The notes below the pieces were generated by a model. That model saw only the letters and a list, made by a program, of their open reading frames with translations. It made no database searches and was not told where the DNA came from. From Halolamina rubra (lineage in GTDB: Archaea; Halobacteriota; Halobacteria; Halobacteriales; Haloferacaceae): DNA of 60,788 nt. Below are positions 1 through 60,788 of the stretch, one piece after another. Numbering within the stretch: position 1 is the stretch's first letter; each line of letters opens with the position of its first letter. The stretch covers positions 1 to 60,788 of the forward strand of contig NZ_BBJN01000014.1 in NCBI RefSeq assembly GCF_000739555.1, given 5' to 3'. The translations under genes were made by a program, and so were the position numbers.

Positions 1-715
1 CGATGGCCCAGTACATCCACAGGAACACCGGGATGGTGAGGAACATGATCCACGCCATCGGGCGGAACTGCTCTTTGAACATGCCGAGCTGGTCGCCCAT
101 CGCCTCCATCTGCTCCTCCTGGATCTTCTGCATCGCGGCGTCGTCGCCGCGCTCCTTCGCCTCCTTCCGGCGCTCCTGGATGTCCTTCATCCGGTCCTGG
201 TACATGCTCATCTTGTCCATGTCCATCAGCAGCGCGCGCAGCACCGTCGAGTAGAGCCCGGTCGTCATCGCCAGCAGCAGCACGACCGCGTAGAACGGCA
301 GCACCTCGAGCAGCGGCCCGAGCACCACGTCGATGGCGCCGCCGACGACGTTCCGGACCGGGGCGTAGGCGTAGCCGACCATGAACAGCACCGTGCCGCC
401 GCCGGCCATCTTGTCCCACTTCGACCACGACGTGCTCTCGACGTCGTCGAGGTCGACCGACGAGCTGGTGAGGTCGTCGTCGGACTCGAGCGCCTCGCGG
501 GCGGCCTCTGGGTCCTCGATCCGGAACCCCGTTTCGCCCTCGACGAGCACCTCCTTCTCGATCAGTCGGCCCCACTGGCCGCTCTCGATCTCGCCTTTCA
601 CGTCCGTCCAGCCGACCTCGCCGTCGTCGGCGCGGTCGAGCACCGTCTCGACGACCTCCCGCATCGCGGGGTCCTCCGAGACGAGTTCGCGGACGCGCTT
701 CTCGGTCCGTACCAT
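1..715 (-). CDS. DUF106 family membrane protein (EMC3/YidC-like insertase), 3' end cut by window edge
   Basis: The visible part is about 238 residues and runs off the left edge. After a soluble N-terminal part of about 100 residues (starting MVRTEKRVRELVSEDP) come hydrophobic segments, then a charged stretch containing YQDRMKDIQERRKEA, then another hydrophobic segment. That order of a membrane anchor, a cytosolic coiled-coil hairpin and further membrane helices is typical of archaeal DUF106 proteins. These belong to the Oxa1 superfamily with YidC and eukaryotic EMC3, so the likely role is inserting membrane proteins. The ATG is supported by a TATA-like element 23-31 nt upstream. It lies in the same direction as adk, about 85 bases downstream. 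An EMC6-like protein is encoded at 32018-32332. The family call is confident; the insertase role comes from family knowledge. Confidence 0.85.
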   Translation of the reverse strand, partial: MVRTEKRVRELVSEDPAMREVVETVLDRADDGEVGWTDVKGEIESGQWGRLIEKEVLVEGETGFRIEDPEAAREALESDDDLTSSSVDLDDVESTSWSKWDKMAGGGTVLFMVGYAYAPVRNVVGGAIDVVLGPLLEVLPFYAVVLLLAMTTGLYSTVLRALLMDMDKMSMYQDRMKDIQERRKEAKERGDDAAMQKIQEEQMEAMGDQLGMFKEQFRPMAWIMFLTIPVFLWMYWAI

Positions 716-737
716 TGAGACTCCCTTCGCTACCGGG

Positions 738-746
738 CGTAAAGAA
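738..746 (-). promoter_or_regulatory. TATA-like element upstream of DUF106 gene
   Basis: On the minus strand it reads TTCTTTACG and lies 23-31 nt upstream of the ATG at 715. This spacing fits a leaderless archaeal transcript starting at or next to the ATG. It is an inference from position and A/T content in a GC-rich background. Confidence 0.45.
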
Positions 747-800
747 CCTTTTACTTGCCGCTCTCGTCGGCGGCGAGGCTCGGAGAAGCGAGGTGGCCGC

Positions 801-1415
801 TCAGCCGTCGATAGCGTCGGTGAGACGCTCGAACACGTCCTCGGGCGTCCCCTCGCCGTCGATCTCGACCAGCTCGCCGGTCTCCCGGTAGTGTTCGATC
901 ACGGGCTCGGTGTTCTCCTCGTACACCTCGAGCCGCTCGCGGACCACGTCCTCCTCGTCGTCGTCGCGCTGGACGAGCCGTTCGCGCACTTCCTCGTCCT
1001 CGGGCATGTCGAACTCGACGTGGTAGTTCTCGCCGGTCTCGGGGTCGACGCGGCGGCCGGTCAGGCGCTCGACGAGCACGTCGCGGTCCACGTCGAGGAA
1101 GAACACGTAGTCCAGCTCCGTCGCGTCGTCGAGGTACTCGACCTGATCCAGGTTGCGCGGATAGCCGTCCAGCACGTAGCCGTCGGCGTCCTCGAGCGCG
1201 GCCGCGAGCACCTCGTTGACGACCTCGTCCGGGACGAGCTCGCCGGCCTCCATGAAGCTCCGCGGGGTGCCGTACTCCGTCTCCATGTCCTTGTTCGCTC
1301 GCAGCGCGTCTCCCGTGGAGACGTGGTCGAGATCGTACGTCTCACACAGCTCTTTCGCCTGCGTGCCTTTGCCGGCGCCGGGCGGACCCAGCAGTAGGAT
1401 GTGGTGGTCGGCCAT
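801..1415 (-). CDS. adk: Adenylate kinase
   Basis: The product is 204 residues and converts AMP and ATP to two ADP in the cytoplasm. It shows the P-loop GPPGAGKGTQ at residues 10-19, an NMP-binding region with STGDALR, the DGYPRN motif (usually DGFPR), and a long LID region beginning TGRRVDPETGENYHV. The LID lacks zinc-binding cysteines, as expected for a haloarchaeal long-form enzyme. In haloarchaea adk often sits in the secY/ribosomal region beside the DUF106 gene, and that pairing is seen here. The start ATG is preceded by a TATA-like element at 1438-1443. The call is secure. Confidence 0.97.
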   Translation of the reverse strand: MADHHILLLGPPGAGKGTQAKELCETYDLDHVSTGDALRANKDMETEYGTPRSFMEAGELVPDEVVNEVLAAALEDADGYVLDGYPRNLDQVEYLDDATELDYVFFLDVDRDVLVERLTGRRVDPETGENYHVEFDMPEDEEVRERLVQRDDDEEDVVRERLEVYEENTEPVIEHYRETGELVEIDGEGTPEDVFERLTDAIDG

Positions 1416-1437
1416 ATCGGAAGAGACTCGGGCCGTG

Positions 1438-1443
1438 CATAAA
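1438..1443 (-). promoter_or_regulatory. TATA-like element upstream of adk
   Basis: It reads TTTATG on the minus strand, 23-28 nt upstream of the adk ATG, consistent with leaderless transcription. The call is inferred from spacing. Confidence 0.45.
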
Positions 1444-1503
1444 GGCTTGAAGAAAGCGGTCGGCGTCCGGGACTGATTAGTCGCCGGCCCTCACAGAGCC
1501 CGT

Positions 1504-1932
1504 ATGACCCGCTTCGACGCCGACACGCCCACCGACCGCCGGAAGCTGTTCGCCGACGCCGTCACCGCCCACCGCACCCGGGGCAGCGCCTTCCTCACCA
1601 TCGAGGCCGCGCCGCCCGAGGAGCCGGCGTTCGACCCCGATGGCGACGACGGCGAGGACGAGGAGGAGGAGCCCCAGCCCTGGCTCCAGTTCGCCGAGAA
1701 GACGTTCAACCTGGACGTCACCGACGAGGAGCTCGACCGCGTCAAGGCGCTGGTCGACGAGTTCCCCGAGTTCCGCATCGACGAGCTCGAGTCGCCCGAC
1801 GAGGCCGAGGGGACCAACGTCCGGATCACCGCCCGATCGGACGCCAACCGGCTCGCCGACTTCGCGGACCGCGTGTTCCGGGAGGTGTACGAGCGCGAGG
1901 AGAGCTACCGGGCCTGGGTCGTCGCCGTCTGA
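1504..1932 (+). CDS. Haloarchaeal protein of unknown function
   Basis: The product is 142 residues, acidic and soluble, with no signal peptide or membrane segment. A central run of acidic residues (DDGEDEEEE) lies around positions 47-55. The C-terminal half looks like a small alpha/beta fold ending YERESYRAWVVAV-like. I do not recognise a named domain. It is divergent from adk, with 88 bases between the start codons, and ends 9 bases before the convergent acetyltransferase gene. Codon use and acidity match the neighbours, so it is very probably a real gene. Confidence 0.75.
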   Translation: MTRFDADTPTDRRKLFADAVTAHRTRGSAFLTIEAAPPEEPAFDPDGDDGEDEEEEPQPWLQFAEKTFNLDVTDEELDRVKALVDEFPEFRIDELESPDEAEGTNVRITARSDANRLADFADRVFREVYEREESYRAWVVAV

Positions 1933-1941
1933 GCCGGGGCG

Positions 1942-2970
1942 CTACGCCCAGTGGCGCTTCGTCAGGTCCGCCCGCATCACGAAGTCGGGGTCCTCGCCGA
2001 TCTCCGCGCCCGCCAGCGCCGCGTCGCTCACCCACGTCGCCGACTCAGGGATCAGCACCCGCGTCGTGGCGGCGCCGGCCGCGGCCGCGTCGCGACTGAT
2101 CGCCGCCAGCAGCGCGTCACAGGACTGGGCGCCTGCCCAGGCCGCGACGCCGTACTCCGCCCGAACCTGTGACTCGCCGTCGTCACCCTCCCGCTCGCTC
2201 GTCCGGACGCGGTAGGCGAACCCGCCGAGGCCGCCGTCGGGCGCCGAGACCACGAGCAGTCGGTCCTCCTCTGCGGCCCGCCGGAGTCGGTCGCGTGTCA
2301 GCTCCGACAGCGCCCACGACTCCCCCGAGTCGAGGCCCAGCCCGTCGAGCGCGTCACGCGCCGCCGAGTCGCTCCAGAACCCCCACGCAGCGTCCGGGTC
2401 GGCGTCGATCACTGCGGCGTCGTCGGTCCGCGCGGCCGCCTCGGCGTCCGGCTCCGGCTGGACCCACCGGAACTCGGTGCCGGGCTCGAACCCGTTGACC
2501 CGGGAGGCGCCGAGCCCTTCGGTGTTCCACGAGAACACCATGTTCCGCGCGACGCGCCGGCCCGTCTCGTGGAGCCAGTGGAAGCCGGCGTCGTTCAGCG
2601 CCCGCGAGAGGCGCCGGCCGCGGTAGTCGGGGTCGACGCGCATCGCCTGCATCCACCCCTCGTGCTCGCTGAGCCCGACGGCCTGACAGATCCCGACCGC
2701 GCGGTCCGCGGCGACCCCGTCGACCTCGTCGGCGTCGACGGCGTCGACGCGCTCGGGGTCTGGCGGCGACTCCGTGGTGTCGACGGCGACGAACGTCCGG
2801 GTGTCGGGGTCGTCGTCGGCCATCCACCGCGGGAACGCGTCGGGGATGTAGTCGCCGCTCTCCCACGTGTCGGCGGTGAACGCCGCGACCGCGGGGTAGT
2901 CGCCGGGGACCGCCTCCCGGACCTCGATCTCGTCGTCGTCGGCGTACTCGGTCTCCCGCGTCAGCGCCAT
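1942..2970 (-). CDS. GNAT family N-acetyltransferase
   Basis: The 342-residue protein has a GNAT core in its first half: EVREAVPGDYPAVAAFTADTW at the start (beta1-alpha1) and the acetyl-CoA loop MRVDPDYRGRRLSRALND at about residues 112-129, of the V-x-P-x-x-R-G-x-G/R-L type. The second half is less conserved and may be a second, degenerate GNAT-like domain, as in other long haloarchaeal family members. The substrate is unknown. Its ATG lies inside the last 10 bases of gatD, so the two are probably co-transcribed and translationally coupled. Confidence 0.8.
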   Translation of the reverse strand: MALTRETEYADDDEIEVREAVPGDYPAVAAFTADTWESGDYIPDAFPRWMADDDPDTRTFVAVDTTESPPDPERVDAVDADEVDGVAADRAVGICQAVGLSEHEGWMQAMRVDPDYRGRRLSRALNDAGFHWLHETGRRVARNMVFSWNTEGLGASRVNGFEPGTEFRWVQPEPDAEAAARTDDAAVIDADPDAAWGFWSDSAARDALDGLGLDSGESWALSELTRDRLRRAAEEDRLLVVSAPDGGLGGFAYRVRTSEREGDDGESQVRAEYGVAAWAGAQSCDALLAAISRDAAAAGAATTRVLIPESATWVSDAALAGAEIGEDPDFVMRADLTKRHWA

Positions 2971-4232
2971 GGCTGGGACTCCTCGGTGAGCTCACCCGCG
3001 AGCTCCCGACCCATCGCGTCCGCGGGCGATTTCGTGTTCTCGAGCGCCCACATCAGCTTCACCTTCGCCGTCCCGGGCAGCGTGTCGCCGCACTCCACGA
3101 CGCCGGCGTCGAGCAGGTCCCGTCCGGTGTCGTAGACGCGATCACAGACCCGCCCTTCGATACACTGCGAGGTCATCGCGACGGTCGTGCCGTCCTCGAC
3201 CAGCTCCTCGAGTCGCGGGATCAGGTCGGTGTGGACGTGGCCGAGCCCCGTCCCCTCGACGATCACGCCGGACTTCCCGTCGAGGTACTCCCAGGCCGCC
3301 GGGTCCATCCCGGGCGTCGGCTTCACCAGCTCCACGTCGGTCGCGAGGTCGGGGTGGATCGCGAGCTCCGCCGCGCCGCGCTCGGCGTACTCGCCGGCGA
3401 ACTCGACGCCCGCGGCGTCGCCCTGCCCCTCCTTCGCGGCGTCGTAGTCGACCGTCCCGAGCGGCTCGCCGCCGACGGTCTCGAAGGCGTCGCGCCGGGA
3501 GGTGTGGTTCTTCCGGACGCGCGTGCCGCGGTGGAGCGCGCAGTCGTCGTCGGAGGGGGTGGCGTGCATGCAGACCATCACCTCGGCGGCGTCGGCCGTC
3601 GCCGCCTCGACGGCACAGACCGCGTTCATCACGTTGTCCGAGGAGGGTCGGTCGGCCGAGCGCTGGCTCCCGGTGAACACGATCGGGACCGGCGTGTCGA
3701 GCATGTACGACAGCGCGGCCGCGGAGTACTGCATCGTGTCGGTGCCGTGCATCACGACGACGCCGTCGGCGCCGGCCTCGATCTCCTCCTTCACGGCGCG
3801 AGCGAGCTCCTGCCAGATCGACGGCTCCATGTTCTCGCTCAGGATGTCGGCGACGACGCGGCCGCGGTAGTTCGCCCGGCCGGCGAGTTCCGGCACGGCC
3901 CGCAGCACGTCCTCGGCGTCGAAGCGGGCGGTGACCGCGCCGGTGCGGTAGTCGACGGTCGAGGCGATGGTGCCGCCGGTCGAGACCAGCGCGACCGTCG
4001 GCAGCGCCTCGTCGAACTCGATCTCGGAGGCCTCGCCGCCGCCGGCCTCGCCCTCCTCGATGTCGTACACGTCCGACTCCAGCAGCTCCACGTCGGCGCC
4101 GTCGCGGGCGATCCCGACGTTGTAGCCGCCGTCGAGCTTGAGCACGAGGTGGTCCTCGTCGGTCGTCGGCATCAGGACGCCTTCGTCGGTCGCGCCGTCG
4201 TGGTCGACGCGGACGCGGTCCCCGGGGTTCAT
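2961..4232 (-). CDS. gatD: Glutamyl-tRNA(Gln) amidotransferase subunit D
   Basis: The product is 423 residues, the usual GatD length. An N-terminal domain of about 85 residues (MNPGDRVRVDHDGATDEGV) is followed by an L-asparaginase-type domain with ALVSTGGTIAST, VVMHGTDTMQYSA and DRPSSDN, which carry the catalytic Thr, Thr-Asp and neighbouring residues. With GatE (not in this window) it makes Gln-tRNA(Gln) from Glu-tRNA(Gln), the archaea-specific route. The ATG at 4232 was chosen because it starts the conserved N-terminal domain; the open frame continues upstream without family similarity. The stop overlaps the downstream acetyltransferase start by 10 bases. Confidence 0.96.
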   Translation of the reverse strand: MNPGDRVRVDHDGATDEGVLMPTTDEDHLVLKLDGGYNVGIARDGADVELLESDVYDIEEGEAGGGEASEIEFDEALPTVALVSTGGTIASTVDYRTGAVTARFDAEDVLRAVPELAGRANYRGRVVADILSENMEPSIWQELARAVKEEIEAGADGVVVMHGTDTMQYSAAALSYMLDTPVPIVFTGSQRSADRPSSDNVMNAVCAVEAATADAAEVMVCMHATPSDDDCALHRGTRVRKNHTSRRDAFETVGGEPLGTVDYDAAKEGQGDAAGVEFAGEYAERGAAELAIHPDLATDVELVKPTPGMDPAAWEYLDGKSGVIVEGTGLGHVHTDLIPRLEELVEDGTTVAMTSQCIEGRVCDRVYDTGRDLLDAGVVECGDTLPGTAKVKLMWALENTKSPADAMGRELAGELTEESQPWR

Positions 4233-4334
4233 ACCCGCAGCTTCCGGTCGCCCGGACTTGAAACTGCCTTCTCGAAGCGCCCTCCGGGGGCTGTCGGCGC
4301 AAGACCCATACTGCCGGCTCCCCCAGCTACGGGC

Positions 4335-4829
4335 ATGCAGCGATCGCGCGAGCGGGAGACGGAAACCGAGGCGGAGCTCGCCGCCGACGCCGACGAGGAG
4401 GCTGGATCGAGCGGTGGTCGCCTCTCGGGCGTCCGTCGCCGCGTGGGCCGGCTGTTCTCCCCCCGAGCGTTCCTGCTGGCGCTCGGCGTCGTCGTCGCGG
4501 GCGTCGTCGCCGGCGGCGCGATCGGCGGACTCGTCCCGTTCATGGGGACCGTCGGCCGGGTCGTCGGCGTGTTCGCGGCGACGTTCCTCCTCGGGCTGGG
4601 TCGCTCGCGCCGGCAGTATCTCGAGGTCGGCGTCGCGGGCGCGGCGGTGGCGGCGGTGCTGGCGGTGACGCAGGTGTTCAGCGGCGTGTTCCTCCCGATC
4701 GGCGTCGAGTGGCTCCAGCAGTACGGGCTGGCGCTGGGCGCCATCGGCGCCGGGAGCGGCGCGGTGGCGTCGCTGCTGGGCTACTACTTCGGGCGGGATC
4801 TCCGAGCCGGGCTGACGAAGTCGATCTAG
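4335..4829 (+). CDS. Small membrane protein of unknown function
   Basis: The product is 164 residues. A charged cytosolic N-terminus of about 47 residues (RSRERETETEAEL) is followed by four predicted membrane segments: around AFLLALGVVVAGVVAGGAIG, VGVFAATFLLGLG, VGVAGAAVAAVLAVTQVF and GLALGAIGAGSGAVASLLG. The ATG at 4335 follows a clean intergenic region; the reading frame also extends upstream through gatD, but that part is an antisense shadow. It is divergent from gatD, and its stop overlaps the convergent regulator gene by 4 bases. No named domain is recognised. Confidence 0.7.
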   Translation: MQRSRERETETEAELAADADEEAGSSGGRLSGVRRRVGRLFSPRAFLLALGVVVAGVVAGGAIGGLVPFMGTVGRVVGVFAATFLLGLGRSRRQYLEVGVAGAAVAAVLAVTQVFSGVFLPIGVEWLQQYGLALGAIGAGSGAVASLLGYYFGRDLRAGLTKSI

Positions 4830-5488
4830 GCCAGCTCCCAGGCGTCGGCGTCCTCGGCGCGCCGGAGCAGCCCGTGCTCGGTGAGCTGCTCCAGCGCGTC
4901 CGCGACGGCGCTTTCGTCGGCGTCCACTTCCTCGACGATCTCGCGACGCGAGCCGTCGGTGGTGACGACCGCCGACAGCACCGCGGCGTAGAACCGCGAG
5001 TCGGCCTCGGCGCCGATGTGGCCGTTGAGTCGGTCGAGCACCTCGTTCAGCCGGCCGTCGACCCAGCGCTGGGCCAGCGAGAGCTCGCGTTCGAGGCTCT
5101 GCAGCCGGTCGAACTCCTTCGCCAGCCCCGCCAGCCCGTCGTCGCTGGGCTGGTCGTCGATGTCGATGTCGAGGTACGTACAGCAGCCGGTCATGTCGAG
5201 GCCGCGGCTCGCGGGGTAGGCGCTCTTGGCGCCGAAGCTGTGCGGCGAGACGCTGACCTCCAGCCTGACCGCGCGGGCGATGTGGAAGTACTTCCGTCGC
5301 TGGTCGTCGGTGTGGCTCTCGACCAGCCCGGCCTCCTCCAGTTTGCGCAGGTGGTCGATCACCGCCTTCGGGCTCACGCCGAGGTACTCGCTGATCTCCG
5401 TGACGTAACAGGACTTGTGCGAGAGCAGCCGCAGGATGCGCCGGCGGTTCTCGTTGCCCAGGAGGTTCAACAGTACCGCCGAGTCCAT
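4826..5488 (-). CDS. ArsR-type winged-helix transcriptional regulator
   Basis: The product is 220 residues. The N-terminus is a winged helix: LLNLLGNENRRRILRLLSHK (helix 1), VTEISEYLGVSPKAVIDHL (helix-turn-helix) and QRRKYFHIA in the wing. A middle region contains SYPASRG-like and CCTYLDIDIDD text, then a long helical segment (EFDRLQSLERELSLAQRWVD) that may dimerise. The C-terminal 60 residues look like a second winged helix. The likely role is binding DNA as a repressor or activator; the target and ligand are unknown. The ATG at 5488 is preceded 23-30 nt upstream by CCTTTTTG. It is divergent from the S9 peptidase gene, so control of that gene is possible but unproven. Confidence 0.85.
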   Translation of the reverse strand: MDSAVLLNLLGNENRRRILRLLSHKSCYVTEISEYLGVSPKAVIDHLRKLEEAGLVESHTDDQRRKYFHIARAVRLEVSVSPHSFGAKSAYPASRGLDMTGCCTYLDIDIDDQPSDDGLAGLAKEFDRLQSLERELSLAQRWVDGRLNEVLDRLNGHIGAEADSRFYAAVLSAVVTTDGSRREIVEEVDADESAVADALEQLTEHGLLRRAEDADAWELA

Positions 5489-5609
5489 ACTCGGGCTTGG
5501 CGGCAGGGAGCAAAAAGGCTGTCTCACTCCGCGACCCCGGTCGCTCCCGCGCCGGCGGGCGTTTCCGGGGGCCAAAGGGCTATCCCTGCGGGCCCGCCAT
5601 CTCGGCCCC

Positions 5610-7487
5610 ATGTACCGACGCGATCTCCGGGACACGTCCCACGACGGCCTGCTCGCCGACATGGCGAGCGCCGACGCCGCCGTGCAGGCGGCCACGGCCC
5701 CCGACGACGGCCGCATCGCCTACGCCCTGAACCGCGAGGACCAGACCGACCTCTGGCTCCGCGAGGACGGCGCCGACGCCCGGCTCACCAGCGAGGGCGT
5801 CTCCGCGATGCGCCGGGGCCGCGGCGACACCCAGTGGCTCGCCTGGGGGCCCGACGGCGACCGGATCGCCTTCGTCGACGCCGAGGGGACGCTCTCCACG
5901 GTCGACGCCGACACCGGCGAGGTCGAGCAACTGACTCACCACGACGGCCCGGAGATCGGCCTCGCGTGGGGCGACCACGGCGTCGCCGCCGTCACGAACG
6001 CGGTCTCCCGCGCGGCCCTCGTCCTCGTCGACCCCGACACCGGGAGTCAGCGGGTGCTCGCTGACGACGACCACCTCTACAACGATCCGCGCTGGGGCGA
6101 CGACGGGCTCTACGCGGTCCGGGCACCCCACCGGAGCCTGTTCGACTACGAGGCCGAACTGGTGCGGTTCCCGATCGAGGACGGCGGCGTCGCCGCCGAG
6201 CCCGAGGTCGTGTTCGCCGCGGACGCCGTGCGCGTCCAGACGCCGCGCCCCCACCCCGACGGCGACGGCGTGGCGTTCGTCCACGACGCCGGCGGGTTCG
6301 ACGCGATCCACTACGCCGACGGCGAGGCGGTCGCCGCGGCGGCCGGGCGCGACGAGTCGGCCGAGACGACGGCCGTCCACGCCGTCGAGGACACCGAGGT
6401 CGGCGCGCCCGCGTGGCACCCCGACGGCGACCGACTCGCGTTCACCGCGACCCGCGAGGGGCGCGCCCACGTCGGCGTCGCGGCGCTGGACGGCGCCGAC
6501 GCCGACCTGCTGAGCGAGGGCGACGCGTTCCACACCGGCCCGGTCTGGATCGACGGCGAGGTGTACACGGTCCGCGGCGACCCGACGACGCCGCCGCAGC
6601 TCTGGAACGCCAGCGCGGGCGAGCCGGCGATCGAGACCGGCGCTGTCGGCTTCGCGGAACGCCTCGCCGAGCCGACCGAGTTCACGTTCCGGTCGGGCGG
6701 CACCGAGATCCACACGCTCGTCTACCCGCCGGTCGGTGGCTTCCCGGAGGAGCCCGACTCGGTGCCGGTGCTGGTCCACCCCCACGGCGGCCCGACCGCG
6801 TTCGACGACTTCGGCTGGGACTACCGCTCGCAGTACTTCGCGGCGCTGGGGTACGCGGTCGCGATGCCGAACTACCGCGGCTCGGACGGCTACGGCCGGG
6901 CCCACCGCATGGCCAACGACGACGACTGGGGCGGCGGCGACCTCGACGACGTGATCGACGCCGCCGCGGCGACCGCCGAGGCGTTCCCCGCCGTCGACGG
7001 CGACCGCGCGGGGATCTTCGGCGGCTCCGGCGGCGGCCTGATGACGGTGAACGCGCTGGGCAACACCGACGCGTACGACGCCGGCGCGGCGTTCTACGGC
7101 GTGTACGACTACGAGACGTTCGTCGACGACACCGACGACGTGGGCTGGCAGCTGATGAAGCGCGAACTGGGCGACCTCGCGACCGACCTCGCGAACTACC
7201 GCGAGGCCAGCCCGATCCGGGACGTGCCCGACATCGAGGACCCAGTGCTGGTGCTCCACGGCGAGGAGGACACACGGGTCCCGCTCAGCCAGTCCGAACA
7301 GCTCTGTGACGAACTCGAGAAACACGGCAAGCGCCACGAGCTCCAGACCTACGAGGAGGAGCCCCACGGGTTCAGCCGGCGCGAGAACGTCGTCGACGCG
7401 TACACCCGGGTGGCGGACCTGTTCGCGAAGTACCTCCGCCTCGATCCAGACGACGGGAGCAGCCGCCCCCACCGCCCCGAGGAGTAG
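5610..7487 (+). CDS. S9 (prolyl oligopeptidase) family serine peptidase
   Basis: The product is 625 residues. The N-terminal two thirds form a beta-propeller of WD40-like/TolB repeats (WGPDGDRIAFVD, HPDGDGVAFVHD, HPDGDRLAFTAT), and the last 250 residues form an alpha/beta-hydrolase. The catalytic triad is visible: Ser in FGGSGGGLM, Asp in HGEEDTRVP and His in EEPHGFSR. It is probably a cytosolic oligopeptidase or acylaminoacyl peptidase, since no signal peptide is seen. The start at 5610 is the first ATG after the intergenic region; an internal ATG 18 codons on (MASADAAV) is possible. It is divergent from the winged-helix gene, 121 bases away. Confidence 0.92.
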   Translation: MYRRDLRDTSHDGLLADMASADAAVQAATAPDDGRIAYALNREDQTDLWLREDGADARLTSEGVSAMRRGRGDTQWLAWGPDGDRIAFVDAEGTLSTVDADTGEVEQLTHHDGPEIGLAWGDHGVAAVTNAVSRAALVLVDPDTGSQRVLADDDHLYNDPRWGDDGLYAVRAPHRSLFDYEAELVRFPIEDGGVAAEPEVVFAADAVRVQTPRPHPDGDGVAFVHDAGGFDAIHYADGEAVAAAAGRDESAETTAVHAVEDTEVGAPAWHPDGDRLAFTATREGRAHVGVAALDGADADLLSEGDAFHTGPVWIDGEVYTVRGDPTTPPQLWNASAGEPAIETGAVGFAERLAEPTEFTFRSGGTEIHTLVYPPVGGFPEEPDSVPVLVHPHGGPTAFDDFGWDYRSQYFAALGYAVAMPNYRGSDGYGRAHRMANDDDWGGGDLDDVIDAAAATAEAFPAVDGDRAGIFGGSGGGLMTVNALGNTDAYDAGAAFYGVYDYETFVDDTDDVGWQLMKRELGDLATDLANYREASPIRDVPDIEDPVLVLHGEEDTRVPLSQSEQLCDELEKHGKRHELQTYEEEPHGFSRRENVVDAYTRVADLFAKYLRLDPDDGSSRPHRPEE

Positions 7488-7508
7488 TCGGCGACCGGGG
7501 GCGGACGG

Positions 7509-9800
7509 CTACGAGTCCGCGTCGAGTTCGGCGTCGACGGCGGCGTCGATCCGCGGCCGGATCCGGCCCGTCCGGCCGGTGACGAACCCCGCGAGTTCGC
7601 CGGGGAGCCCCTCCCCGTCGACGCTGTCGTCGACGTTCGAGAGCCGGGTCCTGAGCCCCTCGAGCCGGCGGTTGGCGTCGTCGCCCCGCCCGTCGCGGGC
7701 GGCCGCCCGGGCGGCGACGGCGACCAGCACTGCGGCGTCGACGGCCCGGACGACGCCCGCGACGCCGCCGCCGATGCTGCCGTTGCCGCCGCCGTTGTCG
7801 CCGTCGTCGCTGTCCTCACCGAGGAGTTCGCCGACCGCGTCGTCGACGCCGTCCACGAGGTCGCCCGCGTTCTCGTCCGCCGCGGCGACGACCTCCCGTA
7901 GGGTCTCGTCGCCGATGTTCTGGCCCGTCGGCACGCCGTCGACGTCCTCGTCGTCCCGGATCGCCGCCACCTGCAGGCGCGTCTCCACCAGGAACCGGAG
8001 CAGGAACTCCGTCAGCGCGACCTTCCCCGTCTCGATCCCCGAGAGCTCGACCGTCTCGTCGTCCGCGTTCGGGTTGACCCGGAGCGCGCCCGTCCCGCCG
8101 GACTCGTCGCGAATCTCGGCGGTGTAGGCGCCCTCGCGGTGGGCGTAGATCCCGAACTGCCCGTCCTCGCCCGGCGGGCGGCCGTCGTACACCGTGCCGG
8201 CGAAGTCGTCGTCGAGCGCGACCGACGCCAGCCCGGTTCCATCGCCAGTCTCGCCGCGAACTTTCACGGCGTCCTCGTTGGCGCTCATCGGGATCGCGCC
8301 CTCGACGCCGGCGCGGGTCGTCCCGCCCTCGTGGGTCAGTTTCTCGCTGTAGGGGGCCATCCCGGCGCCGTTGACGGTGAGCCGGTGGTCGCCCTCGCCG
8401 GGGTTCTCCAGCGTCACCACGCCGGAGAACGTCGGGACGCCCTCGGGGTCGCTCTCGAGCAGCGCGACCGTCTCGATCGAGGGTGCGAGCAGCGAGACGC
8501 CGTTGCTCCCCGGCGCCTCGTCGGCGCCGGTTGCCTCCCGGACGGCGCCGAGGATGCGGCTCACGTCGCCGCCGGCGTCGATCGGCTCGTAGCGGTCGGC
8601 CAGCGCCGCGCGGTGCTGGGGGTCGCTGATGTCGGTCTCGGGGTTGGTGAACCGTGGCTGGTCCCACGGCACCCCGACGGTCGTGATGTGGCCCGAGACC
8701 GCGTCCTCGACGAACTGCGGCACCGTGAAGCTGAAGCTCAGCTGCGGCCCGGTGAAGTCGTCGATGTGCCGGATCGCCTCCATCTCGACCAGCTCGTAGC
8801 GCGCCTCGGCGTCGACCGACGCTTCGGCGGTCGCGTCGGGGACGAACGCCACGTCGCCCTCGCGCTGGGGGATCCCCTCCGGGGGGTTCGCCAGCGCCTC
8901 GTACGTGTCGACGGTGAGCTCGTCGGGCGTCAGGTCCCCGGGCCGGACGTTCGGCAGGCGGTCGTGCTCCGGCAGGCGCTCGCCCTCGTACTCGGGGATC
9001 GCGTACGGCAGCGTCAGCCCCTCGTCCCGGGGGAGCCCGTACGCCAGCGGGAGCGACGCCTCGCCGGAGATCACCTCCACGGGGTCGTTGCTGATGTCGG
9101 GCGCCAGTCCGTCGACGGCGGTGCGCTGGAACGTCGTCGGCCGCGCGTTCACCCCGAGCGTACTGGAGTGTGAGCCCACCTCGCTGATGATCGACGCCCG
9201 CGTCACCTCCGGGTCGAGATGCTCGTTGTTCGGTACTTTGCGGGAGTGGGCGGAGGCGACGAACAGCACCGGCTCGCCCGTCCCGGCCGGCGTCGACGCC
9301 TCGGCGGTCGTCGCGGACTCCGTGGCCGAATCGGTCCCCCCGCCGTCCGCCGAGCGATCGACGAACACGTGCAGCACCTCCCAGTCGTGCCAGTGGAAGT
9401 TGGTCGAGAACTGGTCGAACGCCGAGTAGATCCAGAACTGCACGCAGCAAAGCGGCGAGTCCGGGTAGTCGACGGCGTTGTAGAACACCGTCGGGTGCGG
9501 GTAGTCGGTGTCGCGGGCGTCGGCGCTGTAGCCGTCGAGCGCGTCGAACCCGTCGACGACGGTGTCGCCGTCCCGCTCTGACTCGTACTCCCGGGGGTCG
9601 GTGGCGGGCCACTGCTCGCGGGCGCCGTAGTACAGCGTCGGCGCGTGGGCCTCGGCCAGCCGCCGGGACTCCTCGTCGCCGAGTTCGTCGGTCGTGGCCG
9701 GGTCGGGGCTGTCGGAGAGGACGTAGGCGCCGCTGGCGGTGGCGCCGCCCCCGGCCAACAGCGCGAGCATGTGGCGTCTCTCGATCCCGTCCCAGTCCAT
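7509..9800 (-). CDS. Secreted Vps62-like protein, Tat signal, unknown function
   Basis: The product is 763 residues. The N-terminus ERRHMLALLAGGGATA is a Tat-like export signal without a lipobox cysteine. Residues 50-70 (EAHAPTLYYGAREQWPATDP) and 120-147 (FWIYSAFDQFS, then HWHDWEVLHVFVD) match the pattern of Vps62/DUF946 proteins: AP-x-x-Y near the start, then an aromatic strand and an H-x-DWE motif. A later ASAHSRKVPNNEH fits the histidine-containing loop of that family. The C-terminal 300 residues contain a probable beta-sandwich, a Gly/Asp-rich linker and helices, and resemble nothing I know. The two genes ending here converge, with 21 bases between stops. The family link is pattern-based and moderately sure; no activity is assigned. 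Confidence 0.72.
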   Translation of the reverse strand: MDWDGIERRHMLALLAGGGATASGAYVLSDSPDPATTDELGDEESRRLAEAHAPTLYYGAREQWPATDPREYESERDGDTVVDGFDALDGYSADARDTDYPHPTVFYNAVDYPDSPLCCVQFWIYSAFDQFSTNFHWHDWEVLHVFVDRSADGGGTDSATESATTAEASTPAGTGEPVLFVASAHSRKVPNNEHLDPEVTRASIISEVGSHSSTLGVNARPTTFQRTAVDGLAPDISNDPVEVISGEASLPLAYGLPRDEGLTLPYAIPEYEGERLPEHDRLPNVRPGDLTPDELTVDTYEALANPPEGIPQREGDVAFVPDATAEASVDAEARYELVEMEAIRHIDDFTGPQLSFSFTVPQFVEDAVSGHITTVGVPWDQPRFTNPETDISDPQHRAALADRYEPIDAGGDVSRILGAVREATGADEAPGSNGVSLLAPSIETVALLESDPEGVPTFSGVVTLENPGEGDHRLTVNGAGMAPYSEKLTHEGGTTRAGVEGAIPMSANEDAVKVRGETGDGTGLASVALDDDFAGTVYDGRPPGEDGQFGIYAHREGAYTAEIRDESGGTGALRVNPNADDETVELSGIETGKVALTEFLLRFLVETRLQVAAIRDDEDVDGVPTGQNIGDETLREVVAAADENAGDLVDGVDDAVGELLGEDSDDGDNGGGNGSIGGGVAGVVRAVDAAVLVAVAARAAARDGRGDDANRRLEGLRTRLSNVDDSVDGEGLPGELAGFVTGRTGRIRPRIDAAVDAELDADS

Positions 9801-9886
9801 CAGGTCTGCCTCACGTTTCGCGCGAAACGGTATGGGTCTTTGGCTGCACCGAAGGCGTGATACGCCGGCCACCCATCCCCTCCCGC

Positions 9887-11416
9887 ATGGACGCTGCACT
9901 CGTGATTCTCGACGGCTGGGGGCTCGCGCCCGACGATCAGCCCGGCCGGGACGCGGTCGGCGCGGCGGCGACGCCGAACTTCGACGCGCTCCGCGAGGCC
10001 GGGGCGTTCGGGACGATGACCGCCCACGGCCGCCGGGTCGGCCTGCCGGAGGGACAGATGGGCAACAGCGAGGTCGGCCACATGCACCTCGGCGCGGGCC
10101 GGGTCGTCAAACAGCCGTTCACGCGGATCAACGACGCCATCGCCGCCGGCGAACTGGGCGAGATCGACGCGATCGGCGACGCGTTCGCACACGCCGCCGA
10201 CACCGGCGGGCGGGTCCACTTCGCCGGCCTGGTCAGCGACGGCGGCGTCCACGCCGACCAGTCACACCTCCACGCGCTGATCGAACTCGCGGCCGAGCGC
10301 GGCGTCGACGCCGTCACCCACGCGTTCACCGACGGCCGCGACACGCCGCCGAAAAGCGGCGTCGACTACCTCGAGGAGCTCCAGCAGGTCGTCCGAGACC
10401 ACGGAACCGGCCGCGTTGCCACCGTCACGGGGCGGTACTACGCCATGGATCGGGACCGCAACTGGGAGCGAACACGGGCGGCGTACGACGCCATCGTAAA
10501 CCGCGACGCGCGATACGAAACCGACTCCGCGGTGGCCGCGGTCCGGGAGAGCTACGAGCGCGGGGAGACCGACGAGTTCGTCGAGCCGACGCTGGTTTCG
10601 GGCGCGCCGGCGCTCGAGGACGGCGATTCGCTGATCACGTTCAACTTCCGTGCCGACCGGACTCGCCAGCTCTGCCGGCTTCTCGGCGGGATCGACACGG
10701 ACGAGTGGCCGTTCAGCCTCGACCGACCCGAGATCCGGCTGACGACGATGACCCGTTACGAGGAGACGTACCCGTTCCCGGTCGCCTTCCCGCCGAACGA
10801 GCCCGAGCGGACGCTGGGGGAACTGTGGGCCGACGCCGGGATGAGCCAGCTCCGGGTCGCCGAGAGCGAGAAGGAGCCCCACGTCACCTACTTCTTCAAC
10901 GGCGGCCGGGACCGCCCGTTCGAGGGCGAGCAGCGCCGGATCCTCGCCTCGCCGGACGTGCCGACGTACGAACTCCAGCCCGAGATGTCGGCGGCGGAGG
11001 TGACCGACGCCGCCGTGGCGGCCGTCGACGAGGGCGACCCGGAGCCGGACGCGCTCGTGCTCAACTACGCCAACCCGGACATGGTGGGCCACACCGGCGA
11101 CTACGACGCCGCCGTCGCCGCGGTCGAGGCCGTCGATCGCGAGCTGGGCCGGCTCGCGGCCGTGCTCGCGGACGCGGGCGCACACCTGCTCGTGACCGCC
11201 GACCACGGCAACGCCGACGACATGGGGACGCCCGAGTCGCCCCACACCGCGCACACGTTCAACCCCGTGCCCGTGATCTACGTCTCGCCCGACGGCGACG
11301 CCGACGGGCGGACGATCCGCGAGGGCGGCTCGCTGCCCGACGTGGCGCCGACGATCCTCTCGCTGCTCGGGATGGCCCAGCCCGACGTGATGACCGGCGA
11401 GTCGCTGTTCGAGTGA
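9887..11416 (+). CDS. gpmI: 2,3-bisphosphoglycerate-independent phosphoglycerate mutase
   Basis: The 509-residue protein interconverts 3- and 2-phosphoglycerate. It shows the metal-site start ALVILDGWG, the MGNSEVGHMHLGAGR motif with the phosphoserine nucleophile, the AFTDGRDTPP loop, the FNFRADRTRQL motif, and the C-terminal metal ligands in NYANPDMVGHTGD and VTADHGNADDM. The length matches the bacterial-type iPGM (about 510), not the shorter archaeal ApgM. The ATG at 9887 starts the conserved domain; a GTG 30 bases upstream is in frame but adds only basic, non-conserved residues. pgk and gap lie elsewhere in the window. Confidence 0.97.
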   Translation: MDAALVILDGWGLAPDDQPGRDAVGAAATPNFDALREAGAFGTMTAHGRRVGLPEGQMGNSEVGHMHLGAGRVVKQPFTRINDAIAAGELGEIDAIGDAFAHAADTGGRVHFAGLVSDGGVHADQSHLHALIELAAERGVDAVTHAFTDGRDTPPKSGVDYLEELQQVVRDHGTGRVATVTGRYYAMDRDRNWERTRAAYDAIVNRDARYETDSAVAAVRESYERGETDEFVEPTLVSGAPALEDGDSLITFNFRADRTRQLCRLLGGIDTDEWPFSLDRPEIRLTTMTRYEETYPFPVAFPPNEPERTLGELWADAGMSQLRVAESEKEPHVTYFFNGGRDRPFEGEQRRILASPDVPTYELQPEMSAAEVTDAAVAAVDEGDPEPDALVLNYANPDMVGHTGDYDAAVAAVEAVDRELGRLAAVLADAGAHLLVTADHGNADDMGTPESPHTAHTFNPVPVIYVSPDGDADGRTIREGGSLPDVAPTILSLLGMAQPDVMTGESLFE

Positions 11417-11417
11417 G

Positions 11418-12146
11418 CTAGCTCGCCTCCGGCCCCCGGAACTGGCGGTAGGCGGGGCCGGCGAGCAGGAGGAGGGCGGCGACCGCCGCGGCGAGGAGTA
11501 GCTCCGGCTCGATCACCGCGCCGAGCCCCTCCCGGCGCAGACGCTGGACCGAGCCCCCGGCGACGACGCCCGCCAGCGCCCACGGGAGCTCGCCGATCGC
11601 CGTGCCGAGGAGGAAGGGCCGGAGCGGGACGCCCGAGAGCCCGATACCGACCGAGACCACGTCCGAGGGCGCCGGGAACAGGCGGCTGACGATCACGCCC
11701 CGGAGGTCGCCCGTGGCGTCGACGGCCCGCGCGCCGGCGCTCGCCACGGGGCCGCCGTCGGCCGAGCGCCGGGCGAGCAGGTACGGCGGGACGCTGGTGA
11801 GCGCGATCAGCGCGAGCGCGACCGGCAGCCCGGGGAGCCCCCAGCCGTAGCCGACGACGACGGCGATCAGCGTCGTCGGCCACGCGAGCGCCGGCCGGAG
11901 CAGCGCCAGCGCGACCAGCGCGGCGCCGAACCGCAGGGGCTCGGCGGCCAGCCAGTCCAGCCGCGAGAGCACCCACCGGGGCGAGGTGAGGGCGGCGCCG
12001 AGGCCGACGATCAGCAGGATCGCGAGCCCGAGCGCCGCACGAGTCCGTCGCTGCACAGCGGTCGTCGCCGTCGCAGGGCGATGGAGCTTGTGGTCGGCTG
12101 CCGGCGCGACGAAACCGGTTTCGGGCTCACCAGTAGATATTTGCAA
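11418..12146 (-). CDS. VTT/DedA (TVP38/TMEM64) family membrane protein
   Basis: The product is up to 242 residues from a TTG at 12146. No ATG is available; a GTG at about residue 31 (VQRRTRAALG) gives a more typical start just before the first membrane helix. Predicted membrane segments include LGLAILLIVGLGAAL, ALLRPALAWPTTLIAVVVGY and VALALIALTSVPPYLLA. The central VSRLFPAPSDVVSVGIGLSG followed by FLLGTAIGELPWALAG is the SNARE-associated/VTT signature. The role may be lipid scrambling or undecaprenyl/dolichyl carrier handling, as for DedA relatives. It is convergent with gpmI, with one base between the stops, and divergent from the TupA-like gene by 20 bases. Confidence 0.85.
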   Translation of the reverse strand: MQISTGEPETGFVAPAADHKLHRPATATTAVQRRTRAALGLAILLIVGLGAALTSPRWVLSRLDWLAAEPLRFGAALVALALLRPALAWPTTLIAVVVGYGWGLPGLPVALALIALTSVPPYLLARRSADGGPVASAGARAVDATGDLRGVIVSRLFPAPSDVVSVGIGLSGVPLRPFLLGTAIGELPWALAGVVAGGSVQRLRREGLGAVIEPELLLAAAVAALLLLAGPAYRQFRGPEAS

Positions 12147-12166
12147 CTTCAGACGGTTGTTCCACC

Positions 12167-13060
12167 ATGGACAGGCGGGCCCTCCTCCGCGCGGTCGGCG
12201 TCGGCGGGACGCTGGCGCTCGCGGGCTGTGGCGGCGACCCCGACGCCGTGAACGCGCAGGGGTTCGACGGCGCGGGGACGCTCACCCTCGCGACGGCGAC
12301 GACGGCGTACGACAGCGGCCTGCTGGACGCTGTCACCCCCGGGTTCGAGGACGCCTTCGGCGCCACAGTGCGGACGCTGCCGCGGGGGACCGGCGGCTCG
12401 CTGGAGACCGCCCGCAACGGCGACTGCGACGCCGTGCTGGTCCACGCCCGCCCGCTGGAGGACGCGTTCCTCCGCGCCGGCCACGGCGTCAACCGCCGGG
12501 CGCTGATGGTCAACGACTTCCTCGTGGTCGGACCGCCGGACGACCCCGCCGGCGTCGCCGGCCGCGACCCCCTGCCGGCGTTCCGCGCTATCGCCGACAG
12601 CGAGGCGCCGTTCGTCTCCCGCGGCGACCGCTCGGGCACCCACATCCGCGAACAGGCGCTCTGGGCGCAGGCCGGCGTCGAGCCCGGGGGCGACTGGTAC
12701 CGCGAGACGGGCCAGGGGATGGGCAACACGCTCACGACTGCAGAGCAGATGGGCGCGTACACGCTGACCGACCGCGGCACGTTCCTCACGGTGCGGGAGG
12801 GGTCGCTGACGCCCCACGTCGACCGCGGGATCGACGACCCGCCGGCGCTGCTGCGCAACGAGTACGCGGTGATCCCGACCAACCCGGCCCGGTACAATGT
12901 CGCCTACGCGCTGGCGATGGCGTACCTGGGCTACCTGACCGGGCCCGGGCGCGCGGCGATCGAGGAGTTCCGCGTCGACGGCGAGCGCGCGTTCCGGCCG
13001 CTGGGCGCGAGCCCGGAGCCCGACTTCTCGCAGTACGTCCCGCGTGACTGGGAGGGCTGA
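12167..13060 (+). CDS. TupA-like tungstate/molybdate-binding lipoprotein
   Basis: The product is 297 residues. The N-terminus MDRRALLRAVGVGGTLALAG ends at a cysteine (LAGC), giving a Tat lipoprotein signal. The mature part has the TupA pattern: LATATTAYDSGLLDA, NGDCDAVLVHARPLE, MVNDFLVVGPPDDPA, FVSRGDRSGTH and ETGQGMGNTL..AEQMGAYTLTDR. Such proteins capture tungstate for a TupBC transporter and stay anchored to the outer face of the membrane. No permease or ATPase gene follows; the next gene is a Get3-like ATPase. The partners must be elsewhere or the protein is an orphan. Oxyanion specificity is family knowledge. Confidence 0.88.
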   Translation: MDRRALLRAVGVGGTLALAGCGGDPDAVNAQGFDGAGTLTLATATTAYDSGLLDAVTPGFEDAFGATVRTLPRGTGGSLETARNGDCDAVLVHARPLEDAFLRAGHGVNRRALMVNDFLVVGPPDDPAGVAGRDPLPAFRAIADSEAPFVSRGDRSGTHIREQALWAQAGVEPGGDWYRETGQGMGNTLTTAEQMGAYTLTDRGTFLTVREGSLTPHVDRGIDDPPALLRNEYAVIPTNPARYNVAYALAMAYLGYLTGPGRAAIEEFRVDGERAFRPLGASPEPDFSQYVPRDWEG

Positions 13061-13110
13061 GTCGTCCCCGGACCGAGAGACACACAAGCCCGCGGCGCCC
13101 AGAGCCGCCA

Positions 13111-14229
13111 ATGAGCGAAATCGACGTGGAGCCGGTCGACTCGGTCGAGGACGAGGACGACGAGTCGGTCGAGGTGGAGTCCGGCGCCCACGACTCGCCC
13201 GAAACGCTCGACGTAGCCACGACCCTCCCGGAGCGCGTCGACGCGCCGGAGTACGTGCTCTACGGCGGGAAAGGCGGCGTCGGCAAGACCACCTGCGCGG
13301 CGGCGACGGCGCTCGCCTCCGCCGCGGCCGGCACGAAGACGCTCGTCGTCTCCACCGACCCGGCCCACTCGCTGTCGGACACGCTGGACGTGGAGATCCC
13401 CGCCCACCCCAGTCGCCTCCGCGAGGACGTGCCGCTGTGGGGCGTCGAGATCGACCCCGACGCCGCGATGGAGGAGGGGTTCTTCGCGGCTCAGCAGGAG
13501 GAGGGCCCCGTCGGCGACCTCGCGGGGATGCTCGGCGAGGGGGCGGGGATGGAGTCGCTGCTCGGCGGCACGATGCCCGGCGCCGACGAGGCGGCGGCGA
13601 TGCAGAAGCTGATCGAGCACATGGACGACCCGCGGTTCGACCGCGTCGTCGTCGACACGGCGCCGACGGGCCACACGCTGCGCCTGCTCCAGCTGCCGGA
13701 GATGCTGGACACGATGGTCGGCCGGATGGTGAAGCTCCGCCAGCAGTTCTCCGGGATGATGGACGGGCTGAAGGGGATGTTCGGCGGCGGCGAGGGGGAG
13801 GACGCCGCCGGCCAGCAGGACCTCGACGAGCTCAAGGAGCGCATCGAGCGCCTGCGAACCGTCCTCCGGGACCCCGAGCGAACGGACTTCCGGGTCGTGA
13901 TGGTGCCGGAGACGATGAGCGTCACCGAGTCCGAGCGGCTCGTCGGCCGGCTGGACGAGTTCGACATCCCCGTCGAGACGCTGGTGGTCAACCGCGTGAT
14001 GGAGGACCCGGCCGACGTGGCCGATCTAGAGGGCGTCGACGACGACTGGATCGTCACGCCGAACCTCGAGGACTGTGAGTTCTGTCAGCGCCGGTGGAAC
14101 GTCCAGCAGGACGCGCTGGGTCGGGCGAGCGACCTCTACCGCGGTCGCGACGTGAAACGGGTGCCGCTACTGGCCGACGACGTGCGCGGGGAGGCGGCGC
14201 TGCGAGTCGTGGCGGCCTGTCTGGACTGA
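13111..14229 (+). CDS. Get3/ArsA (TRC40) family ATPase
   Basis: The product is 372 residues. An acidic N-terminal tail of about 40 residues (VEDEDDESVEVES) precedes the deviant P-loop GGKGGVGKTTCAAA, the switch STDPAHSLSDT, DTAPTGHTLRLLQLPE, and a C-terminal CEFCQRRW, whose CxxC pair fits the zinc-bridged dimer of Get3. A methionine-rich stretch (MVGRMVKLRQQFSGMMDGLK) fits the hydrophobic substrate-binding helices. The likely role is targeting tail-anchored membrane proteins rather than arsenite pumping: there is no arsB/arsR nearby and the CxxC is Get3-like. It lies 50 bases after the TupA-like gene; an operon is uncertain. Confidence 0.93.
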   Translation: MSEIDVEPVDSVEDEDDESVEVESGAHDSPETLDVATTLPERVDAPEYVLYGGKGGVGKTTCAAATALASAAAGTKTLVVSTDPAHSLSDTLDVEIPAHPSRLREDVPLWGVEIDPDAAMEEGFFAAQQEEGPVGDLAGMLGEGAGMESLLGGTMPGADEAAAMQKLIEHMDDPRFDRVVVDTAPTGHTLRLLQLPEMLDTMVGRMVKLRQQFSGMMDGLKGMFGGGEGEDAAGQQDLDELKERIERLRTVLRDPERTDFRVVMVPETMSVTESERLVGRLDEFDIPVETLVVNRVMEDPADVADLEGVDDDWIVTPNLEDCEFCQRRWNVQQDALGRASDLYRGRDVKRVPLLADDVRGEAALRVVAACLD

Positions 14230-14242
14230 GGGCGTCGACGGC

Positions 14243-15073
14243 CTACGCGAACCGCTTGCGGGCGAACCGGATCGCCAGATCCCGGACCGAGTCCGGGAGG
14301 AACCGACTCTTGAGCAGCAGGTCCGCGAGCGTGCCCACGGGCATCCGCGCGGGCGGGTCCGTCAGGTTGGCGGCGTCGACGATCGCGGTCGCGACGCGCT
14401 CGGGTTCGACGGCGCCGGTGCCGCCGCCGCCCACGGCCTCGGTGTCCTCGAACATCGACCAGAACCAGTCGTAGGCGCCGGTGCGCTCCGTCCGGTCGGA
14501 CTCCTCCTCGGCGCGCTCGGTGAACTGGGTCTCGACCGGGCCGGGCTCGACGAGCACGGCGTCGATCCCGTGCTCCTCGACCTCCCAGCGCAGCGCGTCG
14601 GTCATCGCCTCGAGCGCGAACTTCGAGCCCGCGTAGGCGCCGCCGCCGGGCATCGACAGCCGGCCGGCGACGGAGGAGACGTTCACGACGGTCCCCTCGC
14701 CCGCCTCGCGCATGTGCGGGAGCACCGCGCGCGTGAGCCGGTGGGGGCCGTACACGTTCACCTCGAACTGGTCCTCGACGGCGTCGACGGGGAGCTCCTC
14801 GGTCGGCCCGAACTGGGCGTAGCCGGCGTTGTTGACCAGGCAGTCGATCCGGTCCTCGTTGCGGAGTATCCGGTTGACGACGTTCCGCACGTCGCTGTCG
14901 TCGGTCACGTCGAGCTCGTCGACGACGCAGTGCTCGTGGTCCTCGAGGGCGCCCAGATCGTCGGTGTCGCGTGCCGTCGCGTACACCGTCCACCCGTCGT
15001 CGAGGAACGCCGCGGCGGTGGCGCGGCCGATGCCGGACGAACAGCCAGTGATCAGCACCGTCTCCGGTCGCAT
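14243..15073 (-). CDS. SDR family oxidoreductase
   Basis: The product is 276 residues with a classical short-chain dehydrogenase fold. It shows the cofactor motif TGCSSGIGRAT, a structural NNAGYAQFG, and the active-site pair in AYAGSKFALEAM. Substrate and cofactor preference are not evident, although the basic residue after the first strand (TARDTD) hints at NADP(H). The C-terminal 35 residues (RFLPDSVRDLAIRFARKRFA) are basic and helical. The ATG at 15073 opens the Rossmann fold directly; the upstream in-frame codons show no family similarity. It is convergent with the Get3-like gene, 13 bases between stops. Confidence 0.9.
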   Translation of the reverse strand: MRPETVLITGCSSGIGRATAAAFLDDGWTVYATARDTDDLGALEDHEHCVVDELDVTDDSDVRNVVNRILRNEDRIDCLVNNAGYAQFGPTEELPVDAVEDQFEVNVYGPHRLTRAVLPHMREAGEGTVVNVSSVAGRLSMPGGGAYAGSKFALEAMTDALRWEVEEHGIDAVLVEPGPVETQFTERAEEESDRTERTGAYDWFWSMFEDTEAVGGGGTGAVEPERVATAIVDAANLTDPPARMPVGTLADLLLKSRFLPDSVRDLAIRFARKRFA

Positions 15074-15148
15074 AGCTACGTGCTGGACCGGCCGCGGGTT
15101 AAGTGTGAGCAAACGCGGCCGCGGGTCGAGCGACCGCGCGGCGCCGAC

Positions 15149-15943
15149 TCACTCGTACTCGGCTTTCGCGTCGTCGGCGTAGCGATCCGCGAGCCGCGTG
15201 GGTTCGGGGAGCTTGTACCCCGCTGACAGCGCGTCGACGAGATCGCGCGTCGTCGCCGCCGAGACGCGGTGGCCCGGCGAGACGTACAGCGGGTTGATCG
15301 ACTGGTCGCGGTCCCACTGCCGGGACTGGTAGGCGTGGCCGATCGTGGTCCACTCGGGGGCTTCCACGTCCGGCCCGGCCTCGATCGGCGTCGACCAGCC
15401 CGCGGGGCGGTCGTCGACCGGCTCGACCGGCTCCCCGCAGAGCAGCCGCTTCGCGACGCCGACGCTCGGCAGGTCCAGCGCGACGCCGACGTGGGTCGCG
15501 ATCCCGGCCTGCCGGAAGTGGATCCGGCCGGAGCCGTCGAAGACGGCGAGGTCTGGCTCGACCGACAGTTCCTCGAACGCGGCGAGGATCGGCCCGCCCT
15601 CGCGGAACGCGAGCAGCCCCGGGACGTACGGGATCGAGAGCGGCGTCACCGCGTGGGTTCGCTCGATCACCGCGCCGTCCTGTACCGCGACGATCGCCGA
15701 CACCGCGCGCTCGTCGAGGAACGCCTGATCGACGCCGACGATCACCGGCGCGTCGCTGTTCGCGCCGAGGCGTTCGGTCCCGCTCGCGTCCGCCTCGACC
15801 GGGTCGTCGACGCCCACCGCGTCCGGATCGAACGGCAGGTCGTCCGCGAACGTGGCGGCGTCGGCGATCTCGCGCTGCAGCGACTCCATCTCCGCGCGGG
15901 AGAGCGCGGGGTCGGGCCGGAACTCGGGGCGGGCGAGCAACAC
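15149..15943 (-). CDS. nfi: Endonuclease V
   Basis: The 264-residue enzyme nicks DNA 3' of deaminated adenine (hypoxanthine). It has the first acidic motif in IVGVDQAF, the PYVPGLLAFRE motif with the catalytic Glu, and the third acidic residue in AVFDGSGRIHF followed by AGIATHVGV. The C-terminal GHRVSAATTRDLV fits the family. The start is a GTG at 15943, three bases after the rhomboid stop, so both are likely in one transcript. The insertion between the start and the GVDQAF motif (about 65 residues) is acidic and longer than in bacteria, a halophile feature. Confidence 0.95.
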   Translation of the reverse strand: MLLARPEFRPDPALSRAEMESLQREIADAATFADDLPFDPDAVGVDDPVEADASGTERLGANSDAPVIVGVDQAFLDERAVSAIVAVQDGAVIERTHAVTPLSIPYVPGLLAFREGGPILAAFEELSVEPDLAVFDGSGRIHFRQAGIATHVGVALDLPSVGVAKRLLCGEPVEPVDDRPAGWSTPIEAGPDVEAPEWTTIGHAYQSRQWDRDQSINPLYVSPGHRVSAATTRDLVDALSAGYKLPEPTRLADRYADDAKAEYE

Positions 15944-15946
15944 GGC

Positions 15947-16846
15947 TCAGAACCCGCCGCCGCGGCGCCCGGGACCACCCGGGCCGCCGGGGCCGCCGCC
16001 CCCGAACTGGAGCTGGCGGGGCGGCTCGATCTGGTCCTGCACGTACAGCCCGTACGCCAGCCCGATCGCCAGCCCGGCGAGGTGGGCCCAGTGGGCGATG
16101 CCGGCGCCGCCGCCGACCTGGCCGAACCCCTGCAGCAGGCTCAGCGCGGCGAAGCCGATAGTGAGCGCCCAGATGGGGACGGGCAGGAAGAAGTAGAGGT
16201 ACACCGTGAGCCCCGGGTTCAGGATGGTCAGCACGCCCATGATCGCCAGCAGCGCGCCGGAGGCGCCGACGACGCCCGTCGCGATCCCCGGCGTGAGAAG
16301 GATGCTCGCGCCGATCTGGGCGAGCCCGGCGGCGGCGCCCGAGAGCAGGAACAGCCCGACGTAGCGCTTCGTGCCGATCCGGCGCTCGACCACCTGGCCG
16401 AAGAAGAAGATCCCGATGCTGTTGGCCGCGATGTGGAAGATCCCGCCGTGGGCGAACACCGAGGTGATCCACGTCCAGACGTACTCGGGGTGCTCCGAGC
16501 GCAGGACGAACAGCGTCGCCTCGAGCTCGGGGGAGACCAGGATCCGGATCGCCAGCTGGCTCACCCAGGTCACCCACATCAACAGCAGGAACACGAACGT
16601 CGCGTTGTTCCGGACGTAGCTCCGCCAGATCGACCGGGCACGGCGTCGGAGGCCGGCACGGCCGCCCCGACTCGTCCCGGCGTCACGCTCCTCGGCCTGG
16701 TTGAACACGCCGACTGGGTCGTCCCACTCCAGCCCCGGGCAGTCGTGGTTCTCCGGGAGCCGGTGGTCCGCACAGAACGTGCCGCCGCAGCGGCGGCACT
16801 CGTACGGCATGTTCTCTTGCTTGCCACACTCGTCGCAGGTCGCCAT
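15947..16846 (-). CDS. Rhomboid intramembrane protease with N-terminal AN1-type zinc finger
   Basis: The product is 299 residues. Residues 4-36 form an AN1-like zinc finger (CDECGKQENMPYECRRC, then FCADHRLPENHDC). Residues 80-270 carry six or seven membrane helices with the rhomboid features: HGGIFHIAAN, the nucleophile Ser196 in GVVGASGALLA and His255 in AHWAHLAGLAIG. The protein ends in a Gly/Pro-rich tail. It should cleave transmembrane helices within the membrane; substrates are unknown. The zinc finger is cytosolic and may bind partner proteins. The ATG has a TATTAG element about 24-29 nt upstream. It is the first gene of a pair with nfi. Confidence 0.94.
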   Translation of the reverse strand: MATCDECGKQENMPYECRRCGGTFCADHRLPENHDCPGLEWDDPVGVFNQAEERDAGTSRGGRAGLRRRARSIWRSYVRNNATFVFLLLMWVTWVSQLAIRILVSPELEATLFVLRSEHPEYVWTWITSVFAHGGIFHIAANSIGIFFFGQVVERRIGTKRYVGLFLLSGAAAGLAQIGASILLTPGIATGVVGASGALLAIMGVLTILNPGLTVYLYFFLPVPIWALTIGFAALSLLQGFGQVGGGAGIAHWAHLAGLAIGLAYGLYVQDQIEPPRQLQFGGGGPGGPGGPGRRGGGF

Positions 16847-16894
16847 TACGCCGGGGTTGGCGGCGCCGGCTAATAGGTCTGGGGCTCTCGGTCG

Positions 16895-19234
16895 CTACAG
16901 GTGTTTCCGGAGATACCGGTACGGCGCGAACAGCGCCTCGCTCAGCCGCCCCCGGTAGCCGCCGGCCGCCGCGGTCGCGTAGACGATCACCGGCACGCCG
17001 CGGTTCTCCGCCAGCGACACCGCGCGGTCGGTCGTCGAACCGAACACCCACTGCCGCAGGAACCGCGTCCGGGTCGCGCCGATGATCAGCGTCGCCTCGT
17101 GTTCGGCGGCCTGATCGACCAGCGTCGCCGCGATGTTCTCGCCGGTGAGGCTGTGGACGTGCACGTCCTCGTCGTCGTCGAACACCGCCAGCGTCGGCTC
17201 CACGTCCTCGGCGATCCCGCTCTCGCCCTCGGGGTCGACGCTGACCACGTCGATCCGGCTCCCCACGTCGCCCAGCCGCTCCGCGAGGTCGAGCAGCGCG
17301 GTGTGGTGGGGGCCGCCGCCGGCGCCGATAGTGACCCGCGAGAGGTCGCGGGGCCGGTCGCCGCCGCCGACGAACAGCGTGTCACACGGCGCCTCGTACT
17401 CCACTTTCTCGGTGATGTGGGGGTGCTCCTCGGGGATCCCCATCAGGATCCGGTCGACGTCGTCCTCGCGGGCGGTCTGGAGGATGTCGAACGCCACGTC
17501 CCGGGAGACGTGCCCCTCCGCGAGCAGGTCGGCGGTCACCTCGCCCTCGATCTCCGCGAGGTCGCTCTCCAGCCGGCTCATGCGCTCCTCGGCCGTGTCG
17601 AGAAACGCCGCCGAGTCGGCCTGGTCGGGGACGTTCACCGTGTTGAGAACCTTCACGACCGGGGCGCCGTCGTGGAGCTCGCCGATCCGGGAGGCGAGCC
17701 GCGCGTGGTCGACCGCCCGCTCCAGCCGGTTCACCGGCACCAGCACGGTGAACCGGTCGTCGACGCTCGGCAGCGCGTGGTCGCCGCCCCCGCCGACCAG
17801 GCTGACCACCTGGCGTTCGCCGGCGGCCTCCCGGACCAGCTCGTCGGCCTCGAGCGCGCCGCCCCAGAGGAGGTAGGCGCCGACGACGAGCAGCGTCAGC
17901 CCGACGCCGATGACCACGCCGACCGTCGGCAGCTTGTACACCAGCGCGAGGTTGGCGATCACGCCGAGGATCGGGAGGTACGGCACGAGCGGCATCTCGA
18001 AGCCGCGGGTGAGCTCGGGCTTGTTGCGCCGGGAGTAGATCAGCGTGACGTTCACCACCGAGAGCGGCACGAGCAGGTTGAACGTCGCGAACCCGGTCAG
18101 CGGCTCGAGCCCGAGCGACGGCGCCGCCGCCAGCGCGCCGAGCACGCCGTGGTGGCCGAACAGGGTGATGAACACGAAGATGAGGCCGGCGATGACGGCG
18201 GTCGCGGCGCTCACCGAGTAGAACGGCGTGCCGTAGTCGGGGTGGATGCGGGAGAACTTCCGGGGGGCGTCGCCCTGCCGACCCATCAGCGAGCCGATCC
18301 CGGAGGCCGCGAGGATCGACGCGTTCGACGCCGACACCATCGAGAACACCGCGCCGGCGACGATCAGCAGCTGGCCGACCGGGCCCAGGAAGGCGGCGGC
18401 GACTTTCCCCATGGCGGTCTCGCCGGCCTGCAGGATCTCGCCGCGCGGCTGGCCCGCGATCGTCTCCGGCGTGTTGACCATCGCGACGATGACGAACGTG
18501 TACAGCACGGTGACCGTGACGATCGAGGCGGCGATCGCCTTCGGCACCGTGTTCTTCGGGTCGATGATCTCGCCCGCGGAGGCCGCGATCGCCGAGAAGC
18601 CGAAGAAGGTGATGAACGCGAGCGCGGCGACGGAGAGGATATCCGTCGACTGGCCGACGACGCTCCCGAAGCTGCCGGTGAACGTCGTCGTCGCCTGGCC
18701 GGCGCCCGCGAACCTGATCGCGCCGGCGATGAACACGAGCAGCACCGCCACCTTCGCCGCGGTGACGATCACCTGGAACGCGCCCGACTCCTCGGTCCCG
18801 CGGGCGTTCAGCGTCCCGAGCAGCACCGCGGCGGCGATGCCGACGGTGCCCCGCGGGAGCACGCCGCCGACGGACTCGGGCAGGATGAACAGGAAGAACC
18901 ACTCGTCCATCGTCGCGAGGTAGAACGCCGTCGTCCCCGTGTACCCCAGGAACAGCGAGGCGCCGATGGCGTACGTCAGCAGGTCCTGCTCCTCGAACGT
19001 GCGGGAGGTGAACAGGTACCCCCCGCCGTTCTCGGAGTAGATCGAGGCGAACTCCGAGTACGCCGCGGCGGTGATGCTCGCGACCAGCGCCGCGATGACG
19101 AACGAGATGACGGCGCTCGAGCCGATCCGGTACACCGCGGTGCCGGACAGCGAGAAGATCCCCGCCGCGATCATCGTCCCCAGCCCCAGCGCGAACGCGA
19201 CGCGGAAGCCGAGGGTGCGTGTGCGCTCTACCAC
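16895..19234 (-). CDS. APC family amino-acid transporter fused to two UspA-like domains
   Basis: The product is 779 residues from a GTG at 19234. Residues 1-480 form an APC-superfamily transporter, with the signature GLGTMIAAGIFSLSG in the first helix and about 12 membrane segments. The remainder holds two universal stress protein domains, the first starting FTVLVPVNRLERAV and the second RVTIGAGGGPHHTALL with the nucleotide-loop-like GATRTRFLRQWVFGST. The USP domains may sense ATP or stress to gate transport. The GTG was chosen because the conserved first helix follows immediately (VERTRTLGFRVAF). An ATG 75 bases upstream is in frame but encodes unconserved residues. Confidence 0.92.
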   Translation of the reverse strand: MVERTRTLGFRVAFALGLGTMIAAGIFSLSGTAVYRIGSSAVISFVIAALVASITAAAYSEFASIYSENGGGYLFTSRTFEEQDLLTYAIGASLFLGYTGTTAFYLATMDEWFFLFILPESVGGVLPRGTVGIAAAVLLGTLNARGTEESGAFQVIVTAAKVAVLLVFIAGAIRFAGAGQATTTFTGSFGSVVGQSTDILSVAALAFITFFGFSAIAASAGEIIDPKNTVPKAIAASIVTVTVLYTFVIVAMVNTPETIAGQPRGEILQAGETAMGKVAAAFLGPVGQLLIVAGAVFSMVSASNASILAASGIGSLMGRQGDAPRKFSRIHPDYGTPFYSVSAATAVIAGLIFVFITLFGHHGVLGALAAAPSLGLEPLTGFATFNLLVPLSVVNVTLIYSRRNKPELTRGFEMPLVPYLPILGVIANLALVYKLPTVGVVIGVGLTLLVVGAYLLWGGALEADELVREAAGERQVVSLVGGGGDHALPSVDDRFTVLVPVNRLERAVDHARLASRIGELHDGAPVVKVLNTVNVPDQADSAAFLDTAEERMSRLESDLAEIEGEVTADLLAEGHVSRDVAFDILQTAREDDVDRILMGIPEEHPHITEKVEYEAPCDTLFVGGGDRPRDLSRVTIGAGGGPHHTALLDLAERLGDVGSRIDVVSVDPEGESGIAEDVEPTLAVFDDDEDVHVHSLTGENIAATLVDQAAEHEATLIIGATRTRFLRQWVFGSTTDRAVSLAENRGVPVIVYATAAAGGYRGRLSEALFAPYRYLRKHL

Positions 19235-19418
19235 GTTAGACCACCCGTCGCCGTGGCGCGGGCGGCGGCATGACCCACGTGGCGTGGTGTCACAGACATA
19301 CCCGGACACTCCACGAGAGGTAGGAAAAAAGGCATCGAGTGACGGACGGCGGCCCGGATGTCTGACCCGTACGCCGCCGTTTCTCGCGTTCTGTGCGTTC
19401 TACGGCCGGATCAGTGGC

Positions 19419-21008
19419 TTACTGGTACTCCGTGACCGTCAGCGTGTAGCTCCCCGACCCGCTGTAGGAGTCCACGTCGATCTGCATCGCCGTGGAGTCG
19501 TCGGGGCTGTCGATGGTGATCGACTCCTGGCTGTCGGTGGAGTAGGAGCCGTAGTCGTAGTCGCTGGGCGTCGCGTCCTCGGTGGTGCCCGTGTTGACGT
19601 AGAGGTCGAAGTCGGCGTCGCTGGGGCCGTCGAGCTCCACCACGACCTGCGAGGGGCTGTCGTAGTTCCAGCCGTAGCTGTAGTCGTCGTAGTCCCAGTA
19701 CCCCTCGAGGCTCCCGTCGACCGAGGAGGTGGTGGAGTCGCCCGACCCGCCGTCGTCGCCGCCGTCGTCGCCACCGCCGCTGCCGGGTTCGGTGCCCACC
19801 GCCGCCCCGGCGTCGACCTGCCCGCTGCCCTGCTGGCTGTCGGGGAGGCCGATGTCCTCGGCCGTGTTCTTGAGGTGGTTCCGCAGGTCGCTGTTCGAGA
19901 GATCCCACTGCGCGAGCGCGAGCCCGGCGACGCCGGAGACCACCGGGCAGGCCATGGAGGTGCCCGAGAGCCGTTCGTACCCCCCGCGGGTCTCGGTCGT
20001 CGTCGAGAGCACGTCGACGCCCGGCGCGGCGAGCTCGACCGAGTCGCCGTACTGGGAGAAGGAGGCGAGCTCCTCGTTGTCGTCGACGGCTGAGACGGCG
20101 ACGCACTCGGAGTACGCCGCAGGGTAGGAGACCGACGAGGAGCCGTCGTTCCCGGCCGCCGCGATCACGAGCGCGCCGTTGTTCGTGGCGTAGCTCACCG
20201 CGTTCTTCATCGTGTCCGTGTACCCGCCGCCGCCGAGGCTGAGGTTGATCACGTCGGCGCCCTGGTCGGCGGCCCACTCGATCGCGTCGGCGATGTCCGA
20301 GGTGGAGCCGCTGCCGTTCTCGTCCAGCGCGCGGCCGTTGATCAGCGTGGAGTTCCCCTGGCCGGCGACGCCGGTGTCGTTGTCGACGACCGCGGCGGCA
20401 CAGCCCGAGACGTGGGTCGCGTGGTACTCGTCCTGCGGGGCGTCCGGGTACGGGTCGGAGTCGCTGTCCACGAAGTCGTAGCCGGGGTTCGACGCGTAGT
20501 TGCCCGCGAGGTCGGGGTGGTCGTACTGCGCGCCGGTGTCGACGACGGCGATGGTGACCGACGAGTCGCCGAACGTCGTGTCCCACGCGCCCGGCGCGTC
20601 GACCTGCTGGGGCGCGTACTGGTCGCCGAACTGCGGGTCGTTCGGCGTCGCCAGCGCCTCGTGGGTCGCGTTCGCCTCGGCGTACTTGACGTGCTCCTTC
20701 TTCGTGACCGCCTCGACGAAGTTCTCCCGGGCGGCGTCGCTGGCCGTCGCCGGGAACCGCACCGCGACGTAGCGCAGCGTCTCGTTCTCGTGGACGAGCT
20801 CGGCGTCGCCCGGCACGTACTGTTCGACGGTCGTGGCGACGCCGTCTGCCGTCGCCGAGACGCCGACGAGCACCTCGTTCTCCTTCGCGCCCGGGTCCCG
20901 GCCCGGCGTCGCGGCGCCGACGCCCGCGAAGGCCGCCGCCGCGCCCAGCGCGCCGATCCCTTGCAGAACGCCACGTCGCTGCCAACCGTGTTCGGTATCC
21001 TCTGGCAT
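19419..21008 (-). CDS. Tat-exported subtilisin-like serine protease (halolysin type) with C-terminal PPC-like domain
   Basis: The product is 529 residues. The Tat signal is WQRRGVLQGIGALGAAAA, followed by an I9-type propeptide ending around VKYAEANATHEAL. The catalytic triad is Asp in IAVVDTGAQYDHPDL, His in YHATHVSGCAA and Ser in LSGTSMACPVVSG. A Gly/Asp/Ser linker leads to a C-terminal beta-sandwich (about 100 residues, rich in Asp and Tyr) resembling pre-peptidase C-terminal domains. It is secreted in folded form, activates itself and degrades extracellular protein. The ATG at 21008 begins MPEDTEHGW; an ATG four codons upstream is the alternative. The nearest neighbours are divergent or unrelated, so it is probably monocistronic. 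Confidence 0.95.
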   Translation of the reverse strand: MPEDTEHGWQRRGVLQGIGALGAAAAFAGVGAATPGRDPGAKENEVLVGVSATADGVATTVEQYVPGDAELVHENETLRYVAVRFPATASDAARENFVEAVTKKEHVKYAEANATHEALATPNDPQFGDQYAPQQVDAPGAWDTTFGDSSVTIAVVDTGAQYDHPDLAGNYASNPGYDFVDSDSDPYPDAPQDEYHATHVSGCAAAVVDNDTGVAGQGNSTLINGRALDENGSGSTSDIADAIEWAADQGADVINLSLGGGGYTDTMKNAVSYATNNGALVIAAAGNDGSSSVSYPAAYSECVAVSAVDDNEELASFSQYGDSVELAAPGVDVLSTTTETRGGYERLSGTSMACPVVSGVAGLALAQWDLSNSDLRNHLKNTAEDIGLPDSQQGSGQVDAGAAVGTEPGSGGGDDGGDDGGSGDSTTSSVDGSLEGYWDYDDYSYGWNYDSPSQVVVELDGPSDADFDLYVNTGTTEDATPSDYDYGSYSTDSQESITIDSPDDSTAMQIDVDSYSGSGSYTLTVTEYQ

Positions 21009-21034
21009 AGCCAGGAGCACAACGAGGAAGCGGA

Positions 21035-21043
21035 CATATATTT
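21035..21043 (-). promoter_or_regulatory. TATA box upstream of subtilase gene
   Basis: On the minus strand it reads AAATATATG, 27-35 nt upstream of the ATG at 21008, inside a clearly A/T-rich stretch (about 21035-21110) that contrasts with the surrounding 70% G+C. A second AT-rich block (GAATATTTAGG) lies about 15 bases further upstream. Confidence 0.5.
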
Positions 21044-21173
21044 GTACTGATTTAGCCTAAATATTCTCTGTAGAACTTTCAACTAACTCGCTACGAAAGT
21101 TCGTTTACTAGTTTGCGTGCCGATCCTCGACGCTTCCCGGAAGCGATAACCCGGGGCGACCGCAGGGGTGGGT

Positions 21174-21620
21174 ATGGACCTGGTGCGGCGGCTGCTGGGC
21201 GACCGGCGCGAGGGGGTCGCGCTGTTCGTCGACGGGCCGAACGTGTTGCGCGAGGAGTTCGACGTGGATCTGGACGACGTGCGTGCGGCCGCGGCCGCCT
21301 CCGGCCGGGTCGTCGCCGCGCGGCTCTACCTCAACGAGGACGCGCCCGGGAGCCTGATCCGGGCGGCGGAGGCCCACGGGTTCGAGGTGATCACCACCAG
21401 CGGCGACGTGGACGTGAAACTCGCCGTCGACGCCGCCGAGTTCGTGCTCCGGAACCGCGTCGCCACGATCGCGGTGGCCTCCCGGGACACGGACTTCAAG
21501 CCCGCCTTCGAGCTCGCGGGGCGGGAGGGCGTCCGGACGCTCGCGATCGCGCCCGGGAGCTACGGGCGCTCGGACGCGCTGCGGTCGGCGGCCGACGACA
21601 GCGTCACCCTCGGCGAGTAG
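21174..21620 (+). CDS. NYN domain (PIN-like) putative ribonuclease
   Basis: The product is 148 residues and spans a single NYN/PIN-like fold. Acidic catalytic positions are visible in ALFVDGPNVLREEF (Asp20), GDVDVKLAVDA (mid-protein) and ASRDTDFKPAFE. The C-terminal APGSYGRSDALR completes the pattern of the TIGR00288/LabA-like group. It is expected to be a metal-dependent RNase in the cytoplasm; the substrate is unknown. The ATG at 21174 was preferred to the GTG two codons before. A leaderless or short-leader transcript diverges from the subtilase gene, and an HTH regulator gene follows 49 bases later. Confidence 0.88.
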   Translation: MDLVRRLLGDRREGVALFVDGPNVLREEFDVDLDDVRAAAAASGRVVAARLYLNEDAPGSLIRAAEAHGFEVITTSGDVDVKLAVDAAEFVLRNRVATIAVASRDTDFKPAFELAGREGVRTLAIAPGSYGRSDALRSAADDSVTLGE

Positions 21621-21669
21621 GGGGAACCGCACCGACACGCCTATCTCGCGGGGGCGCCGACGCCGACGC

Positions 21670-22377
21670 GTGACCGAGAACGCTGAGCGCCGACTCGCCC
21701 GCCGGATCGCCGGCGAAGTGGTGCTCTCGGACGACCCCGGCGCGACGCTGCGGAAGTGGCGCACCGACTTCGAGGTGTCCCAGACGGCGCTGGCCGAGGA
21801 GATCGACGTCTCCTCGTCGGTGATCTCGGACTACGAGAGCGGCCGCCGCGAGAGCCCCGGGATCGGCGTCGTCCGGCGGCTGGTCGAGGGGCTGCTCGCG
21901 ATCGACACCGCCCGCGGCGGCGCCCACGTCCGCCAGTACGCCCGGGTGGTGACCGCGGGGTTCGAGAGCGACATCGTCCACGACCTCCGGGAGTACTCCC
22001 GGGCGGTGCCGCTCGCGGAGTTCTACGAGGCCACGGGCGCGACCGAACTCGCCGGCAGCGACTCCACGCACGTCAACGGCCACACCGTGATCGACAGCAT
22101 CGAGGCGATCACTCGCCTCTCGAGCGAGGAGTTCTACCGGCTGTACGGCGAGAGCACCGACCGCGCGCTCGTGTTCACCGAGGTGACGCGCGGCGAGTCG
22201 CCGCTGGTCGCCCTCCGGGTGCTGACGCCAACGCCGAACGCCGTCGTGCTCCACGGGATCGAACCCGAGGACGTGTGGGACCACGCGCCCGCCCTCGCGA
22301 AGCGGGACGGGTTCTCGCTCGCGGCGTCGACGAAGGATCTCGACGAGATGCTCGCCGACCTGCGGGCGCTCCCCTGA
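21670..22377 (+). CDS. HTH (XRE-type) transcriptional regulator with C-terminal ligand-like domain
   Basis: The product is 235 residues from a GTG. Residues 25-75 hold a lambda-repressor-like helix-turn-helix: LRKWRTDFEVSQTALAEEI then VSSSVISDYESGRRESPGIG. The remaining 150 residues contain alternating strands and helices (VLHGIEPEDVWDHAPALAKR) of the type found in a family of archaeal regulators whose C-terminal domain is uncharacterised. It probably binds DNA as a dimer. It may be co-transcribed with the NYN gene; the gap to the next gene has its own TATA-like element. Confidence 0.85.
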   Translation: MTENAERRLARRIAGEVVLSDDPGATLRKWRTDFEVSQTALAEEIDVSSSVISDYESGRRESPGIGVVRRLVEGLLAIDTARGGAHVRQYARVVTAGFESDIVHDLREYSRAVPLAEFYEATGATELAGSDSTHVNGHTVIDSIEAITRLSSEEFYRLYGESTDRALVFTEVTRGESPLVALRVLTPTPNAVVLHGIEPEDVWDHAPALAKRDGFSLAASTKDLDEMLADLRALP

Positions 22378-22430
22378 CCGACCGCGACGAACCGCGCGCC
22401 TCCCTCTCACGGCGCCCCCCGAACAGGCGC

Positions 22431-22436
22431 TTTTAA
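22431..22436 (+). promoter_or_regulatory. TATA-like element upstream of HVO_0476-type gene
   Basis: TTTTAA lies 25-30 nt upstream of the ATG at 22461, preceded by a GC-rich BRE-like stretch. The spacing fits leaderless transcription. Confidence 0.5.
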
Positions 22437-22460
22437 CCCGCTCGACCGGCAATCGACCGT

Positions 22461-23120
22461 ATGAGCGAGTCCGCAGATCGCCTGCCGCTACCCTGTCCCT
22501 CCTGTTCGCCCCGCGAGGAGACGGTCCACGAGGTGCTGAGTCCCGGCGGGCAGACGACGGTTCGGTGTACGGAGTGTGGCCACGTCCACAAGGAGAAGAT
22601 CGAGACGCCCGACGAGGTCACCGTCGACGTGGTGGTCTCCCAGGACGGCGACTCCTACAAGGCGACGCTGAACGCGGTCGCCGACGAGGAGATCGAGGCC
22701 GGCGACGAGTTCGTCGTCGAGACCGAGCAGGCGATCCAGCAGGTCGAGGTCACGAGCATCGAGATCGGTCCCGAGCGCCGCACGGAGCACGCCGACATGG
22801 ACGAGGTCGAGACGGTGTGGACCCGCGTCGTCGACAACGTCGGCGTGAACATCACGATCCACCCCAAGGAGGGCGACGGCCGCAACGAGCAGTCCCGCAG
22901 CACCAAGGCGTTCCTGCCGGGCGACTTCGAGTTCGTCGTCGGCGACACCTACGAGTTCGGCGACGACGAGTTCGCGGTCGACAGCATCCAGCTCCGCGAC
23001 GCCGTCGCCGACGACTACCGCCACAAGAAGCTCGACCACGAGGGCGACCTGGCGTTCGCGAAGGACGTCAAGCGCGTGTTCGGCCGCGACGAGAAGACGA
23101 GCGCCTGGTCGGCCTGGTAA
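22461..23120 (+). CDS. HVO_0476 family zinc finger protein
   Basis: The product is 219 residues. The N-terminus has two CxxC knuckles, LPCPSCSPRE and VRCTECGHVHKE, forming one zinc ribbon. Two acidic beta-rich regions follow; one contains IEAGDEFVVETEQAI and another FVVGDTYEFGDDEFAV. The end SAWSAW is typical of the family. It is conserved across haloarchaea, and its function is unknown; nucleic-acid binding in transcription or translation is plausible from the zinc ribbon. It is followed 38 bases later by a methyltransferase gene on the same strand. Confidence 0.92.
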   Translation: MSESADRLPLPCPSCSPREETVHEVLSPGGQTTVRCTECGHVHKEKIETPDEVTVDVVVSQDGDSYKATLNAVADEEIEAGDEFVVETEQAIQQVEVTSIEIGPERRTEHADMDEVETVWTRVVDNVGVNITIHPKEGDGRNEQSRSTKAFLPGDFEFVVGDTYEFGDDEFAVDSIQLRDAVADDYRHKKLDHEGDLAFAKDVKRVFGRDEKTSAWSAW

Positions 23121-23158
23121 CGGAACGGCTTTTCTCGCCCCGGCCGGTTCGTCGACCC

Positions 23159-23947
23159 GTGACCGAGGACGACCCAGCGACGCGCTTCGCGTCGACCGCC
23201 GAGCAGTACGCCGTCTACCGCCCGGAGTACGACGACGCCGCCCTCGACTATCTCCGCGAGCGGTTCGACCTCGACGGCACGGGCCGGCTGCTCGATCTCG
23301 GCTGCGGCACCGGCCGACTCGGCGTCGCGCTGGCGCCCCACGTCGACGCGGTCGTCGGCGTCGACCCGAACGGAGCGATGATCGACCACGCCCGCGAGCG
23401 CGCCCGCGTCGCCGACGCGTCGAACACCGAGTGGCTGGTCGGGAGCGACGCCGACCTCCCCGACCTGGCCGACGAGCTCGACCCGCTCCGCCTGACCGTG
23501 ATGGGTCGATCGTTCCACTGGATGGCTCAGGAGCGAACGCTCGACACCCTTCAGGAAATCACCGAACCCGGGGGCGGCGTCGCCCTCCTGAGCGACACCG
23601 AGTGGCTGGCTCGCGGCACCGCGGACTGGCAGGACGCGGTGTACGAGGTCGTCGCCGAGTTCCTCGAGGACCCGCCCGAGCGGACCGGGCCGATCGAGTA
23701 CGACGACCCGTGGGCCGAGACGCTCGCCGACCACGGGTTCGACACCGCACGGCGCGCCTTCGCGGTCGATCGCGAGTGGGACGCCGACGGCGTCGTCGGC
23801 TACCTGCTCTCGCTCTCGTTCTGCTCGCCCGCGGTGCTCGGCGACGACCGCGAGCGCTTCGAGGAGGCGGTCCGGGACCGGTTGGAGGGGTTCGAGGCAC
23901 CGTTCGAGGAGGACGCCACGGTCGAGGTCGTCGTCGGCCAGCAGTGA
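23159..23947 (+). CDS. Class I SAM-dependent methyltransferase
   Basis: The product is 262 residues from a GTG. It begins TRFASTAEQYAVYRPEY, a common opening for UbiE/Methyltransf_11 proteins, followed by motif I LLDLGCGTGRLGVAL and the acidic post-I residue in VVGVDPNGAM. A late SFHWMAQERTLDTL is the usual HW motif of this group. The substrate is unknown; small molecules are more likely than DNA. It is on the same strand as the zinc-finger gene upstream and convergent with the DUF5830 gene, 9 bases between stops. Confidence 0.9.
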   Translation: MTEDDPATRFASTAEQYAVYRPEYDDAALDYLRERFDLDGTGRLLDLGCGTGRLGVALAPHVDAVVGVDPNGAMIDHARERARVADASNTEWLVGSDADLPDLADELDPLRLTVMGRSFHWMAQERTLDTLQEITEPGGGVALLSDTEWLARGTADWQDAVYEVVAEFLEDPPERTGPIEYDDPWAETLADHGFDTARRAFAVDREWDADGVVGYLLSLSFCSPAVLGDDRERFEEAVRDRLEGFEAPFEEDATVEVVVGQQ

Positions 23948-23956
23948 GTCGTTCGG

Positions 23957-24322
23957 CTACTCCCGGCCGAGCACCTTTCTGACGCAGGAGGGCCCGAACG
24001 GCCCCAGCTCCCCGGCCTCGAACTGCACGAAGTGCCCCGTCGAGATGCTCGCCCCGCAGCGCCGGCATTCGTACTCGCCCTCACGTTCGACGACCTCGCT
24101 CTCGAAGCGCACGAACGTCCCGCCCGTCTGCGTGCGCAGGCGGCCGTCCTCGCGCTCGATCAGCCCGCGCTTCTCGGCGTCGTCGAGGATCTCCCGCGTC
24201 AGCGAGGGGCTGGTGGTGACCGCCTCCAGTCGGTCGATCGTCTCGGCCAGCGACAGCTCCTCGTCCTCCAGGTGGGCGAGCAGTTCGAGGCCGAGCTCGC
24301 GCTTCTCCTCGCGGGTCGACAC
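23957..24322 (-). CDS. DUF5830 family protein (zinc-ribbon, winged-helix-like)
   Basis: The product is 121 residues from a GTG. It has a helical N-terminal half (EEKRELGLELLAHLEDEELS, then ILDDAEKRGLIEREDG) that reads like a winged helix, and a C-terminal treble-clef or ribbon with YECRRCGASISTGHFV and FGPSCVRKVLGRE, giving cysteines in a CxxC...C pattern. It is a haloarchaeal family of unknown function. The GTG fits the conserved STREEKRELG opening. No operon partner is evident. Confidence 0.88.
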   Translation of the reverse strand: MSTREEKRELGLELLAHLEDEELSLAETIDRLEAVTTSPSLTREILDDAEKRGLIEREDGRLRTQTGGTFVRFESEVVEREGEYECRRCGASISTGHFVQFEAGELGPFGPSCVRKVLGRE

Positions 24323-24465
24323 GGGCGGGCGTTCTCGCCGGGGGCGCTTGAGCGTTGTGTGGCGGCGCCGACCGCAGTTCGCTATCCCGGAATACGGTTT
24401 ATTGGTGCTGAGCGGCGTCGATGCTGCGCTCACGGGACTGGAAGAGAAACGGCGAAAGAGAGCTT

Positions 24466-25566
24466 CTACGCGAAGAACTCGGCCAGCCGGTCGGCCGCCT
24501 CCTCGACCCGCGGCGTCACCAGCGCGAAGCGGAGCCAGTCGCTGTACGCGTCGCCGAACCCCTCGCCGGGCATCCCGGCGACGCCGGCCTCGTCGACGAG
24601 CCGTTTCACGTTCGCCATCGTCCCGGGGTAGCCGTCGAAGCGCGCCATCACGTAGAACGCGCCGTCGGGGCGGGTGTACTCCGCGCCGGCGGCGTCGAGG
24701 GCGTCGGTGAACGTGTCGACGCGCTCGCGGATCAGCTCGCGGGCGGCCTCGTAGTAGGCGGCGTCGGCGCCCTCGAGCCCCCGGAGGACCGCGTGCTGGC
24801 CCGGGCGGGTCGTGGCGACGTTGACCAGCATGTGCCGGGCCTTCGCGTTCTCGACGAGCCACTCCGGGAAGATCGCGTACCCCACTCGGAACCCCGTGAT
24901 CGCGAGCGACTTCGAGAACCCCGAGGTGACGATCCGGCGGTCGGAGTCGATCGTGAGCGCCGACTCGAACCCCCCGGAGAGGTCGAAGTGGTCGTACACC
25001 TCGTCGACGACCGCGAGCGCGTCGTGGGCCTCACAGAGGCGGACGATCTCCTCGACGTTCGCGTGGTCGTAGACGGCGCCGGTGGGGTTGTTCGGCGTGT
25101 TGAGCACCACCAGCGCGGTGTCGTCGCTGATGGCGTCGCGGTAGGCGTCGACGTCGAGGCTGCCGTCGCGGTTGGCGGGGACGAAGGTGGGGTCGCCGCC
25201 GAGCATCTTCGTCTTCCCGGGGTAGTACGGGTAGACGGGGTCGGTCAGCAGCACCTCCTCGCCCATGTCGCGCTCCAGCGCCGCGGCCATCCCGAGGTAG
25301 TTCGCCTCGCCGGTGCCGTTGGTGACGACGACCCGCGCGGGGGCGACGCCGCGGCGCTCGGCGATCTCGGCTTTGAGCGCCGCGGTGCCGTCGCTGGGCG
25401 GGTACTGGAAGCGATCCGCCGGGAACTCCGCGTACTCCGTCAACCCGTCCCGCAGGGCCTGGGGGGGCTCCCAGTCAGGGTTGCCGCTGACCATGTCGAT
25501 CACGTCGCCGTCGGCGTCGCCGACGTAGCCCATCACTTCGAAGAACTTGGGCTCCTCGTACTCCAT
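24466..25566 (-). CDS. PLP-dependent class I/II aminotransferase
   Basis: The product is 366 residues with fold type I. It has the substrate-side opening MVSGNPDWEPP, the NTPNNPTGAVYD motif, the AVVDEVYDHFDL aspartate that holds PLP nitrogen, the Schiff-base lysine in SGFSKSLAITGFRVGY, and a C-terminal arginine in DWLRFALVTP. The amino acid it acts on is not clear; the group contains aspartate/aromatic/alanine-type enzymes. It is divergent from DUF5830 by direction but on the same strand as the gene upstream (25618-26967), 51 bases apart, so a shared transcript is possible. Confidence 0.92.
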   Translation of the reverse strand: MEYEEPKFFEVMGYVGDADGDVIDMVSGNPDWEPPQALRDGLTEYAEFPADRFQYPPSDGTAALKAEIAERRGVAPARVVVTNGTGEANYLGMAAALERDMGEEVLLTDPVYPYYPGKTKMLGGDPTFVPANRDGSLDVDAYRDAISDDTALVVLNTPNNPTGAVYDHANVEEIVRLCEAHDALAVVDEVYDHFDLSGGFESALTIDSDRRIVTSGFSKSLAITGFRVGYAIFPEWLVENAKARHMLVNVATTRPGQHAVLRGLEGADAAYYEAARELIRERVDTFTDALDAAGAEYTRPDGAFYVMARFDGYPGTMANVKRLVDEAGVAGMPGEGFGDAYSDWLRFALVTPRVEEAADRLAEFFA

Positions 25567-25617
25567 GGGGGAGCGTGTGGCGGCAGGGGTATGCCGCTTT
25601 CGGGACCCTTCGGGGGG

Positions 25618-26967
25618 TTAGCTCCGGACCAGACTGGCGCCGTCGAACTCCGTCCGGGAGAACTCCAGCTCCATCAGGTCCAGGATCGTCGGCGCGATGT
25701 CCAGCAGGTCGCTGTCCTCGATGTCGGCGTCGGGCGTGTCGACGAACAGCGAGGCGTTGTCGAAGCTGTGCATCCCGTTCCGGGGGCCGTCGGCGAACAC
25801 GTCGCTGCCGCCGGTGAAGCCGGCCTTGAGGTCGAACCCGTGGTTCGGGATCGCGACCAGATCCGGCGCGATGTCGTCGTGGTCGCCACGGAACGCCTGC
25901 TCCTTCTCGACGACGCGCTCACAGACTTTCCGGCCGTCGGGCCCCTCGAGCGCCTCGAGTTCGGCCTTGAGCTCGTCGCGGACCTCGTCGTACTCCTCCT
26001 CGGGAACGCTCCCGCGGGGCTCGCGCCCCTCGAGGTTGACGTAGAACCGGCCGGGGATCAGCGAGTACGCGCGGGTGTCGTCGGCGATGTCGCCGAGCTC
26101 CTCGTGGTCGTCGTCCTCGTAGGAGAGCCAGCCCGCCTGCTCGAGCCACTCGTTCAGGTGGACCTCGTAGTCGAGGCTGGTGAACCCGTGGTCGGAGGCG
26201 ACCACGAGCGTCGTGTCGTCGGCCAGCATCTCGCGGATCTCGCCGATGTACTCGTCGAGCTGGCGGTAGAACGCCATGAACGCCTCCTTGTTCGGCCCGT
26301 CGCGCTCGTAATCCTCGAACAGGAAGTGGTTGACGCGGTCGGTCGTCATGAACACGCCGAAGAAGAGGTCCCAGTCGTCCTGCTCGAGGTAGTGGGTGAA
26401 CGCCTCGTAGCGCCGGTCGAGCGTCTCGTGGGCGTCCTCCATGAACGGCCCCTTGTCGTCGTCGTGGCCCTGCTTCACGTCGGCGTCGATCTTGTAGTCG
26501 ATCGACTCCAGATACTCCCGGAGCTCGTCGGGGTAGGCGGCCTTCTCGACGCTGGGCGAGAGGAAGCCCGACACCATGCGCTGGACGTTGCGCTGGGGCG
26601 GGAACGTCACGGGGACGTTCATCACCGTCGCGTCGCGGCCGTCGTTGGCGACGCGGTCCCAGAGCCGCGTGGCCTGCACGTCACGCCCCATCGGGACGTA
26701 CGTGTCGTACGTGCCGATCTCGCGGTCCTGGAAGCCGTAGACGCCGGTCTCGCCGGGGTTGACGCCGGTCGTCAGCGACGGCCAGCAGGCGCTCGACTCG
26801 GGGGGGACGATGCTGTCGATCGGGCCGGCGCTGCCCTCGTCGGCGAGCGCGGCGAAGTTGGGGAACTCGTCAGGGTGCTCGTCGAGCAAGCTAAACGGCA
26901 CGCCGTCGATACCGAGGAAGACGACTCGGGGGTCGCTCTCGCCCCGGAGTCGGTCGAACAGTCCCAT
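25618..26967 (-). CDS. Alkaline phosphatase superfamily phosphodiesterase/phosphomutase-like enzyme
   Basis: The product is 449 residues. It shows metal-site motifs of the type I phosphodiesterase/nucleotide pyrophosphatase group: VVFLGIDGVPFSLLDEH (Asp), the nucleophile Thr in CWPSLTTGVNPG, VASDHGFTSLDYEVHLN (Asp-His), and a C-terminal GMHSFDNASLFV histidine. No signal peptide is seen, so it acts in the cytoplasm. The exact substrate (phospho- or sulfo-ester, nucleotide) is unknown. The ATG at 26967 opens the conserved domain; the upstream in-frame stretch is basic and unconserved. A TATA-like CTTAAG lies 24-30 nt upstream. Confidence 0.9.
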   Translation of the reverse strand: MGLFDRLRGESDPRVVFLGIDGVPFSLLDEHPDEFPNFAALADEGSAGPIDSIVPPESSACWPSLTTGVNPGETGVYGFQDREIGTYDTYVPMGRDVQATRLWDRVANDGRDATVMNVPVTFPPQRNVQRMVSGFLSPSVEKAAYPDELREYLESIDYKIDADVKQGHDDDKGPFMEDAHETLDRRYEAFTHYLEQDDWDLFFGVFMTTDRVNHFLFEDYERDGPNKEAFMAFYRQLDEYIGEIREMLADDTTLVVASDHGFTSLDYEVHLNEWLEQAGWLSYEDDDHEELGDIADDTRAYSLIPGRFYVNLEGREPRGSVPEEEYDEVRDELKAELEALEGPDGRKVCERVVEKEQAFRGDHDDIAPDLVAIPNHGFDLKAGFTGGSDVFADGPRNGMHSFDNASLFVDTPDADIEDSDLLDIAPTILDLMELEFSRTEFDGASLVRS

Positions 26968-26988
26968 GGGTTGCCGTACCGTCGAACA

Positions 26989-26997
26989 CCTTAAGAA
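26989..26997 (-). promoter_or_regulatory. TATA-like element upstream of phosphodiesterase gene
   Basis: It reads TTCTTAAGG on the minus strand, 22-30 nt upstream of the ATG at 26967. It is an inference from spacing and base composition. Confidence 0.45.
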
Positions 26998-27181
26998 CCT
27001 TCCCTCTACGGAGCGATCCCGCGACCGCTGGCCGTCGTCTGATTCATCCCGACTCGCTCCCGGTCGGCCGGGACCATCGGCGCCGGCGAGGCGTCGACGG
27101 CGCGAGCTCGTCGGCCGTCGGCAGGGGGGTGTGGCACGGGGGCACAAGACTTACTTAGGTGTGTGGCATACTGTGACATGC

Positions 27182-27355
27182 ATGGCGACGTCAGAGCAGC
27201 ACTCCGCCGACGAACTGTTCGACGAGTTCCTCGAAGACCGTGGGCACGAGACACGGGGATGGGAGGAGTCCTATAACAAGAAACAGTGTCCGGACTGCGG
27301 CGGCCTTCACGAAGCGTCTGCGGTGGAGTGTTCGGTCTGTGGCTGGCGGCCCTGA
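27182..27355 (+). CDS. HVO_0416 family zinc finger protein
   Basis: The product is 57 residues. The N-terminal half is acidic (SADELFDEFLEDRGHE) and the C-terminal half is a zinc ribbon with KKQCPDCGGLH and VECSVCGWRP, two CxxC knuckles 14 residues apart. This matches a conserved haloarchaeal family of micro-proteins. The function is unknown. The ATG at 27182 is in frame with the motif; another ATG at 27178 is out of frame. TTACTTA sits about 26-32 nt upstream. The region 26968-27181 holds no other gene that I can support. Confidence 0.88.
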   Translation: MATSEQHSADELFDEFLEDRGHETRGWEESYNKKQCPDCGGLHEASAVECSVCGWRP

Positions 27356-27397
27356 GCCACGGACACCCGCGTATCGCCGTCTCGCGAACCCACTTCC

Positions 27398-27403
27398 TTA
27401 TTG
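27398..27403 (+). promoter_or_regulatory. TATA-like element upstream of UvrD-like helicase
   Basis: TTATTG lies 24-29 nt upstream of the ATG at 27427 in an otherwise GC-rich gap. It suggests a leaderless helicase/M24 transcript separate from the zinc-finger gene. Confidence 0.45.
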
Positions 27404-27426
27404 GGCACCGGCCCCTGTAACCGGTA

Positions 27427-29298
27427 ATGACCGAGTCGGACGTTCACGTCACGCGCCTGTTCGGTGGGCCCGGGAGCGGGAAGACGACCGCGCTCCTCGA
27501 CCGGGTGGAGGAGCTGCTCGAGGACCCGGACGTGACTGTCCGGGACGTGCTGGTGGTGTCCTACACCCGCGCCGCCGCCGCCGAGATCCGCGAACGCCTC
27601 GCCGAGCGGCTCGACACGACGCCGCGGGCGCTGCAGGGTAACGTGTGTACGATGCACGCGAAGGCGTACGAGCTGCTCGACCTCTCGCGGGGCGACGTGG
27701 TCGGCGAGAGCGACAAGGAGGAGTTCTGCGAGGAGTACGGCGTCGAGTACGAGGACGAGAAGTCCGGCGCCGGCCGGCGGACCGCCCGATCGACGACGCT
27801 CGGGAACAAGGTGATCGCCACCTCCCAGTGGCTCCAGCGGACCGACCGCGAGGTCGCCGACTGGTACGACGTGCCGTTCCAGTGGAACGTGGAGGAGGTC
27901 CGGCTCCCGCCCGAGATCGACCCCAACGCCCAGGAGGGGAACAAGTACACCCCGACGTGGCCGTCCGACGACGACCGCCTCGACGTGCCCGAGGCGATCC
28001 GCGCGTGGCGCAGCTACAAGGGCGAGAACGGGATCGTCGGCTTCGCCGACATGCTCGAGCGCGTCGCCCAGCGGTCCCTCCAGCCCAACGTCGACTACCT
28101 CATCATCGACGAGTTCCAGGACATCACGACGCTGCAGTCGAAGGTGTACGAGGAGTGGAAACCCCACCTGGAGAAGGCGCTCATCGCCGGCGACGACGAC
28201 CAGGTCGTCTACGCCTGGCAGGGCGCCGACCCCGACCTGCTGCTGGACGAGGACGTGGACGAGGACGTGGTGCTGCCGAACTCCTACCGGCTCCCCTCCC
28301 GCGTGCTCAACGTGGTGAACAAGGAGATCCGCCACATCGACAAGCGCCAGGAGAAGGATCTCCGACCGCGGAAGGAGGGCGGCCGCGTCGAGGCCGCCGA
28401 GTCGCCGTCGATGCTCGAACTCGTCCGGAACGTCCGCCACACCGTCGAACAGGAGGACAGAAGCGAGGACGGCGACGGCACGATCATGCTGCTGTTCCGG
28501 GCGCGCTACCAGATGTTCGACTTCGTCGACGAGTTCATCGACGAGGGGATGCCGTTCTCCTCGCTCACGGACCAGCGGCTCTGGACCGACCGACTCACTG
28601 ACTACGTCCGCGCGATCGAGGCCGTCGACGCCGGCGAGCGCCTCACCGCGCTGCAGGCCCGGCGGCTGGCCGACATCCTGCAGGAGTCGGCGTTCGGCAG
28701 CAGCGAGCGCGACGACCTGTACGACCTGATCGACGAGGTCGAGGAGCAGTCCGCGAAGGAGGATCTCGCGGAGATCCCGGTCGCGCCCGACGCCGTCGAG
28801 GACGTGGTGCCGTTCATGCCCGGCCCGCGGAGCGCCGGCGACATGGCCCGGAAGATCACCTCGTTCCAGCGCAAGTCGATGAAGGCGTACTTCGAGGGCG
28901 ACTACCGCGGGATGGATCCCGACCGCATCCGCGTCGGCACGATCCACTCTGCGAAGGGTCGCGAGGCCGACCACGTGTTCGTCGCGACCGACCTGACCGA
29001 GAAGGTCGTCGAGCAGATGGCGGCCCAGGCCGCCCAGCAGGGGCTCGAGACGCCCGGCGACGAGGAGTTCACCAAGACCACCGACCCCGTGCCGGTGCTC
29101 ACCGACAACGAGCGCCGCGTGTTCTACGTCGGGATGTCCCGCGCCCGGGAGCGGCTGGTGCTGATGGAGAACCTCGTCACCGGCGCGCCGACGCTGCCGA
29201 TCAGCGTCGTGCTGTTCAACGAACTCCGTGACGACCCACCCGCGGAGCTGATCGACGAGGTGCAGGAGTCGCTGGAGGCGCCCGAACCGGAGCCGTGA
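27427..29298 (+). CDS. UvrD/Rep-type ATP-dependent DNA helicase (SF1)
   Basis: The product is 623 residues. SF1A motifs appear in order: Walker A in FGGPGSGKTTALLD, motif Ia in VVSYTRAAAAEIRERL, Walker B DEFQDIT in YLIIDEFQDITTL, motif III GDDDQVVYAWQGADP, motif IV region LPNSYRLPSRVL, motif V TIHSAKGREADHVFV and motif VI YVGMSRARERLVL. It translocates 3' to 5' on single-stranded DNA and probably acts in repair or replication restart. Its length is shorter than bacterial UvrD (about 720), with reduced 1B/2B inserts. The stop overlaps the GTG of the M24 gene. Confidence 0.95.
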   Translation: MTESDVHVTRLFGGPGSGKTTALLDRVEELLEDPDVTVRDVLVVSYTRAAAAEIRERLAERLDTTPRALQGNVCTMHAKAYELLDLSRGDVVGESDKEEFCEEYGVEYEDEKSGAGRRTARSTTLGNKVIATSQWLQRTDREVADWYDVPFQWNVEEVRLPPEIDPNAQEGNKYTPTWPSDDDRLDVPEAIRAWRSYKGENGIVGFADMLERVAQRSLQPNVDYLIIDEFQDITTLQSKVYEEWKPHLEKALIAGDDDQVVYAWQGADPDLLLDEDVDEDVVLPNSYRLPSRVLNVVNKEIRHIDKRQEKDLRPRKEGGRVEAAESPSMLELVRNVRHTVEQEDRSEDGDGTIMLLFRARYQMFDFVDEFIDEGMPFSSLTDQRLWTDRLTDYVRAIEAVDAGERLTALQARRLADILQESAFGSSERDDLYDLIDEVEEQSAKEDLAEIPVAPDAVEDVVPFMPGPRSAGDMARKITSFQRKSMKAYFEGDYRGMDPDRIRVGTIHSAKGREADHVFVATDLTEKVVEQMAAQAAQQGLETPGDEEFTKTTDPVPVLTDNERRVFYVGMSRARERLVLMENLVTGAPTLPISVVLFNELRDDPPAELIDEVQESLEAPEPEP

Positions 29299-30521
29299 GC
29301 CGGGAACTCGCCCCCGGGGCGCCCGAGGTCGACTCGGACCACCCCGACGCCCCCGCGACCGACCTGCGGCCGATCGCCGACGCCGTCGAGAACGCGGGCG
29401 CCGCCGGCTTCGTCGCCGTCGGCGATCGGTTCGCCGACGACCTGCGCTACCTCTCGCGGTTCGGCGGCCCCGACCGCGACTACGCCGTCGTCGTCACGCC
29501 CGACCGCGCCGCGCTGACGGCGCCGGGGCTGTTCGACGAGCAGGCCCACCGGGAGTTCGTGGACGGCGCGCCCGACGACGGGATCGCCCGCGAGGCCCGG
29601 ACCGAGAACCAGAGCGATCCGGCGGGCGTCCGCGCGGCGACAGTGCTCGACGACCTCGGCGATAGCGACGACGACGCGTCGACCGTGCTCACGCCGGCCA
29701 GCGTCCCCCACGACGCCGCGCTCTACCTCGAAGCGGCCGGCTACGAGCTCGCGTCGACGACCGCCGTCGCCGACGCCCGGGAGCGGAAGACGGAGGCCGA
29801 ACTCGCCTGCCTCCGCCGAGTACAGGCCGTCACCTGCCGCGGGATGGCCCGCGCCGAGGCAGTGCTCGCGACCGCTGAGCCGGCCGACGACGACCTGCTG
29901 TACGAGGGCGAACCGCTCACGACCGAGCGCCTGCGCCGGGAGGTCGACGCCGAGATGGCCAGCCACGGGGTCCGCAGCGCGGGCAACACCGTCGTCGGCG
30001 CCGGGCCGACGGCCGCGGACCTCCACTACACCGGGATCGACCAGATCGCCCCGGGTGAGACGGTGCTGCTCGACGTCTCGCCGCGCGGGCCCCACGGCTA
30101 CTACGGCGACCTCACCAGGACGTTCGCCGTCGACAGCGACGGCGGCTGGGAGCGCCGCGCGTTCGTCGCGGTCGAACAGGCCCACGAGACCGCGCTGGAA
30201 CACGTCGAGGCGGGCGTCACCGCCGGCAGCGTCCACGAGGAGGCCGCGGCCGAGCTCACGGCCCACGGGTTCCGGATCGACTCCTCCGAGGTCGGCTTCA
30301 CCCACGGCGTCGGCCACGGCGTCGGCGTCAGCCTGCACGAGGGACCCTCACTCCGGGCCGACGCGCCGCTCGAACCCGGCAACGTGGTCACGATCGAACC
30401 GGGCGTCTACGACCCCGATACCGGCGGCGTCCGGATCGAGGACCTCGTCGCCGTCACCGAGAAGGGCTACGAGCGATTGGCGAGCTATCCCGTCCGGTTC
30501 TCGCCGGTCGCACCCGAGTAG
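29295..30521 (+). CDS. M24 family metallopeptidase (Xaa-Pro dipeptidase-like)
   Basis: The product is 408 residues from a GTG that shares GTGA with the helicase stop. The N-terminal creatinase-like domain covers about 165 residues. The C-terminal pita-bread domain has all five metal ligands: Asp in VLLDVSPRG, Asp in YYGDLTRTFA, His in THGVGHGVGVSLHEG, Glu in TIEPGVYDP and Glu in VRIEDLVAV. It should remove N-terminal residues next to proline in the cytoplasm. Coupling to a helicase gene has no obvious metabolic meaning. It contrasts with the ligand-less homologue at 52839-53942. Confidence 0.94.
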   Translation: MSRELAPGAPEVDSDHPDAPATDLRPIADAVENAGAAGFVAVGDRFADDLRYLSRFGGPDRDYAVVVTPDRAALTAPGLFDEQAHREFVDGAPDDGIAREARTENQSDPAGVRAATVLDDLGDSDDDASTVLTPASVPHDAALYLEAAGYELASTTAVADARERKTEAELACLRRVQAVTCRGMARAEAVLATAEPADDDLLYEGEPLTTERLRREVDAEMASHGVRSAGNTVVGAGPTAADLHYTGIDQIAPGETVLLDVSPRGPHGYYGDLTRTFAVDSDGGWERRAFVAVEQAHETALEHVEAGVTAGSVHEEAAAELTAHGFRIDSSEVGFTHGVGHGVGVSLHEGPSLRADAPLEPGNVVTIEPGVYDPDTGGVRIEDLVAVTEKGYERLASYPVRFSPVAPE

Positions 30522-30675
30522 CTCGCCCCCGACTTTTTGAAGGAGAACGCGGCCAGCCACCCCGTGGTCTGAACCGGGCCGCGGGGCGGTCGAGGCGGGA
30601 GCACGGCGCACCCCCCGCGGCGGCGACGGCGCGCCGTCTGTTCGCCACGGGCGGCGGCGCCGCCGGCTCGCCGGC

Positions 30676-30924
30676 CTACTCCTCCTCGGACTCCTCGGTG
30701 TCGGCGACGGCGCCCTCGACCGCCCGCTCGGCGGCCATCCCCGGCAGGTCGCCGGGCGTGGTCAGGTACTTCGGGAGCAGTACCATCAGCACCGCGACCG
30801 CGAGGAAGGCGCCGCCGACGACGGTCTCCCCGCCGAGCATTCGCTCGACGGCGTAGATCCCCAGCGGGATCGCGAACACGAGGCTGCCCGCGACGCCGAC
30901 GGTCTCCAGCAGGCCGAGTCGCAT
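30676..30924 (-). CDS. Small two-helix membrane protein of unknown function
   Basis: The product is 82 residues. Two membrane helices (ETVGVAGSLVFAIPLGIYAV and VVGGAFLAVAVLMVLLP) are followed by a cytosolic acidic tail (VADTEESEEE). It is a conserved type of haloarchaeal micro-protein, but I cannot name a domain. The ATG at 30924 has GGTTTTGCC about 25-34 nt upstream. It is divergent from riboflavin synthase. The 154 bases between it and the M24 gene are GC-rich with no feature I can support. Confidence 0.7.
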   Translation of the reverse strand: MRLGLLETVGVAGSLVFAIPLGIYAVERMLGGETVVGGAFLAVAVLMVLLPKYLTTPGDLPGMAAERAVEGAVADTEESEEE

Positions 30925-31015
30925 CACCGCGGGGTAGGCGCCCGACCGGCAAAACCTTCCCGTAACGGAATCGAGAGTGGAAACGCTCTTGAGACGCGAC
31001 CGCCGAGCCCCGGAC

Positions 31016-31606
<591 letters not shown>

Positions 31607-31619
31607 GTCGGCGTCTCGA

Positions 31620-31907
31620 TCAGTCGGCCTGCCCGGAGCAGGCTTCGGCGCCGCCGTCGGCCTGCACCGGCTCCGGCGGGTTGAGCTGGTAGAGGTTCTG
31701 TCGCGCGTCGGCGAAGTAGACGTCCTCGTCGACGACGCCGATCCCTTCCAGTCGTTCGAGCGCGTAGCGAACCGTCCGCGCGGAGAGCATCGACTCCTCG
31801 ACGATCCCCTTCTGGGTCAGCGGACCGTCGTACTCGAGCACTTTGAACACGAGCTTGGCGCTTGGTGGGAGGTCGTCGAGGGCCTCCTCGTCAGTCTCGG
31901 TCATCAT
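31620..31907 (-). CDS. Small winged-helix (MarR-like) transcriptional regulator
   Basis: The product is 95-96 residues depending on which of two adjacent ATGs is used. It has a winged helix from residue 14 on: PPSAKLVFKVLEYDGPLTQK, VEESMLSARTVRYALERL and the wing VDEDVYFADARQNLYQL. A short tail with one cysteine follows. It is a conserved haloarchaeal regulator with unknown targets. It is divergent from the EMC6-like gene by about 110 bases, so it could control that operon. A clear TATA-like GATTTATG lies 24-31 nt upstream. Confidence 0.85.
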   Translation of the reverse strand: MMTETDEEALDDLPPSAKLVFKVLEYDGPLTQKGIVEESMLSARTVRYALERLEGIGVVDEDVYFADARQNLYQLNPPEPVQADGGAEACSGQAD

Positions 31908-31930
31908 TTCGGATCGAAACCCTCCACTGC

Positions 31931-31938
31931 CATAAATC
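31931..31938 (-). promoter_or_regulatory. TATA box of the winged-helix gene
   Basis: It reads GATTTATG on the minus strand at -31 to -24 from the ATG at 31907. Position and sequence both match haloarchaeal core promoters. Confidence 0.55.
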
Positions 31939-31986
31939 TTCGTGGACTGGTGTCGTGGCCCAACACGTCCGCCGGCCAAGCGAACT

Positions 31987-31995
31987 CCTTTTGTC
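31987..31995 (+). promoter_or_regulatory. Possible TATA element of the EMC6-like/ABCE1 operon
   Basis: CCTTTTGTC lies 23-31 nt upstream of the ATG at 32018. It is a weak T-rich match, supported mainly by spacing. Confidence 0.35.
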
Positions 31996-32017
31996 GGCGC
32001 GTCACGGAGTCCTCCGC

Positions 32018-32332
32018 ATGGCTACGGAGAGTTCTCGCGGGCTTTCGGACCACGTCCGCGGGGTGACCGTCACGACCCTCGCCTGTCTGGCCGGCGTTAG
32101 CGCGGCCGTCGTGAGCGCGATCGTGTTCGGCACCGACCCGTCGACGGTGTCGACGACGACGCCGCTGGCGGTGGTCGCGGGGTTCGTCATCGCCCAGTAC
32201 CCGATCCTCTACGCCCTCCGCGTCGACGTGTCGGAGTTCGGCATCAAGGACAACCTCTACGTCGCGTTCATGACGTTCGCGCTCTGGTTCCTGAGCTACA
32301 CCGTCGTGCTCTCGACCGGAGTGAGTTTCTGA
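32018..32332 (+). CDS. EMC6-like membrane protein
   Basis: The product is 104 residues with three membrane helices: VTVTTLACLAGVSAAVVSAIV, TPLAVVAGFVIAQYPILYAL and LYVAFMTFALWFLSYTVVLS (quoted in part). This matches the archaeal EMC6-like family, related to a core subunit of the ER membrane complex. The presumed partner of an EMC3-type DUF106 protein is encoded at 1-715. The last base of its stop is the first base of the ABCE1 start (TGATG), so translation of the two is probably coupled. Insertion of membrane proteins is the likely role by homology. Confidence 0.85.
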   Translation: MATESSRGLSDHVRGVTVTTLACLAGVSAAVVSAIVFGTDPSTVSTTTPLAVVAGFVIAQYPILYALRVDVSEFGIKDNLYVAFMTFALWFLSYTVVLSTGVSF

Positions 32333-34145
32333 TGTCGAGCGACAGTATCGCGGTCGTGGACCTGGATCGCTGCCAGCCCGACCGATGCAACTACGAGTGT
32401 CAGAACTTCTGCCCGCCGAACCGGACGGGCAAGGAGTGTATCACGCTCCGCGGCGAGGACGCGATGGAGGGCGACCCCGACCAGATCCACATCTCCGAGG
32501 AGATCTGTCTGGGCGAGTCCTGCGGGATCTGCGTCGAGAAGTGCCCCTTCGACGCGATCGAGATCATCAACCTCCCCTCGGAGCTCGACGAGGAGCCCGT
32601 CCACCGCTACGGCGACAACGCGTTCGCCCTCTACGGGCTCCCCACCCCCGAACCGGGGAAGGTGACCGGTATCCTCGGCCCGAACGGGATCGGGAAGTCG
32701 ACCGCCGTCCACGCGCTGGCCGGCGAGACGACGCCCAACCTCGGCGAGTACGAGGGCGATCCGACTGGGAGGCGGTGCTCGACCGCTACCGCGGCACCGA
32801 GCTCCAGAACTACCTCGAACAGCTCATCGACGGCGAGATCGAGGTCGCACGCAAGCCCCAGTACGTCGACCAGATCCCCAAGCAGTTCGACGGGAAGGTG
32901 CGCCAGCTGCTCGAACAGACCGACGAGCGCGGCGACCTCGACTACCTCGTCGACGAGCTGTCGATCCGGCCGGTGATGGATCAGGCGATCGACTCCATCT
33001 CCGGCGGGGAGCTCCAGCGCGTCGCGCTCGCGGCGACGCTGGCCCGCGACGTCGACTTCTACTTCCTCGACGAGATCACGCCGTACCTCGACATCAGCCA
33101 GCGGATGACCGCCGCTCAGCTGATCCAGGAGCTCTCCGAGGACGGCGACCGCTCGATGCTGGTCGTCGAACACGACCTCGCGATCCTCGACCTGCTGGCG
33201 GACACGCTCCACATCACCTACGGGGAGCCGGGGGCCTACGGTGTCGTCACCGACCCCAAATCGGTCCGTAACGGGATCAACGAGTACCTCTCGGGCTACC
33301 TCGACAACGAGAACATGCGGATCCGGCCGGAGGCGATCACGTTCGAGGAGCACGCGCCGCGTGCCGCCACGAAGGGGCAGCCGCTCGTGGAGTACCCCGA
33401 CCTGCAGAAGTCCTACGGCGAGGGCGAGTTCTCGCTGGACGTGGAGGCCGGCACCATCTACGAGTCGGAAGTGCTGGGCGTCGTCGGCCCGAACGGGATC
33501 GGGAAGTCGACGCTCGCGAAGCTGTTCACCGGCGCGCTGGAGCCCGACGAGGGCGAACTCGACACGCAGCTCGACATCGCCTACAAGCCCCAGTACATCG
33601 AGATCGACCAGCCGATGCGCGTCGACGCGTTCCTCTCGTCGATCACCGACCAGTTCGGCTCCTCCTACTGGAACACCGAGATCGCCCAGCCGCTCCAGCT
33701 GGAGCGGATCATGGAGCAGAACCTCGACGACCTCTCGGGCGGGGAGCGCCAGCGCGTCGCCATCGCCGCCTGCCTCTCGGAGGACGCCGACCTCTACCTG
33801 CTCGACGAGCCCTCCGCCCACCTCGACGTGGAGCAGCGCGTGCAGGCCACCTCCGCCATCCGGCGGTACACCGAGAACCACGACGCGACGGCGATGGTGA
33901 TCGACCACGACATCTACATGATCGACCTGCTGTCGGACCGCCTGATGGTGTTCGACGGCGAGCCCGCCGACCACGGGACCGCCCGGCCGGCCCAAGAGAT
34001 GCGCGCCGGGATGAACGACTTCCTCGCGGACCTGGACATCACGTTCCGCCGCGACGAGCGGACCGGCCGCCCGCGGATCAACAAGCCCGGCAGCCAGAAG
34101 GACCGCGAGCAGAAGCGCGACGGCGAGTACTACTACGCCAACTGA
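32332..34145 (+). pseudogene. ABCE1/RLI ribosome-recycling ATPase, disrupted by a one-base deletion near 32762
   Basis: The full product would be about 604 residues. Two 4Fe-4S motifs come first (DRCQPDRCNYECQNFCPP and ESCGICVEKCPFDAI). NBD1 follows with GILGPNGIGKST, SISGGELQRVAL and DEITPYLD, then NBD2 with GVVGPNGIGKST, LSGGERQRVAI and DEPSAHLD. The frame runs from 32332 to about 32762, then the homology continues in the -1 frame to 34145. At the break the codons read GGC GAT CC-GAC TGG; one extra C or G gives Gly-Asp-Pro-Asp-Trp, the expected sequence. ABCE1 splits ribosomes after termination and is essential in archaea, so a base-call error is more likely than a dead gene. As written, translation would stop at 32976. 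Confidence 0.9.
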
Positions 34146-34203
34146 GCGCCCCCCGTTTTCCGGAACCGCCCGGCTATAACTCCGCCCGCCCGTACCCACG
34201 AGT

Positions 34204-35085
34204 ATGCTCCGTCTCGCCGTCGCCACCCAACAGGAGACGTTCGAGCGCGTCCGCGAGCCGCTCGCCGACCGCGGGATCGAGGTCGTCGCCGTCAGAGCCA
34301 GCGAGCGCACGCTGTCGCTCTCGGCGCCCGACCTCCCGAGCGTCGACGCCGGCCTCGTGTTCCCCTCCCGCCCCATGGAGGGCGGCGCCGTCTCGGCCGC
34401 GCTCGACGTTCCCTGGGTGAACGACCGCGAGGCGATCCTCACCTCCCGCAACAAAGCGGAGGTGCTCGCCGCCCTCTCGGCGGCCGATCTCCCCGTCCCC
34501 GAGACGACGCTCGTCTCCAACCCCGTCGACGACGACGCCGTCGCCGCGGCGGCCGACGACCTCCGGCGCCGCACGGACACCGACTCGCTCGTGATCAAGC
34601 CCAACTCCACCACCCGCGGCGTCGGCGTCGCCCGCGTCGGCGACCCGGACTCGCTGCTGGGCGTCACCGACTACCTCGACCTCGTCCACGACTTCCGCGC
34701 GACGGGGGACCGCTCCTACCTGCTGCAGGAGTACCTCCCAGACGCGCGGGACTACCGGGCGATGATCGTCGACGGCGAGTACGCCGGCGCCGTCGAGCGC
34801 CGGTTGCCCGCCGAGGAGACCGAGGCCGGGAAGTGGAAACACAACGTCCACCGCGGCGCGGTCGCCGAGGGCGTCTCGCTCCCGCCGGAGGCTCGGGAAC
34901 TCGCCGAACAGGCGGCCGACGTGCTGGGGATCGACTACCTCGGCGTCGACCTGCTGGAGACCGACGACCGACTCGTGGTGAACGAGACCAACGCGCGGCC
35001 GACGGTGGACGACGCGACGAAGTACGAGCCGGACTTTTACGACCGACTCGCCGGACTGATCCGGAAGACGGCCGAGAGCCGCTAG
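34204..35085 (+). CDS. RimK-like ATP-grasp alpha-L-glutamate ligase
   Basis: The product is 293 residues. ATP-grasp features appear in order: a pre-ATP-grasp domain with VNDREAILTSRNKAEVL, the lysine of SLVIKPNSTTRGVGV, the glutamate region YLLQEYLPDARDYRAMIVDG, and the metal site in VVNETNARPTVDDATK. This is the RimK/LysX/MptN/CofF group, which adds glutamate or similar residues to a carboxyl. Candidate substrates in a halophile are coenzyme F420 tails, tetrahydrofolate-like cofactors or a ribosomal protein; the sequence alone cannot decide. Its last 4 bases overlap the convergent Hsp20 gene. Confidence 0.88.
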   Translation: MLRLAVATQQETFERVREPLADRGIEVVAVRASERTLSLSAPDLPSVDAGLVFPSRPMEGGAVSAALDVPWVNDREAILTSRNKAEVLAALSAADLPVPETTLVSNPVDDDAVAAAADDLRRRTDTDSLVIKPNSTTRGVGVARVGDPDSLLGVTDYLDLVHDFRATGDRSYLLQEYLPDARDYRAMIVDGEYAGAVERRLPAEETEAGKWKHNVHRGAVAEGVSLPPEARELAEQAADVLGIDYLGVDLLETDDRLVVNETNARPTVDDATKYEPDFYDRLAGLIRKTAESR

Positions 35086-35423
35086 GAGAGGTCGATGTCC
35101 GCGGCGTCGTCGAGCTTCTCGAAGCCGACCTCGAGCACGCCGTTGTTGAACGTCGCCTCGGCGCTGTGCTCGTCGACGCGGGTCGGGAGGCGCACCCGCT
35201 CGCGGTACTCGCCGGCCTCGATGGTCAGCGTCTCGCCGTCGCACTGCAGCGAGATCTCCTCCTTGCTCGCGCCGGGAAGGTCCGCGACGAGGCGGAGCCG
35301 GTCGCCCTCGTCGAAGGCGTCGACGTGGGCGTCGCCGTCGGCCCCCTCCCGACTACCCCCCATCATCCGCTCGATCTCGTCGAAGATGTCGCCGAACGGG
35401 TCTTCGCGGTCATCCCTACGCAT
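35082..35423 (-). CDS. Hsp20/alpha-crystallin family small heat-shock protein
   Basis: The product is 113 residues. A short acidic N-terminus (DPFGDIFDEIERMMGG) is followed by the alpha-crystallin domain from VDAFDEGDRLRLVADLPG to the typical FNNGVLEVGFEK. It is an ATP-independent holdase that binds unfolding proteins. It lacks the C-terminal IxI motif in canonical form, ending in AADIDLS, so oligomers may be small. The ATG at 35423 was chosen as the first start after the pgk-side intergenic region. Confidence 0.9.
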   Translation of the reverse strand: MRRDDREDPFGDIFDEIERMMGGSREGADGDAHVDAFDEGDRLRLVADLPGASKEEISLQCDGETLTIEAGEYRERVRLPTRVDEHSAEATFNNGVLEVGFEKLDDAADIDLS

Positions 35424-35553
35424 GGGTGGGCGTAGACCAGCACCGCTCAAAAGCCTTCTGTCGACGGCTATCTCGGTCCCCTCCCGGCATCTCGTCGGTC
35501 GGCGCCGACGGAACCGGTCGGTTTGAAGTGCGACTGGCACAAACCGCGCGACG

Positions 35554-36792
35554 ATGGCTTCTTTCGCGACGCTCGACGCGCTCGCCGAGCGGTTCTCCGG
35601 GGCGCGGGTGCTCGTCCGCCTCGACCTCAACTCCCCGATCGAGGGCGGAACCGTCCGGGACAACCGCCGGTTCGAGCGCCACGCCCGCACCGTCTCGGAG
35701 CTGGCCGACGCCGGCCACCGGGTGATCTGTCTGGCCCACCAGGGTCGCCCCGGCCGCGACGACTTCACCCACCTCGACCAGCACGCCGGGATCCTGAGCG
35801 ACCACCTCGACCGCGAGGTCCAGTACGTCGACGACATCTGCGGCGCGACGGCGATCGACGCGATCGGCGACGCCGACCCCGGCGAGGTGCTGCTGCTCGA
35901 CAACGTCCGGATGCACGACGACGAGCTCGCCGACCGCGAGCCCGAAGCCCACGGCGAGTCGGAGCTCGTCACCTCGCTCGCCGACGCCGCGGACGCGTAC
36001 GTCAACGACGCCTACTCCGCGGCCCACCGCGGTCACGCGTCGCTGGTCGGCTTCCCGTACGTCCTGCCCGCCTACGCCGGCCGGGTGATGGAGACCGAGT
36101 ACGAGGCCAACTCCGCGATCGCCACCCGGGAGTTCGACGGCCAGGTGACGATGGTCGTCGGCGGCACGAAGGCGACCGACGTGATCCAGGTGATGGACGC
36201 CATCGGCGACAAGGTCGACGCGTTCTGCCTGGGCGGGGTTGCGGGCGAACTGTTCCTCCGCGCCGCGGGCCACCCCGTCGGCCACGACGTGGGCGGCTCG
36301 GACCGCTTCGACGAGCAGTGGGAGCGCAACGAGGAGACGATCCGCGCCGTGCTCGACGAGCGCGGCGACCAGATCCACCTGCCGCTGGATCTCGCCTACG
36401 AGGACGAGTACGACCAGCGCGCCGAGATCGCGCTCTGGCAGATCGACGAGAAGACAACGTCGTTCCTCGACGTGGGGTCGGCGTCGATCGACAGCTACCG
36501 CGAGATCGTCGGCGACAGCGAGGCCGTGTTCGTGAAGGGCGCGCTGGGCGTGTTCGAGGACGAGCGCTTCGCCGACGGCACGGTGGGGCTGCTCGAAGCG
36601 ATCGCGGAGACCGACTGCTTCTCGGTCGTCGGCGGCGGCGACACCTCCCGCGCGATCGGGATGTACGGGCTGGACGAGGCCGACTTCTCGCACGTCTCGA
36701 TCGCCGGCGGCGCGTACATCCGCGCGCTCACGGGCGAGCCGCTGGTCGCCGTCGAGACGCTGGAGCGCTGTCGGCCGAAAACGGAGGCGTAG
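35554..36792 (+). CDS. pgk: Phosphoglycerate kinase
   Basis: The product is 412 residues. Substrate motifs VLVRLDLNSPIEGG, AHQGRPGRDDF and LLLDNVRMHDDE are in the N-domain. The nucleotide motifs VVGGTKATDVI, FVKGALGVFED and SVVGGGDTSRAIG are in the C-domain. It makes ATP from 1,3-bisphosphoglycerate in the modified Entner-Doudoroff route and runs backward in gluconeogenesis. It is tail-to-tail with gap, 7 bases between stops, so the two glycolytic neighbours are on opposite strands and separately promoted. Mild T-richness (GGTTTGAAG) about 27-35 nt upstream may be its TATA region. Confidence 0.98.
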   Translation: MASFATLDALAERFSGARVLVRLDLNSPIEGGTVRDNRRFERHARTVSELADAGHRVICLAHQGRPGRDDFTHLDQHAGILSDHLDREVQYVDDICGATAIDAIGDADPGEVLLLDNVRMHDDELADREPEAHGESELVTSLADAADAYVNDAYSAAHRGHASLVGFPYVLPAYAGRVMETEYEANSAIATREFDGQVTMVVGGTKATDVIQVMDAIGDKVDAFCLGGVAGELFLRAAGHPVGHDVGGSDRFDEQWERNEETIRAVLDERGDQIHLPLDLAYEDEYDQRAEIALWQIDEKTTSFLDVGSASIDSYREIVGDSEAVFVKGALGVFEDERFADGTVGLLEAIAETDCFSVVGGGDTSRAIGMYGLDEADFSHVSIAGGAYIRALTGEPLVAVETLERCRPKTEA

Positions 36793-36799
36793 CGCCGGC

Positions 36800-37825
36800 T
36801 TACAGGTCGCGGCCGAGCCCCATCCCGAGGGTCTCGTTGGTGGTCGCGATGCTCTCGGCCTTCCCGGCGGAGTCCGTGATCGCGCGGATCGCGTCGACGT
36901 TCTCCGGCACCACGTCGGACTCCTGGTGAATCGCCTGGAACAGGTAGAGGTCGTCGCCCCGGACCGCGATGGACTCCTCCCAGATGCAGTTCTCCCACAC
37001 GTCGCCCCGGGAGCGCCCGGAGTCGAGCGCGAACTCCTTGAGTTTGCCCGAGCCGTCGATGCCCGCCGAGCCCGGGACGAGGAACGTGCGGGACTCCTCG
37101 GCGAGCAGGTCGCGGACCGCCTCGGCGTCGGCGTCGTCCTCGAGGGTGACGTTCACCGAGTGCATGTGCATCAGCGTCGCCGGCACCTTCAGCCCGAGCG
37201 TGTCGATGTCGACGTCGGGGAAGATCGTCTTCACGTCCGGGCCGTGGTGGCTCGGCAGCGAGACGGGGTCGGGGAGGATGTCGTCGATGGGGCCGCGGCC
37301 GGTCTGGCCGGGGTCGCCGCCGCGGCGGACCAGCGTCACGCGGGCCTTCTCGACGCCGTACTCCTCGCGGAGCGGCGCGAGCAGGCGGGAGAGCCCGGTC
37401 GTGTTACAGGAGACGACGCGCACGTGGTCGGCGCCGACGGCGTCCTCGAAGTTCGCGCGGGCGTTGAACGACGTGTCCGCCACGTCGGCGTCCTCGCCGC
37501 CCTGGTAGATCGCGGGCGTGTCGTGTGCCTCGTACGTTTCCTTGTTCTGGGCGCCGATCCCGCTGGGGGTAGCGTCGACGATCACGTCGGCGGCGTCGAC
37601 GAGGGCGTCGAGGTCGCCGGCGACGGGGATGCCCGCCTCGTCGAACAGCTCGCGGCGCTCCTCGACGGCGGCGTACAGTTCGAACCCCTTCGAGACGGCG
37701 GTCTCGGCCTCGAAGTTGGGCGAGGTCTTGGCGACCCCGACGACCTCCATGTCCCGCTGTGCGACGACCGCGTCGGCGACGCGTTTCCCGATCGTGCCGT
37801 AGCCGACAACTCCGACCTGGATCAT
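36800..37825 (-). CDS. gap: Glyceraldehyde-3-phosphate dehydrogenase, archaeal type
   Basis: The product is 341 residues. It shows the Rossmann opening [17 protein letters not shown], the catalytic cysteine in [13 protein letters not shown], and the catalytic-histidine region MHMHSVNVT in the archaeal arrangement. It oxidises and phosphorylates glyceraldehyde-3-phosphate with NAD(P), chiefly for gluconeogenesis in haloarchaea. The start is supported by TACTTA 26-31 nt upstream. It is convergent with pgk; its product is Pgk's substrate. Confidence 0.98.
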
Positions 37826-37850
37826 GCCCGTAGATGGGGGCGCTGACTGA

Positions 37851-37856
37851 TAAGTA
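37851..37856 (-). promoter_or_regulatory. TATA-like element upstream of gap
   Basis: It reads TACTTA on the minus strand, 26-31 nt upstream of the gap ATG, the expected spot for a leaderless haloarchaeal promoter. Confidence 0.5.
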
Positions 37857-37892
37857 GGCGGCGGTTCACTCGCGACGCGCTCCCGTCCGGGG

Positions 37893-38297
37893 TTAGGCGC
37901 CCGTGTGGGAGTCGATAAGCTGCCGGAGCTGCGACTCGTCCTGCATCCCGACCAGCCGTTCGACGGGCTCGCCGTCGGCGAACAGCACCATCGTCGGCAC
38001 GCCGCGGACGCCGTACTCGGCGGCTAACTGCTGGTTGGCGTCGACGTCGACCTTCGCGACCGCCGCCTCGGTCTCGGCGGCGATCGTCTCGACGACCGGT
38101 TCGAGCATCTGACACGGCCCGCACCAGTCGGCGTAGAAGTCGACCAGCACGACGTCGTGCTCGTCGGTCGTCGATCCGAGCTCGTCGGCGCCGGCGACCG
38201 GGATGGGTTCTTCGGGGCTCCCGGCCGCTTCCTCCCGGGCTCGTTCCTGCAGCTGTTCGAGTTTCTGCTCGCGGATCTCCTCGATGTCGTCCGCCAT
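37893..38297 (-). CDS. trxA: Thioredoxin
   Basis: The product is 134 residues. A helical, charged N-terminal extension of about 40 residues ([18 protein letters not shown]) comes before the thioredoxin fold with the active site [15 protein letters not shown] and cis-proline [13 protein letters not shown]. It reduces disulfides in the cytoplasm. The extension resembles a coiled coil and is absent from bacterial TrxA. The start ATG at 38297 was preferred to an in-frame one 30 codons upstream. It is about 67 bases upstream of gap on the same strand; a shared transcript is possible. Confidence 0.95.
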
Positions 38298-38388
38298 ACC
38301 CACCGGTTCGGGCTCGACCGATATAGGCGTTTTGTAGCTATCGCCCAATACTCTCCTCGCAGAAACACCCTGTGACGGCGGAGCCAAC

Positions 38389-38730
38389 TTACGCCGTCGC
38401 GACCGTCCCCGCCGTCGCGGCGTCCCAGTTGTCGATCCCGCCGCGCATCGCCTTCGCGTCGAACCCGAGTTCGCGGAGGCGCTCGGCGGCCACGTCGGCG
38501 GTCGAACCGCTGAAACAGACCACGGCGATCTCCTCGTCCTCGGGGAGTTCGTCCGCCGAGACTTCGAGGCCGATGAAGTTCTCTCCCTTCAGCTGGTCGT
38601 AGATCGGGAGGCTGTGGCTCCCCTCGATGTGGGCCTCCTCGTAGCTGTAGGTCGGCCGGATGTCGAGGACGTACAGGTCGTCGCCGGCGCGGTCGCGAAC
38701 GGATTCCGCGTCGATCACGGTATTGCTCAT
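38389..38730 (-). CDS. Rhodanese-like domain protein
   Basis: The product is 113 residues, a single rhodanese domain. It has the opening DDLYVLDIRPTYSYEEAHIE, the conserved GSHSLP, and the active-site loop with the cysteine in VVCFSGSTAD. It may transfer sulfur or bind phosphate-like groups. A TATA-like TCATAACC lies about 24-32 nt upstream of the ATG at 38730. Thioredoxin is encoded 91 bases downstream on the same strand, a sensible partner for a persulfide enzyme. Confidence 0.9.
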   Translation of the reverse strand: MSNTVIDAESVRDRAGDDLYVLDIRPTYSYEEAHIEGSHSLPIYDQLKGENFIGLEVSADELPEDEEIAVVCFSGSTADVAAERLRELGFDAKAMRGGIDNWDAATAGTVATA

Positions 38731-38848
38731 TATGTCCAATACCAGTAACTCACGGGTTATGAATCCATCGTGGAACGGGCTACCACGGACCGAGAACCCG
38801 TGAGCCGTCGTCGCAAGACCTATTCGGATCTCCGCTGAACCCCGATCC

Positions 38849-39793
38849 ATGACCGATCTCAGAACTGCCGCGGAGACGGCGATCCACCAGTGTCTCGATC
38901 TCGGCGCCGAGGAGTCGATCGCGATCGTCACCGACGACGAGCGGCGCGCGATCGCGGCGGCGCTGTACGAGGTGGCCAGCGAGGTCACCGACGACGCGAC
39001 GTTCGTCCAGTACCCGCCGGGCGACCAGCACGGCGAGGAGCCGCCCGAGCCGGTCGCGGCGGCGATGCAAGCCGCCGACGCCTTCCTCGCGCCGACGACG
39101 CGCAGCCTCTCACACACCCGCGCCCGCTCGGCCGCCTGCGAGGCGGGCGCCCGCGGCGCGACGCTGCCGGGCATCACCGAGGAGGTGATGACCGCCGGTC
39201 TCGACGCCGACTACGAGGCGATCGCGAGCCACTGCTCCGACGTGCTCGACCAGGTGGCGGACGCCGACGAGATTCGGGTCACCAGCCCCGCCGGCACCGA
39301 CATCACCTTCGCAGTCGGCGACCGCGAGTGGCACGAGGACACGGGGATGATCCGCGAGCCGGGGAGCTTCTCGAACCTCCCGGCGGGCGAGGTGTTTCTG
39401 GCACCCGCGGACGCGAACGGGACGTTCGTCGTCGACGGGACGATGATGCCCCACGGGCTGCTGGAGGAGGATCAGCACCTCAGCTTCGAGGTCGAAGACG
39501 GCCACGTCACCGACATCTCGGACGAGGAGATCAGTGAGGACGTGGAGGCGGCCCGCGAGTCGGTCGGCGACGCGGCGAGCAACCTCGCGGAGCTCGGTAT
39601 CGGGACCAACGTCGGCGTCACCGAACTCGTCGGCTCGGTGCTGCTCGACGAGAAGGCGGCGGGGACGGTCCACATCGCGATCGGCGACAACGCCTCGATC
39701 GGCGGCGACACCGAGGCGCCGATCCACCTCGACGGGATCCTCCGATCGCCGACGGTGTACGCGGACGGCGACGAGATCAGTCTGCCCGAGTGA
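38849..39793 (+). CDS. M29-like (aminopeptidase T family) leucyl aminopeptidase homologue
   Basis: The product is 314 residues. It shows motifs of the thermophilic metallo-aminopeptidase group: TRSLSHTRARSAACEAGARG, LPGITEEVMTAGLDADY, ITFAVGDREWHEDTG, FSNLPAGEVFLAPADANG and HIAIGDNASIGGDTEAPIH. These carry the Glu, His and Asp ligands of the M29 fold, so it should be a cytosolic exopeptidase. A TATA-like CTATTC is about 24-31 nt upstream of the ATG. It is divergent from the rhodanese gene and convergent with HMG-CoA synthase, with a repeat element between. Confidence 0.9.
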   Translation: MTDLRTAAETAIHQCLDLGAEESIAIVTDDERRAIAAALYEVASEVTDDATFVQYPPGDQHGEEPPEPVAAAMQAADAFLAPTTRSLSHTRARSAACEAGARGATLPGITEEVMTAGLDADYEAIASHCSDVLDQVADADEIRVTSPAGTDITFAVGDREWHEDTGMIREPGSFSNLPAGEVFLAPADANGTFVVDGTMMPHGLLEEDQHLSFEVEDGHVTDISDEEISEDVEAARESVGDAASNLAELGIGTNVGVTELVGSVLLDEKAAGTVHIAIGDNASIGGDTEAPIHLDGILRSPTVYADGDEISLPE

Positions 39794-39825
39794 GCACGGA
39801 GCGGTCGCTGGCCGTTTTGGGTTCG

Positions 39826-39962
39826 ACACAGTCACGGCATAAGCTCCGTTGCTGCGACACGGAGATCGTCGTCGGTCGCGCGTCGTGGTTGGTTCTACAC
39901 AGTCACGGCATGGGCTCCGGTGCTGCGACACGGAGGTCGCAGCAGTTCGCGCGCCGTGACTG
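39826..39962. repeat. Structured repeat element: 43-bp direct repeat, 71 bp apart, with a nested inverted repeat
   Basis: Units at 39826-39868 and 39897-39939 share 39 of 43 bases. In the second unit GCTGCGAC (39922-39929) and GTCGCAGC (39936-39943) form an 8-bp hairpin with a 6-base loop. Around it CAGTCACGGC (39900-39909) and GCCGTGACTG (39953-39962) form a perfect 10-bp outer arm. In the first unit the 3' arm is altered, so the hairpin is weaker. It sits between two convergent genes and ends 3 bases before the hmgB stop codon. It could be a bidirectional transcription stop, a decayed mobile element remnant or a recombination site; the sequence does not decide. Confidence 0.6.
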
Positions 39963-39965
39963 GTG

Positions 39966-41303
39966 TTACTCTACGTACTCGTACAGCCGCTCGTTCATCC
40001 GGCCGCGCCCGGCGAACACGAACTCGTTCTCCGGCGTCGTGAACTCCTCCACGTCGACGGTCATGTCGTGGTTGTGGGCGTCGTGGATCTGCTCGTACTC
40101 CTCGAACTCGAGGTCGTAGCGGTCCTCGAGCTGGGCGTCGATGTTCAGGTTCTCGATCTCCTCGAGCCAGCCGTCGGCGACGGTCTCGGCGTGGATCTCC
40201 GCCTGCGCGCCCGAGCCGTAGGAGCCGACGAGCAGCTTCTCGCCGGCGAGGTCCCGGCCCTCCTCGGCGGCGGCCTTCAGGGCGCTCGCGCGGGCGACGT
40301 GGACCGAGCCGGTGTACCAGTTCCCGACCTCGCGGGCGATCGACAGCGTCGGCTCGATCGTGTCGGCGTACCACGACTGGTACTTCTCGGTGCGCTTGAG
40401 CTCGTCCATGTACTCCTGGATCGCCTCCTCGTAGGCGTCCCAGTCCTCGTACTCGCCCTCGCGGGGCTGGCGCCCGATCTCGTCGGCGAGCTCGTCCTCG
40501 ATCTCGGTGTCGCGAATCATGTGCCGGTAGCCCAGCAGGCCGGCCTTCCGGACCATCCCCGGGAACGGGGTGTGGAACGGGATGTACGCGAAGTCGTCGG
40601 GGTGCATGTCCCACGCGACGGACTCGAAGTCCTCGACGGCCTCGCGCATCCGCGCGAGGTACACCTGCATCGAGCGCTTGCCGTCGACGCTCGGGAACTG
40701 CTGGTTCGGCTTGAGGAAGTCGGTCTCGTCGGCGCTGCCGTACCCCTGCTCCGTCGAGAGCTCGACGAGGCTCGGCTCCTCGGTGATCAGCATCGCGACC
40801 GCGCCGGCGCCCTGGGTCGCCTCGCCGCTGGAGCCCCGCGCGTACAGCGCGGTGTCGGTGGCGATCACGAGCGCGGACCGCCCGCGGTTGCGCCCGGCCT
40901 TGATCCAGTTGTACGCGTCGTCGATCGACTGCGTGCCGGAGATGCACGCGAACTTCCGCTCGCCCTTGTTGGCGTGGTGGAAGTCGCCGTCGTACACGTC
41001 CTCGAGACAGCCCGCGATGTACGTCGAGACGGGTTTGGAGTTGTCGAACGCGGACTCGGTGGCCACGTCGATGCGCCCGATGTCGTCGGGCTCCAGCCCC
41101 TCGCGGTCCATCAGGCGCTTGGCCGCGTTGGCGCCCATGGTGACGATGTCCTCGTACGCGTCCGGGAACGAGGAGTTCACCAGCCCCAGCCCCTTCCGGT
41201 ACTTGTCCGGGTCTTCGTCCTTCTCCGGGGCGAACGTGCCCGGGAGGTCGAGTTTACACTTCCCCGCCCAGATCTCGACGGCGTCGATGCCCACCGTGGT
41301 CAT
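39966..41303 (-). CDS. hmgB: Hydroxymethylglutaryl-CoA synthase
   Basis: The product is 445 residues. Catalytic residues are in the expected order: Glu in VATESAFDNSKP, Cys in FACISGTQSID and His in PFHTPFPGMVRKAG. It joins acetyl-CoA and acetoacetyl-CoA to HMG-CoA, the first committed step of the mevalonate pathway for archaeal ether lipids and retinal. Archaeal length; cytosolic. A TATA-like element at 41326-41334 fits the ATG. HMG-CoA reductase is not in the window. Confidence 0.97.
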   Translation of the reverse strand: MTTVGIDAVEIWAGKCKLDLPGTFAPEKDEDPDKYRKGLGLVNSSFPDAYEDIVTMGANAAKRLMDREGLEPDDIGRIDVATESAFDNSKPVSTYIAGCLEDVYDGDFHHANKGERKFACISGTQSIDDAYNWIKAGRNRGRSALVIATDTALYARGSSGEATQGAGAVAMLITEEPSLVELSTEQGYGSADETDFLKPNQQFPSVDGKRSMQVYLARMREAVEDFESVAWDMHPDDFAYIPFHTPFPGMVRKAGLLGYRHMIRDTEIEDELADEIGRQPREGEYEDWDAYEEAIQEYMDELKRTEKYQSWYADTIEPTLSIAREVGNWYTGSVHVARASALKAAAEEGRDLAGEKLLVGSYGSGAQAEIHAETVADGWLEEIENLNIDAQLEDRYDLEFEEYEQIHDAHNHDMTVDVEEFTTPENEFVFAGRGRMNERLYEYVE

Positions 41304-41325
41304 GGCTCTGAATGAGGTGGGTCGC

Positions 41326-41334
41326 TATTTGGGT
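41326..41334 (-). promoter_or_regulatory. TATA-like element upstream of HMG-CoA synthase
   Basis: It reads CCCAAATAG on the minus strand, 23-31 nt upstream of the hmgB ATG, in the AT-richer gap after the pilin-like operon. Confidence 0.45.
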
Positions 41335-41406
41335 TTGTCGATGAGGGTTACGTCGTGTGTCGAAAACCTACTTCTGAATAGTGAGTCGGAGTTTCGCCCC
41401 CGGTAC

Positions 41407-42630
41407 TCAATTGTTCCCATTCCCTTTGCCTTCCTGAAGGGAGACTTCTTTTTGACTCCTGTCCGACAAACCAACGCTGTCGTTGACGATAACGACAACT
41501 GTGTACTCTTCGTTCTTCGGTACATCACTGAACGTCGTCTCGCCCGAGGCGGCCGTCCCCGAGAGCGTCTGATTCACGGTTCTTTGGGACAACCCGTTCT
41601 GGCGTAGTTCAACAGTGACGTTACTGAGTCGGATCTCGTCTGAAACCGACCAGTCGACGGTGAGATTCTTTGTTTTCCCTTTGCTCCCGCTCGTGGTCGT
41701 CGTCGTCACCGACTCTACTGTCGGCGGCGCGCTGTCGACAGTGAACGTAGCGTTGCTGGTGTCGTTCGCGGTGTTCCCCGCGCTGTCGGTCGCGCTGACC
41801 CGAATCACCGCGTCGGTCGTGTTGTCCGTCGGCACGGTCCAGTCGTAGCGCCCGTCGTTCGCCGTACTCGTGACGACCGTACTCCAGTTGGCCCCGCCGT
41901 CGCTGGAGTAGGCGATGTCGACGCTGTCCACGCCGGACTCGGCATCCGTTGCGGACCACTGGATCGTGGTCGTACTCCCTCCCCGGAAGCTTTCGCCGCC
42001 GTTCGGCGCGTCGACGGTCACGCTCGGCGGCGTGGTGTCCGGTCCGGGTGTGGGCGTCGGCGTCGAAGTGGAAGTACTGGTCGCGGTGGCAGTCGCGGTC
42101 GCAGTTCCGGTCGGCGTCGCGGTTGCTGTCGCGGTCGGCGTCGCGGTTTCGACCGGCGTCGATGTCTCTGTCGACGGGGTTGCGGCAGTGCTCGTTGCTG
42201 TCGGGGTCAGCCCCACCTCCGCTGTCGGGTAGCGCCGCGCTTCAGCCAGCAGCTCCCCCGTCCGCTGGTCGAACACTCGGACAGTCGTGACCTCGCCCGT
42301 GTCGAGTGACTGTCGCCACACCCACCGCTCGCTGGGTTGGAACCGGTCGTCGCCATCACCCCTGACCACCCCGCTCTCGTTCATCGGCGGCCGCCACGTC
42401 TCGTCGCCGCTCCGGACGACGACCTCGAGATCGGCGAACGCGATCGGCTCGCCGCCGTTGTGGGTCACGGCGACGCCGTCGTCGGCGACGCTCACCGCGA
42501 GATCCGCGCGGGTGGTCTCGGCCGTGTTGACTTCCGTGAATACGACGGCGCCGACCGTCCCAACGGTGAGGACGACGACTGCGGTGAGGAGGATGACGCC
42601 GACCGTCTCGGACTGGGCGCGGGCAGTCAT
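41407..42630 (-). CDS. Pilin-like surface protein with Thr/Pro-rich linker and Ig-like domains
   Basis: The product is 407 residues. The N-terminus RAQSETVGVILLTAVVVL is an archaeal type IV pilin-type signal. Residues 30-135 form a beta domain (LEVVVRSGDETWRPP). Residues 141-200 are almost only Thr, Ala, Pro and Ser (42031-42210). Two Ig/fibronectin-like domains follow (about 200-300, starting PSVTVDAPNGGESFRGG, and 300-395). Many Asn-x-Thr/Ser sites suggest glycosylation. It is likely a surface-anchored structural or adhesion protein. The last third has a visibly lower G+C. It overlaps the upstream gene by 4 bases (ATGA), so the two are coupled. Confidence 0.82.
   Translation of the reverse strand: MTARAQSETVGVILLTAVVVLTVGTVGAVVFTEVNTAETTRADLAVSVADDGVAVTHNGGEPIAFADLEVVVRSGDETWRPPMNESGVVRGDGDDRFQPSERWVWRQSLDTGEVTTVRVFDQRTGELLAEARRYPTAEVGLTPTATSTAATPSTETSTPVETATPTATATATPTGTATATATATSTSTSTPTPTPGPDTTPPSVTVDAPNGGESFRGGSTTTIQWSATDAESGVDSVDIAYSSDGGANWSTVVTSTANDGRYDWTVPTDNTTDAVIRVSATDSAGNTANDTSNATFTVDSAPPTVESVTTTTTSGSKGKTKNLTVDWSVSDEIRLSNVTVELRQNGLSQRTVNQTLSGTAASGETTFSDVPKNEEYTVVVIVNDSVGLSDRSQKEVSLQEGKGNGNN
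42031..42210 (-). repeat. Low-complexity Thr/Ala/Pro coding tract (imperfect short repeats)
   Basis: The DNA shows imperfect GTCGCGGT/GTCGCAGT-type units on the plus strand, encoding ATAT, TPTP and STST strings. It is a flexible, probably O- or N-glycosylated stalk between domains of the surface protein. Such tracts vary in length between strains by slippage. Confidence 0.7.
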
Positions 42631-44303
42631 CTCGGTGCGACGAAGTACGTCTCCCGGTACGTCTGGCCGTCGTACTCGAACACGAGGCTGAGGACGAAGA
42701 AGTCCTCCTGTTTGGGGTTGCCATCGAAGGCGAACGTAATCGTCGACTCGGAATCAGCTGCGATCTCTATCGGGTCGTCATCGAAGAACTGGTAGTCCCC
42801 TCCAATCTCCACGTTGGTCGCCTTGACCTCACTACCCACTCGAACCTCTTGTGCCTCAGTCGGTGGGTTATCCGGACCACCGCCACCCGACCCTGGGTAG
42901 AAGTAGAAGTTCAGTCGGACGCCGGTGACGTTCACCTGTTCACCGAGCGTGTTCTCGAAGGTAACGTCTACTTCGTCGTTACTGTAGAGTGTTGCATCCC
43001 GCTGAATCAGGTCCCCGGTCGTCCCCGGATTGAGCTCCCCGCCGTCGCCGTCACCGCCGCCGAGGTCGACTTCGGGGACCTCGATCCCGGTCACGTTCCG
43101 GTACTCGTAGCCAGCACTCGCACCCGACAGGCTCGCGTTCAGCCACGCGGTCTCGCTCCCGCTCGTGTTGTTGATCCCCCGGTAGTTGATCGTCGCCTGT
43201 CCGTCGGCATCGGTTCGGAACGTCACCTCGCTCCCTGCGGTGGTGTCGTTGAATGTTTCCAGGTGATCGTCGTCGACCCGGACGCCGACATCGGCCCCGG
43301 TCACGGGGTTGTTGAACCGGTCCCGGACCTCGACAGTCATCGTCCCGTTCGTCTCGTTCGCGACCGGTTCGTACTCCTCGGTCACCACCAGGTACGCCGG
43401 CTCGGTCGCGCTCTCTCGCTCCGGGTCGCTGACAGCGCCGACGCCGACGGAGGCGCCCCGGAGCCGGTACTTGCCGGGATCGAGCTCGATCGCGATCCGG
43501 TAGTAGGTCTCGCCGTTGATCGTCGGCGTCCCGACGGTCGACGCCTGCGCGTTGCTCCCCAGCAGGTCGTCGTTCCACACTGACGCCGAGAGCCGCGAGG
43601 TGACGTTGACGTACAGCGGGTCGTCGGCGTCGCTCTCGACGGTCACCGTCCGCGCCTGCTCGCTGAGTGTCTCCACGTCCACCGTCTCGGCGTCGGTGCC
43701 GGACGCGTCGAGGTCGCCCCGGAGCGCGAGCAGGTTGATCGTGTTCCCCTGCACCAGCCGCTGGCCGGTGAGGGTCCTGTTGGCGCCGTTGTCGAACGTG
43801 TTGAACAGCACGCTGTTGCCGTACCGCGTCGTCGGCGCGCCGTCGTACTGGCTGTAGTCGGGCGTGTAGGCGATCCCGGCGGTGTCGTACTCGCCGGCGT
43901 CGGGCGCGCTCGCCCAGTACTCGCGGGCGTTCTCGTACTCGCTGTCGACGCTGACGCTCCCGCCGGCGCCGGCGATCGTGACGTTCATCGCCGGGTCGTC
44001 GGCGCCGACGGTGCGGAGCCGGCCGTCGGCTGGCGGCGGGTTGACGAAGAACACGCGGTTCGTGTACGTGGTGCCGAGCGTCACGCGCGTCGGCGTCGCG
44101 TCGCCGTCGGCGGCGCCGAGCAGCGCGTTCCGGAGGTCCTGGAGGTCAGACTGCACGGCGCGGCTGTGGTCGAACTCGACGGCGGCGTTCCCGTCCGGGA
44201 CGACGGTCGCCTGCACCGTCGCCAGCCCGATGATGAGGATGCCGAACAGCAGTATCGCGCCCACCTGCAGCGACTGCGCTCGGTCCGCGTCCCGGAACGT
44301 CAT
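42627..44303 (-). CDS. Large pilin-like surface protein of unknown function
   Basis: The product is 558 residues. The start RAQSLQVGAILLFGILIIGLA is an archaeal class III-type signal plus hydrophobic helix, like haloarchaeal pilins and their DUF relatives. The rest is a series of beta-rich extracellular domains, with one Ig-like unit around MTVEVRDRFNNPVTGADVGV, and a Gly/Asp linker. N-glycosylation sequons are frequent. It has no catalytic motif. It leads an operon with the smaller pilin-like protein, whose ATG overlaps its stop. The ATG at 44303 was chosen over an in-frame start 9 codons upstream because the signal pattern begins here. Confidence 0.8.
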   Translation of the reverse strand: MTFRDADRAQSLQVGAILLFGILIIGLATVQATVVPDGNAAVEFDHSRAVQSDLQDLRNALLGAADGDATPTRVTLGTTYTNRVFFVNPPPADGRLRTVGADDPAMNVTIAGAGGSVSVDSEYENAREYWASAPDAGEYDTAGIAYTPDYSQYDGAPTTRYGNSVLFNTFDNGANRTLTGQRLVQGNTINLLALRGDLDASGTDAETVDVETLSEQARTVTVESDADDPLYVNVTSRLSASVWNDDLLGSNAQASTVGTPTINGETYYRIAIELDPGKYRLRGASVGVGAVSDPERESATEPAYLVVTEEYEPVANETNGTMTVEVRDRFNNPVTGADVGVRVDDDHLETFNDTTAGSEVTFRTDADGQATINYRGINNTSGSETAWLNASLSGASAGYEYRNVTGIEVPEVDLGGGDGDGGELNPGTTGDLIQRDATLYSNDEVDVTFENTLGEQVNVTGVRLNFYFYPGSGGGGPDNPPTEAQEVRVGSEVKATNVEIGGDYQFFDDDPIEIAADSESTITFAFDGNPKQEDFFVLSLVFEYDGQTYRETYFVAPR

Positions 44304-44345
44304 ACACCCACCCAACCCCCGCGGCCGCAAAAAGGTGCGCGGTGA

Positions 44346-44933
44346 TCAGTCCTCTTCCTCGACCGTCTCGGGGGAGGCCAGCGCGTTCTGCAGCGACTCC
44401 AGCCCGTTGACCCACTCCGCGACGAGCCCGTACTCCATCTCCTCGACCAGCGCGGGGTCGATCTCCTCGCCGTCGATCACGAGCGTGCCGGCCTGGACGA
44501 TGTAGCCGACCGCCGTGTCGATGTCATCGTCGGCCTCGGCGTCGGCGGCGGCGTCGATGTACTCCTCGACGCTCGCCTCCTCGGCCGCGCCGGCGGCGAC
44601 GTACTCCTGGGCCGCGTAGAACACGACCTCGAGGCTCATCTGGACGCTCTCGATCAGCATCGCCTTCTCCTCGTCCTCGAGGGGCGCCTCCGCGAGCACG
44701 ATCTCCTGCATCTCCGTGAGCTCCTCGTGGGCGCGCTCCTCGTCGACGCTGCCGTCGTCGTAGGACTCGAGCACCTTCGCCACCGCGATGGCGGTGTCCT
44801 CCTGGAGGTTCATCAGCAGCCGCGCCGAGTCCTCGTCCTCCAGGTCGAGATCCTCCTCGCGGAGTCGGTCGATCCAGTTCTGCCAGCGCTCCTCGGTGTA
44901 GAACGTCTCCACGGGCTCGTCGTCGTCGGTCAT
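44346..44933 (-). CDS. DUF2150 family protein
   Basis: The product is 195 residues, highly acidic and almost all helical. It begins ETFYTEERWQNWIDRLREED, the DUF2150 opening, with long amphipathic helices in between (EEKAMLIESVQMSLEVVFYA). No signal or membrane segment; function unknown, with a role in protein-protein contacts possible. It is upstream of the pilin-like pair on the same strand, 42 bases away; no link in function is evident. Confidence 0.9.
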   Translation of the reverse strand: MTDDDEPVETFYTEERWQNWIDRLREEDLDLEDEDSARLLMNLQEDTAIAVAKVLESYDDGSVDEERAHEELTEMQEIVLAEAPLEDEEKAMLIESVQMSLEVVFYAAQEYVAAGAAEEASVEEYIDAAADAEADDDIDTAVGYIVQAGTLVIDGEEIDPALVEEMEYGLVAEWVNGLESLQNALASPETVEEED

Positions 44934-45015
44934 GTCCCCATGTCCACCCCGACGACGCAAAGGGTTTTCCTATCCGTCCCCGCGGGCGATTCCGGCGAGA
45001 ACGCGTGCAGGCGGG

Positions 45016-45867
45016 CTATTCGCCGGAATCGAGGGTTCCCACGGTGTCGATCCCGTACACGCGCTCGGGCGTCTCGACGTGGGCGTTCGCCACGGCGTCG
45101 TCGTGGCCGGCGTCCAGGAGCCACCGCACGCGCCGCGGGACGGTTTTCGGCCCCAGCACCGCGCCCGGCCGGTCGGGGTCGTCGACGAAGTCCGTCTCCA
45201 TCAGGAACGGCTCGCCCGCGTCGGCCGCGACGCGCAGGCGGTCCTTCTCGCTCATCACGCTCGGCGTCGGCCCCGCGAGCTCGCCGCCGGCGTAGTGCTT
45301 GACCACCTTCTCGGCCGCCAGCCCGCGGTCCTCCGCCCACTCTGCGACCTCGGTCAGATCGTCGGTGCCCTCCGTGTGGAGCTGGACCGCGCAGTCGTGC
45401 TCGGCACCGAGCGCGAGCCCATGTTTGAGCACGGCGTTCGAGGCGTCCCAGACCGCGTCGCTCACCTCGTAGTGCGGGCGCCCGGTTTTGAGCGCCAGCG
45501 CGCGCCCGTCCGCGAGGTACTCGGCGGCGAGATCCAGCCCGGACTGCATCAGCTCCCGCGCCGCCTCTGGCTCGTGCCCCTCGTCGACGAGGTGGCTGAT
45601 CAGCCCCGGATGCACGCCCAGCACGGGCCACGCCTCCCCCGGCAAGATCTCGTTCGCGTCGGCGACGGCGTCGACGGTCGCCTCGAACGCGGTCCGGAAG
45701 TCGGCCCGCTCGCTCGGCACCGGGCCGAGGTGCCACGACGGCTTGTTCACGACGAGCAGGTGGGTGCCGCCGAGCCGCACGAAGTCCCTGACGGCGTCCA
45801 TCCCGCGCCCGTGTTCGGGGTCGAGGTGGAGGTGGTTGTCCAGCACCGGCGTGTCGAGTTCGTCCAT
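45016..45867 (-). CDS. TatD-like metal-dependent hydrolase
   Basis: The product is 283 residues with an amidohydrolase TIM-barrel pattern. It has the N-terminal HxH site in LDNHLHLDPEHGRG, a histidine in VLGVHPGLISHLVDEG, AVQLHTEGTDDL, VVKHYAGG and the late aspartate in FLMETDFVDDP. TatD proteins are exonuclease-like, but this haloarchaeal subgroup is untested. The ATG at 45867 opens the barrel. It lies 82 bases upstream of DUF2150 on the same strand and is divergent from the membrane hydrolase gene. Confidence 0.87.
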   Translation of the reverse strand: MDELDTPVLDNHLHLDPEHGRGMDAVRDFVRLGGTHLLVVNKPSWHLGPVPSERADFRTAFEATVDAVADANEILPGEAWPVLGVHPGLISHLVDEGHEPEAARELMQSGLDLAAEYLADGRALALKTGRPHYEVSDAVWDASNAVLKHGLALGAEHDCAVQLHTEGTDDLTEVAEWAEDRGLAAEKVVKHYAGGELAGPTPSVMSEKDRLRVAADAGEPFLMETDFVDDPDRPGAVLGPKTVPRRVRWLLDAGHDDAVANAHVETPERVYGIDTVGTLDSGE

Positions 45868-45975
45868 ACCGGGCGTGGGGAGCGAGCGACCCTTCAACGC
45901 TGCCCTCCGCTCTCGACCGCGGCGTCCGCGACGGCCGGCACAAGCGCTATAGCCGTGTGTGTCTCACCCCCACGC

Positions 45976-46611
45976 GTGCCCTCGACGCTGGTCCACGTCG
46001 CGGTCGGCGGCCTCGTCGGCGCCGCGCTGCTGGGCGATCGATTCACGCCCAGAGCGATCGCGGTCGTGCTCGTCGTCGCCGCCATCCCGGATCTGGACTC
46101 CTTCCTCGCGCCGGCGATCGCCGGCGCGCACCGCTCGGCGCTGCACACGCTGCTCCTGCCGGCGCTGCTCGGCGCGCTGGTGTACGTGGACGCGCGCGTG
46201 CTCGACCGCTCGCGGCTCCGCGAGCGCTGGGGCCCGGGCGCGCCGTACGTCGCGGGCGTCGCGGTCGCGGCGCTGCTCGCGGGCGGGGTGCTCCCGGACA
46301 TGGTCACCAACGGCGTGAACGCGCTCTGGCCGCTGCACGACCAGTTCTACACCGTCGACGGCGAGCTCAAACTCTCGACGACGGAGGGGCTCGTCCAGAC
46401 GTTCGTCGATCTCTCGCCGGAGGCGACCTCGCGGGCGTCGACGACCGACAACACGCGGTACAGCACCGGCGCGAACCCGACCCCCTGGAAGGAGGACGAC
46501 GCCCCTGTCGAGCGCGTGTTCCCGGTCGTGACCGCGGGCTGGCAGCTCATGCTCGTCGGCCTCTCGGCGGCGACGGTGAGCGTGCGCTCCTGGCAGAGCT
46601 GGGAGCACTGA
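45976..46611 (+). CDS. Membrane-bound metal-dependent hydrolase (YdjM/DUF457 type)
   Basis: The product is 211 residues from a GTG. Membrane helices include VAVGGLVGAALLGDRF, IAVVLVVAAIPDLDSFLAP and APYVAGVAVAALLAGGVLPDM. Putative metal ligands sit at the ends of helices: STLVHVAVGG, IPDLDS, HRSALHTLLLPALL and LPDMVTNG. This is the pattern of the YdjM (PF04307) family. The substrate is unknown; phospholipase-like activity has been proposed for relatives. The GTG gives the conserved short N-terminus. Confidence 0.85.
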   Translation: MPSTLVHVAVGGLVGAALLGDRFTPRAIAVVLVVAAIPDLDSFLAPAIAGAHRSALHTLLLPALLGALVYVDARVLDRSRLRERWGPGAPYVAGVAVAALLAGGVLPDMVTNGVNALWPLHDQFYTVDGELKLSTTEGLVQTFVDLSPEATSRASTTDNTRYSTGANPTPWKEDDAPVERVFPVVTAGWQLMLVGLSAATVSVRSWQSWEH

Positions 46612-46661
46612 GCCGCCGCCCCCAGCGACAGTCTCAACACCGCCCGGGGTTCACTCGACCC

Positions 46662-47198
46662 ATGGAGATCCGTCCGTACGAACCCGGCGACGAGGAGGGG
46701 CTGTGGCACTGCAAGCGCGCGTTCGAGCTCGGCCTCGGCAGCGGCACCGGCGGCGACGAGAAGCGGGACAAGTACGAGGGGAAACTCGACCGCGACTACC
46801 GCGAGGCGTGGTTCGAGTGGGTCGAGCGCTGCGTCGACGCCGACCCGCGCTGCGTGACCGTCGCCGTCGACGACGCGGGCGACGACGGCGGCGCCGACGC
46901 CGATCCGGACGACGCCGACGCAGGGGGCGAGGTCGTCGGCTACGTGTTCGTCCTCCCCGAGAGCCACCGATTCATCTGGGACGCGGCCGTCCTGAACGAG
47001 CTCTACCTCGCGCCCGAACACCGCGGAACGGGCGTCGCCGACGACCTGATGGCCGCGGCCGTCGAGCTCGCGCGCGACCAGGACCTGCCGCTCGACCGGC
47101 TCGTGCTCGACGTGGACCGCGAGAACGACCGCGCGAAGGCGTTCTACGACCGCCACGGGTTCGACCACTGGGGCGAGATGGTCGCCCGGGAGGTCTGA
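46662..47198 (+). CDS. GNAT family N-acetyltransferase
   Basis: The product is 178 residues. The GNAT core runs from EIRPYEPGDEEGLWHC to the acetyl-CoA loop YLAPEHRGTGVADDLMAAA and ends with the typical KAFYDRHGFDHWGEM. An acidic insertion (DDGGADADPDDADAGG) sits before beta4. The acceptor is unknown. It is 50 bases after the membrane hydrolase gene on the same strand and meets the next acetyltransferase gene with one base between stops. Confidence 0.92.
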   Translation: MEIRPYEPGDEEGLWHCKRAFELGLGSGTGGDEKRDKYEGKLDRDYREAWFEWVERCVDADPRCVTVAVDDAGDDGGADADPDDADAGGEVVGYVFVLPESHRFIWDAAVLNELYLAPEHRGTGVADDLMAAAVELARDQDLPLDRLVLDVDRENDRAKAFYDRHGFDHWGEMVAREV

Positions 47199-47199
47199 G

Positions 47200-47847
47200 T
47201 CAGTCCCGGAGCTGCACCGCGGTTCCGGCGGCGTCGGCGTCGCGCCACTCCGACTGGCCCAACGAGTACTCGACGGTGTCGTGGACCGAGCCGTCCTCGA
47301 AGGCGATCCGGTTTCGGAACAGCCCCTCCCGGCGGCCGCCGTGTCGCTCGACGTACTTCGTGATCGCGCGCTCGGAGTTCCCGTTCTCGGGGACGTGTGA
47401 GACCCGGACGGCGTCGAGGTCCAGCCGCCTGAACGCTAGTTCGAACATCGCGTCCGCCCGTTCGCCGGAGTAGCCCCGCCCCCAGAACGGCTTGCGGAGC
47501 CACATCCCGAATACGGCGATCCGTCGGTCCCAGTCGAGGAACAGGCCGGTCGTCCCGGCGATCTCACCGGCCTTCGGCTCCCCCTCGCGTGGCCGTATCA
47601 GGAACATCGCGCCGCCACCGTCCTCGGCGCGCTCGACCCCTCGATCCAGCGTCTCGGCGACGCTCGCCGGATGCGGGTGAGGGTCCCACGAGACGTGTTC
47701 GGTCGTCGCTTCGATGTCCGGGGCTCGCTCGCCCCAGTGCTCGTAGAGGTCGAGTGGGCCGGCGTCGACGCCCTCGGCGCCGACTCGCGAGAACTGCAGG
47801 CGATCGGTCTCGATGGCGTCCGGGAACAGGCTCGCGCTCACGGCCAC
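47200..47847 (-). CDS. RimJ/RimL-type GNAT acetyltransferase (tandem copy 2)
   Basis: The product is 215 residues from a GTG. It contains IETDRLQFSRVGAEGV, MWLRKPFWGRGYSGERAD at the acetyl-CoA loop and a downstream NSERAITKYVERHGGRREG. The whole layout, including LRKPFWGRGYSGERA, is shared with the gene upstream, so the two arose by tandem duplication. It probably acetylates an N-terminal amine or an antibiotic-like molecule; this is not resolved. Its start overlaps the upstream gene's end by 10 bases, so they are coupled. Confidence 0.9.
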   Translation of the reverse strand: MAVSASLFPDAIETDRLQFSRVGAEGVDAGPLDLYEHWGERAPDIEATTEHVSWDPHPHPASVAETLDRGVERAEDGGGAMFLIRPREGEPKAGEIAGTTGLFLDWDRRIAVFGMWLRKPFWGRGYSGERADAMFELAFRRLDLDAVRVSHVPENGNSERAITKYVERHGGRREGLFRNRIAFEDGSVHDTVEYSLGQSEWRDADAAGTAVQLRD

Positions 47848-48473
47848 GCCTCTCCGTCCTCGCCCCGGAACGCCACCTCGTGGTCGGGGTCGGCGTCGCG
47901 GTACTCAGACTGCGTGACGCTGTAGCGGACGGCGTCGACGGGCGGATCGCCAGCGTGAAAGTTCCGCAGCGTGCCCTCGCGGCGACCGCCCATGCGCTCG
48001 ATGTACCTCTCGATGGCGCGTTCGGAGTTCTCGTTACCGGCGTCGTGGGTCACCGTCACCACCTCGAGATCGAGGTGTTCGAACGCGAGTTCGGCCAGCG
48101 CCAGCGCGCGCTCGCCGGAGTAGCCGCGCCCCCAGAACGGCTTGCGCAGCCACGTGCCGAGCTCAGCGCTGTCGGTGTCCCAGTCCAGGGTGAGGCCGCC
48201 GAAGCCGGCGATCTCGCCCGCTCCTTCCTCGCCCTCGCGCGGGCGGATCACGTAGTCGATACCCTCGCGTTCCTCGCGGCCCTCGGCACCGCGTTCGAGG
48301 AACTCGGCGGTCTCGTCCGGCGTCGCGTGGGGCTCCCAGGGCAGGTACTCGGTTACCTCGTCGATGTGGGGCGCGCCCTGCCTGCAGTGCTCGTACACCT
48401 CGAGGGCGTCGACGTACTCGGGCGTCCGGGGCTCGAGTCGGAGCCGGTCGGTCTCGATGATCGCGGGGAACAT
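47838..48473 (-). CDS. RimJ/RimL-type GNAT acetyltransferase (tandem copy 1)
   Basis: The product is 211 residues. It contains IIETDRLRLEPRTPEYVDAL, TWLRKPFWGRGYSGERAL and NSERAIERYIERMGGRREG. It is paralogous to the next gene (47200-47847), which starts inside its last 10 bases. The ATG at 48473 directly opens the conserved domain. Acceptor unknown; ribosomal protein acetylation is possible by analogy to RimJ/L. Confidence 0.9.
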   Translation of the reverse strand: MFPAIIETDRLRLEPRTPEYVDALEVYEHCRQGAPHIDEVTEYLPWEPHATPDETAEFLERGAEGREEREGIDYVIRPREGEEGAGEIAGFGGLTLDWDTDSAELGTWLRKPFWGRGYSGERALALAELAFEHLDLEVVTVTHDAGNENSERAIERYIERMGGRREGTLRNFHAGDPPVDAVRYSVTQSEYRDADPDHEVAFRGEDGEAWP

Positions 48474-48581
48474 ACCCGAACGGATGTGAGCGATCTGAAA
48501 AAGCTTACCTCGGCTGTGGTGGGCGCTCGCACACGCCGGACCACCGAACGATTCATCCGCCAGCCGCCGAACCGGCCGACG

Positions 48582-49652
48582 ATGGAGACGCCCGACGCAC
48601 TCGCGATCGACGCCGACCGGGCCCTGGCCGGCACGGTCACCAGCCTCGACGACGACGCCCTCCGCAGGCTCGCCCACCACCCACTCGAGGCCATCGAGCA
48701 GGCGTACCCCCACCACGGCGGCGCCGTGGACGGCCCCGACGACACCGTCCGACCCCGGGAGAACCATCCAGTCTTCTTCGGCTGCTACGACTGGCACTCC
48801 GCGGTCCACAGCCACTGGGCGCTGATCCGCCAGCTCCGACTGTTCGACGACCACCCCGACGAGGCAGCGATCGTCGACAGCGTCGACGCCCGACTGACGC
48901 CGGAGAACGTCGACGGGGAGGTGACGTACTTCGTGGACAACCCGGGCTTCGAGCAGCCCTACGGCTGGGCGTGGCTGCTGCGCCTCGCCGCCGAACTCCA
49001 CCGCTGGGACGACCCGCGCGCCGACCGCTGGGCCGAGGTGCTCGCGCCGCTGGAGCAGTGGATCCGCGACCGCACGAGCGAGGCGTTCCTCACTCAGTCT
49101 CGTCCGTTCCGGGTCGGCACCCACGGCAACAGCGCGTTCGCGCTCTCGGCGGTGCTGGAGTACGCGAGTACGGTCGGCGACGAGGACCTCCGCGAGGAGG
49201 CCGCCGGGACTGCGAGGCGGTTCTACGTGGACGACGTTGACGCGCCGGTCGCGTACGAGCCGCTGGGCTGGGACTTCCTCTCGCCGACGCTGGCCGAGGC
49301 GAACCTGATGCAGCGCGTGCTGGCCGAGGGAGAGTACGCGGAGTGGCTCGACGGATTCCTCCCGGACCTGACCGACTCGCGGAACGAGGCGTTCCTCGAT
49401 CCCGTCGACGCGGGCGCCGACGGCGACGGCGGCGTCGCGCTCCACCTCGTCGGGCTGAACCTGGCGAAGGCGTGGGGGCTGGACGAGGTAGCAGCGGCCG
49501 TCGACGGGGAGACTGCGGACCTGCTCAACGCGAGCGCCGAACGCCACCTCGACGCCGGCCTCGACGGTGCGTTCACCGACGACTATGCCGGATCGCACTG
49601 GCTCTCCTCGTTCGTGCTGTACGCGCTGACGCGGAACGTGGACGAGCCGTAA
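48582..49652 (+). CDS. DUF2891 family protein
   Basis: The product is 356 residues, helical, with no signal peptide. It has the family hallmarks FFGCYDWHSAVHSHWAL, YFVDNPGFEQPYGWAWLLRL, RVGTHGNSAFALSAVLEYA, YEPLGWDFLSPTLAEANLM and HLVGLNLAKAWG. The repeated helical pairs suggest an alpha/alpha toroid as in glycan-processing enzymes, and the conserved His/Asp/Glu set suggests catalysis, but no reaction is assigned. It is divergent from the tandem acetyltransferases, 108 bases apart. Confidence 0.93.
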   Translation: METPDALAIDADRALAGTVTSLDDDALRRLAHHPLEAIEQAYPHHGGAVDGPDDTVRPRENHPVFFGCYDWHSAVHSHWALIRQLRLFDDHPDEAAIVDSVDARLTPENVDGEVTYFVDNPGFEQPYGWAWLLRLAAELHRWDDPRADRWAEVLAPLEQWIRDRTSEAFLTQSRPFRVGTHGNSAFALSAVLEYASTVGDEDLREEAAGTARRFYVDDVDAPVAYEPLGWDFLSPTLAEANLMQRVLAEGEYAEWLDGFLPDLTDSRNEAFLDPVDAGADGDGGVALHLVGLNLAKAWGLDEVAAAVDGETADLLNASAERHLDAGLDGAFTDDYAGSHWLSSFVLYALTRNVDEP

Positions 49653-49679
49653 CCCTGGTTGGTAGCGGCGCGAATCCGT

Positions 49680-49790
49680 GGCGTCCTCGTGACGCCGCGC
49701 AGCGCGAGGGATGAGCGACTGAACGGAGTGAAGGAGCGAATCGGCTGGGGAGGGTGTGGGCTGTGCGTGGCGGTGCGGTCGCAAGTGGTC
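49680..49790. repeat. Possible dispersed haloarchaeal intergenic repeat with a leading hairpin
   Basis: The 268-base gap after the DUF2891 gene starts with a perfect 6-bp hairpin, GGCGTC/GACGCC with a 5-base loop (49680-49696). It then carries purine-rich GAGCGA/GAACGGAGTGAAGGAGCG text and GAATCGGCTGGGGAGGGTG (49739-49757), which I recognise as a kind of text common in haloarchaeal intergenic regions. Only one copy is in this window. The rest of the gap shows nothing else; a short AT-poor leader precedes rfcL. Confidence 0.4.
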
Positions 49791-49920
49791 TACGAACGAG
49801 ATGCCGCCGCTGTTACCGCCGTGCAGGCAGTGGTCGTCGCGGAAGCTATCACCCACTCCGACCGACTCCGAACACCCACGCTCCGGAACCACTAAACGCC
49901 ACAGCGCCCTGGTGTCGGTA

Positions 49921-51384
49921 ATGGCTGACTGGACCGAGTCCTACCGGCCCGACACGCTCTCGGCGGTCCGGGGGAACGACAAGGCCCGCGACGCCTTCGA
50001 GGAGTGGGGGCGGACGTGGGGCGACCACCGGGAGGCGGTGATCCTCCACGGCAGCCCCGGCGTCGGCAAGACCTCGGCGGCCCACGCGCTCGCCGCCGAC
50101 ATGGGCTGGGAGACGGTCGAGCTCAACGCGTCCGACCAGCGCACCGCCGACAAGATCGAGCGCTTCGCCGGTCGCGCGGCGCGCAACGAGACCCTCGGCG
50201 GCGACGCGACCGACGAGGGCGGGCGCCAGCTCGTCATCGTCGACGAGGCCGACAACATCCACGGCAACTACGACCGCGGCGGCGCGGGAGCGATCACGGA
50301 GCTGGTGAAGGAGGCGAACCAGCCGATCGTCCTCATCGCCAACGAGTTCTACGAGATGAGCCGCGGGCTCCGGAACGCCTGCCAGGAGATCGAGTTCCGG
50401 GACGTGTCCGCGCGCTCGATCGTCCCCGTCCTCAGGGACATCTGCCGGAAGGAGGAGATCGAGTTCGATTCCGACGCGCTCCAGCGCATCGCCGACGCCA
50501 ACTCCGGCGACCTCCGGGGCGCGGTGAAGGACCTGCAGGCGACCGCCGAGGGGAAGGAGCACCTCACCGTCGAGGACGTGGTCACCGGCGACCGCGACAC
50601 GACGGCGGACATCTTCACCGTCCTCGACGCGATCCTGAAGGAGGAGGAGAGCGCGCAGGACGCGCTGCACGTCGCCTACGACGCCGACGAGACGCCGGAC
50701 GACCTCACGGCGTGGGTCGAGGACAAGGTGATGAAGGTGTACGACCCCCAGGAGACCGTCCGGGCCTACGAGTTCATCGCCAACGCCGACCGCTGGCTCG
50801 GCCGCGTGCAGGCGACACAGGAGTACTCCTACTGGCGCTACGTCACCGACAACGTCGCCGCTGGCGTCGCCGCCTCCCGCGACGGCACCTCCGGCGGCTG
50901 GACCCAGTACGGCGGCCGCCCGCAGATGTGGCCATCCTCGGACGCCACGATCGACGAGATCTGCCGGAAGATCGCCGTCTCGGGCGGGCTGAGCATCGAG
51001 ACCGCCCGCCGGGAGGTGCTCCCGTTCCTCTCGGCGATGATCCACCACTGCAAGCCCCGCGAGCTCACCGTCGCCGTGACGGCGTACTTCGAGTTCGACG
51101 AGGAGGAGCTCGCGGCCGTCTCGGGCAGCGGCGAGTCGACCAACAAGGTGCAGGGGATCGTCGAGGACGCTCAGGAGCTCCGGGAGGCGGAACTCGAGGA
51201 GCACGCCGGCGGCGCCTTCGCCGGCGACCTCCCCGAGCGCGACGACGACGCGCCGGCGGGCGACGCCGACGCCGACGCGACGGACGCGGAAGCGGGCGCC
51301 GACGCTGAGGCCGCCGAAGGGGCAGCGCCCGAGGAGGAGGAGGAGGCGGACGACTCCCAGGCCGGGCTCTCGGACTTCGTCTAA
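49921..51384 (+). CDS. rfcL: Replication factor C large subunit
   Basis: The product is 487 residues. The AAA+ clamp-loader part has Walker A LHGSPGVGKTSAAHALA, Walker B QLVIVDEADNIHG, sensor 1 VLIANEFYEMS and sensor 2 SGDLRGAVKDLQ. The C-terminal collar helices follow. A long acidic Ala/Asp/Glu tail ends in QAGLSDFV, a PCNA-interacting (PIP)-like end. With RfcS it loads the sliding clamp PCNA onto primed DNA. The ATG at 49921 opens the conserved ADWTESYRPDTL. RfcS is not in the window. Confidence 0.97.
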   Translation: MADWTESYRPDTLSAVRGNDKARDAFEEWGRTWGDHREAVILHGSPGVGKTSAAHALAADMGWETVELNASDQRTADKIERFAGRAARNETLGGDATDEGGRQLVIVDEADNIHGNYDRGGAGAITELVKEANQPIVLIANEFYEMSRGLRNACQEIEFRDVSARSIVPVLRDICRKEEIEFDSDALQRIADANSGDLRGAVKDLQATAEGKEHLTVEDVVTGDRDTTADIFTVLDAILKEEESAQDALHVAYDADETPDDLTAWVEDKVMKVYDPQETVRAYEFIANADRWLGRVQATQEYSYWRYVTDNVAAGVAASRDGTSGGWTQYGGRPQMWPSSDATIDEICRKIAVSGGLSIETARREVLPFLSAMIHHCKPRELTVAVTAYFEFDEEELAAVSGSGESTNKVQGIVEDAQELREAELEEHAGGAFAGDLPERDDDAPAGDADADATDAEAGADAEAAEGAAPEEEEEADDSQAGLSDFV

Positions 51385-51390
51385 CCCTTC

Positions 51391-51837
51391 TCAGTCGTCG
51401 ACGGTCGTCGCCCGCGCGGTCACGCCCCAATCACGGACGGTGACCAGCATCGTGTCCGCACCCGTCGGGCCCGGGAACGCGGCGTGGAGTTCGATCCGGC
51501 TCCGGTCGCCGTCGGCGTCGACGACCGCCTCGAACGCCCACCGGCCGGGCGAGGGGAAGAACTTCGCGACGGCGCGGTCGTCGCCGGGCGAAACGCGGTA
51601 CTCCCCGGTCACGTCCGGATCGGTAAGCGACTCGTCCGTCGGCGTCGCGGGCGTGGCGATCGGGCCCTCGGCGTCCGGATCGGGCACCTTCGCTGCCCGG
51701 ACCGAGACGGTGACGGCGTCGCCCCGACGGTTCCGGAGCGAGAGTCCGCCCGGGACGCTGTTCTCGCGGAACGCCTGCCCACAGCCGGCCAGGGCGACCG
51801 GGAGGCTGGCGAGCACGGCGCGGCGGGACCGGCGCAT
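51391..51837 (-). CDS. Small Tat lipoprotein of unknown function
   Basis: The product is 148 residues. It begins MRRSRRAVLASLPVALAGCG, a Tat signal with lipobox LAGC, so it is anchored to the outer face of the membrane. The mature part is one beta-sandwich-like domain with GLSLRNRRGDAVTVSV and GEYRVSPGDDRAVAKFF. No named family is recognised. It is downstream of ctaA on the same strand, 53 bases apart, and convergent with rfcL. Confidence 0.75.
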   Translation of the reverse strand: MRRSRRAVLASLPVALAGCGQAFRENSVPGGLSLRNRRGDAVTVSVRAAKVPDPDAEGPIATPATPTDESLTDPDVTGEYRVSPGDDRAVAKFFPSPGRWAFEAVVDADGDRSRIELHAAFPGPTGADTMLVTVRDWGVTARATTVDD

Positions 51838-51890
51838 GGCCGGTAGCTACGGGGGCGGGGGGAAGAACGTTTGGACCGATTGACAGCTCG

Positions 51891-52733
51891 CTACGCCGGG
51901 GAGGGGCGCTCCTCGTTCGCCCCGCCGCGGGCCGCGTAGGCGACGACGGCCGCGGCGGCGAAGCCGACGAGGTAGAGCAGCCCGTTGACGAGCCGGGCCT
52001 CGTCGGTGTACACCACCAGATCCCGGCCGAGCAGCGTCACGAGGAACACGGCGGCGCCGGCGACGACGACGCCGGGGCGGTAGCGCGCCAGGTCGGTGCC
52101 GGGCAGCCACACCGCGGCGGCGACCAGCGCGGCGAACGCCGCGAGCGCGGTCAGCGCGAACGCGCCCTGGGCGGCCGGGCCGTAGTCGAACACCGGGCTC
52201 ACGCGGCTGACGAGGAAGTTCGCGACGATCAGGGTGAGCGCCGCGCCGACGGCGAGGCGGCTCCGCTCGTGGGCCGAGCGACGGTAGTGGCCGCGCATCG
52301 CCGAGATCGTCGTCAGCGTCAGCGCGGTGAAGATCGACAGCGCGAACAGCAGGTGGGCGGCGTGGGTCGGCACCGAGTACCCCCACGGGATCGCGCCGTT
52401 GAGCGTCACCGTGATCGCGCCGATGGAGATCTGGAACGGCAGCAGGACGAGCGCCGCCGTCGCGAACAGCGCGGTCTGCCGGTCCTGATCGCCGCGCCAG
52501 GCGGCGGCGACGACGCCGACGATCACGAACCCGGTGATCATCGCCACGAGGCGGTGGAACCACTCGATGAAGCTCGGGATCGTCTGCGGCAGCACGCCGC
52601 CGTCACACAGCGGCCACTGCTGGGAGCAGGCGAGCCCCGCGCCCGTCGCCGCGGTGTACACGCCGAGCGCGACGAGGACCCCGGTCAGGGCCGTGGTGAA
52701 CAGGGCGAACCGTCGGTAGCTGGGGCGCTTCAT
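51891..52733 (-). CDS. ctaA: Heme A synthase, COX15/CtaA family
   Basis: The product is 280 residues with eight predicted membrane helices. Heme-binding histidines fit the family: FIEWFHRLVAMITGF in helix 2 and SVPTHAAHLLFALSIF in helix 4. The paired cysteines ACSQQWPLC lie in the first extracellular loop. It oxidises heme O to heme A for an aa3-type terminal oxidase. The second helical half is less conserved. The ATG at 52733 was chosen as the only start just before helix 1. It is divergent from the M24-like gene by about 105 bases. Confidence 0.93.
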   Translation of the reverse strand: MKRPSYRRFALFTTALTGVLVALGVYTAATGAGLACSQQWPLCDGGVLPQTIPSFIEWFHRLVAMITGFVIVGVVAAAWRGDQDRQTALFATAALVLLPFQISIGAITVTLNGAIPWGYSVPTHAAHLLFALSIFTALTLTTISAMRGHYRRSAHERSRLAVGAALTLIVANFLVSRVSPVFDYGPAAQGAFALTALAAFAALVAAAVWLPGTDLARYRPGVVVAGAAVFLVTLLGRDLVVYTDEARLVNGLLYLVGFAAAAVVAYAARGGANEERPSPA

Positions 52734-52838
52734 TGGCCGGAACTCGGGCACGAGTCCACTTGGACGTTCCGTTACAGGCGCGCTCGCGCGCGAGGCACGG
52801 AGCGGCGCGTTGAAGTCGGCGGCGACGCCAGCGCGGGT

Positions 52839-53942
52839 ATGGTCGATCTCGACGCCCGCGCCGATCGCCTCGACGCGTATCTGGCGGGGACTGACGCCGA
52901 CGCCGTCTGGTTCGCTCGCCCGAACGCGTTCGCGTGGCTCACCGGCGGCGACAACGCCGGGAGCGCGACCGACGACCCCGGCGTCGCCGCCGCGGGCTAC
53001 GCCCCCGACCGCTCGCCCTCGTTCCGCGCCGTCGCGCTCGCGGGCGAGGCCGACCGCATCGCCGCCGAGGAGCTCCCCGACGCGTTCGCCGTCGAGACGA
53101 TCCCGTGGCACGAGTCGCTGGGCGGGGCCGTCGCCGCCGAGACGGACGGCGCCGGGCTCGCGGACTTCGACGCGCCCGGGCTGGAGCGCGTCGACGCCGG
53201 CCCGCTCCGGCAGCCGCTCGCCGGGGACGACGTGGAACGCTACCGCGCGCTGGCCGAGGAGACGGCCGCGGCCGTCGAGCGCGTCTGCCGCGAGCTCGAG
53301 GCCGACGACGCCGAGTACGAGGCTGCGTCGGCGCTGCGCATCGCACTCTCCTCCGGCGAAATGTCGGCGCCGGTCGTCCGCGTCGCCGGCAGCGAGCGCG
53401 CCGAGGCGTACCGCTCGCCCCCGGCGGGCGCCGACGAGCTCGGCGAGTACGCGGTGATCACCGTCACCACGGAGCGCCGCGGGCTGCACGCCTCGCTCAC
53501 CCGGACCGTCGCGTTCGACCCGCCCGAGCGCTTCGAGGCCGAGTTCCGCGCCGCGGCCCGGGTCGAAGCCACCGCGCTGGCGGCGACCCGCGAGGCCGCC
53601 GACGCCGGCGGCGACGCGAGCGACGTGTTCGAGGCGATCCGGACGGCGTACGAGGAGGTCGGCTTCCCGGACGCGGCCGAGGCTGGCGAGCAGGGCGGCG
53701 CCGCGGGGTTCGCCCGGCGGGAGTGGCTGGCGGCGCCGGACGCGACCGCGGACGTGCCGGCGCCGATGGGGTACGCGTACAACCCCGTCGTCGGCGGCGC
53801 GCGCAGCGAGGACACGTACCTCCTCGAGGCCGACGGGGCGGGGTTCGAGTGTCTGACCGCGACGCCGAACTGGCCGACGTTCGACGCGGACGCCGTGGGG
53901 TACGACCTGACGCTGGAGCGACACGCGCCGTACGCACCCTGA
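52839..53942 (+). CDS. M24-like protein lacking the metal ligands
   Basis: The product is 367 residues. The N-terminal half resembles a creatinase N-domain (VWFARPNAFAWLTGGDNAG). The C-terminal half matches the pita-bread fold in outline (LTRTVAF after two strands), but the first aspartates appear as Thr and Ser. The histidine motif is replaced by EQGGAAGFARREWLAAPD, and a YNPVVGGARSEDTYLLE block follows. QGG-x-x-GF-x-x-RE and the SEDT block look like a recognisable non-canonical M24 branch, not random decay. Peptidase activity is doubtful. It may bind a ligand or act as a regulator. It is divergent from ctaA. Confidence 0.8.
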   Translation: MVDLDARADRLDAYLAGTDADAVWFARPNAFAWLTGGDNAGSATDDPGVAAAGYAPDRSPSFRAVALAGEADRIAAEELPDAFAVETIPWHESLGGAVAAETDGAGLADFDAPGLERVDAGPLRQPLAGDDVERYRALAEETAAAVERVCRELEADDAEYEAASALRIALSSGEMSAPVVRVAGSERAEAYRSPPAGADELGEYAVITVTTERRGLHASLTRTVAFDPPERFEAEFRAAARVEATALAATREAADAGGDASDVFEAIRTAYEEVGFPDAAEAGEQGGAAGFARREWLAAPDATADVPAPMGYAYNPVVGGARSEDTYLLEADGAGFECLTATPNWPTFDADAVGYDLTLERHAPYAP

Positions 53943-54062
53943 GTCGGGGGCTCGTCGCCGCGGCGATCCGGCGCGCGAGTCGGCGACGACCGCACCGACG
54001 CCGTCTGCGAGGAACCTGCGAGTTGTTCGACAGGTGTCGAACGAGGTTACGACGCGGGTGGA

Positions 54063-54072
54063 TAGATTTTTG
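54063..54072 (+). promoter_or_regulatory. TATA-like element upstream of malic enzyme
   Basis: TAGATTTTTG lies 25-34 nt upstream of the ATG at 54097 and helps choose that start over an in-frame ATG at 54034. Confidence 0.45.
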
Positions 54073-54096
54073 GCGCCCCCGATTGACCCCGAGCGT

Positions 54097-56352
54097 ATGG
54101 GACTCGACGACGACGCCCGGGAGTATCACCGGTCCGATCCGCCCGGCAAGATCGAGATATCGACGACGAAGCCGACGAACACCCAGCGCGACCTCTCGCT
54201 GGCGTACTCGCCCGGCGTCGCGGCGCCGTGTCGCGACATCGACGCCGACGAGGAGCGCGCCTACGAGTACACCGCGAAGGGGAACATGGTGGGCGTCGTC
54301 TCCAACGGGACGGCCGTGCTCGGCCTCGGCGACATCGGCGCCCAGGCCTCGAAACCAGTGATGGAGGGGAAGGGGGTGCTGTTCAAGCGCTTCGCCGACA
54401 TCGACGTGTTCGACATCGAGCTCGACGAGACCGACGTGGACGCGTTCTGCCAGTCGGTCGAGGCGATGGAGCCGACGTTCGGCGGGATCAACCTCGAGGA
54501 CATCGCCGGCCCCGAGTGCTTCGAGATCGAGCAGCGCCTCCGGGAGTCGATGGACATCCCCGTGTTCCACGACGACCAGCACGGCACCGCGATCATCAGC
54601 GGCGCGGGCCTGCTCAACGCGGTCGACGTGCTCGACAAGGACATCTCCGAGATGGAGATCACGTTCTCCGGCGCCGGCGCGTCGGCGATCGCGACCGCGA
54701 AGTTCTACGTCGAGCTCGGCGCCGACCCCGACAACATCACGATGTGTGACTCCTCGGGGATCATCACCGAGCAGCGTGCCGCGAACGGCGACGTGAACGA
54801 GTACAAGAAGGAGTTCGCCCGCGACCTGCCGGAGGGCGACCTGGCGGACGCGATGGACGGCGCCGACATGTTCGTCGGGCTCTCCGTCGGCGGCATCGTC
54901 TCCCCCGACATGGTGGCGTCGATGGCCGAGGACCCCATCGTCTTCGCGATGGCCAACCCCGAGCCCGAGATCGGCTACGAGGCGGCCCGCGCGGCCCGCG
55001 ACGACACGGTGATCATGGCCACCGGGCGCTCGGACTACCCGAACCAGGTGAACAACGTGCTCGGGTTCCCGTTCCTGTTCCGCGGCGCGCTCGACGTGCG
55101 CGCGACGAGCATCACCGAGAACATGAAGATGGCCGCCGCGGAGGCGCTGGCGGAGCTCGCCCGGAAGGACGTGCCCGACGCCGTCGTGAAAGCCTACGGC
55201 GACCAGCCGCTCCAGTACGGGCCGGAGTACGTCATCCCGAAGCCGGTCGACCCGCGCGTGCTGTTCGAGGTCGCGCCGGCCGTCGCCGAGGCGGCGATGG
55301 AGGAGGGCGTCGCCCGCACCGAGATCGACATCGACGCCTACTCCGAGAAGCTCGAGGCGCGGCTGGGCAAGTCCCGCGAGATGATGCGGGTCGTGCTCAA
55401 CAAGGCGAAGAACACCGACCAGCGCATCGCACTGGCGGAGGGGACCGACGAGAAGATGGTCCGCGCCGCCGCCCAGATCCAGGAGCAGGGGATCGGCGAC
55501 CCCGTGCTGCTGGGTAACAGCGACGAGATCGAGGGGATCGCCGCCGACCTCGGCCTCGACTTCACCCCGGAGATCGTCGACCCGCGCGTCGACGACACCG
55601 AGGCGTACGCCGAGCGACTGTACGAGCTCCGCCAGCGCAAGGGCGTCACCCGGAGCGAGGCGACCGAACTCGTCCGACGTGACACCAACTACCTCGGGAG
55701 CGCGATGGTCGAGACCGGCGACGCCGACGCGCTGCTGACGGGGCTGACCCACCACTACCCGTCGGCGCTCCGGCCGCCGCTCGAGGTGATCGGCACCGCC
55801 GAGGACGCCGAGTACGCCGCGGGCGTGTACATGCTGACGTTCAAGAACCGCGTCGTGTTCGTCGCGGACGCCACGGTGAACCAGGACCCCAGCGAGGCGG
55901 TGCTGGAGGAGATCACCAAACACACCGCCGAACTCGCCCGGAGCTTCAACGTCGAGCCGCGTGCGGCGCTGCTGTCGTACTCCAACTTCGGCTCGGTGGA
56001 GAACGAGGGGACCGCCAAACCCCGCGACGCCGCCGCGGCCCTGCGTGCGGACCCCGAGGCCGACTTCCCCGTCGACGGGGAGATGCAGGCCGACACCGCG
56101 GTCGTCGAGGACATCTTGACAGACACCTACGAGTTCTCGGCGCTGGACGAGCCCGCGAACGTGCTGGTGTTCCCGAACCTCGAGGCCGGCAACATCGCGT
56201 ACAAGCTGCTCCAGCGCCTCGGCGGCGCCGAGGCGATCGGCCCGATGCTCGTGGGGATGGACAAGCCCGTCCACGTGATGCAGCGCGGCGACGAGGTGAA
56301 GGACATCGTCAACCTCGCCGGCGTCGCGGCCGTCGACGCCCAGGGCGAGTAA
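54097..56352 (+). CDS. maeB: Malic enzyme with C-terminal phosphotransacetylase-like domain (MaeB type)
   Basis: The product is 751 residues. Residues 1-420 are a malic enzyme, with [38 protein letters not shown], the catalytic Lys-Glu-Asp region and the Rossmann [14 protein letters not shown]. The remaining 330 residues are a phosphate acetyltransferase-like domain ([47 protein letters not shown]). It converts malate to pyruvate, making NAD(P)H; in bacterial MaeB the C-domain is regulatory and binds acetyl-CoA. The ATG at 54097 starts the conserved [19 protein letters not shown]. It is upstream of the dppA-like gene by 175 bases. Confidence 0.95.
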
Positions 56353-56497
56353 GCCGGGGGCCCGGGAAACCGGCAATCCCGGCCACTGAAGGGTCGTTTA
56401 TTACCGATTACCCCCGTAGTTTTCCGGCCGCTGTTCTTCGGTTTCTGATGTATTCACCCGAAGCGAAAGGGGTGAGATGTGCGCCCGCGGCGCAGGG

Positions 56498-56503
56498 TAT
56501 AAG
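56498..56503 (+). promoter_or_regulatory. TATA box of the ABC peptide transporter operon
   Basis: TATAAG lies 25-30 nt upstream of the ATG at 56528, the best TATA match in the window. The preceding 56370-56490 stretch is AT-richer than average and contains no gene. Confidence 0.65.
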
Positions 56504-56527
56504 TTAATCCGCCTCGACCGACTGTCT

Positions 56528-58180
56528 ATGTCTGACAAAGACAGTCCGGACGTGAGTCGACGGAAGTTCCTCGGCTTCGCGGGCGCAGCCACGGCGACGG
56601 CCGTCGCCGGCTGTGGCGGCAACGGCGGCACGGACACCGAAACCGAGCCCAGCGGCGACGGCACGGACGAGCCGACCGACACGCCCGCCGGCGACGACAC
56701 GCCGACGGAGCGTCCGGAGCCGGAGACCCGCGACGGCTACCTCCAGCGCGCGAACCGGGTCGCCCACGAGCAGGCGCCGTGGGTGTTCCTCAACCGCCAG
56801 TACTCCGTCTACGGCAAGAGCGACGACATCGAGTGGGAGGCACGGGCCGACGAGTTCATCGACGCCTACGCCATCTCGCCCGCGACCGACAGCGGGGACG
56901 ACGTGGTGATCAACCAGTCCCAGATGGACAGCGGGCTCGACCCGCAGGACCACCGCGCGACGCCGACGGACAACATCGTGATGCAGGCGTACGAAAAGCT
57001 GCTCGACCGCGACCGCGAGGGCGGTATCCTCGACTCGCTGGCCGACGACTACAGCCGGCAGGAGGACGGTCGCGTGCGGTTCCACATCCGCGACGGCGTC
57101 TCGTTCCACTCCGGTGACAACCTCACCCCCGAGGACGTGGCGTACTCGATCAACCGGATCGTGGACCCCGAGACCGGGATCGCCAGCCCCCAGCAGGACC
57201 AGCTGGCGGGCGTCACCGGCGCGGAGGTCGTCGACGGCGAGCGCGCGGTCGACGTGATGAGCGACGGGCTCAACCCAATCGTGTTCTCGCTGTTCGCGAG
57301 CTACGGGCCCATCATGAACAAGTCGTGGGTCCAGTCCAACGAGAACTCCTACATCAACCAGAACATCGACGGAACCGGTCCGTTCGTGCTGGAGACGTAC
57401 GAGCAGGGCGTCCAGGTCGTGTTCAACCGCAACGACAACTACTGGAAGGAGGCCGCGGAGATCAGCAGCCTCACGATCGAGTCCGCCAGCGAGTCCAGCA
57501 CGCGCGTGAACTCGCTGCTCTCCGACGAGTCGGACATCATCGTCAACGTGCCGCCCCAGGAAGTGAGCCGGGTCGAGGAGAACGACGGCAGCAGCATCGC
57601 GGCGGCGCCGTCGACGCGGGTCATCTTCAACGCGATGCGCTACGACGTGGAGCCGTTCGACTCCCCCGAGTTCCGCCAGGCGGTCAACTACGCGATCGAC
57701 CTCGAGAGCATCATCCAGAACGTGCTGAGCACGTTCGGCGACCAGACCGCCCAGCCGACGCTCGACGGCTACTTCGGCTACAACGAGGATCTCGACCCGT
57801 ACCCGCACGACCCCGAGCAGGCCGAGGCGCTGGTCGAGGAGTCCGGCTACGCGGGCGTAGAGGTCGAACTCCACACCCCGGTGGGTCGCTACCTCAACGA
57901 CGTGGAGATCGCCCAGGCGGTCGCGGGCTACCTCGACGAGCTCGAGAACGTCACCGCGAGCGTCAACCAGCGTGACTTCCAGGCGCTCGCCAGCGAGGTC
58001 GTCGACGGCAACATCGAGACCAGCCCGCACTGGTACCTGCTCGGTTGGGGGAACACCACCTTCGACGCGAGCCAGACGCTCATCCCGCTGCTCACCAGCG
58101 ACGGGAACCTCACGAGCTGGTCCAACGACGAGTTCGACCGACTCATCGAGGAGGCACAGAGCCTGCCCAGCGAAGAATAG
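56528..58180 (+). CDS. ABC peptide/nickel-type substrate-binding lipoprotein with apparent permuted C-terminal segment
   Basis: The product is 550 residues. A Tat signal (VSRRKFLGFAGAATATAVAG) ends at the lipobox cysteine 29. A Thr/Pro/Asp linker of about 35 residues follows. Residues 66-117, containing YLQRANRVAHEQAPWVFLNR and EARADEFIDAYAIS, correspond to text usually found at the extreme C-terminus of SBP family 5 proteins. The usual N-terminal start then follows (INQSQMDSGLDPQDHRATPT, then DLTPEDVAYSINRIVD). The C-terminus stops at DEFDRLIEEAQSLPSEE, just where that C-terminal text normally begins. The lobes otherwise look complete. It delivers peptides or similar solutes to the downstream permeases, whose first ATG follows directly after the stop. 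Confidence 0.88.
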   Translation: MSDKDSPDVSRRKFLGFAGAATATAVAGCGGNGGTDTETEPSGDGTDEPTDTPAGDDTPTERPEPETRDGYLQRANRVAHEQAPWVFLNRQYSVYGKSDDIEWEARADEFIDAYAISPATDSGDDVVINQSQMDSGLDPQDHRATPTDNIVMQAYEKLLDRDREGGILDSLADDYSRQEDGRVRFHIRDGVSFHSGDNLTPEDVAYSINRIVDPETGIASPQQDQLAGVTGAEVVDGERAVDVMSDGLNPIVFSLFASYGPIMNKSWVQSNENSYINQNIDGTGPFVLETYEQGVQVVFNRNDNYWKEAAEISSLTIESASESSTRVNSLLSDESDIIVNVPPQEVSRVEENDGSSIAAAPSTRVIFNAMRYDVEPFDSPEFRQAVNYAIDLESIIQNVLSTFGDQTAQPTLDGYFGYNEDLDPYPHDPEQAEALVEESGYAGVEVELHTPVGRYLNDVEIAQAVAGYLDELENVTASVNQRDFQALASEVVDGNIETSPHWYLLGWGNTTFDASQTLIPLLTSDGNLTSWSNDEFDRLIEEAQSLPSEE

Positions 58181-59179
58181 ATGTCGTACGGACGGTTCCT
58201 GCTGAAGCGGGGGCTTCAGGGAATCGTGGTGGTCTGGGGCGTGGTCACCATCGTGTTCATGCTCCGGTTCATCACACCAGGCAGCGCCGTGGACGCCGTG
58301 GCGCCGCTGGACGCCAGCCCCGAGCTTCGCCAACGGATCGCCGAGGAACTGGGGCTGGACGAGCCGCTGTACGTCCAGTATCTCGACTACCTCTGGGAGC
58401 TGCTCAACGGCGACATGGGGTACTCCTACATCTCCGGGATCGAGGCCAGCCAGATGGTGTTCTCGAAGCTGCCGGCGACGATCGAACTCGCTGTCGCCAG
58501 CAGCATCATCGCCATCGGGCTGTCGATCCCGCTGGGCGTGATCAGCGCGACCCGGCGCCACCAGCCCGCGGACTACGCGGCGACGACGTTCTCGCTGGTG
58601 GGGATCTCCACGCCGAACTTCTGGCTGGGGATCATGCTGATCCTGCTGCTGTCGGTGCAGTTCGGGATCTTCCCGACCAGCGGCCGCGCCTTCGGCTTCG
58701 TCCAGGCGTTCGAGATCGCCGTGAACCAGGGGCTCGCCGCCGGCGCCGACGCCATGTTCCAGTGGCTGCGGTACATCACGCTCCCCGCGGTGACGCTGGG
58801 GACGTACTTCACGGCGCTGATCACCCGGCTCACGCGCTCGGGGATGCTCGAGGAGCTGGGGCAGTCCTACGTCCGGGCGACCCGGGCGAAGGGGCTGCCC
58901 GAGTCGCTCGTCCGCTACAAGCACGCGCTGCGGAACACGCTGATCCCCGTGATCACCGTCCTCGGCCTGCAGCTGGGGACGCTGATCGGCGGCGCGGTCA
59001 TCACGGAGTCGGTGTTCTCGTGGCCCGGGCTCGGGACGACGCTGATCAACGCCATCAACGCCCGCGACTGGCCGATCCTGCAGGCGACGCTGGTCGTGAT
59101 CGGTACCGGGTTCGTCATCGTGAACCTGGTCGTCGACGCCGTCTACGCGTATCTCGACCCACAGGTGGTCGCTGAATGA
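58181..59179 (+). CDS. ABC transporter permease, DppB type
   Basis: The product is 332 residues with six membrane helices. The first helix reads GLQGIVVVWGVVTIVFML. A periplasmic-side loop with ELGLDEPLYVQYLDYL follows. The EAA-type ATPase contact loop reads YVRATRAKGLPESLVRYKHA. It forms half of the membrane channel of a dipeptide/oligopeptide/nickel importer. Its ATG touches the upstream stop, and its last 4 bases overlap the next permease start (ATGA), so the operon is translationally coupled. Confidence 0.95.
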   Translation: MSYGRFLLKRGLQGIVVVWGVVTIVFMLRFITPGSAVDAVAPLDASPELRQRIAEELGLDEPLYVQYLDYLWELLNGDMGYSYISGIEASQMVFSKLPATIELAVASSIIAIGLSIPLGVISATRRHQPADYAATTFSLVGISTPNFWLGIMLILLLSVQFGIFPTSGRAFGFVQAFEIAVNQGLAAGADAMFQWLRYITLPAVTLGTYFTALITRLTRSGMLEELGQSYVRATRAKGLPESLVRYKHALRNTLIPVITVLGLQLGTLIGGAVITESVFSWPGLGTTLINAINARDWPILQATLVVIGTGFVIVNLVVDAVYAYLDPQVVAE

Positions 59180-60218
59180 TCTCTCCACGTACGCTCAGAA
59201 ACCTCCGGAAGGAGCTCCGCTCCAGCGCGCTCGCGAAGATCGGTATCGTGCTCGTGCTCGCGATGATCGTGGTCGCGGCCTTCGCCCCGTTCATCGCGCT
59301 GCACAACCCGACCAACCAGAACCTCGACGAGAACAACCTCCCGCCGATGGGGTTCAGCCGGACCACCCAGGAGACCACCTCCGAGATGGTCAACGGCTCG
59401 CTCGAGGTGACCAACGAGACGGTGTACGTCAACGCCACCGCGAGCCACCCGCTCGGCACGAACTCGCTCGGCCAGGACGTGTACTCCCGGGCGGTGTACG
59501 GCGCCCGGACGTCGATGATGGTCGGCGTGTTGGGCACCGTGCTCGCCGCGTTACTGGGGGTGACAGTCGGGCTCGTCGCGGGGTTCTACCGCGGGCGGGT
59601 CGACGACGCGCTGATGCGCTTCGCTGACGTGTCGCTCGCGTTCCCCTCGCTCGTGTTGGCGATCGCGCTGATCGGGCTCTGGGGCCGGGCGGCCGTCGAC
59701 GTTCCCGATCCGTTCGTGGTGTTGGGGCTGGTTGACCCCGTCCGGCAAGCCCTGGGCTTGCCGACCGGGATGCCCGACTCCTTCGTGCTCCCGGGGACGG
59801 TGATCGTCGTCGTCGGCTGGTGAACTGGGTCTGGTTCGCCCGGATCGCCCGCGGCGAAGCGCTGTCGATCCGCGAGGAGGAGTACGTGAAGGCCGCCCGC
59901 GCGCTGGGCGCCAGCGACGCCCGGATCATCGGGCGCCACGTGCTCCCCAACGCGACGACGCCGATCCTGGTGCTCGCGACGATCCAGGTCGCCGCGATCA
60001 TCCTGCTCGAGTCGTCGCTCTCATTCCTCGGGTTCTCCGGGACGACGCTGTCCTGGGGCTTCGACATCTCGCAGGGTCGCGGCTACCTCTCGACGGCGTG
60101 GTGGATCGCCACCGTGCCGGGGCTCGCGATCGTGCTGGCGGTGATCGGCGTCAACCTCGTCGGCGACTGGCTCAGGGACGCCTTGGACCCCGGTATCGAG
60201 GGGGAGGGGGGTGTCTGA
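59176..60218 (+). pseudogene. ABC transporter permease, DppC type, disrupted by a one-base deletion at about 59817
   Basis: The full product would be 347 residues. The first part (59176-59823) has the N-terminal helix KIGIVLVLAMIVVAAFAPFI, the DppC hallmark LGTNSLGQDVYSRAVYGAR and helices 2-4. The second part, in the -1 frame to 60218, holds the EAA loop EYVKAARALGASDARIIGRH and the last helices. At the break the bases read GTC GTC GGC TGG TGA; adding one C gives GGC CTG GTG AAC TGG, the expected Gly-Leu-Val-Asn-Trp. As written, the protein ends at 59823 without the ATPase contact loop. It pairs with the upstream DppB-type permease. Confidence 0.9.
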
Positions 60219-60219
60219 G

Positions 60220-60788
60220 ATGGCCGACGAGATCCTCAAGGTGCGGAACCTGACGACCCGCTTCTTCACGGAGGAGGGGCAGGTCAACGCGGTGGAGCAC
60301 GTCGACTTCGACGTGCGCGACGGCGAGGTGTTCGGCATCGTCGGCGAGTCCGGCTCCGGGAAATCTGTCACCGCGCTCTCGCTGATCGACCTGGTGGAGA
60401 CGCCGGGGCGCATCGTCGAGGGCGAGGTGTGGTACCGCGACGCCGACCTCGCCGAGGAGCACCGCGACTCCCACCCCGAGGCCGTCGACGGCGACTACGT
60501 CGACGTGCGCCAGCTGCCGGAGGCCACCCGCCGGTGGCTCCGCGGCCCCGCGTTCGCGACGATCTTCCAGGACCCGATGAGCAGCCTCAACCCCTCGATC
60601 ACCGTCGGCGAGCAGATCGCCGAGGCCGTCGAGGTGCAGCGCCGCGCCCGCGCGAACCCGCGGCGCACGCGCTCGCGGACGCAGGGGTACGGGCTGGGTC
60701 GGCTGCTCGTCGACGCCGCGATCCCCACCCGGGAGTACGTGAGCGACGAGAGCCACGAGCGCGCGGTCGAACTGCTCGAGCGGGTCGG
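60220..60788 (+). CDS. ABC transporter ATP-binding protein, DppD type, cut by window edge
   Basis: The visible part is about 189 residues of an oligopeptide-type ATPase. It shows the Walker A region GIVGESGSGKSVTALSL, the Q-loop region TIFQDPMSSLNPSITVG and the family-specific insertion (RRARANPRRTRSRTQ) before the signature. The signature and Walker B lie beyond the edge. The ATG follows the permease stop by one base; an in-frame GTG at 60211 is an alternative that would overlap it. It powers import through the two permeases upstream. Confidence 0.93.
   Translation, partial: MADEILKVRNLTTRFFTEEGQVNAVEHVDFDVRDGEVFGIVGESGSGKSVTALSLIDLVETPGRIVEGEVWYRDADLAEEHRDSHPEAVDGDYVDVRQLPEATRRWLRGPAFATIFQDPMSSLNPSITVGEQIAEAVEVQRRARANPRRTRSRTQGYGLGRLLVDAAIPTREYVSDESHERAVELLERV

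Follow-up and report, generated by a model that had tools for sequence, protein, structure and literature searches.

In the window analysed here (the whole stretch of 60,788 nucleotides of Halolamina rubra DNA), one gene raises an unusual question: has a part of its product that normally closes the chain been moved to the front, and, if so, how widespread is the arrangement and how often has it arisen? A sequence-only reading of the locus had proposed a circularly permuted solute-binding protein, tethered through the segment that is normally its tail. This proposal is supported by the C-terminal position of the same segment in homologues, by equal length, by a shared operon, and by conservation across several families; the order of the parts, purifying selection, and a confident fold model are likewise in evidence. 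The gene very probably encodes a solute-binding lipoprotein of a Dpp/Opp/Nik-type ABC importer that is made as a natural circular permutant.

Parts of the Gene and Its Product

The gene and its neighbours are collected in Table 1. The gene is a single open frame, and the open reading frame listing starts it at an upstream ATG at position 56477; position 56528 was taken as the start because of the position of the signal peptide. R11 and R12 form the twin arginine of a Tat signal and Cys29 is the lipobox cysteine, and all three residues are invariant in 24 permuted proteins. The segment itself reads YLQRAN...DAYAIS at residues 71-117, to which the wider assignment of 66-117 adds a few residues in front. 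At the other end, the protein terminates in LIEEAQSLPSEE, such that the new C-terminus is the loop after the preceding helix, and the usual last helix and strand (approximately 50 residues) are absent there.

Table 1. Features of the permuted gene and its surroundings (positions in the window).
Feature	Position	Strand	Remarks and basis
Malic enzyme with phosphotransacetylase domain	54034..56352	+	upstream neighbour
Circularly permuted SBP_bac_5 lipoprotein gene	56528..58180	+	550 aa plus stop
Tat-type signal (RRKFL) and lipobox ending at Cys29	56528..56614	+	sequence
Low-complexity lipoprotein linker, residues 30-65	56615..56722	+	alignment, selection
Moved segment, residues 66-117, normally C-terminal helix and strand	56723..56878	+	homologue alignments, model
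Short joint from old C-terminus to old mature N-terminus, residues 118-125	56879..56902	+	alignments
Solute-binding protein (SBP) core, ending in loop after former penultimate helix (...EEAQSLPSEE)	56903..58177	+	Pfam, alignments, Foldseek
DppB-type permease	58181..59179	+	ATG directly after SBP stop codon
DppC-type permease	59176..60218	+	two overlapping frames (59176-59823, 59820-60218)
DppD-type ATPase	60211..60788	+	cut by contig end

A Segment Moved Rather Than Added

The proposed position of residues 66-117, between the lipoprotein linker and the normal start of the mature domain, is confirmed by local alignment, in which the segment's score within the window protein is 263 for the N-terminal half, compared with a background level of 31 for the C-terminal half. 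The claim that such a segment normally closes the protein holds as well, since in 40 conventional homologues the same segment scores 70-187 in the C-terminal half and 18-33 in the N-terminal half. The combined length of core and segment is 482-488 residues in permuted proteins and 481-501 in conventional ones (66-protein set, with the exception of one frameshifted permuted protein, L083), indicating that the segment was moved and not added. A profile of the permuted proteins, aligned to the solved structure of AccA (4ra1), also gives two pieces in swapped order, with profile positions 137-457 on chain positions 18-348 and profile positions 58-113 on 430-485, whereas a profile of conventional proteins gives one single piece; the second piece is weak by itself (i-E 0.74), and the alignment to 5u4o has no such piece.

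The moved segment is also maintained. Ten of its residues (P84, W85, Q91, S93, Y95, G96, W103, R106, D108, and E109) are invariant in the 24 permuted proteins. The pN/pS values for segment, core, and linker are 0.21, 0.22, and 0.58 in Halolamina and 0.37, 0.29, and 0.82 in Halobaculum; in Halorubrum, where the contrast is small, they are 0.29, 0.21, and 0.32. In three conventional genera, the tail ranges from 0.07 to 0.41 and the core from 0.15 to 0.39. These ratios indicate purifying selection on the moved segment. An alternative is that the segment, once transplanted to the N-terminus, has given up the C-terminal site and serves, for example, as a handle for interaction with the permease, with the core working in truncated form. 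The segment does now adjoin the anchor, but this explanation is very unlikely given the invariant motif residues, a level of selection similar to that on the core, and the confident helix and strand that the structural model assigns to the segment.

Fold and Family Membership

The window protein matches the Pfam family SBP_bac_5 (PF00496) over residues 171-527, covering profile positions 6-366 of 368 at 230.6 bits relative to a gathering score of 32.4. The canonical chain order, with the C-terminal helix and strand last, is not followed by this protein, and it is not a condition of the Pfam model. Herein lies a warning for annotation: family matches hide the permutation, and Pfam reports an ordinary SBP_bac_5 protein. 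The NCBIfam equivalogs for DppA, NikA, and OppA all fall short of their cut-offs, and the best of them (NF045468, Opp5A_nikA) scores so far below its own (123.8 versus 600 bits) that no substrate can be assigned.

For residues 62-550, an AlphaFold2 model reached a pLDDT of 89.1 and a pTM of 0.85 once the alignment had been deepened with conventional cores and tails as separate rows; with 31 permuted rows alone, the model had been of low quality (pLDDT 54.7, pTM 0.42). In the better model, the segment forms a helix (residues 68-82) and a strand (90-98; protein numbering). A Foldseek search of the model against the PDB found 5u4o (E 2.2e-32) and GbpA (3m8u, TM 0.79 at 2.6 A), and the best 50 rows listed are all solute-binding proteins, including DppA, OppA, NikA, AccA, and YliB (1uqw). 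The structures of DppA, OppA, NikA, and AccA, which belong to cluster C, resemble the model in core fold and differ from the window protein in chain order, and, judged by the matches listed, the model has a cluster C fold. Foldseek aligns in chain order, so the match supports the core and not the place of the segment. No permuted member was noticed among the PDB matches listed, although the profile and Foldseek searches were not designed to reveal one. The segment would presumably pack in its usual place, and the permuted chain most likely adopts the ordinary cluster C fold and functions like other binding proteins of that cluster.

Distribution of the Two Forms

Of 66 proteins extracted from the family's genomes, 26 have the segment solely at the N-terminal end and 40 solely at the C-terminal end. 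A scan of named genomes gave 78 loci (33 permuted, 43 conventional, and two that were frameshifted or cut by a contig end and left unclassed). The suggestion that this may be a conserved new topology for the transporter class is upheld. Neither two copies of the segment in one protein nor any other permutation intermediate was found in the 66 proteins, the 78 loci (two unclassed), or two further sets of 16 and 20, and a duplication with both copies kept was rejected on these grounds. These sets overlap, with several genomes entered twice (e.g., as L166 and L187), and the numbers of loci should not be read as numbers of genomes.

Searches with the permuted query extend this picture. In the family, 26 of 148 genomes match it from residue 1-9 to residue 510-550, the one ending at 510 being frameshifted. 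The recurrence proposed as a check was found order-wide, where, in a sample of 293 genomes, at least 27 give an unbroken match over the new junction (23 from the main permuted group and four from a second group, group A, described below), and these contiguous matches fall in six family codes among the matches listed. Phylum-wide, 23 of 294 genomes match, five of them contiguously, and all belong to the same order or closer, in a sample whose share outside the order is not shown. Permuted proteins occur in Halolamina, Halobaculum, Candidatus Halobonum, Halobium, Halorubrum (eight loci), Halosimplex, Halorarius, and Halomarina, with 11 further permuted loci listed without a genus. None of the 130 pattern matches in viral contigs encodes a relative. 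G368 aligned early on to a permuted query but proved to be conventional.

Recurrence also bears on the possibility that the contig has the gene's 3' end in the wrong place or that the gene was mis-called. The window genome is a draft of 71 contigs, and a rearrangement in assembly would be conceivable in it. The same arrangement was seen, however, in 25 other genomes of the family, in complete-chromosome records such as those of Halobaculum litoreum, Halorarius halobius, and Halosimplex pelagicum, and in group A. An artefact, which the sequence-only reading had asked to see excluded, is therefore ruled out by recurrence in independent genomes, and its probability is next to nil.

Two variations at the 3' end of the permuted gene are of note. 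In Halolamina pelagica CDK2 (L083 and L105), a frameshift interrupts the gene close to the 3' end, and its counterpart in another strain of this species (L175) is intact; H. pelagica also provides the named records nearest to the window (93-94%). In three loci from Halomarina and a metagenome-assembled relative (L114, L119, and L166), a Ser/Gly-rich tail of approximately 19-26 residues extends past the last helix and forms the new C-terminus.

The Importer Operon

The window gene is followed by genes for two permeases and an ATPase, as in an importer operon, with the DppC frame broken and the ATPase gene running off the contig. Among the named loci, a DppB-type gene lies just downstream on the same strand in 31 of the 33 that are permuted and in 41 of the 43 that are conventional, the exceptions being L142 (Halosimplex salinum) and L178 (at a contig end) among the former and L167 and L168 among the latter. 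The fetched upstream flank contains a malic-enzyme gene in the same orientation in 24 of the 43 conventional loci versus six of the 33 permuted ones, the latter from Halolamina, Halobaculum, and Halobonum. Together, these counts indicate that the operon is widely shared and the chromosomal neighbourhood only in part.

Several individual loci deserve mention. Compared with the intact dppC of Halolamina relatives, the window dppC has a spacing that is shorter by one base; the split is either a sequencing error or a real frameshift, and accordingly either the importer of this strain may be defective or the sequence may be faulty at this point. At L089:5504-8158 (G107), the permuted gene lacks a stop codon and continues in frame into the DppB permease, giving 885 aa, which is possibly a fusion of binding protein and permease in one genome or else a sequence error. 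Finally, Halobium salinum (L099/L130 and L074/L167) possesses, besides the permuted protein encoded in the operon, a divergent paralogue of conventional order, the latter with flanks in which no Dpp-type permease was detected.

Number of Origins

Judged from the core alone, the main permuted group requires one change of state on the tree. It forms a clade with support of 74/89, 96/88 (tree without L105, L152, L164, L178, and the unclassed L160 and L176), or 43/72 (a wider, hand-picked set of 75), depending on the tree, and is nested inside conventional proteins (96/88); from one further tree, 14 named near-duplicates were left out. In addition, the segment contains the motif L-[QE]-R-[AT]-N at 36 of the 47 permuted loci, all 36 being among the 43 of the main group and none among the four of group A, whereas none of 66 conventional loci has it; this pattern speaks for one shared source of the greater part of the main group.

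What is new here is group A, a second and distant permuted group (L183-L186, from families f15 and f4) that is approximately 42-47% identical to the window protein, shares the main group's breakpoint by alignment, and is closest outside itself to a conventional protein. Its best outside match by score is the conventional G193, and the conventional L231-L233 are 51-54% identical to it. Does the shared breakpoint reflect a single permutation, with the present pattern produced by later recombination or by reversion to the conventional order? Besides the shared loop, this explanation can draw on the conventional L232, which falls inside group A in the tree of the binding proteins (96/89, set of 75), and on a conflict between that tree and one of the DppB partners, which suggests that operon genes may have been exchanged. 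In the DppB tree (from which 15 named rows, the unclassed loci, and six without a usable DppB were left out), the main-group partners require four changes, versus one in the binding-protein tree, and a single clade for them has an AU p of 0.035. The main-group partners not forming one clade indicates either that genes for the binding protein moved between operons, as is hinted, or further origins.

Weighing against a single permutation, group A is nearer to conventional relatives than to the main group in both of its parts: its segments share 61.7% identity with the L231-L233 tails versus 47.4% with main-group segments, and its cores are 53.0% versus 43.0% identical, respectively. A single clade of all permuted proteins is rejected by AU tests (p 0.0012, delta lnL 90.5; p 4e-50, delta lnL 194.5), for which the groups were named after the trees had been seen, and on the tree of 75, one early origin could be reconciled only with several reversions. 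As for L232, a group A clade without it is not rejected in the binding-protein tree (p 0.25), and the DppB tree unites the group A partners (95/91) with L232 outside. A single permutation is therefore rather unlikely. Two permutations at one loop are the simplest reading, against which the position of L232 counts, and we lean towards the view that this one loop gave rise to two or more independent permutations of haloarchaeal cluster C binding lipoproteins, in situ within a conserved importer operon. If true, the loop is a permutation hot spot, suggesting selection for shifting the lipid tether to another surface point.

A Possible Mechanism and Its Significance

In the proposed mechanism, the chain would have been opened at the loop that separates the penultimate helix from the last one, so that the last helix and strand now come first and are tied via the linker to the lipid anchor, with the short joint connecting the two old termini. 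The linker would enter the first strand of the core in conventional members and the former last helix in the permuted ones. With the fold unchanged, the same solute would be bound by a protein hung from a different point on its surface, and the altered tether may matter. The proposal in the sequence-only reading that this changes the presentation of the lipoprotein to the permease is a geometric inference that reaches past the evidence. The permutation may have arisen by tandem duplication with loss of the ends or by transfer of a 3' piece. Permuted proteins and unpermuted kin in the same operon, at roughly 60% identity, make the origin and retention of a permutation directly visible, and related chains that differ in tether point allow the role of anchor position in solute handover to the permease to be tested.

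Comparison with Known Systems

The nearest comparison within the haloarchaea is with the conventional relatives (e.g., Haloprofundus marisrubri L133 and Haloferax marinum L143), which share family, operon, length, and lipoprotein signal with the window protein and have cores 50-66% identical to its own (43 conventional named loci), but carry the segment at the C-terminus. No earlier haloarchaeal, archaeal, SBP_bac_5, or cluster C permutant was found in the open PMC literature among the matches listed, by titles and the starts of abstracts, with subscription papers and preprints outside that scope. On the same basis, the only natural permuted binding protein was TpMglB-2 (Tp0684) of Treponema pallidum, a circularly permuted glucose-binding lipoprotein for which a "cluster Bc" is proposed (PMC4990184).

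According to that account, TpMglB-2 carries the first three strands of its N-lobe at the C-terminus and has a fourth hinge crossing, and Brautigam et al. proposed, without a test, that the permuted topology may be an adaptation to anchoring (PMC4990184). The window protein resembles cluster Bc in being a permuted, tethered binding protein (the tether being read from sequence) and does not have the cluster B fold, the PDB matches listed being SBP_bac_5-type proteins. Both cases are natural permutations with a lipid tether that occur in several lineages and cluster with transporter genes, yet TpMglB-2 has the cluster B sugar-binding fold (PMC4990184), whereas the haloarchaeal protein is an SBP_bac_5 member with its C-terminal helix and strand brought to the front. 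The moved part of TpMglB-2 is only 13% identical to its EcMglB counterpart (PMC4990184), relative to a mean identity of 56.3% between main-group segments and conventional tails. Finally, unlike TpMglB-2, the haloarchaeal permutants have conventional relatives whose genes occupy the same operon, and they probably arose twice.
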